Below are positions 1 through 34,990 of a stretch of 34,990 nt of DNA, piece by piece. The notes under the pieces are model-generated. The model saw only the letters and a list, made by a program, of their open reading frames with translations. It did not search any database and had not been told where the DNA came from. The position numbers were made by a program, and so were the translations under genes. Position 1 is the stretch's first letter. Every line of letters starts with the position of its first letter. This DNA is from a bacterium (lineage in GTDB: Bacteria > Cyanobacteriota > Vampirovibrionia > Obscuribacterales > JAKAZS01), in NCBI GenBank assembly GCA_021815785.1, contig JAKAZS010000029.1, positions 1 through 34,990 on the forward strand. The letters are read 5' to 3'.

Positions 1-1
1 C

Positions 2-82
2 AGGAGTGCTACAAAAGACGAGTTGGATAAATGGATTATTAAATTATTAAGTGAAAATACTATTAAGGATATTCTTGATTAG
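2..82 (+). CDS. 3' end of a CDS truncated by the window edge (..SATKDELDKWIIKLLSENTIKDILD*), product unknown
   Basis: Open frame from the window edge to TAG at 80-82, followed by a strong hairpin at 123-162. Confidence 0.4.
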   Translation, partial: RSATKDELDKWIIKLLSENTIKDILD

Positions 83-122
83 CAGTTTAACAATTAATTT
101 TTTCATTAAGCTTAATCTAAAA

Positions 123-162
123 AAAATTCAACGATAAAATCAAGACTTTATCGTTGAATTTT
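123..162. terminator. Bidirectional intrinsic terminator hairpin
   Basis: Perfect 16-bp inverted repeat AAAATTCAACGATAAA / TTTATCGTTGAATTTT with 8-nt loop, A-rich and T-rich flanks, between convergent genes. Confidence 0.75.
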
Positions 163-192
163 AGATACTGTGGCAATTAACTGATAATTTAA

Positions 193-1026
193 TTACTGAG
201 TCTGCGCTTTATCTTCTTGAACACTTATGGAAATTATTAGGTAAACTATGGTCAAGCTAAAACACATTAGCATAGAAGAATAACTGGCGAAGTTAATGTG
301 AAATGTTTTGATAAATGAATCTAGTACTAATCCTGGTGTCATTGAAATTACCGAAAGTCTGACTAAGGCATCGAATTTTAAGGGCTTTCTTACTATAAGG
401 GAAATGACATAGGCTAAGAATGAATAGAGTATTGATTGGAATATACAGATGATTATGCAGATGGGATAAAATACCATAAACGCAACTGGTGGTATCATTA
501 ATGTAAAGATGTTAATATCTTCAAGAAGACTTTTTTGATCAAGTTTACCATCGCTTTCCCACTGTATGGTAAAGACTCTGGTTGTTACATAGTTTTTCTG
601 GTTGACATCATTACCAAATGGATCGGGATAATTAATATGGCAAAAATGAGGTGATAGCTGAATAATAGGGCTTAACCTTGTATTATATTGATCGGTAGTG
701 GTATCAATGTAAATATAGCAACGCTGGGAATTAGGGATATTAATTGTAATTGGGCCAGGTTGATTAATATGTAAAATTTTGTTGGTAATTTTAAGATCGG
801 GAATTTGCTTAGCTATAGGAATAAAGACTTTTTTTATTGTAGATATGTTTAGAAGGGAATAATTTAAAACGGCCAAAATATTTATAAAAAATAACAGACT
901 TGCTAGATAAATATAAGCATAACCCGACCAGTTATTGACAACGTCGGTGTAAAAACGACAATTATAGAAGGCTAGATAAACAGCTTTCCATGGTTTAAAT
1001 AAAAGCGTACTTTGATTTGAATCCAT
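193..1026 (-). CDS. DUF1189-like integral membrane protein
   Basis: 277-aa ORF; N-terminal FYTDVVNNWSGYAYIYLASLLFF and C-terminal multi-TM arrangement resemble DUF1189 proteins. Confidence 0.6.
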   Translation of the reverse strand: MDSNQSTLLFKPWKAVYLAFYNCRFYTDVVNNWSGYAYIYLASLLFFINILAVLNYSLLNISTIKKVFIPIAKQIPDLKITNKILHINQPGPITINIPNSQRCYIYIDTTTDQYNTRLSPIIQLSPHFCHINYPDPFGNDVNQKNYVTTRVFTIQWESDGKLDQKSLLEDINIFTLMIPPVAFMVFYPICIIICIFQSILYSFLAYVISLIVRKPLKFDALVRLSVISMTPGLVLDSFIKTFHINFASYSSMLMCFSLTIVYLIISISVQEDKAQTQ

Positions 1027-1273
1027 TTGAGATTTTTTATTAATTGATAAAATTTGAAATTAAAAAACTCATTATACTAAAAATCAGCAAATAAAAATTG
1101 TTAGCAAACTTCATTTAAAATCAAAATGATTCCATTAACTGGTATCAGTAACTTGACTACTTAGTTATTAACCTAACAATTTCTAACTAAAGGTAATAAG
1201 TTCTAAACCTAGTAAACTTATATCGGGGTTAGGACAGTTGAAAATATTAAATTTAAAGGTAATAAGCCAATAT

Positions 1274-1633
1274 TTATTTGTTACTAGCGTACTTTTCTTG
1301 TAGCCAAGTTATATTATCTTGTTTATTAGTTGGATTAATATGGTTCAGAATTAACGGATCGCTAATTAGTTTATGCTTGTTAAGGGATAGTTTGTGTAAG
1401 TCCAGTGCTAGAATATTCTGGGCTTGATCGGTTGATATTGTTGAAGTACCTTGATTGAAAATTTTTGTATTACTTTTAACTTTTTTAAAACGTAAATCAA
1501 CCAGTTTTTTTCGGGTTTGTTGTAATTCATCCCAGTTTATTTCTGAATCACTATTACATTTAGTCATATTTTTTAAGCTGAATAAAGTGCGATAATAAAA
1601 CCAATTTACGGCTTTGCCTATATTAATAAACAT
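1274..1633 (-). CDS. Hypothetical protein
   Basis: 119-aa ORF in an otherwise empty region; AGGTT just upstream of ATG at 1633; no recognised family. Confidence 0.45.
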   Translation of the reverse strand: MFINIGKAVNWFYYRTLFSLKNMTKCNSDSEINWDELQQTRKKLVDLRFKKVKSNTKIFNQGTSTISTDQAQNILALDLHKLSLNKHKLISDPLILNHINPTNKQDNITWLQEKYASNK

Positions 1634-1868
1634 AATTTAACCTCTTCATCTAAAATTTTTATTCGTATTTAAAATTTACTTAAACTTGAGTTGGAATTTT
1701 TCCATTACTCTAAGGTTAAGACTATCATTTAATTTATATTAGTCAAATGAAATTTTTTACACCTTGTCAATAGCCCTTTTTGTATAATGACATCATAGTA
1801 TATCTAATGTAATTATGCTGTTACAAAATAGCTTAATGAAAATACCTTAATAAAAAATTAACGGTATA

Positions 1869-2741
1869 TTAATTATTTTTAAACATTCTTGGCTCTAGGC
1901 TTGATTTATCAAGTGGCTTAAATTCAAAGCGCTTTTGATCATTTAAACTTATGTGACCCCAAGGAGTATTAATTTCATGGTCAAATACTACTAAATAATT
2001 ATACTGTGAAGCTTTATTTAAAATCTCATTTTTAAAGTCGCAACTGGTAAGTGGATAATGATCATAGCCCATTACCCAGGCTGGATTTACATGATTAGCT
2101 GTAGGCATGATATCAGCTAGATATATACCGGTTGATCCTTGTGAAGTAAAACTTATTACCTGATGGGATTTAGTATGGCCACCAGTTAAATGAAGTTTAA
2201 TACCTGGATAAATTTCACATTCACCATTAACTAATTCTAATAATCCATATTGCTTTATTGGTTCAAAATCATCATGACGGTAACTGGCTTTAGCTCTGGC
2301 ATTTGGCGAATGAGCATCTTGCCATTCGCCAGCTTGGATAAAATATTTTGCTTTAGGAAAAGAAGGTTTTAATTCATTATTAATTAATGACACGGCTCCG
2401 CCCATATGATCGAAATGAAGGTGTGAAATTATTACGGCATCAATATCCTTGTGAGTTAAACCAATTGGAGCTAGAATATTTTCCCAGTTTACCAATGTCT
2501 TAATTTGATACCTTTGGCTTTCAGCCTCGGTCCATCTTGGTCCCATACCAGTTTCTACCAGAATTTTAAATTCTGGACTTTCTATAAGCAGTAAATTACA
2601 GGCCAGATTAATCCGATTTAAATCGTCAGGAATGGTTGTTTTTGACCAAAGCGTTTTTGGTACCACACCGAACATGGCACCAGCATCTAATTTAAATTCA
2701 CATTCACGGATTATGGTTAATTCTAAATCGCCAAATTTCAT
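1869..2741 (-). CDS. MBL-fold metallo-hydrolase (YtnP/AHL-lactonase-like)
   Basis: HLHFDHMGG metal-binding motif, later GGHTKSHQ, ADIMPT and DHE. Start taken at MKFGDLEL because AAGGAG lies upstream and the longer ORF would overlap the upstream gene. Confidence 0.85.
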   Translation of the reverse strand: MKFGDLELTIIRECEFKLDAGAMFGVVPKTLWSKTTIPDDLNRINLACNLLLIESPEFKILVETGMGPRWTEAESQRYQIKTLVNWENILAPIGLTHKDIDAVIISHLHFDHMGGAVSLINNELKPSFPKAKYFIQAGEWQDAHSPNARAKASYRHDDFEPIKQYGLLELVNGECEIYPGIKLHLTGGHTKSHQVISFTSQGSTGIYLADIMPTANHVNPAWVMGYDHYPLTSCDFKNEILNKASQYNYLVVFDHEINTPWGHISLNDQKRFEFKPLDKSSLEPRMFKNN

Positions 2742-2745
2742 AAGT

Positions 2746-3222
2746 TTACTCCTTTGCTGCAGGTAGGTATAAGTATAATTTTGTCTGAATTTGACCGTTA
2801 TTTCCAAGAGTTAAGGTATAAATACCAATAATTTTTGACTTGTTTAAGATATTACCAACCAAAATATCACCTGGATTGCCCAGTTTGGTTTTACGCGCTA
2901 AATCATTAATATTATTTACATTAGGACCTAGTATGGGTGTTTGGGGGAAATTAGTAAAAGGATTAATTAACTCGTTTTTTACTATAAGTTGCTTTAAAAA
3001 TACGGTATTTAAATTAGGATATTGGCCGTGATGATTCTTAGCGTATAAAATAATTCTCTGAAAAATTAATTTAGTATTTTTGTCTAGAGTGCTAATTTTG
3101 GCACTTTCAAAGGTTTTAAATAAATTAGGCAAAATTACTGCTACCAGTAGAATAATTACAAACGTAATTATTACTAGTTCAAAATTGGTAAAGCCCTTAA
3201 ATCGGTTGAATGATGAACGCAT
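2746..3222 (-). CDS. Prepilin-like protein with type IV pilin/pseudopilin N-terminus
   Basis: KGFTNFELVIITFVIILLVAVILPNLF: class III prepilin signal G|FTxxE followed by a hydrophobic helix. Confidence 0.8.
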   Translation of the reverse strand: MRSSFNRFKGFTNFELVIITFVIILLVAVILPNLFKTFESAKISTLDKNTKLIFQRIILYAKNHHGQYPNLNTVFLKQLIVKNELINPFTNFPQTPILGPNVNNINDLARKTKLGNPGDILVGNILNKSKIIGIYTLTLGNNGQIQTKLYLYLPAAKE

Positions 3223-3254
3223 AAAAAAAGAAACACTGTATTAAAGTGTTTCTT
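3223..3254 (-). terminator. Intrinsic terminator of the 3286-3543 gene
   Basis: AAGAAACACT/AGTGTTTCTT stem (3228-3237/3245-3254), followed by a T run on the minus strand. Confidence 0.7.
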
Positions 3255-3285
3255 AGTTTATCATGATTAGTTTATTTAGTATATT

Positions 3286-3543
3286 TTAAACTATTGATAA
3301 TAATTCTCTTTGAACGGGAACCATGGTTTCAATATTATGTTTGCCATGACGTTCGTGATTAACCTTGCGTGGTTTTCTTAAATGTTCCATGAATCTGCGA
3401 TGAGCTAAGGAATCTATGGCTACTTGAGATGTTTTATCGGGAACGGATAAAACAAATTGGCCAGTAGTAGTTTTTGGTTTGTTATTGTATTTGCCAACTA
3501 AATACAGATAACTGCCTCTGGTTGAATATAAGTAATGTATCAT
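3286..3543 (-). CDS. Hypothetical small basic protein
   Basis: 85-aa ORF with its own downstream terminator; no recognised family. Confidence 0.5.
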   Translation of the reverse strand: MIHYLYSTRGSYLYLVGKYNNKPKTTTGQFVLSVPDKTSQVAIDSLAHRRFMEHLRKPRKVNHERHGKHNIETMVPVQRELLSIV

Positions 3544-3708
3544 AATGCCCGCCTTTTAAAAAATGATGCCAGTAAAATTTATATATAATGACTTTTTGAA
3601 TTATTAATAAATAATAAACACAACGTAAACTTTACACTAAATTATTATAAATGAAAAGAGTCTTTCCAAGAGGAAATATAATGAAATATAAATTATTTAC
3701 TTTTAATA

Positions 3709-3738
3709 TATAAGCAAGAGTAATAACCCTTGCTTATA
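3709..3738 (-). terminator. Intrinsic terminator downstream of the 3764-4240 gene
   Basis: TATAAGCAAG/CTTGCTTATA perfect 10-bp stem followed by an AT-rich tract on the minus strand. Confidence 0.6.
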
Positions 3739-3763
3739 CATTAAAATATTTAGTTAGTTAAAA

Positions 3764-4240
3764 TTACTTGGTAAAAGTAACAGTTAACATTTCATTTTCA
3801 AACTTGGTGGTTCCAGTGAAACCAAAATGTTTGCCAAGTTTACCAATAAAGGAATTCATATTTTCCATCATTTCTTTTTCTTTAGCTACCGTTGGATTCA
3901 TTAACTCTTTAGTAGCTTGCCAGCTGGCACAGGTTTTGAAAGTTAAACCGGCTTCAGTATCAGTTCCATAAATTTCAATATTGCTACCGGTTAAATTTAC
4001 TTCATATTCTCCGAAAGCTTTTACTAAATCCATTGGGGTTTTTACATTTAACTTAGTGAAATAGCCTAATTTCATTTCAGTCATTTTGTTTGTATATTCG
4101 GTTAAGGCTTCAGGGCTTAATTTTTCAATTACGCTATGAGCTGTAAAGCACATTTGAGCTTTCATGTTAGCTACTTCGCCTTGAACTTTGCTCATCGTCC
4201 ATGTTGGTTTTAATTCTATTTTTTGTATTGTTGCTGTCAT
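3764..4240 (-). CDS. Hypothetical protein
   Basis: 158-aa ORF with AGAAA-rich upstream region and downstream terminator; no recognised domain. Confidence 0.65.
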   Translation of the reverse strand: MTATIQKIELKPTWTMSKVQGEVANMKAQMCFTAHSVIEKLSPEALTEYTNKMTEMKLGYFTKLNVKTPMDLVKAFGEYEVNLTGSNIEIYGTDTEAGLTFKTCASWQATKELMNPTVAKEKEMMENMNSFIGKLGKHFGFTGTTKFENEMLTVTFTK

Positions 4241-4394
4241 TTTTTTTCTCCAAAAGAAAGATTTGTATCACTCCAATATAGGTGACAATTTTGGGGATCT
4301 GTAATTTATTCACACTAACTTAACTATTTAATTGACATTTTTTTACAATTATTTTACAAGTTAGCGAATTTAAATTCTCAGCTTCTAAAAAATG

Positions 4395-4487
4395 AGTAAC
4401 TATGCTATTGGGTATCCATAGTGTATTGCTATTATACAAGGGCAATTTAATTTTTGCGTTGAAACGGAAGTAACTATGCTATTGGGT
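4395..4487. repeat. Pair of 19-bp exact direct repeats AGTAACTATGCTATTGGGT
   Basis: Copies at 4395-4413 and 4469-4487, start-to-start spacing 74 bp, with partial similarity continuing 3' (GTGTAT..). Confidence 0.8.
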
Positions 4488-4515
4488 GCCTACAAGTGTA
4501 TAGCGAATTATAATT

Positions 4516-5682
4516 TTAAATAATTTTTTTAAAGGCCTTAATTAATTTTTGATTTTCCATAGGTAAGCCAATCGTGATACGCATACAGGTTGGTAGGCCA
4601 AAAGCCTTAAGTGGTCGAATAACAATGCCTTGTTTTAATAAAGCATTATAGGTATTGTTGACACGATTTTCTGATTCCAGGTTAATCATAATAAAGTTAG
4701 CATAAGTTGGAATGTGTTCAATTCCTAACATGTCAAGGTTCTGCTTGAGATACTCTTTGCCTACGTTATTATTTTTTAGAGTGCGTTCCAGATAATTATC
4801 ATCTTTTAAAGCGGTTAATCCAGCTACCTGAGCTAATGTATTTGGTTCAAACGGTAATTTAATCCGGTGTATGTAGTCAATCAAGCATTCATGAGCCATG
4901 CCATATCCTAATCTTAGACCAGCTAATCCATAGGCTTTAGAAAAAGTTCTTAAGGTAAGGACGTTATCATAACGATAATTTAACGAGTCGGGAAAATATG
5001 AGTAGTCTTTAGCAAATTCATAATAGGCTTCATCCAGTATCACTAAGACATGAGGTGGAACTTTTTTAATGAAAGTTTCAAAATCAGCCTGAGAAATTAT
5101 CTGTCCGGTTGGGTTATTAGGATTGCATAGATAGATGATTTTAGTGTTTTTATTTATAGCATTAGCAATAGCTTCTAAATCAAAACAATAGTTTTTTAAA
5201 GGCACCGTTACTAAATTAGAGCCATTGGCTTTAACGAGCAAACTTACGCCTACAAATGTACCTTCCGACGTTAAAACCTCATTACTTCCGTGCAGAAAAG
5301 TTCGTAAAATATTGGAAATTATACTTTCAGAACCATTACCTACAGTGATATTGGCAGCTTTGACGTTGTATTTAGCCGCCAGAGCATTCCGCAAATCGCT
5401 AGCCGAAGCGTCAGGGTAACAGTGTACACCTGCTAATACTTCGTTAATAGCTTTTTTGACCCCTTTAGGTGGTCCAAGTGAATTTTCATTAGAAGCTAGG
5501 TTAATGAAGCCTTTTATCCCTAATTCTTTACATAATTCAGCACTTGGTCGACCCGGCTTATATGGACTTAAATTCTCAATATGAGCTGGAACCAGTTTAC
5601 GTTTGCCGGACTCTTCGAGAAAGTTAAATTCATTATTACTGTAATTTGAACTTGAAGCAAAATAACTTAAATTAGCATACAT
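4516..5682 (-). CDS. hisC: Histidinol-phosphate aminotransferase
   Basis: Class I/II aminotransferase: INLASNENSLGPP, DEAYYEFA, TFSKAYGLAGLRLGYG. Start at MYANLSYF preceded by CGGGAG. Confidence 0.85.
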   Translation of the reverse strand: MYANLSYFASSSNYSNNEFNFLEESGKRKLVPAHIENLSPYKPGRPSAELCKELGIKGFINLASNENSLGPPKGVKKAINEVLAGVHCYPDASASDLRNALAAKYNVKAANITVGNGSESIISNILRTFLHGSNEVLTSEGTFVGVSLLVKANGSNLVTVPLKNYCFDLEAIANAINKNTKIIYLCNPNNPTGQIISQADFETFIKKVPPHVLVILDEAYYEFAKDYSYFPDSLNYRYDNVLTLRTFSKAYGLAGLRLGYGMAHECLIDYIHRIKLPFEPNTLAQVAGLTALKDDNYLERTLKNNNVGKEYLKQNLDMLGIEHIPTYANFIMINLESENRVNNTYNALLKQGIVIRPLKAFGLPTCMRITIGLPMENQKLIKAFKKII

Positions 5683-5949
5683 ATATATAGACTCCCGTTT
5701 GCAAACCAATAATTAAGCCACAACCGCCGTCAAACAACGCAAAAGTTGTAAATGGCAGTTAATATATTCTTTATAGTATTAAGGTATCATTTCTTAATTA
5801 TTTCTTCAAGATAAAAATTCAAAAAAATAGTGATTATCAGAAATCTTTAATCTTCTTTCTTAACATTTTACTTTAAACATTTATTTTTTTTAATTTTTAA
5901 ACATTGCAAATATTTAAAGTTATTTTACTTTTTTTGTTTTTTTTTCTAA

Positions 5950-5955
5950 TATAAT
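5950..5955 (+). promoter_or_regulatory. Putative -10 box (TATAAT) for tRNA-Gly
   Basis: TATAAT located 38 nt upstream of the tRNA 5' end within a T-rich tract; no convincing -35. Confidence 0.35.
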
Positions 5956-5993
5956 AGATATAGTTGAGCTAAATACTTTGGGATTGGTTTTGT

Positions 5994-6067
5994 GCGGGTG
6001 TAGTTCAATGGTAGAATGACAGCCTTCCAAGCTGTACACGCGGGTTCGATTCCCGCTACCCGCTCCA
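5994..6067 (+). tRNA. tRNA-Gly (anticodon TCC), CCA encoded
   Basis: GCGGGTG/TACCCGC acceptor pairing, CTTCCAA anticodon loop, GGTTCGATTCC T-arm, terminal TCCA. Confidence 0.95.
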
Positions 6068-6185
6068 ATTTAAAAATTACTATTGCTTCGTCAAGGTTTT
6101 GTTAAGCTTAACTATTTTGCTTTAGCTTTGGCAATGGATTAGATCATCAAGGTATTATTTTTTTTGCGCTGACGTTTTGAGTGGA

Positions 6186-6228
6186 AAATTAAAAAAGCTT
6201 AAACGATCGTGTTTAAGCTTTTTTAATT

Positions 6229-6229
<1 letters not shown>
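6186..6229. terminator. Strong hairpin terminator between convergent tRNA genes
   Basis: Perfect stem AAAAAAGCTTAAAC/GTTTAAGCTTTTTT (extendable with flanking A/T), loop GATCGT. Confidence 0.75.
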
Positions 6230-6305
<76 letters not shown>

Positions 6306-6525
6306 TTAATTAGCCAGATTACCAAGTTTATCGGTATTTATTGATTAATATAGCGTTAAATGAATACTAGCATGAATTAATGATGAGCGTAAGCATCTAA
6401 ATAAAAATTGCTTTATAATTTTAATATTAAATTAGCTTTGCCTGAAATGTTTTATTGATTTGATTAAATTTCTTGGCTCGATTAAAATATTGTCATGCTT
6501 AGTTCTAACCAATATTAAAATAAAG

Positions 6526-6981
6526 ATGAAAGCAGTAATTCAAAGAGTGTTAAATGCTAATGTCAGTGTAAATGGACAGATTATTGGTCAGATTCGGAAA
6601 AATCATCCGGGCTTGTTTATTTTGCTAGGTGTGCATCATAATGATACGATTCAGGATTGCATTTTCCTGGCTAAAAAAATTGTTGATTTTAGGGTTTTTG
6701 CTGATGACAATCAAAAAATGAATAAATCTATTCTAGATGTTAAGGGAGAAATTTTAGTAGTTTCGCAGTTTACCCTTTATGCAAGTTGGCGACAAGGGCG
6801 CAGACCCGGGTTTACTAATGCAGCTAAGCCAGAATTAGGTAAATTAATCTATGAACAGTTTATTGATCAATTGAAAAAGAATGCCATAACGGTTGCCACT
6901 GGTCAGTTTGGTGCTGATATGCAAATTACTTTAACAAATGATGGTCCAGTTACCTTTGTACTAGATACTTTAGAGGATTGA
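6526..6981 (+). CDS. dtd: D-aminoacyl-tRNA deacylase
   Basis: MKAVIQRVLNANVSVNG, SQFTLYASWRQGRRPGFTNAAKP, NDGPVTFVLDT: DTD family signatures. Internal ATG at 6526 preferred over the longer ORF. Confidence 0.93.
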   Translation: MKAVIQRVLNANVSVNGQIIGQIRKNHPGLFILLGVHHNDTIQDCIFLAKKIVDFRVFADDNQKMNKSILDVKGEILVVSQFTLYASWRQGRRPGFTNAAKPELGKLIYEQFIDQLKKNAITVATGQFGADMQITLTNDGPVTFVLDTLED

Positions 6982-8021
6982 TTTTTTCGTTGGATAAACA
7001 GATTTGTCTGGTTTTAATATGCTTAGGCTTTGGGGCTATTACTGATATTGCCCTAGCACAAAACAATGAAGCGGTTATTCAAGGTAATGTTTCCACTACC
7101 GTAAATGAAAACTTGCCAGGTTCTGCCACTGGAGCAAGTGTAGATAGTTTGCGCTTAAGTCGTCCTGGTGGTTTAAATGGTGCGGCAAATTTAAATGGTT
7201 TAAATGGTGAAACCGATTCAAGTGGATTGCGTTTAACACCACCTAATACAGGTAATTTATCGCAAAGTACATTAAAAGCTGACGATAAAATTTTACAAGT
7301 TGAGGTATCGAAACAAGAATTAAAAATGCTTGGCGAGCATGATGTTACTTTATTGATTGATAAATCGGGCTCGATGGATACCAATGACTGCCCTCCTCCT
7401 AATAAAGCTTCTAAAATGTCCAAATATTTAAGCATACCACTTATGCTTACTATCGGCACTAACCCGTTTCTAATAACACGCTGGCATTGGTGTCAAATTC
7501 AAACCATGCATTTTGCCGATCTTGCCCAAAATTATCTGGATAACGGTATGACCGTTGTCTTGTTTTCTAGTAATTTTAAGGTTTTTGACAATGTTCACTT
7601 TAATGATATTGAAACAATTTTCAAGGTTAATCATCCTGGCGGTGGGACAAATACCACGGCAGCACTTGTAAGTGTGATTAGGCATTATTTTGATGCTAGG
7701 CTTACTAATCCAAATGTTAAGCCATTGGTTATTGCTATTATTACTGATGGCGTTCCTGATAATCCTTATTCATTAAAAAGAGCCATAATTGAAGCAACTT
7801 ATCATATGCGTAATCCTAATGAAATATCCATTGCATTTTTGCAAATTGGCGGAAGTTTCTTTGGGTATAACTTTTTAAAAGAACTTGATTATGGCCTGGT
7901 TGCTCAAGGGGCTAAATATGATATTGTTAGTGTTAAAACCTTTGGGCTATTAGAAAAAATTGGCTTGGCACGAGGTTTTGTTGATGCTATTGAGGATAAT
8001 CAAAAGGCTAATCAGCCCTAA
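6978..8021 (+). CDS. Secreted/anchored VWA-domain protein
   Basis: Signal-like hydrophobic N-terminus; MIDAS DKSGS (VTLLIDKSGSMD), GGGTNTTAAL and IITDGVP. TTG start overlaps the dtd stop. Confidence 0.8.
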   Translation: MIFSLDKQICLVLICLGFGAITDIALAQNNEAVIQGNVSTTVNENLPGSATGASVDSLRLSRPGGLNGAANLNGLNGETDSSGLRLTPPNTGNLSQSTLKADDKILQVEVSKQELKMLGEHDVTLLIDKSGSMDTNDCPPPNKASKMSKYLSIPLMLTIGTNPFLITRWHWCQIQTMHFADLAQNYLDNGMTVVLFSSNFKVFDNVHFNDIETIFKVNHPGGGTNTTAALVSVIRHYFDARLTNPNVKPLVIAIITDGVPDNPYSLKRAIIEATYHMRNPNEISIAFLQIGGSFFGYNFLKELDYGLVAQGAKYDIVSVKTFGLLEKIGLARGFVDAIEDNQKANQP

Positions 8022-8034
8022 AACTTGAATAATA

Positions 8035-8048
8035 TAGCTGGCCAGCTA
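8035..8048. repeat. 14-bp perfect palindrome TAGCTGGCCAGCTA
   Basis: Exact self-complementary sequence just after the VWA gene stop. Confidence 0.5.
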
Positions 8049-8258
8049 AAATCTCGGTGTATATAAATGTTTTATGATAACCTAATTCACGAAAACTCAA
8101 ATAAGTAAATTGGCTAAAATCGTTGCTATAGTTTAAGCCTATGTGGCGCTTTGCGATCAAGCTGAAACAGCAATTTAGTATTATTGGGAATTTCCCCATA
8201 GTATTAACTGATTAAAAGTTATACATTTATAATAATTATATATTGTAAAGGTTAAACT

Positions 8259-9266
8259 ATGGATAAAAATAATTTACATGACTTACCGCATAATTCTTCT
8301 AAGAATGAAGTTTGTAAGGTTAATAATCTAAATTTATCAGCCGTCGATTCGGTTAGCTGTGCCCAGGCTAAAAGTTTTCACCCTGATTACGCTTATAGGA
8401 GTCAAACAGCTAAATTATGGCATAAAGACGAAATTGAATCGCTTGATAAAAATATTCAGTTAAATAAGCATTGTGACTATACTGTGCAATATGGTGATTG
8501 TCTGGAAAGTATTGCCTTGCGTGCACTTAAGACGCAGAATGGCGATAAACAAGTAAATGCCGCACAAATTGATAATGAAGTAAGAAAAATTGTTGAACTT
8601 AATCATAAAAGTTATCCATCACTCAAGTGTAATGATTCGCTAATTTTACCTGGCTGGCAGTTAAAAATCCCAGATTTTACTTGCAAGGTTGATCGTCCGA
8701 CTAAACCAGTGCCAGTTGTATCTTCGCCGGTTAAAGACGTTCCCGATTGCCCTAAACCGGTTATCCCAGTATCTCAGCCAACTGAACCAACTGAGGTTAA
8801 GTATAATTATGGTTTACCTACATGGAAAATACCAGTAACCCAACCAGATCAACCTACTGACTCAGGTAGCTGTCATCCTGTAGTGGTTAAGCCCGATTGT
8901 GGCTGCCATGCTGTACCCGTTAATCCTCCTTTAGAACCAGCCCCACCGGTTAGTCCACCCGTTGAAAATCCGGGCGTGCCCGTTGCACCCGCTCAGCCAC
9001 CATATTTAGGCCCAACACCGGTAGAGCCTCCCGCACCGATAATGCCTCCGGTCAATATGCCTTATCCGATGCCCAATTCTGGTTATTTAAATATGCCACC
9101 AGTTACCGAGGCTCGTCCTCCTGAGCCAGGATATTTACCTAGGCCATATGAAATCCCTCCATATTTTACTGGACCTACCATACCTTATCCTAACTGGCAG
9201 ATAAATCAGACTTATAGTCAGTTAAATCCTTATCAAAGTGATTTGCCACCACAAGAACGCTATTAA
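8259..9266 (+). CDS. LysM-domain protein with Pro-rich C-terminus
   Basis: YTVQYGDCLESIALRAL...IVELNHKSYPSL...ILPGWQLKIP LysM-type motif, then ~190 aa of Pro-rich low complexity. No obvious signal peptide. Confidence 0.75.
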   Translation: MDKNNLHDLPHNSSKNEVCKVNNLNLSAVDSVSCAQAKSFHPDYAYRSQTAKLWHKDEIESLDKNIQLNKHCDYTVQYGDCLESIALRALKTQNGDKQVNAAQIDNEVRKIVELNHKSYPSLKCNDSLILPGWQLKIPDFTCKVDRPTKPVPVVSSPVKDVPDCPKPVIPVSQPTEPTEVKYNYGLPTWKIPVTQPDQPTDSGSCHPVVVKPDCGCHAVPVNPPLEPAPPVSPPVENPGVPVAPAQPPYLGPTPVEPPAPIMPPVNMPYPMPNSGYLNMPPVTEARPPEPGYLPRPYEIPPYFTGPTIPYPNWQINQTYSQLNPYQSDLPPQERY

Positions 9267-10744
9267 TGAATAATGATTCACAACTAAGTAAAAATGTATT
9301 TACGAGTAAGAATAAAGTTTTGATTATGGTTTGTGGTATGGCTTTACTCCAAACGCAGTATATTTTTACGCGTGAAGTTGGTTCGACATTTTTTTCTACT
9401 GAATTAATTGCTATATTTTCCACGGTAATAATTTTAATTGGTATAAGTGTTTCTTATGGTATAGGATATCGTTTGCATCCTGAAGTATTTAAAATCTGGA
9501 CCGTGGTAAATTTTGTAATGTGTGTATTTATGCCTTTAAGTATTCGAAGTATATATGTATATTGTTGTAATATTAATAATTCAAATCTAGCATATTTAAT
9601 TGTGGGAATTTTAAGTATTTTTATTTTAGGTGGTTATTTTGCCGTATTCTTGCCCAAATTTATTAATAATGGTGTTAACTTTAGTAAATTATATATTTTT
9701 GAATTGTTAGGATCTTTAATTGGTTTGATTTTAATCGTAGTATTACAAAAATTTGAATTAGTTTTATTGAGTTATAATCTGGCTCTTTTAGTTATATTTT
9801 ATCTAACTATTAGTAATTTAAATTTAAGAATTATAGCTACTGGTCTGGTTTCAGTAATGATGATGTTTTATCCTTTTGCTAATGAAGCTATTCTTAAAAA
9901 ATATTATTCAGCGGTTTATGGTTTAAAATATCCAAGTCTTATTTTTTCACAGTTTTCTCCTTATTATCTGGTTGATATTGTTTCTAGTAATTTAGGCTTA
10001 TCTTTATTCTTGGATGGAGTTCCTTATTACGAAAATTCCGTATTAACTGGATTTAACTATGCTGTTTCTTTTATTCCCGGCAGTTTAAAAAATCCGCAAC
10101 ATGAAAGCCTTAAAAAAGCTTTAGTAGTTGGTAGTGGTAGTTTATCCAGTGCGGCTTATTTAAAACAGTTAAACTATGATGTGACCGTCTGTGAAATTGA
10201 TCCGGTTGTTTTAGAGGCTGGTTTAAAATTTTTTCAATTTAAAAATCATTTAAAGTCTGGTGATTTTAATACTTATATTGGTGACTGTCGTACTTACTTA
10301 AATAGTTTAGCGGGCGAATCACTTGATTTAGTGGTTATGGATGTTCCGGCACCTTTTCATATCCAAACAGCAATGTTACACACGACCGAATTTTATAATC
10401 TGGTCAAGTCTAAATTAAAAAATAACGGTTTATTATCAATAAGTTTATGTGGAGGGAGTTTTAAAAAACATTTATCTGCAGCTATTGCAGCATCAGCCTC
10501 AAAAACTTTTCCCTATTTTATAGCTAATGATTCGCATGTGGTTGATTTGATTTTTATTTATGCTTCTAAGGATGCTAATATTTTAAATATTCCTAAGCTT
10601 AAATCTTTATTACCTGATTTAAATAATCCAACCCATTATACAATTTTAAATCAAAGTGAAGTTCTAAATAAAGTCAAAAATGCCAAGCCATTAACCAATA
10701 ATAATTTAATTCCCACTTTGTTTTTGATGCGTAATGTTTTATAA
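9266..10744 (+). CDS. Multi-TM protein fused to spermidine-synthase-like methyltransferase-fold domain
   Basis: N-terminal hydrophobic helices; KALVVGSGSLSSAAYLKQLNYDVTVCEIDPVVLEAG...GDCRTYL...LDLVVMDVPAPF...TTEFYNLVKSKLKNNGLLSISL. ATG overlaps the TAA of the upstream gene (TAATG). Confidence 0.75.
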   Translation: MNNDSQLSKNVFTSKNKVLIMVCGMALLQTQYIFTREVGSTFFSTELIAIFSTVIILIGISVSYGIGYRLHPEVFKIWTVVNFVMCVFMPLSIRSIYVYCCNINNSNLAYLIVGILSIFILGGYFAVFLPKFINNGVNFSKLYIFELLGSLIGLILIVVLQKFELVLLSYNLALLVIFYLTISNLNLRIIATGLVSVMMMFYPFANEAILKKYYSAVYGLKYPSLIFSQFSPYYLVDIVSSNLGLSLFLDGVPYYENSVLTGFNYAVSFIPGSLKNPQHESLKKALVVGSGSLSSAAYLKQLNYDVTVCEIDPVVLEAGLKFFQFKNHLKSGDFNTYIGDCRTYLNSLAGESLDLVVMDVPAPFHIQTAMLHTTEFYNLVKSKLKNNGLLSISLCGGSFKKHLSAAIAASASKTFPYFIANDSHVVDLIFIYASKDANILNIPKLKSLLPDLNNPTHYTILNQSEVLNKVKNAKPLTNNNLIPTLFLMRNVL

Positions 10745-11282
10745 ATATTTTAATGTAATGATTTTAAATATTTTTCTGACAGGTATTTTTCTGGGCTTAG
10801 CCCAGTTGGAACTTACTTTTATAACTATTGCCAAATTATCCAGTTCAATAATTTGGTATTTTATGCTTTTATGTATTTGGTTATTTGCTTCACTGCTGGG
10901 CACTTATTTTGAGCAATATGTGATACCTAAAGTACCAGTTTTAGCAAATTTTAAATACTTTAACTCAGTTATGTTGATGATTTGTATTGTTCTTAATATT
11001 TTCTGTTTTAATTTTGATTTTAATTTTAATTATACTTATGCCGGTTTAATTTTATTAGCGGTTTTAGCTAATGGTTTTTATGCTGGTAGTTTTTTAGCTA
11101 GCCAGTATCAGAAAAAGCTTTCTGTAAACATTTTACTTTGTGAAAATAATGGTTTTATTTTAGGCTATATTATTGGTTATCTTATGTTGTTTTTTGCCCA
11201 GCCGGTTTATTTTTTTATAGTTTTAATAATTGGATTGATTTTGCTGAATTGGCAAATTAAAAATATAGCAATTGTTAGGTAA
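10734..11282 (+). CDS. Multi-TM membrane protein, partner of the upstream spermidine-synthase-like protein
   Basis: 182-aa hydrophobic ORF whose ATG overlaps the end of the upstream ORF by 11 bp, implying translational coupling. Confidence 0.7.
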   Translation: MFYKYFNVMILNIFLTGIFLGLAQLELTFITIAKLSSSIIWYFMLLCIWLFASLLGTYFEQYVIPKVPVLANFKYFNSVMLMICIVLNIFCFNFDFNFNYTYAGLILLAVLANGFYAGSFLASQYQKKLSVNILLCENNGFILGYIIGYLMLFFAQPVYFFIVLIIGLILLNWQIKNIAIVR

Positions 11283-11522
11283 GGCTAAGGCTTCTTGGTA
11301 TTACCTCTTTAATAATGATAAAATAAATGCATATATGCTAATTGTTATACTTGCTTTCAATGATAGATTTACTAAAAAATCCACAAAAAGATTTGCCAAA
11401 AATAAATTGTATTTATGCGATAGTCGATATATTGTGTTATTTGAGAATTTCTATACTAGTCTCTAAATGGTTCTGGTTAGCGGGTTTTGTTATTGACTTT
11501 AAAGATATTGATACTAATTAAG

Positions 11523-14168
11523 TCACGCATTATTTAAACTGGTGAAATTACGGCTTACGTAGTCTATTTCTGATTCGTAGTCATTAAGCATTTTACCGTC
11601 AATTTTAGCTTCTAAAGTTTGGGCAAGAATATTGCCAATTTGTTTGCCTTCAGTAATACCAAGCGCCAGAAGATCTTTACCAGTAATATTTAATTTTATA
11701 TGCATAAGGTTAATCGTATATTCCTGAAGCATCCGTCTTATTACTGTCCCAGGGCTAGCTACACAGGCCATAATAATTAAAGAATGCTCATTTAAGCCAA
11801 TAAGCATATTATGAACTTGGGATAATTTTGGCATTATTTTTAAGCTTTCATTTTCCTTAAGCCATTGATTGGCTTTGGCAATAATTGAGCGGTTTTTATT
11901 GGAAATCATTAAGCGTTTAAAAATATTGTTTAATTCAGGGTTTGGTATATTTGCTAATAATACCCCTAGATAAACAATAAATTTTTCATTTAATTTATAG
12001 CGTTGGATCATTCTGGTAGCAAGCAGTAATCTTAATTTGGTTTTGTAATTATATTGAATATTAGGAGATAGAAAGCTAAAGGACTTGCGAAAACTCCAGA
12101 GTAAATCAAGAGCTTTAATGATGTCATTACTTTCAAATACATGTTTTAATTCATTCGCAAATCTGGTACCGCTTAAATCATCAAGCACACCCATTTCAAT
12201 AGCGCGAGATGCTAATTCATATGTTTTATCTTCGACTTTAAAATTAAATCGGGTAGCAAAACGAACCATACGAATTATGCGCGTTGGATCTTCGATAAAG
12301 CTAAATGGATGTAAAACCCTTAAATATTTAGCTTTGATATCCGCTAGACCTTGGAAATAATCTACTAATATCCCATATCGGCCAGGATTAAGGCAAAGGG
12401 CTAGAGAATTTATACTAAAGTCACGTCGGTATAAGTCGTGCTTTAATCTTGATTCTTCAACTTGAGGTAAGGCTGCTGGATATTCATAAAACTCAATTCG
12501 GGCGGTAGATAAATCGATTAAATATTTCTTTTCAGCCTTAAAAATAATGGTGGCGGTTTTAAATCTTTCATGGGTTGCTAAGATTTCAAAACGAGCTGGA
12601 TATAGTCGAATTAATTGTTTGGCTAATTCAATTGCCTGTCCTTCAATGACTAAATCTAAATCATAATTTTCTTGACTTAAAATAAGATCTCTAACACAGC
12701 CACCAACTAAATAAACAATCATATTTAACCGGGCTGCTATGACACCTATCTCTTGAAATAGCCATTTGATTGAGGGCTCAAATTTAATAAGTTTTTCGGA
12801 AAAATCTATTGTCGGGATATCTGTTGTTGCAGTTGTATTTTCCGGATTAGCTTCTTTGCTTTTTTTGTCATTATACAAAGTGTTAATTACATTGGCTCTG
12901 GTGACAATGCCTAATAAGGTATTACTTTCATCAACTACTGGTAATCGGCCAATATCATTAGCTACCATTTTTTGCTGGATTTCTTTAATATTGGTAGCTG
13001 GGTTTACGGTAATCACAGGTTTGCTCATAAAGCCAAGCACTCGTGCATGTTCTAATTTATGATGAATGGCTTGATCAATGTCTCGTCTGGTGACTACACC
13101 TAAAATCTCCTTGTTTTCAGCTACGATTAAACCATCTTGATTATATCTTAACATGAGGCGACGAGCCTCTTGCATGGTTGTATTTGTTAAAATGGTACGA
13201 ACCGGAGTCGTCATAATTTCGGCAGCGGTGGTTTCAGATTTTGAATATAATTCTAAATAGTGGATTAATTCCTGTTTAAGCTGAAGTAATGGTTTGTTTT
13301 TAATGACAGCTGATCCGGCTCCAGGATGTCCAGCTCCACCAAAGATTTTAGCGATACTGGCCACATTTATACCGTTAGAATCCGAGCGACCTATTAAATG
13401 TATGCGATCGTTCATTTTACACATTACAAAAGCTGCATCACTGGCTTCAATTTCGAGTAATTTACGAGTCATACTTGCTAAGCCATCTAAAAATTTTGGG
13501 CGTTCATTTATGGCAATAACAATTTTCAAGCCGTTTATATAAATAATTTCAATTTTTGTAACTAACTCATGAAATAATTCGATTTGTTCTTCACTCATTT
13601 TAAGAGCAATATAGTCATTAACCTGGGTTAAGTCAGCACCATATTTTAGTAAATGAGCTACACATTTAGCATCGGTTTCAGTCGTACCTTTGTAAGTAAG
13701 ACAGCCGGTATCTTCATAAATTCCAATAGTTAGAAGTGTTGCATCAAAAGCAGAAAGGGGGATTTTTTCTTTAATGATTTTTTCAACGACTAAAGTTGTT
13801 GCCGAACCAACATTTTTAATAACTGAATTTTTCTTGTATTTGTGGACTAAACTTTCACTATCAATCTGGTGGTGGTCAAAGATTGTGTAGGGAACGTTAT
13901 ATTCTGACCCAATAAGCCGTCTTATATTTTCGTCTAGTCTTTCAATTCTTTGACAGTCAACAATGTAAACGTGAGCAATTTTACTTAAATCCAGATATTT
14001 TAATTGGATTATTGGCAATGAGTCACGATATAAAGACAAAAAATTGCGGACATTACCATAAATTGGATAACCTAAAATCATTTTTGCATTTGGATAAAGT
14101 TTAGTAATGCCAAATTCACTAGCTAAAGCATCAAAATCCATATTTGCGTGAGTTACAACAATTTGCAT
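11523..14168 (-). CDS. DHH/DHHA1 - CBS pair - tRNA nucleotidyltransferase (CCA/A-adding/polyA polymerase-type) fusion
   Basis: DHH: THANMDFDALAS, DHHQID, GGAGHPGAGSA. Two CBS motifs (IMTTPVRTI..., VMSKPVITVNP-like). NTase: YLVGGCVRDLIL, YDLDLVIEG, RRDFSINSLAL, DPTRIIRMVRFATRF. Confidence 0.9.
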   Translation of the reverse strand: MQIVVTHANMDFDALASEFGITKLYPNAKMILGYPIYGNVRNFLSLYRDSLPIIQLKYLDLSKIAHVYIVDCQRIERLDENIRRLIGSEYNVPYTIFDHHQIDSESLVHKYKKNSVIKNVGSATTLVVEKIIKEKIPLSAFDATLLTIGIYEDTGCLTYKGTTETDAKCVAHLLKYGADLTQVNDYIALKMSEEQIELFHELVTKIEIIYINGLKIVIAINERPKFLDGLASMTRKLLEIEASDAAFVMCKMNDRIHLIGRSDSNGINVASIAKIFGGAGHPGAGSAVIKNKPLLQLKQELIHYLELYSKSETTAAEIMTTPVRTILTNTTMQEARRLMLRYNQDGLIVAENKEILGVVTRRDIDQAIHHKLEHARVLGFMSKPVITVNPATNIKEIQQKMVANDIGRLPVVDESNTLLGIVTRANVINTLYNDKKSKEANPENTTATTDIPTIDFSEKLIKFEPSIKWLFQEIGVIAARLNMIVYLVGGCVRDLILSQENYDLDLVIEGQAIELAKQLIRLYPARFEILATHERFKTATIIFKAEKKYLIDLSTARIEFYEYPAALPQVEESRLKHDLYRRDFSINSLALCLNPGRYGILVDYFQGLADIKAKYLRVLHPFSFIEDPTRIIRMVRFATRFNFKVEDKTYELASRAIEMGVLDDLSGTRFANELKHVFESNDIIKALDLLWSFRKSFSFLSPNIQYNYKTKLRLLLATRMIQRYKLNEKFIVYLGVLLANIPNPELNNIFKRLMISNKNRSIIAKANQWLKENESLKIMPKLSQVHNMLIGLNEHSLIIMACVASPGTVIRRMLQEYTINLMHIKLNITGKDLLALGITEGKQIGNILAQTLEAKIDGKMLNDYESEIDYVSRNFTSLNNA

Positions 14169-14457
14169 TGAAAATTAATTTGGGTTTGGTTAAATAAATT
14201 TACGACTGCTAGTAAGCATATGTTTTATGCACTCTTGAGAATTGAAGGTTATAGGGAATTACCTTTTGGGGGTATTTTCGTAACTGTTTATACAATACCC
14301 GAAAATCTGTAATTATAATCAAATTTAAAACTATAAAGTTTTTTGAGTTTTGACAAAGGATACCGATATTTTTAACCATCAATTAATTAGTTATTTGTTT
14401 AATAACTGTTTTTTTGGGTATAAAGATCTTGCAATCTTTGGATGTTAAATAATTATT

Positions 14458-15153
14458 ATGTTTAGCCCTTTTGTCCTGGAAAATATTTATTTCTTTTGTC
14501 TCATCACAGGCAGTTTTTTTATTCTAGGGAGTTTAATTATCGGGCATTTGGGGGATACGGGCAATCCTAGCGATGGTATGGATTCGACTTTGGCGCATTC
14601 GGTTGACCCAGGCCATAATAGTGGTGACATTGATAATACCAGTAATAACAGTAGTATTATTGCTGGTATACCAGGTGGTAAAACCAATTCAGTTTTCTTT
14701 GATATTTTAAAATTTATTAATCCGATGGCCTGGTCAATATTTTTATTTTGGTTTGGGCTCGTTGGTAGTATTGGAATTAAGTTGTTTAGTGTTCAACTGG
14801 CTTTTATCCTTTTAATTCCAGCCATTATTATTGGTTATTTGGGAGTATTTATTTATCAGCAAATTATCCGCTTTATGGTCAATAAAATGACTGTGACTAA
14901 TGCATTTAGTCGAGCTGACTTGGTTGGTACCATTGGTAAAGCTAGTTTAAACATAACTAGTACGGGTTTTGGTGAAATTGTTTATAGTTATCATGGTCAA
15001 AAGTCATGCTCTCCAGCAATGGCTAAGATTAAAGGTGACACTATAAATAAGGGTGATCGCATTATAATTGTTGATTTTAAGAATAATCACTTTTTGGTAG
15101 AAAAGTATATTGATGAAAATGGTTTTTATAATGATAGTAAGTCTGCTGGTTAG
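14458..15153 (+). CDS. NfeD/DUF1449-like (YqiJ-type) membrane protein with C-terminal OB-like domain
   Basis: TM segments with FINPMAWSIFLFWFGLVGSIG, then LVGTIGKASLNITSTGFGEIVYSYHG...INKGDRIIIVDFKNNHFLVEKY. Confidence 0.65.
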   Translation: MFSPFVLENIYFFCLITGSFFILGSLIIGHLGDTGNPSDGMDSTLAHSVDPGHNSGDIDNTSNNSSIIAGIPGGKTNSVFFDILKFINPMAWSIFLFWFGLVGSIGIKLFSVQLAFILLIPAIIIGYLGVFIYQQIIRFMVNKMTVTNAFSRADLVGTIGKASLNITSTGFGEIVYSYHGQKSCSPAMAKIKGDTINKGDRIIIVDFKNNHFLVEKYIDENGFYNDSKSAG

Positions 15154-15158
15154 ACCTA

Positions 15159-15848
15159 ATGGTTAATGTATTTGATATTTATTTAACAAGTTTAGTAATT
15201 GGGATATTTTATTTAGTAATTGCTTCAATATCTGGCTTTGGCCTCAAGGGATTGCATGGCAAAGGACTGCTGAAACATTCGGCCAATACTTCAGCCCATA
15301 ATTCTGCTCACAGCCTTAAGCTTCATAGTCCTAAAAGTAATACTTTAGTTAAAGGTAAGGAAGTTTTAACGGTTACGCCAAGCCGTAAAATTTTCCGCAA
15401 ATTTAAATTATTAAGTTATATAGGAGATTTGATTTTAGCAGTTTTTAACCCGATGGGAATGTCGTTATTCCTAACTGGTTTTGGCTTAACTGGACTAATT
15501 GTATTATCTTTAAGTATTAGGCTGGTTTTATTAAGTATTATTTTGGCTTTTATAAGCGGTATAATTATTAATAGACTGTTCTTTAATTTATTAGACTGGA
15601 TGTATGTAAATATGGAAGTGAATAGTTTGAAAAACTCCCAGGATTTAATAGGTTTAAGCGCTAGAGTAACTCTACCTATAAGTAAATCAAATATTGGTGA
15701 AGTTTGTTATACAGCTGGCGGAATTAAATATTGTAAACGTGCCAAAATAATCGGAAGCGGTGAATTAATTGAAAAATTTGCGCAAGTGGTAATTTGTGAT
15801 ATTGAAAATGATATATTGTTGGTTGCTAAATATGAAGAAGAATGTTAA
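15159..15848 (+). CDS. NfeD/DUF1449-like membrane protein, tandem paralog of the 14458-15153 protein
   Basis: FNPMGMSLFLTGFGLTGLIVLSLSIRL and LIGLSARVTLPISKSNIGEVCYTAGG...KFAQVVICDIENDILLVAKYE align with the preceding gene. Confidence 0.65.
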   Translation: MVNVFDIYLTSLVIGIFYLVIASISGFGLKGLHGKGLLKHSANTSAHNSAHSLKLHSPKSNTLVKGKEVLTVTPSRKIFRKFKLLSYIGDLILAVFNPMGMSLFLTGFGLTGLIVLSLSIRLVLLSIILAFISGIIINRLFFNLLDWMYVNMEVNSLKNSQDLIGLSARVTLPISKSNIGEVCYTAGGIKYCKRAKIIGSGELIEKFAQVVICDIENDILLVAKYEEEC

Positions 15849-16222
15849 CTAAATCAATTATTGTATATGATTCGCAATGTAATTTTTGTATTAGTCAGAT
15901 TAATACAATTAAGAAACTTGTGCTTAATAAAGATGTTTTTGATTATCAGCCTCGTAACAATGCTGATTTAGAATTAGCCATTCCGAAAATTAAGACTTTT
16001 GATTTTAGTAAAGGAATTTTATTTATTAATAAGGATCAAGAAATTTATATTGGTAGTGATGCTATTTATTACATTAGTAATAATCTTAAGGTATTGCATT
16101 ATTTTAGTTTTTTATATCAAATACCATTTTTAAAACCCATATTTAAATTCTTATATTTTTTAATTGCCAAGAATCGCTATTTCTTATCTCGATTTTGTAA
16201 TTCTGATAATTGTTCTCTTTGA
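15842..16222 (+). CDS. DCC-family thiol-disulfide oxidoreductase-like protein (DUF393)
   Basis: SIIVYDSQCNFCISQINTIKKL: DxxCxxC N-terminal motif, ~126 aa; start overlaps the end of the upstream ORF. Confidence 0.8.
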   Translation: MLTKSIIVYDSQCNFCISQINTIKKLVLNKDVFDYQPRNNADLELAIPKIKTFDFSKGILFINKDQEIYIGSDAIYYISNNLKVLHYFSFLYQIPFLKPIFKFLYFLIAKNRYFLSRFCNSDNCSL

Positions 16223-16301
16223 TGTTTAATTTTAGATTTAGATTTGCTAAATTAATTTCGCTTTGCTGATTGTTTGTTACTTGATGTCAGGGATAGGTTA
16301 A

Positions 16302-16329
16302 ATTATAACCAAGTTAATTTGGTTATAAT
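16302..16329. terminator. Inverted repeat / bidirectional terminator candidate
   Basis: Perfect 11-bp stem ATTATAACCAA/TTGGTTATAAT with 6-nt loop between convergent genes. Confidence 0.5.
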
Positions 16330-16394
16330 GATTGTTATTTTTGTTATCCTGGTTTAGGTGTAATCAATAAGTATAACAAAAGCAAACGACTAAT

Positions 16395-17372
16395 TTAAAC
16401 TATTGATTTAATTAATTTTTCGGCGGCCAAATGGGGATCTGTTTTGTGAAGCCAGACATCATTAACTAATTCGTTAGCATTACTCGAATTGTCAATAAAA
16501 TCAAGTGCTGATTGTCTGACTTTAGCTGCAACCAGTTCGGCTAATTCTGATTTGATGCGATGTTTGCGCCGTTGTTCAAGCTTTCCTGATGATTTTAAAA
16601 ATTTAAAATGTTCACCGATTGCTTGCCATAATTCTTCAATGCCAATTCCTTCTTGGGCTATGGAAATTAAAACCGGTGGCGTCCAATCGGCCTTTTCCTG
16701 GATTAAATCGAGTGAATGAATAATATTTGAAGCAGCTTTATTGGCTCCAGGAAGATCACCTTTATTAATTACAAAAATATCACCAATTTCCATAATTCCT
16801 GATTTGATGGCCTGAATATCATCACCGGAGCCCGGCATTAACGCGAGAATCGTCGTATCAGCCATTTGGGCAATGGCTAATTCACTTTGGCCAACGCCAA
16901 CCGTTTCAATTATAATTATGTCGTAATCAAAAGCCTCTAAAACCCTAATAGCATCATAGGCTGCTAAGGCTATACCGCCAAAATGACCGCGATTAGCCAT
17001 TGAACGGATGAAGACCCCATTATCTAAAGTGTGTGCCTGCATGCGAATACGGTCGCCAAGAATTGCACCGCCACTAAATGGGCTGGATGGGTCAATTGCT
17101 AAAACGCCAACTTTTAGTCCGTTTTTACGGATTTGCCCGATTAAGGCATCAATCAAAGTTGATTTGCCTACGCCGGGTGGTCCAGTTATACCAATTAAAT
17201 GAGCTGTTCCCGTTTTTGGGTAGATTTGCTTTAGAAGTGTTAAAGCTTCACTACCACCATTTTCAATGGTTGTAATGGCCTTGGCAATTGTTCTTTTGTT
17301 GTTTTTAACCCCTTCGTTTAGACTCAATTTATTAACTCCGTTTAGGTTTGAGGAATTGGAACAATTAACCAA
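16395..17372 (-). CDS. meaB: MeaB/ArgK-type P-loop GTPase (methylmalonyl-CoA mutase-associated)
   Basis: GITGPPGVGKSTLIDALI, VLAIDPSSPFSGGAILGDRIRM, IIIETVGVGQSE, NKGD. Confidence 0.92.
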   Translation of the reverse strand: MVNCSNSSNLNGVNKLSLNEGVKNNKRTIAKAITTIENGGSEALTLLKQIYPKTGTAHLIGITGPPGVGKSTLIDALIGQIRKNGLKVGVLAIDPSSPFSGGAILGDRIRMQAHTLDNGVFIRSMANRGHFGGIALAAYDAIRVLEAFDYDIIIIETVGVGQSELAIAQMADTTILALMPGSGDDIQAIKSGIMEIGDIFVINKGDLPGANKAASNIIHSLDLIQEKADWTPPVLISIAQEGIGIEELWQAIGEHFKFLKSSGKLEQRRKHRIKSELAELVAAKVRQSALDFIDNSSNANELVNDVWLHKTDPHLAAEKLIKSIV

Positions 17373-17466
17373 ATTGTTAGTCTATTATATTAGTTAAAGT
17401 TAAAAATGTTCCTAATTAATTACTTTCCTTAAACTAATTATTTTAAAAAACTTTTTTCGGAAATAT

Positions 17467-17886
17467 ATGGAGGCTGCCATGTTGTCAAGGTCTAGTCTTG
17501 TGCTTATATGTATAACAGTTATTAGTTTCATCATGGTAAATCCTGTATTTGCTCAAAATACTAATACATCAAACCAATTGACTTTACATAAGTCATGGTT
17601 CGGGAAAGGGAAACAGCTTAAAGTAGAGACTAGTTCAGGTACTGCTTTTGAATTTAACGAAGGCTTTTGGGGACGTAAAAAAATCAAGGTAAATCTGCCT
17701 AAAAATAATAACTTTAGCTATAACAATGGCTTCTGGGGAAGTAAGATTGAGGCAAATTCTCAATTTGGTGATTCGCTAAGGATAAATCGACCAATGCATA
17801 AATTAACCCTGGTCAATGCTAACTTTTCTGGTTTAAATACTCAAGTTCACAATATTCTTAATAGCCCAGCTAAGCCTAATCCATAA
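17467..17886 (+). CDS. Hypothetical exported protein with short internal repeats
   Basis: Signal peptide MLSRSSLVLICITVISFIMVNPVFAQ, then three ~22-aa repeats (WFGKGKQLKV.., FWGRKKIKV.., FWGSKIEA..). Confidence 0.6.
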   Translation: MEAAMLSRSSLVLICITVISFIMVNPVFAQNTNTSNQLTLHKSWFGKGKQLKVETSSGTAFEFNEGFWGRKKIKVNLPKNNNFSYNNGFWGSKIEANSQFGDSLRINRPMHKLTLVNANFSGLNTQVHNILNSPAKPNP

Positions 17887-17921
17887 TTTTTCTGAATTTA
17901 GATTCATGGGAAAAATTATGG
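17881..17921 (+). terminator. Hairpin overlapping the stop codon of the 17467-17886 gene
   Basis: CCATAATTTTTC/GAAAAATTATGG perfect 12-bp stem, 17-nt loop; no strong T tract. Confidence 0.45.
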
Positions 17922-18145
17922 ATATATTTGTCTAGTTAGATGGATAATTTATATTGTTAAGTTCGCAAATTTGTGATTTAGACTTATTTATTAAGAGAAT
18001 GTTGGGTTAGATTGTTTAAAAATCATGATATTGCTGAAAATAAGTTATACTCTTGTTAACGATAATAAACCTATATTACCCCATTATAGTTCACTTTATG
18101 TTCAAACTTAATTGATAAATTATTTTTCAGAGGAATTTGAATAGT

Positions 18146-19174
18146 ATGATCCGAAATTTTGATGCAATTTTATTCATGTCATTTGGTGGTCCAGAAGGTC
18201 CCGATGACGTATTGCCTTTTTTAAAAAATGTGGTTCGGGGTCGTAATGTACCTGATGAAAGACTTGTAAACGTAGCCAAACATTATAATCGTTTTGGCGG
18301 TATAAGTCCGATTAATGCTCAAAATCGTGAGATAATCAGTAAATTACATGATAAACTGATTGAAAAACAAATTAATTTGCCGCTATTCTGGGGTAATCGC
18401 AATTGGCATCCGTTAATAACAGATACAGTAGTTAAAATGCATGAAGCTAAAATTAAAAATGCGATTACTTTTGTTACGGCTGCTTTTAGCTCTTATTCAT
18501 CCTGTCAGCAATATAAAGAGGATATTGAGAATGCCTGTAAAATTAATAATGTTAATAATTTAAAAATTTTTAAAATCAGGCCATTTTTTAATCATCCTTT
18601 ATTTATTCAGGCTAATATTGACCTTATTGCTGAATCTATGGGTCAATTTACTGGTTTTGATAAGAATAGAGTGAAACTTATTTTTACGGCGCATAGTATT
18701 CCTTTGTCGATGGATGAAAACTGTGATTATCAAAAACAGCTTCTAAGTACTGCTAAAGTTCTAGCTGATGCTTTTGGTGTCACAAATTTTAAATTAGCTT
18801 ATCAAAGCCGATCGGGATCGCCTCGTGATCCTTGGCTTGAGCCCGATATTTTGGACGTTTTAAATAGTGAATGCAACGCTAGTGAATTTATAATTATTGT
18901 ACCAATAGGTTTTATAAGTGATCATATGGAAATAATTTATGATCTTGATATCGAAGCAAAAAACAAAGCTTTGGAACTTGGTCTTAATATGGTTAGAGCT
19001 AAAGCGGTGTCCAACAGTCCCATATTTATCAATATGATAGTTGAGTTAATTGAAGAAGTTCTTAATGATGTGCCAGCTAAAATTCATGAAGGTTTTAATT
19101 TGCCATCACCCGATTGTGATCCTAATTGCTGCCCGCTAATCAAATATACTGAATTGGTTAATAAAAATAATTAG
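18146..19174 (+). CDS. hemH: Ferrochelatase, actinobacterial/coproporphyrin-type with C-terminal Cys cluster
   Basis: FMSFGGPEGPDDVLPFLKNVVRGRNVPDERL, FGGISPINAQNR, WGNRNWHP, TAHSIP, and C-terminal PSPDCDPNCCP. AGAGGA RBS before the ATG at 18146. Confidence 0.92.
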   Translation: MIRNFDAILFMSFGGPEGPDDVLPFLKNVVRGRNVPDERLVNVAKHYNRFGGISPINAQNREIISKLHDKLIEKQINLPLFWGNRNWHPLITDTVVKMHEAKIKNAITFVTAAFSSYSSCQQYKEDIENACKINNVNNLKIFKIRPFFNHPLFIQANIDLIAESMGQFTGFDKNRVKLIFTAHSIPLSMDENCDYQKQLLSTAKVLADAFGVTNFKLAYQSRSGSPRDPWLEPDILDVLNSECNASEFIIIVPIGFISDHMEIIYDLDIEAKNKALELGLNMVRAKAVSNSPIFINMIVELIEEVLNDVPAKIHEGFNLPSPDCDPNCCPLIKYTELVNKNN

Positions 19175-19201
19175 TATCCATTTTTTCTTTTAAAGGTTGC
19201 T

Positions 19202-20284
19202 TTGTTGTTAAATCCGATTGTAAATTCTGAAGTCCTAAAAAAAGCAATTCAAAGCTCGAGAAATGGTATTGTAATTGCCGATGCTAAATTACCGGATAAT
19301 CCTTTGATTTATGTTAATCCGGCTTTTATGGAATTGACTGGTTATGATTTGGATGAAATAATCAACAAAAACTGTCGATTTTTACAAGGTGACGATCGTA
19401 ATCAACCAGCTATTCATCGAATTCATGAAGCAATTAATCAAGGTACGACAGTTACTGACATATTAAGGAATTACCGCAAAGATGGTTCGCTGTTTTGGAA
19501 TGAATTGACAATTTCACCAGTATTTGATGATACCAATACAATTACCCATTTTATTGGGATTCAGAATGATATATCATCCCGTAAAGAAGCCGAAAGAGAA
19601 ATTAATGAGTTCTATTCAGTGGTATCACACGAATTGCGAACACCGTTGTCAGCAATTATTAGTTCTTTGTCAATTATTTTAGATGAAGGGAATTTAACCA
19701 AAGATAATTCAAGAATATTGACTATTGCCAAATCAGCTTCAATACGGCTTAAAAAACTTATTGATAATATTCTTGATATTAAAAAAATTGAGTATGGAAC
19801 TTATCATTTAAATTTAAAATTATATAGACCTAATGAAGTTCTAAAAATTGTTGTTGATGATTTTACGGCTTTAGCTAAAGAAAAATCAATAAAGCTTATA
19901 AGTAAAGTGTACTGCGAATCTCAAGTTGAATTTGATTTAGATAAAATTATTCGCGTATTAGGTAATTTAGTTAATAATGCTATTAAATTTTCTGACCCAA
20001 ATTCAAACATTATTATTAGTGTTAATGAGATTGATAATGATCGTATAGAGTTTAGAGTGCAGGATTTTGGTATTGGCATTAGTCCTGAGTCGCAGAAACT
20101 TTTGTTTAAACAGTTTTCCCAGATTTCCCAAACTCTGATTACTAATACGTGCAGTTCTGGCTTAGGACTCTATATTTGCAAATCATTAGTAGAATTACAT
20201 GATGGCAGTATTAAAGTTGATAGCGACTTAGGTAAAGGTTCAACTTTTTCTTTTCAATTGCCAACAATATTATCCAGGCGTTAA
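19202..20284 (+). CDS. LOV-type PAS sensor histidine kinase
   Basis: KNCRFLQGDDRNQP flavin-Cys motif, NYRKDGSLFWNEL, FIGIQND; HisKA SHELRTPLSAI; HATPase N (LVNNAIKF), G1 (QDFGIGIS), G2 (SSGLGLYICK). Confidence 0.92.
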   Translation: MLLNPIVNSEVLKKAIQSSRNGIVIADAKLPDNPLIYVNPAFMELTGYDLDEIINKNCRFLQGDDRNQPAIHRIHEAINQGTTVTDILRNYRKDGSLFWNELTISPVFDDTNTITHFIGIQNDISSRKEAEREINEFYSVVSHELRTPLSAIISSLSIILDEGNLTKDNSRILTIAKSASIRLKKLIDNILDIKKIEYGTYHLNLKLYRPNEVLKIVVDDFTALAKEKSIKLISKVYCESQVEFDLDKIIRVLGNLVNNAIKFSDPNSNIIISVNEIDNDRIEFRVQDFGIGISPESQKLLFKQFSQISQTLITNTCSSGLGLYICKSLVELHDGSIKVDSDLGKGSTFSFQLPTILSRR

Positions 20285-20367
20285 TATATATTTGCTGGCT
20301 TGAGCATACAAAATTTTTGGATTTAAGCTTATAATATTTTTAATTAAATTAATTAGAGTAAATTTTA

Positions 20368-21798
20368 ATGTCTAAATATCAAGAAATTAAATATATGCCA
20401 GATGTGAAAAATTCATTTCTGTTTGGTCTAATTGTTAATTTGTTAATTGCTATTCTCTTGATAACAGCTTTGGAAATTGCGGTTAATCATCATCAATTTA
20501 ACAGTATTCAGGAATTATATTATTATTACTTTGGCTTAGCCTTAGTGATGCTAAATTTACTGTTTATTCAGCACCTGCTTAAAGAGGCTTTTCGTAATCA
20601 GAAATTTATTATAACTGATGATTATATAATTTTTCCTCATCGTTTTGCTCATCAGCTATTCTTTCGCCAAAAGCGCAATTTTAATGATATTGCTAGAGTA
20701 GTAATTGGATCTTTGGTCACTCAAAAACAAAAAAAAGTTTATGATGTTGAATTACAAAATGAAGACAAGAATAATCTAATTATCGTTTATTTTAAATCTG
20801 GGGGTAAGGTTACGGTCAATTTAAAATATATGAATAAAGAAGATAGTAATACTTTTATTTCCTGTTTTAATCAATTCTTTGACTTTTCTTATAATAGTCC
20901 AGCTAAGCATACTAGCAAATCAAGCGTTGCTTTAAATAGTCCAGCTAATATGAGTTTTACGCAGATGTGGCAAACTGAATTGGAAAATCATTTTACCAGT
21001 ACTAATTATATGCCATTGACTCCAAATCAATATCTTTTAGATAAGCGATACCAAATTGTGATACCAATATCCGTCAGACCTTTTACCAGTGTTTATTTGG
21101 CACAAACTTTAGCTAAAGAGCAGATAATTATTAAGGAATTTTATCTAGGTTTCATTGAAGCCAAACAGGAAAAATTATTTGAATTATTTGATCGTCAAGC
21201 CCAGATTTTACTTAAACTCAATCACCCTCAAATTTCCCGCGTTATTGACAGTTTTACTGTTGAAGATAAAAAGTATCTGGTTTTAGAATATAAAACCGGC
21301 AAAACTTTGCGCAAACTTATTCAAGAAAATATTATTCTATCTAATCAAGTAATTCTAGATATTGGCTTTCAGTTGGCTGCAATTTTACAATATCTGCACA
21401 GTCAGGAGCCACCAGTTGTCCATCGAGATATAACTCCTGATAATATTGTTTTAAATAATCAAAATAAATGTTTCCTAATTGACTTTGGAGCTGCTAGTCA
21501 TTATTTAGCTGACGTTACTGGTACTATTATTGGTAAGCAGGGGTATATGCCCCCAGAACAGATTAAGGGAAAAGCAACTATTCAAAGTGATATTTATGCA
21601 TTAGGAGCAACTCTTTATTATCTTATCTGCCATGAAGACCCTATTGTATTAGAACAACCATCGCCTAAAGGCATCAAGCATAATTTGCCCTCTGGTATTA
21701 ATAAATTAATTGAAGATTCTACCAGTCTGGATGTAAATAAGCGGATCGCCAATAGTGCTGAATTAATGGCTCAAATTAAACTTTTGCAACAGAAATAA
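20368..21798 (+). CDS. Membrane-anchored Ser/Thr protein kinase
   Basis: N-terminal TM helices; C-terminal kinase motifs IIIKEF (beta3 Lys), VVHRDITPDNIVL, LIDFGAASHY, GYMPPEQIKG, SDIYALGATLYYLI. Confidence 0.88.
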   Translation: MSKYQEIKYMPDVKNSFLFGLIVNLLIAILLITALEIAVNHHQFNSIQELYYYYFGLALVMLNLLFIQHLLKEAFRNQKFIITDDYIIFPHRFAHQLFFRQKRNFNDIARVVIGSLVTQKQKKVYDVELQNEDKNNLIIVYFKSGGKVTVNLKYMNKEDSNTFISCFNQFFDFSYNSPAKHTSKSSVALNSPANMSFTQMWQTELENHFTSTNYMPLTPNQYLLDKRYQIVIPISVRPFTSVYLAQTLAKEQIIIKEFYLGFIEAKQEKLFELFDRQAQILLKLNHPQISRVIDSFTVEDKKYLVLEYKTGKTLRKLIQENIILSNQVILDIGFQLAAILQYLHSQEPPVVHRDITPDNIVLNNQNKCFLIDFGAASHYLADVTGTIIGKQGYMPPEQIKGKATIQSDIYALGATLYYLICHEDPIVLEQPSPKGIKHNLPSGINKLIEDSTSLDVNKRIANSAELMAQIKLLQQK

Positions 21799-21846
21799 AA
21801 CACATTTGTGGGGCTATTTATATTTTGATAATAGTTTTAACATAAG

Positions 21847-24666
21847 CTATTGATCGGTTGGATTAGTTAACTGCGGGTCTAACTGATTCATTCTTTGCCA
21901 GAATAAATTTGAATCGTTTTGATTTTGCATATTTAAGGTTTGGCCTGATCTTACCAGTCCATCAATTTCCCAAGGAGAATAATTTTTATAGGCATCTATA
22001 GCAATGGGTATGGTGGTTGAAATTAACGGAGCATTGGGGAAGAAATTGCTTTGAACGGCAGCAGTTGTCATGGCTTTAAACATTAAATTACTACCAGTTA
22101 GACCAGCCGTTACAGCAGCTTTACCCGCGTTAGAAGCCCAGCCTAAAGGCATGGCCGTAAATATCCCTAATTCGGCAGTATTAATAGCGGCCTGTTTTAA
22201 ATTTTCCTGCCCCAGCGCAACTTTGAAACCTTGAACTGTTCCTTGGGTACCTAGACCAACGCCTAAACTGTAGCGACTAAGCCCCATTTTATTAGCAAAT
22301 TTAATACCTTGACTAGCAGTCTTGCTTAAAAATGAAGAATCGCTTTTAAGCGAAGTTTGAGCTACATTGGCAAGATCACTACCAGCGTCAGCTGTAGCTC
22401 CAGCGCCAGCCGTACTGGCATCAGCACCAATAGTACCAGCCGTAGCAACATCGCCGCTGACTCCAGCGCCAGCCACATCAGCAGTTATCGCACTAGTTCC
22501 AGCAACGTCAGTAGTTATAGCACTAGCTCCAGTAATGGCAGCTGCGTCTGAACTGGCAGCAACACCAGCTACAGTGGTATCAGCTACGGCTGATGCACCA
22601 ATGGCTCCAGCTCCTAGGCCAAAACTGGCAATGGTAGCACCACCTTCAACACCTAATAATGCACCTTGACCAAATGTGCTTAATGAAACCTTGTCGCCAA
22701 AGCTAGCGTGTGCGGCAGTATAAGCAGCTCCACCAGCAATAGCACTACTGCCCAGGGCGGTAGCTCCAATTAAGGCAGTTGTAACAACTGTTCCGGTTTC
22801 AAGTCCAGCTATAGCAGCTCCAGGACCCGACCAGATAGTTAAGGCCGCTGCACCCAGACCAGCACCAACTCCAGCGGCTATACATAAGCCATCTTTAATA
22901 CTTGTCCAGTTGCGCTCAAACCATCCTTCTTGTTTGGTTTCGTCAATAAGTTTAGTGAAATCAATTTTGCTGGCTTTGGCAAAATCAGGATAGTCATTTT
23001 GAACGTTTAGAAAGTCGCTATGGGCTTCATTACGCTTGCCTTGAGCGGCGGCTAAAATTCCTGATAAATATACAGTGTATGGATACTGGTTACTGGCTTG
23101 TTTATTAATACCTTGAGCTTCTTGATTTAGCTGTAACTGAGTTTCTAATCGCTGTGTTTCAAATTGTTTTTGATTTTGGGACAAGGTCTTGTCTAACGCT
23201 AAATTAGCTAACTGAGCCTTAAGATCAATTGCTTGTGCGGCTAATACTTTATTGCCTTTTTCAACTTGTTGATAGGTTTTTAAGGCAGCCTCTTTAAGGG
23301 TATTTAATTGAGCCTGCGCGGTAGAAAAATCCTTACTGTTTAAAGCTTTTTGAAAATTGGATTCATCAACACTTAAGTCCCCACTGGATTGAGCTTTGCC
23401 AAATAAGGCCTGGCTAAAAATGGTGTTTAAACTGCTGTCATTAGCTACTAGTTTTAAGGCATCATCACTTTTTAATTCGATAGCTAATTTAAGGGCTTTA
23501 TCATAATCACCGTTTTTTTCTAAGAAACTAGCATAATCCAATTTTGCCTGTTCCTTGACCTGGATAGTTTTGGCTTCTTCGATAGCGGTAGTTTTATCAC
23601 CTTTTTGCATTGCTGTTTGAAATTTAGCCACACAATTAGCGATATTAATGTTTTTGCTTAAAGCCATTGCTTGTTCATAAGCCTTGCTTGCTTCTTGAAT
23701 CTTACCAGTGGCACTTAATTTATTGGCATTTTGTACGGCTTGTAAAATTGCGGTAGTAGCAGTATTATTGTCCAGCGCAACTTTAGAGGTAGGGTTTGTG
23801 GGTTGGTCATTAGGCTTGACGTTAGGATTTAGTTTAGCCATTAATTCATTTTGGATATTGAGAAATATTTGAGAGTTTTTAACTTCGTTGCTTAATCTGC
23901 CGGCCTGGCTAATAAGTAAGTGGGCGTCGAGTAAATCAGCATGGCTAGGTTGACCCTGAGCAATTTGATTAGGATTAGTGCTAGTTTGCGTAAATCCGTT
24001 AAGGATAGCTTGTGCATAAAATAATCGGGTTGTAGCTGGGCTGTCTTTTAAAGCCGACAACTCGTCATTTTGTTGCACTAATGTCATAAGTTTAGTTAAA
24101 TCCTGTTGTTGACTTGAACCAATTATGGCTTGTTCTTTAGCTTTTGCTAATTCTTGAAGATTAAGTTTCTTTGGGTCTAAATTTAATGATTTAGCTAAAG
24201 CATTTACTTCTTGATTGTTAGTTTTAAGCTGGGCATCGATTTTATCAATAATTCCGGTTTGGCTAATCGCATCAGCATTGCCAATAGCCGTTTGGCAGTC
24301 ATGATTTAATTCGGCCTTGAGGGCTAAAACTATGTCTTTAGCTGGTTTTTGAATTATGGAACCATTTTGATCTTTTAGTGAAACTAGTGTATCTGGTTTT
24401 TGACTGTTAAGATTGGCTAATTCATGAAGAATAATGTTGGCATCTTGTAGATAGCCATAAGGATTTTTAATGTCCTGGGGTTTAGCTATCGGTTTAGCTG
24501 ATACTTTTTCGGTTGGCTTAGCTATTTCAGATGCTGGAGCAGGCTCAGGTGAACCTTTTGGTTTAAAAGCGGCTCGGCTTAGAGTTGAATTGGGCTGCAC
24601 CGGCTTCGTATTTATATCTTTAGGGTTGAAGCCCATATCTTCAATTGAGTTAAATTTAGCATTCAT
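21847..24666 (-). CDS. Large Ala-rich protein: disordered N-terminus, helical TPR-like middle, Gly/Ala-rich hydrophobic C-terminal region
   Basis: 939-aa uninterrupted ORF with composition-structured segments; no family confidently recognised. Confidence 0.75.
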   Translation of the reverse strand: MNAKFNSIEDMGFNPKDINTKPVQPNSTLSRAAFKPKGSPEPAPASEIAKPTEKVSAKPIAKPQDIKNPYGYLQDANIILHELANLNSQKPDTLVSLKDQNGSIIQKPAKDIVLALKAELNHDCQTAIGNADAISQTGIIDKIDAQLKTNNQEVNALAKSLNLDPKKLNLQELAKAKEQAIIGSSQQQDLTKLMTLVQQNDELSALKDSPATTRLFYAQAILNGFTQTSTNPNQIAQGQPSHADLLDAHLLISQAGRLSNEVKNSQIFLNIQNELMAKLNPNVKPNDQPTNPTSKVALDNNTATTAILQAVQNANKLSATGKIQEASKAYEQAMALSKNINIANCVAKFQTAMQKGDKTTAIEEAKTIQVKEQAKLDYASFLEKNGDYDKALKLAIELKSDDALKLVANDSSLNTIFSQALFGKAQSSGDLSVDESNFQKALNSKDFSTAQAQLNTLKEAALKTYQQVEKGNKVLAAQAIDLKAQLANLALDKTLSQNQKQFETQRLETQLQLNQEAQGINKQASNQYPYTVYLSGILAAAQGKRNEAHSDFLNVQNDYPDFAKASKIDFTKLIDETKQEGWFERNWTSIKDGLCIAAGVGAGLGAAALTIWSGPGAAIAGLETGTVVTTALIGATALGSSAIAGGAAYTAAHASFGDKVSLSTFGQGALLGVEGGATIASFGLGAGAIGASAVADTTVAGVAASSDAAAITGASAITTDVAGTSAITADVAGAGVSGDVATAGTIGADASTAGAGATADAGSDLANVAQTSLKSDSSFLSKTASQGIKFANKMGLSRYSLGVGLGTQGTVQGFKVALGQENLKQAAINTAELGIFTAMPLGWASNAGKAAVTAGLTGSNLMFKAMTTAAVQSNFFPNAPLISTTIPIAIDAYKNYSPWEIDGLVRSGQTLNMQNQNDSNLFWQRMNQLDPQLTNPTDQ
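22469..22558. repeat. In-gene imperfect 30-bp tandem repeats (~10-aa S/T-AIT-x-DVAG units)
   Basis: Units at 22469-22498 and 22499-22528 match 25/30; a third degenerate unit follows. Confidence 0.65.
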
Positions 24667-24709
24667 AGTCTTAGTATTTCCATTAATAAAGTATTTTTAA
24701 ATTTTTGCG

Positions 24710-24794
24710 TCTGCCTAATTTTATATACCCATTTTTATCGAGTCTTTGACATTAAATAAAAATTTTCTGCCTAATTTTAAGACTTTGAGATTAA
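24710..24794. repeat. Intergenic imperfect direct repeats
   Basis: TCTGCCTAATTTTA at 24710-24723 and 24766-24779 (exact), plus AGTCTTTGACATTAA (24741-24755) / AGACTTTGAGATTAA (24780-24794). Confidence 0.6.
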
Positions 24795-24982
24795 GCATAA
24801 CCATAAATCAACACTTACGTATAATTAATTCTTTTTTTAACTATGGGAATAATCCTAATTAGCTAAGTAAATTAAATACTAACATCGTTAATTAAAGCCA
24901 ACGGATTTTTTACAAATAAGTTAAATTAATGGTATATTTTACCTGTAAAGAAGCCTTTGACTATATTTAATTAATATCGATT

Positions 24983-26386
24983 ATGCCTAGTTCAAAACAA
25001 AAAATTGCTATTGTTGCAGCTTTAAACTTATATTTACAAATACCTAAAAAAAATATTAAGTTATGGGGCTTGGCTTCGCGTATTGAAGGCCAGCAGCACC
25101 AGAAAATTAGCACAAGATTACAATTACTAAAATATATTCAGGCGGTTAAATTGGTTTTAGTTTTTTTGACCTTGATTTTAGGTTTAAGTTTAGACGTTAA
25201 AGCTAGCGAAAATAATTTAAAAGTCTGTTTGACTTCATGTAATTTGAATACTTTATACTACCCTTTAAAATCAATAACTATTTACAACCAGCAAAAACCG
25301 TTAATTGAATTAAATAGTGATAAATGTTTTGGCCTTACGGTAGGTGTAAATAAAATATACCTTAATGTATACAAGACTCAAAGTGTGGCTAATCATGATT
25401 TGCCTTTAAAACCAGTCGGAAAAATTCCCCTAAAATTAAACTTAGACAATAGTTTTGGCCTAAAGATTAAGGCTAATGCTATTAGTCGATTTCCGGTATT
25501 AAAGATAAATAGTAAGTCTTATAGCGGAAATTTTGAAATTTTGGGTAAATTAATTGCTATCCTAAAACCGGTAAAATTAATTGCGTTGTATACCATAAAT
25601 AATATTGAGTTGGAAGAATACGTCAGTTTCGTGGTACCTAGTGAAATGCCAAGTTCCTGGCCTGTCGAGGCTTTAAAAGCTCAGGCTATACTAGCGAGGT
25701 CCTATGCTTTAGCCAATCTGGGTAAATATCGTAAACTTGGTTTTGATTTAAAGGATAATGTTGAGGACCAAGTTTATAACGGGTTTGTTGACATTAATCA
25801 AAATGTCGCCCAAGCCAGTAATTTAACCAGAGGTATGGTTCTTACCTATCAAGGTAAAGTGATTTCGAGTTTTTATCATTCTAGCTCAGGCGGGAAAACC
25901 GATTTGGCTAAATTTGTTTGGAATAAGGATATTCCTTATCTTAAATCGGTAGATGATTTTGATGATTCATCGCCATTTCAATCCTGGAATCGCAAATTTT
26001 CTTTAAATGACTTAGAAAATGTTTTATATAATAAAAAAAGTTATATAATAAATTTACAGCTATTATCTTTAACTCAAAGTAAACGTGCTCATACGATTAT
26101 GGTTAATGCTAACGATAATTCTTTATTCTTAAGTGGTGAACAATTAAGAAATTTGTTACATTTACCAAGTTCGGTTTTTGATATTTGTTATGATGCTAGT
26201 AATAATTTAATTTTTACTGGTTCAGGTTACGGGCATGGTTTAGGTTTATCACAATGGGGAGCCAAAGCTTTAGCTAGTAAAGGTTATAATGTTTATGACA
26301 TCATCAAGTATTATTATAATGACATCCGGTTTCAAGGATTAACTATGCGTCCACCCCTTAAAGCATCTTGCGAGGTAGTATTTTGA
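24983..26386 (+). CDS. SpoIID/LytB-domain protein
   Basis: VVPSEMPSSWPVEALKAQAILARSYAL, SSSGGKTD, GSGYGHGLGLSQWGAKALASKGYNVYDIIKYYY: SpoIID amidase-enhancer signatures; TM helix near residue 55-70. Confidence 0.9.
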   Translation: MPSSKQKIAIVAALNLYLQIPKKNIKLWGLASRIEGQQHQKISTRLQLLKYIQAVKLVLVFLTLILGLSLDVKASENNLKVCLTSCNLNTLYYPLKSITIYNQQKPLIELNSDKCFGLTVGVNKIYLNVYKTQSVANHDLPLKPVGKIPLKLNLDNSFGLKIKANAISRFPVLKINSKSYSGNFEILGKLIAILKPVKLIALYTINNIELEEYVSFVVPSEMPSSWPVEALKAQAILARSYALANLGKYRKLGFDLKDNVEDQVYNGFVDINQNVAQASNLTRGMVLTYQGKVISSFYHSSSGGKTDLAKFVWNKDIPYLKSVDDFDDSSPFQSWNRKFSLNDLENVLYNKKSYIINLQLLSLTQSKRAHTIMVNANDNSLFLSGEQLRNLLHLPSSVFDICYDASNNLIFTGSGYGHGLGLSQWGAKALASKGYNVYDIIKYYYNDIRFQGLTMRPPLKASCEVVF

Positions 26387-27567
26387 ATATATTAAGTCAG
26401 GCTTTGGCAATTTTTTTAATGCTAGCCATTTTAAGTATTTTAATTATTGTTCATGAATGTGGACATTTTCTGGTAGCAAGGTTTTTTGGTTTTCAGACGC
26501 CGGTTTTTGGTTTTGGTTTACCGTTTGGCCCAACCTGGACAATAGGTAAAGCTTGGGATACTGAATTTAAAATCCACGCATGTTTATTAGGTGGTTATGT
26601 AGCTATACCTGAACTGGGCGATGAATCAGAAATAACTCAGGAAAATCTTGGGGAAAATTTAAAACCATTTCGTAAATTTCCAATCTGGCAGCGAGCTCTA
26701 GTAGCTTTTGCTGGTGTTGGTTTTAATATTCTGTTTGCCTATTTAATCATGGTCATGATGTTATTTACTTTAGGGGAACCAAGTCAGACCACGATGGTTT
26801 ATGATTTAGTACCACAAAACACCATTGCTAAAATGGCTGGAGTAAAAAAAGATGATATCTTGGTATCTGTTAATGATAAAAATGTTACTTCTCCCAGTGA
26901 AGCTGTAAATATTTTAAGTAAATTTAAGTCAGCTAACGTAACTTTGCATTTGTTGAGAGCTGGTAAACCGGTCGATATTAACCTTACAACTAGCGCTAGT
27001 GGAAAAGTTGGTATTGTGCTAATTCCTGAAGGTGAAGTAAATTATACGAAAGTGAATGAGTCGTTTCTGGGTATCTGGGCATTAGGTTTTGACCGAACGG
27101 CCAAAATGTCTGGTTTAATGGTTGATGCCATAAAGCAGATGGCGATGGGTCTGGTTCCGACTTTTCACGAAAAAGGTGGTGTGGCAGCACCGAAAGGGTC
27201 CTGGCGAGATATCCATGGCATTCTGGCGGTGGTTAAAATTGGTGCCGATATCGCTAAAAAAGACTGGCGTCAGTTATTTTTATTTACCATTTTAATCAGT
27301 CTGGATTTGGCTATTTTTAATCTTGTGCCTTGGCCCGCCCTAGACGGTGGTCATTTGGCCTTTATGTTTATTGAAGCCATTATGGGTAAACCGCTTGGAC
27401 CACAAACTCAAGGCCATATTATTAAATGGGGATTTGTTAGCTTATTTGCCTTAGTCTGTTTAGTCATGTTTAACGACGTGACGGCACTAATCAGTGGTAA
27501 GCTTGACTTAAAGAATTCCAGTTCGGCTAAAAATAATTCTGAACCAATAGCCCCAGCTGCTAAATGA
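26383..27567 (+). CDS. rseP: Site-2 protease (RseP-like) with PDZ domain
   Basis: IIVHECGHFLVARFFG (HExxH), PDZ-like region MAGVKKDDILVSVNDKNV, NLVPWPALDGGHLAFMFIEAI. TTG start overlapping the SpoIID-like stop. Confidence 0.88.
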   Translation: MNILSQALAIFLMLAILSILIIVHECGHFLVARFFGFQTPVFGFGLPFGPTWTIGKAWDTEFKIHACLLGGYVAIPELGDESEITQENLGENLKPFRKFPIWQRALVAFAGVGFNILFAYLIMVMMLFTLGEPSQTTMVYDLVPQNTIAKMAGVKKDDILVSVNDKNVTSPSEAVNILSKFKSANVTLHLLRAGKPVDINLTTSASGKVGIVLIPEGEVNYTKVNESFLGIWALGFDRTAKMSGLMVDAIKQMAMGLVPTFHEKGGVAAPKGSWRDIHGILAVVKIGADIAKKDWRQLFLFTILISLDLAIFNLVPWPALDGGHLAFMFIEAIMGKPLGPQTQGHIIKWGFVSLFALVCLVMFNDVTALISGKLDLKNSSSAKNNSEPIAPAAK

Positions 27568-27643
27568 TTATGCTTTGTAGCAACTTTATTCAATTGAATT
27601 TAAAAACTAAATTACAGCGCAGGTTTTATCTGAAAATTCTTCT

Positions 27644-28435
27644 ATGACATTAACCTCACCCGGAGCTATTTTATTTCATTATGGCCTGATTACCATTAGA
27701 TGGTATGGCGTTATGATTGCGCTGGGTTTTTTAACGGCTTTAAAAGTTGCCCAATTTCTTGGTAAAAAGCAAAAATTAAACAATGAAGAGTTGGTAAATA
27801 CTATTTTCATAAGTTTTTTAGGTGGCATCATTGGTGCCAGGCTTTATTATGTGGCGATTAGCTTAAGTTATTTTACCAAGCATTTAAATGAAATATTGGC
27901 TATTTGGCAAGGTGGCATGTCTATACATGGTGGCGTGATTGGTGGTATTATATTTGGTGGTTATTACTGCTATCGTAAAAAACAACCATTTCTTCAATTT
28001 TTGGATATTACTGGGGTTGTACTTCCTCTCGGGCAGGCAATTGGGCGTTGGGGCAATTTCTTTAACCAGGAAGCTTTTGGTACACCCGTTAATGATACCT
28101 ATCCGTTAAAACTATTTATTGAACCAGCCAAACGACCTTTAAGTTATTTTGCCAGCTCATATTTTCATCCGACTTTTCTTTATGAGTCTATTTGGGATTT
28201 ATTAATTTTCCTGGTTTTAATGCTGTTTTTTTATAAGCTTAAACTAAAAGCCGGATCAATATTTTTTATTTACTTAATTTTATATTCATATGGACGGCTT
28301 TTAGTTGAGCCGATTCGGACTGATAGTATTACCTATAATGATTTCCCGGTACCAATAATTGCCTGTTATGTATCAATTTTTATAAGTTTAACCATGTTAT
28401 TTTTAATGAATCGAAAATTATTTTTAAAAAAATAA
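27644..28435 (+). CDS. lgt: Prolipoprotein diacylglyceryl transferase
   Basis: IRWYGVMIALGF, GGMSIHGGVIGG, GRWGNFFNQEAFG signature, HPTFLYESIWD. Confidence 0.95.
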   Translation: MTLTSPGAILFHYGLITIRWYGVMIALGFLTALKVAQFLGKKQKLNNEELVNTIFISFLGGIIGARLYYVAISLSYFTKHLNEILAIWQGGMSIHGGVIGGIIFGGYYCYRKKQPFLQFLDITGVVLPLGQAIGRWGNFFNQEAFGTPVNDTYPLKLFIEPAKRPLSYFASSYFHPTFLYESIWDLLIFLVLMLFFYKLKLKAGSIFFIYLILYSYGRLLVEPIRTDSITYNDFPVPIIACYVSIFISLTMLFLMNRKLFLKK

Positions 28436-28453
28436 TTTTATTTAATTAAGTTA

Positions 28454-30037
28454 TTAATGCATATCCGAAGCCGTGGTTTTAGGCGAAACTTTTTTAAAGA
28501 AAAAGATCGTAAAACCGCTTAAAATAAAGGCTAGACCCATTACATAAAAGCAGTCGTTAAAAGCCATTACAAAGGCTTCCCGTTTAACAGTTCCACCCAG
28601 CATTTGGATGGCTTGGTTTCCATATTCAAAGGCATGAATGTTTTTATGGCTAACCATACCTGCCATGGCCTGAAGTGCTTGACGGGTTTGTGGGGCATAG
28701 ATACTAACCGATTCGCCAATACGCTCACTATGCAACTGTTCTCGTACTGTGAGCAGTGTTGAAAGCATGGCAATTCCAATTGAACCACCTAAATTACGCA
28801 TCATATTATACAGCCCGGAAGCTGAGCCGGCTTGGCTGGCTTCAATCGTAGCTACTGATAAACTTGACAGTGGTACGAAAATAAACGGTTGACCAAAAGA
28901 CCGTAAAGCCAGTGATATGACTAACTGGTCCCGACCGGTATCATGGTTCATAGTTGTATTCATAAAGAAACTTGTAGCTAAAGTTGCCACTCCAATGCCA
29001 ATCATAAGACGCATATCCATTTTATTCATGAGCATGACAATAATTGGAATCATAAATAATTGAGGAATACCAGCCCACATCATAACTTCACCAATTTGTA
29101 ATGAACTATAACCTTGAATTTGTCCTAAATAAAGCGGTAGAATAAAGACGCTACCATATAAACCCAGACCCATGACTACATTGACAATACCAGCTAGGCC
29201 AAAATTTCGATTACTAAGCAGGCGTAAATTGATAAAGGGATTTTTTACGGTAAATTCAATAATAAAAAATAAAGTCAAGGATATAAAGGCTAGAATGGCT
29301 AAGTTTAAAATTAATTCATTGCCAAACCAGTCTTTGCGATTGCCTTCTTCGAGGACAATTTCCAGGCTACTCATACCAATTGCCATAAATAAAATACCCA
29401 GCCAATCCCCTTTTTTTAATAAGTCCAGACGCATCGGTTCAGCATCAAAGGCAAAAAATATACAGGCGAGCATGATGATACCAGGTAATATGTTTAAATA
29501 AAATATATATTGCCAGCCATAATTATCGGTTAAATAGCCACCTAGACTAGGTCCAATGGCTGGAGCGAATGTTGCGGTTATCGTAAACAAAGCCATGCCA
29601 ATGGGGCGTTTACTGGGTGGCAATTTAGTCAGCATAACCGTAAAAGCCATTGGAATTAGCACTCCACCGGTAAAACCCTGGCAGGCACGAAAAATAATCA
29701 TTGAAGTAAGGTCCCAGGCCTGACCACAAAGCATCGAAAATATGGTGAATAAAATGGCATTTACCATAATATATTTTTTAATGGAAAATACCTTACTTAG
29801 CCATCCGGTTAAGGGAATAACAATTATTTCCGCTACTAGATACGCCGTTGAAATCCATGAGCCTTCATCAAGAGAGGCTCCTAAGGCTCCTTGAATATCT
29901 TTGAGTGATGAATTGGTGATTTGAATATCTAAAACGGCCATAAAAGCACCCAGCATGGCTCCATATATGCCAATCCAGGCCTTTAAGGGAACGTTGTCTT
30001 TATTTTGAACATTATTTGGCGTTAAGGTTGATGTCAT
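28454..30037 (-). CDS. emrB: DHA2-family (EmrB/QacA-type) MFS efflux transporter
   Basis: LDIQITNSSLKDIQGALGASLDEGSWISTAYLVAEIIVIPLTGWLS; 14-TM type. ATG at 30037 (MTSTLTPN); an in-frame TTG at 30061 is possible. Confidence 0.9.
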   Translation of the reverse strand: MTSTLTPNNVQNKDNVPLKAWIGIYGAMLGAFMAVLDIQITNSSLKDIQGALGASLDEGSWISTAYLVAEIIVIPLTGWLSKVFSIKKYIMVNAILFTIFSMLCGQAWDLTSMIIFRACQGFTGGVLIPMAFTVMLTKLPPSKRPIGMALFTITATFAPAIGPSLGGYLTDNYGWQYIFYLNILPGIIMLACIFFAFDAEPMRLDLLKKGDWLGILFMAIGMSSLEIVLEEGNRKDWFGNELILNLAILAFISLTLFFIIEFTVKNPFINLRLLSNRNFGLAGIVNVVMGLGLYGSVFILPLYLGQIQGYSSLQIGEVMMWAGIPQLFMIPIIVMLMNKMDMRLMIGIGVATLATSFFMNTTMNHDTGRDQLVISLALRSFGQPFIFVPLSSLSVATIEASQAGSASGLYNMMRNLGGSIGIAMLSTLLTVREQLHSERIGESVSIYAPQTRQALQAMAGMVSHKNIHAFEYGNQAIQMLGGTVKREAFVMAFNDCFYVMGLAFILSGFTIFFFKKVSPKTTASDMH

Positions 30038-30213
30038 TGTTATTAGGTAGTCGGCTGACAAGCCATTATTTTTAAGCTAAGTTGTTTTTTGAACTAAAAA
30101 AAATTGATATCATTGTTATAGGGCAGTTCGATGGCAAGTTTTATAAAACTTTATTTATTACATATCATCCTTAAAGTTGATGTCATTGTTATTAGGTAGT
30201 CCGTTGGCAAGTC
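30022..30213. repeat. Three direct-repeat copies of the emrB start region, ~75-bp periodicity
   Basis: TTAAGGTTGATGTCATTGTTATTAGGTAGTCGGCTGACAAGCC (30022-30064); TTGATATCATTGTTATAGGGCAGTTCGATGGCAAGT (30104-30139); TTAAAGTTGATGTCATTGTTATTAGGTAGTCCGTTGGCAAGTC (30171-30213). Confidence 0.9.
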
Positions 30214-30301
30214 TAGATAATTTAACTAATTTAACTAATAATGTCTTACCTTTAAATTTATTCTTTGATTAATTACCAGATTTATCGTTAAATTAGTCAA
30301 C

Positions 30302-31645
30302 TTATGGTTTATAAGTTTTGTTTAAACATACGGTAACAACGCAGGATAAACCGGGAACAACTTTGTCTTCATATCCGGTTAGACTTTCTTTGGTGAAAAT
30401 TATTTTAACCGGCACTCTTTGGACAATTTTGGTAAAATTGCCGGTAGCATTATCGGGAGGCAGTAAGGCAAATTGGGATCCGGAATTGGGTGCGATACTA
30501 TCAATATAACCATAAAATTTATGATGTTTATAGGCGTCCACCGTAATTTCAACGAGTTGATGTGGTTGCATTTTTTCGAGCTGAATTTCTTTGAAATTTG
30601 CGACAATCCATGGTGGTGATTCAACAACTGCCATTAAAGCCTCGCCCATTTGGACTCTTTGACCGGTTTCAACAGTTTTACGACCTACGATTCCATTTTC
30701 TGGTGCTATTATATTAGTATAAGATAAATTCAGTTTAGTTTCAGCCAGATTAGCCAGAGCCTGTTCATACTGAGCTCGGTAGGATTGAGTCTGGCGTTTA
30801 ACTACTTCAGTTTGCATATCAGTAGCTTTAGCCTTAGTTAACTGTCCATGAAAGGAAACGCTTTCCGCTTGCGACTGTTCAAGATTATGTTGTGATTGTT
30901 GGTAATGCATTTTGGCTTGGGCAATAGCCTGTAATGCCGTTTCTTCATCAGCTTTTGCTTCCAAATAGGCATCTTTAGCTTCATCCAACAATTGGTCAGT
31001 GATTACGCCACGTTTTTGTAAGGGAATATAACGTTTGTAGTCTGCATAAGTCTTTTCGACTTTAGCTTTGGCTTTAATTAGTCTTGATTGATTAGCTTTA
31101 ATCTGAATTTCATCCTGGGCTAACATTGTCAATGCTGAATCAATCGCAAATTTAGATTTATCATAATTGCCGGTGGCTTGAGTATTTTCACCTTGAGCCT
31201 GCGTGATACTGGCGGGTAAATTTTTACTAGAAGCCTTAAATTGCCAATAGGCACTTTCCACGGCTGCTTGAGCTTGAGCAACTTTTACTTCATAATCTTG
31301 GGGGTCAAGTTTGACTAATAATTGACCTTTGGTAACTTTTTGATTGTCATCAACCAGCACTTTTAAAACAGTTCCCATTAACCTTGAGCTTATTGGATCG
31401 GTATGGGCTTGAACATAAGCATCATCAGTTATTTCATGAGTAGTAAAAAAAGTATAGACTTTAAAAATACCCAATCCTAATATAGGTATAATCAGTAAGG
31501 CTATGGCTAATGCAATATATCTTTTATAGGTTTTAGGTGAATTGGCTTTTATTATGGCGTTAATCTGTTTTTGATTAATTTCAGGATTGTTATTATCTAA
31601 ATTTGTTTGGTCTTTCATTTTCAAACTTTGATTTTCATTGGACAT
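30302..31645 (-). CDS. emrA: HlyD/EmrA-type membrane fusion protein
   Basis: Single N-terminal TM, ITDDAYVQAHTDPISSRLMGTVLKVLVDDNQKVTKGQLLVKLDPQDYE, C-terminal TNIIAPENGIVGRKTVETGQRVQMGEALM. Confidence 0.9.
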   Translation of the reverse strand: MSNENQSLKMKDQTNLDNNNPEINQKQINAIIKANSPKTYKRYIALAIALLIIPILGLGIFKVYTFFTTHEITDDAYVQAHTDPISSRLMGTVLKVLVDDNQKVTKGQLLVKLDPQDYEVKVAQAQAAVESAYWQFKASSKNLPASITQAQGENTQATGNYDKSKFAIDSALTMLAQDEIQIKANQSRLIKAKAKVEKTYADYKRYIPLQKRGVITDQLLDEAKDAYLEAKADEETALQAIAQAKMHYQQSQHNLEQSQAESVSFHGQLTKAKATDMQTEVVKRQTQSYRAQYEQALANLAETKLNLSYTNIIAPENGIVGRKTVETGQRVQMGEALMAVVESPPWIVANFKEIQLEKMQPHQLVEITVDAYKHHKFYGYIDSIAPNSGSQFALLPPDNATGNFTKIVQRVPVKIIFTKESLTGYEDKVVPGLSCVVTVCLNKTYKP

Positions 31646-31670
31646 AGTTGTCACCTGTTTGGATTAGATA

Positions 31671-31696
31671 TTATTAACTAAACAGTTAGTTAATAA
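31671..31696. promoter_or_regulatory. Perfect palindromic operator-like site TTATTAACTAA-ACAG-TTAGTTAATAA
   Basis: 11-bp perfect inverted repeat with a 4-bp spacer immediately upstream of emrA. Confidence 0.7.
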
Positions 31697-31832
31697 TTTT
31701 ATTGTACAACTAATTCTTGAATTCTCCAAGATGATTTTTCAAAATAAATTATTAAAATTTCATTATTTAAGGGTAAACGGTATTTGAATTACAGATTTTT
31801 CTTAAATAAGCATTTTGATTAACAGCCGTTTG

Positions 31833-31934
31833 AGTATTTTGAACGACTGATTAAGTAATTTGAATGAAAGTATATTCATTACATTAGTCCTTTTTAAAGT
31901 TCAGTATTTTGAACGACTACTTAAGTAATTTGAA
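31833..31934. repeat. 32-bp direct repeat pair AGTATTTTGAACGACTnnTTAAGTAATTTGAA
   Basis: Copies at 31833-31864 and 31903-31934, 30/32 identical, start-to-start spacing 70 bp, in the divergent emrA / 32126 intergenic region. Confidence 0.85.
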
Positions 31935-32125
31935 GGGATATTCTTCAGGAAGTGAATAATCAGCCTTGTTTTACGGGTTTTTAATTAGTAAGGCGAAATT
32001 TGCGTAATTACACTTATCAACTTGAGCTAAACTTATTTAGAAGCGTAAAATCACGAATGACATATTAAGCCAAGATTTATAAGATAAAAGTGTTGGCGTG
32101 AGAAACCTTTAAAATTATAAATAAA

Positions 32126-33226
32126 ATGACTAAATCGAAATTTTTTTCTTTGGCTATGAGCCTAGCATTTATCCTCAATAATAATTGTCAGTATACTCTG
32201 GCTCGTGAAATTGATTTGACCGATACTAAAAATTGGCTTAATGATAGTTTAAGTACTAAGGCTAGTTCTTCTAATACAGCGTTAAATCAAACTAAATTGG
32301 CTCAAGTTAAGACTGTTAGTGATAAAAATAAAGTTAAATTAATGCCCTTTGTTCCGGGACGAAAACTTCCTCATAAAGAGGTTAGTAGGCCTTTGGAACC
32401 GGAAATGGACACCAATAGCAGCGTTTTACAAGGTGGCGTAACGCTTACGGCGCAGAATAAGCCAATTAAAGTTAACCGGAAAAATCAGTGGCGTATTAAA
32501 AAAGCTAGTGATGAAACAAGCGTAAATAATAAAAATGCTGAACAAAATGCTGAACAAAATGTTGATGTGACTGAAATTAAGCAATTGGCTAGTAAAGCCT
32601 GTAACGGAATAATTTCGAAAATTATGCTTAAGTCTAAGACCGAACCAGGAAATTATCGTAATTTCGAAAATTTTGCTAATTTAAATAATGGTTCGCAATC
32701 TAATGTAAATAATTTAATACAAGGTCCATCTTTAGGCTTAAGTACAATGACCCCAATGAATAATCTGGTCATGAATAGCCCTAGTAGTGGAGATGCTGAT
32801 TCGGACTTCGCTGCCGGACCACCACCATTTCCTTTAAATCTTATTCCAGCTAATATGTTAAAACAGATTATCTATAACAAGCCTAAAAACAATGTAGCTT
32901 TTCGCAGTCCCCAAGCTTCTTATTTTGGTTCATGGCACCAAGCTAGTGGGGTTGGTCTGCCTAATGGTTCGAAATTTTATGATAGTATTAGCCGATCTAA
33001 TTTACCGTCTTGCTCATTTCATAGTAATTTAAATTATTTAGCCTATAACCATCTTTATAATTCAAAATATTCATCACATATTTATCGATCTTTAGTTTAT
33101 AACGCAAATAGAATTGGGACGAATAATTCAAGATTAGTTCAAGTAACTAGACACAATAATCCAAGTGTTAATGCTCCATTTGTAGCTTGCTATCCACCGT
33201 ATGCTCATAGCCATAACTTTGAATAA
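32126..33226 (+). CDS. Hypothetical exported protein
   Basis: 366-aa ORF with N-terminal signal-like segment MTKSKFFSLAMSLAFILNNNCQYTLA; no recognised domain; contains a NAEQNAEQN micro-repeat. Confidence 0.65.
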   Translation: MTKSKFFSLAMSLAFILNNNCQYTLAREIDLTDTKNWLNDSLSTKASSSNTALNQTKLAQVKTVSDKNKVKLMPFVPGRKLPHKEVSRPLEPEMDTNSSVLQGGVTLTAQNKPIKVNRKNQWRIKKASDETSVNNKNAEQNAEQNVDVTEIKQLASKACNGIISKIMLKSKTEPGNYRNFENFANLNNGSQSNVNNLIQGPSLGLSTMTPMNNLVMNSPSSGDADSDFAAGPPPFPLNLIPANMLKQIIYNKPKNNVAFRSPQASYFGSWHQASGVGLPNGSKFYDSISRSNLPSCSFHSNLNYLAYNHLYNSKYSSHIYRSLVYNANRIGTNNSRLVQVTRHNNPSVNAPFVACYPPYAHSHNFE

Positions 33227-33798
33227 TTTATAGAATAAGTTTAGTTGATTTATTTTTCTTTTTTCTTTAGTAATATCAGATACTTTGTCAAGAAGGAGAT
33301 AACAACAGTATTTTAAAAGTTCTTCTTGCGTAAGACCATCATACAAGAATAAATAACAGAAGATTTAATTGAGTAAATTAGGAGATAAAAAACTAATCAC
33401 GGTTGATTACCAGATTAACCCTGAATCAACGATAATTATTTTTTTGCTGCTTAGTAAATTTAATTCAATCAAAAACATATAGTATCAAAAAAATAAATCA
33501 TTAAAAATTTCACTAATACTTGGCTCTGTATGCTCTTTCGTAATTATTATGCGATGACAAAACAGACGGCATAAAATCTAAAATTGAATGTCGTCGCATT
33601 ATTTTGAATTTTAGCACACGGTCAAGTCTTATTCGTATTGCTGGAAAATTGATTGCTGTTTTTCAACTTTGCCGAAAATGATTCTCGGAGCAGTTTAGTT
33701 TTTGTTGTCATGATATTGGTGGTTGTTTTAATTGATCAATTAAAAGACCTTTTAATTTAGCCTGTTTAATTAATTGCAGATTTAATTCTTGTTCAAAA

Positions 33799-34215
33799 TC
33801 AAACATTTACACCAATCTTATCAAGCAAGTAATTTAACTTTATTGTTTCAGTAGCAGAAAAAACTCTTTCTTCCAAATGAGATTTTAATATCAGTCCCTT
33901 ATTAAAGGCTTGTAATACAGCTTGAATTAAGAAACGCTGTTCTATTGTATCGCTATTAAGCAAATCCAGAATTGTTCTTAACGGTGATGTAACCAAATAA
34001 CAATCAAGTTTTTGTATATCAGAAACAGTTAAATTTGCTTTATGTAACATAAGCGGGTACGGTGGAATAGATCTTCTTCTGAAGTTTAAAGGTACTGTCA
34101 TGTGTAAGCTATTTTCAAACCAGTCAGAAAGTTTGCATATATTCAGAGCCGTGGCATGTGAATATACACCAACAGGTGTTAGTGAAAGATACCTTAAGCT
34201 TATCCATTGGGCCAA
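33799..34215 (-). CDS. AbiEi-like type IV antitoxin-family C-terminal region, apparently missing the N-terminal wHTH (possible remnant)
   Basis: GVYSHATALNICKLSDW..LHMTVPLNFRRRSIP...LMLHKANLTVSDIQKLDCYLVTSPLRTILDLL matches the AbiEi/AbiEi_4 C-terminal pattern. In-frame TAG lies seven codons upstream of the TTG start. Confidence 0.6.
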   Translation of the reverse strand: MAQWISLRYLSLTPVGVYSHATALNICKLSDWFENSLHMTVPLNFRRRSIPPYPLMLHKANLTVSDIQKLDCYLVTSPLRTILDLLNSDTIEQRFLIQAVLQAFNKGLILKSHLEERVFSATETIKLNYLLDKIGVNV

Positions 34216-34247
34216 GGAGAAAATTAACTCCTATTGGCTCAATTACT

Positions 34248-34990
34248 CTAGTCGTTTACTTCTTTGACTTCCGTAGCTTCATAGCGGTTTTCACCTAATT
34301 TATTTTCGAGTAATTCTGGTTCTTTAATGGTAATGGAAGGATCGTTGGATACTTGTTTCTTAAGCGCTAAAAGTTCAGTTTCAATATCAGATCGCCCTTC
34401 ATAGTTCTTAAACTGTTTATCTAAATCATCACTGGCTATTTCCGCAAGCGCCTGAGCTTTTAATTCTTTTTCGAGGACTTTATTCTCCATATTTTCGATA
34501 ACATTTAAGGTGCCAGTAGCTGAGGTTTTCGATAAAATTTCATTGGCTTTACTTGTTGCATCAGCGGCTTTATCGCGGGCAATGAGTATTTGTTTTTTTG
34601 TATAGGCTTTTTGTAATTCAGCTTCAAGTTCGGTTAATTTCTGACGCAAACTTGCCGTGGCTTGCTTTTGCGTTTTAAGTTGAGTTGTTAGTTGCTCTAC
34701 GGCCGTTGCATACTGTTGTTTACGTTGTAGCGCCTGACGAGCTAAATCATCGTTGCCTTTAGATACAGCCATTGTCGCACGGTTCTGCCAAGTTTCAACA
34801 TTGTCTTTGTTTTGTTGCAATTGAAGTTCTAATTGTTTTTCTGAAGCAATCGCTTGGGCAACAGCTTGACGTACCTGAAGAACATTGTCATTAAGGTCTT
34901 TATAAGTTTGTTCGAGCATCATTTGCGGATTTTCCATCCGCCCTAACATACTATTAATTACCGCTTTGAAAAAAGTTACGAGACGGTCAA
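34248..34990 (-). CDS. pspA: PspA/IM30 (Vipp1-like) family protein, 5' end beyond the window
   Basis: DRLVTFFKAVINSMLGRMENPQMMLEQTYKDLNDNVLQVRQAVAQAIASEKQLE; the frame stays open to the window edge, upstream of the listed ATG at 34949. Confidence 0.88.
   Translation of the reverse strand, partial: DRLVTFFKAVINSMLGRMENPQMMLEQTYKDLNDNVLQVRQAVAQAIASEKQLELQLQQNKDNVETWQNRATMAVSKGNDDLARQALQRKQQYATAVEQLTTQLKTQKQATASLRQKLTELEAELQKAYTKKQILIARDKAADATSKANEILSKTSATGTLNVIENMENKVLEKELKAQALAEIASDDLDKQFKNYEGRSDIETELLALKKQVSNDPSITIKEPELLENKLGENRYEATEVKEVND

Follow-up and report, generated by a model that had tools for sequence, protein, structure and literature searches.

The window, i.e. the whole stretch of 34,990 nucleotides that was analysed, belongs to a 2.9-Mb genome of the Candidatus Melainabacteria type, which is assembled in 144 contigs. 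Its minus strand carries the gene for a DHA2-family efflux permease of 527 aa (emrB, 28454..30037; TIGR00711, E 6e-129), whose protein is 57-63% identical to the cyanobacterial homologues, and upstream of it the gene for an emrA-type periplasmic adaptor (30302..31654; TIGR00998, E 1e-66, below the curated cutoff). An ORF of 366 aa (32126-33226), divergent from emrA, is without a Pfam or NCBIfam match. From the ATG at 30037-30035 (minus strand), the emrB product begins with MTSTLTPNNVQNKDN, and this start is backed by cyanobacterial EmrB N-termini of equal length, e.g. MANTSAIPQQQSDDRVPLKT.

The repeated start region of emrB

A preliminary description of this DNA had reported three blocks of about 36-43 bp at the start of emrB, spaced 76 and 73 bp apart, with the copy nearest to the gene supplying the start codon. 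The repeat search and shuffled sequences bear out this layout: there are three copies of 40 nt on the minus strand, viz. w1 (30024-30063), w2 (30100-30139) and w3 (30173-30212), at the spacings reported, with identities to the middle copy of 73% and 83%. The emrB start codon lies within w1, in agreement with the homologous N-termini. When up to three mismatches are allowed, the 18-mer TAATAACAATGACATCAA occurs three times in the window, always within this array, and in shuffled sequence it has on average 0.13 matches, none of the shuffles having three. Any two window copies agree at 26-31 of the 35 nt of their cores (core identity between copies 74-89%) and ATAACAATGA is retained in every copy, but the similarity of the adjoining flanks of 38-42 nt is about that of chance (left p 0.20-1.0, right p 0.04-1.0). 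Among the 276 ORF starts that were sampled, emrB is the sole case whose start region is repeated within 300 nt upstream, with an identity of 34/40 against a shuffled maximum of 25 and 26 in the next real case. As far as this sample goes (the ORF-start and local-repeat scans covered about 369 kb of this genome), the repeated start region is specific to the emrB locus and is not a genome-wide habit.

Among the 53 genomes of the order (its own included), the core was found only in the window genome and in the sister genome described below. No additional copy of the array was found elsewhere in its own genome or in the viral contigs searched, and an exact 24-nt stretch of one spacer likewise had no match in viral contigs. 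A repeated emrB start is absent from the 21 cyanobacterial-type loci that were checked (best 18-21/40), and a literature search found nothing on a layout of this kind. Different known types of elements were considered and rejected: a dispersed repeat family, as there is no other copy in this genome or the order; a known RNA element, as the only match was to a snoRNA, below threshold and located elsewhere; a CRISPR-like array, as the repeats are only 74-89% identical and one of them overlaps a coding start; a sigma-70 promoter in each core, as promoter-like matches occur at about the level expected by chance and are not shared by the copies; and coding of the core from an upstream TTG, as the differences between copies, by inspection, mostly alter the residue.

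Copy number and a hybrid copy in the sister genome

The preliminary description had called for a comparison of the emrA-emrB gap in related genomes, and this could be made for two close genomes, the contigs of the congener G001 being broken in this region. The sister genome is a Candidatus Melainabacteria metagenome assembly (DAHXLC010000274.1), the EmrB of which is 98% identical. Its gap is 180 bp in length versus 264 bp in the window, and it carries two copies, L1 and L2, which are 73 bp apart, versus three in the window; it therefore keeps one upstream copy where the window has two, and the copy number varies between close relatives in the manner of a local variable-number repeat. The core of w1 is identical to that of L1 at 34/35 positions and the core of w2 to that of L2 at 30/35, and the unit of w3 is the one absent from the sister. 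The left flank of L2 matches w3 and its right flank matches w2, and in both cases 0 of 2000 shuffles were as good. In its sequence L2 looks like a hybrid, with its left half from w3 and its right half from w2. A copy of this kind would be expected to remain if w3 had recombined with w2 and one unit had thereby been removed. That the window lineage instead gained a unit is less likely, since the sequence between w3 and w2 does not copy that between w2 and w1. Further, the start is followed by ATCAA in all window copies versus ATCAT in both sister copies, a pattern which, at this one site, hints at exchange between copies inside each genome. Between the window and the sister, the w2/L2 core differs by 12%, its adjoining spacers by 5% and 13%, and the gene copy w1 by 3%. 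The upstream core is thus diverging no slower than the spacers and, for two genomes and small counts, shows no extra constraint.

The region upstream of emrA

A perfect palindrome with 12-bp arms, ATTATTAACTAA-4-TTAGTTAATAAT, is located upstream of emrA (31670..31697). In G001, a more diverged congener with an EmrA of 79% identity, emrA is preceded by a palindrome of the same kind, and this pattern was found nowhere else in the window genome or in G001. The operators of TetR-family regulators are palindromes resembling this one. By this resemblance, the palindrome is a likely candidate operator of emrAB, and the regulation of these genes more probably acts here rather than at the array; it is also the more useful lead for work on this regulation. 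A second direct repeat upstream of emrA consists of two copies of 35 nt (31830-31864 and 31900-31934), which are 91% identical and spaced 70 bp apart; no match to it was found in G001, and the sister contig ends before this site. The presence of the array motif itself upstream of emrA was considered and rejected, as the similarity was only marginal (p 0.01-0.04 in 2 of 12 comparisons, uncorrected).

Explanations for the array and its relation to known systems

The short ORFs that had been described from the upstream ATGs read as stated: one of 11 codons from w3 (30151-30186, minus strand; MTSTLRMICNK, then a stop) and one of 13 codons from w2 (30072-30113, minus strand; MISIFFSSKNNLA, then a stop). 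If these ATGs attenuated the translation of emrB as decoy or leader sites of initiation, as had been suggested, then the retention of the start context in all copies and the presence of at least one short upstream ORF in both genomes would be accounted for. However, the ORF from w2 corresponds in the sister to MTSSLVQKTT (then a stop) from L2, the frame being broken by a 4-nt indel, and the conserved leader ORF that translational attenuation entails is not seen between the window and the sister, which also differ in copy number. Folding of the gap transcript, likewise proposed in the preliminary description, gave no excess of structure, the predicted fold being on average slightly less stable than shuffles (z = +1.16); two-sided change is seen in 1 of 41 consensus pairs (from two sequences only), and the alternative hairpins sequestering the emrB ribosome-binding site that attenuation would also entail were not found. 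A Shine-Dalgarno motif is absent before all copies, although this is ordinary here because strict motifs precede only 55 of the 209 ORF starts sampled. Control of emrB by a leader peptide or decoy in the upstream copies is unsupported, and we consider it quite improbable. It is very improbable that the copied starts serve as decoys for initiation or as binding sites, with recombination tuning the pump level through changes in their number; if they did tune emrB, a pump would here be under an unusual form of control by copy number, in a lineage on which few experiments have been done. If, on the other hand, a DNA-binding regulator occupies the repeated cores, which lie about seven turns of the helix from one another, and thereby controls a promoter between emrA and emrB, then one would understand why the cores are alike and the flanks near random, why the spacing is 73 and 76 bp in the window and 73 bp in the sister, and why w1, L1 and L2 have TGTCA-19-TGACA ends. 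However, neither w2 nor w3 has these inverted ends intact, the motif is only weakly palindromic and unique to this gap with no further site in the genome, an excess of conservation in the core over the spacers is not seen for w2/L2 in these two close genomes, and there is a better operator candidate at emrA. This suggestion, for which the comparison yielded no positive support, appears doubtful. An error of copy number in one or both metagenome assemblies could be envisaged, as the window genome is in 144 contigs, the sister is metagenome-assembled and short repeats can collapse. However, the divergence of 11-26% between copies and the spacers, which are unique, make repeat collapse or false expansion unlikely, and such an artefact is scarcely credible as the source of the copy numbers.

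Of the readings that had been put forward, a fossil of local duplication is the best supported, by the 3 versus 2 copies and the hybrid at the missing unit, and we think it probable that the array arose by local copying of the emrB-start segment with a later change in copy number. A segment of about 35-40 bp spanning the emrB start codon would have been copied just upstream in a common ancestor of the window species and its sister, after which recombination or slippage between the copies may have altered their number, and the upstream ATGs would be passengers inherited with the copied segment. The short reading frame is different in each of the two species and the array is without members elsewhere in the genomes searched. 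However, it will be incorrect to interpret the layout as a plain tandem duplication of whole units, because such a duplication would have carried the spacers along, whereas the cores are alike (74-89% identical) and the flanks show little or no homology; a better fit is that the cores alone were copied, or that exchange has kept the copies similar. The second short direct repeat upstream of emrA, with its similar spacing of 70 bp, also speaks against mere debris, as a shared function could account for the two repeats. Both the copying mechanism and the absence of function are what we infer. If the array is duplication debris, then it advises caution, as short upstream ORFs sharing the start of a gene can be passengers of copying.

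In comparison with known systems, the emrB array resembles VNTR loci in being confined to one gap, in its copy number varying among close relatives and in variation of a kind that recombination or slippage among its copies could produce. However, it has only 2-3 copies with diverged cores and spacers without clear homology, the repeat of a whole unit inclusive of its spacer is not seen, and the array goes unreported by Tandem Repeats Finder. Resistance genes such as erm and cat have leader peptides with translational attenuation, and the array is similar to these in having short ORFs ahead of a gene for drug efflux, but it is without a conserved peptide or an excess of alternative structure. 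The window genome also contains a tandem array between genes, with about four units of 96 bp (L148, 7630 to about 8015), and a 63-bp tandem array of 5.4 copies with 97% match (L162, 3719-4058), which runs into the 3' end of tRNA-Leu(cag) (L162, 4030-4114, minus strand) and in every unit of which the tRNA tail recurs in decayed form; the existence of both arrays was counted in favour of local copying. The rtT of E. coli tyrT is a tRNA-tail repeat, in which a fragment of the gene end is copied beside the gene. The emrB array shares with rtT, and with the tRNA-Leu example of this genome, a gene-end fragment copied beside its gene, and differs from them in that its copied fragment comes from a protein gene, at the 5' start.
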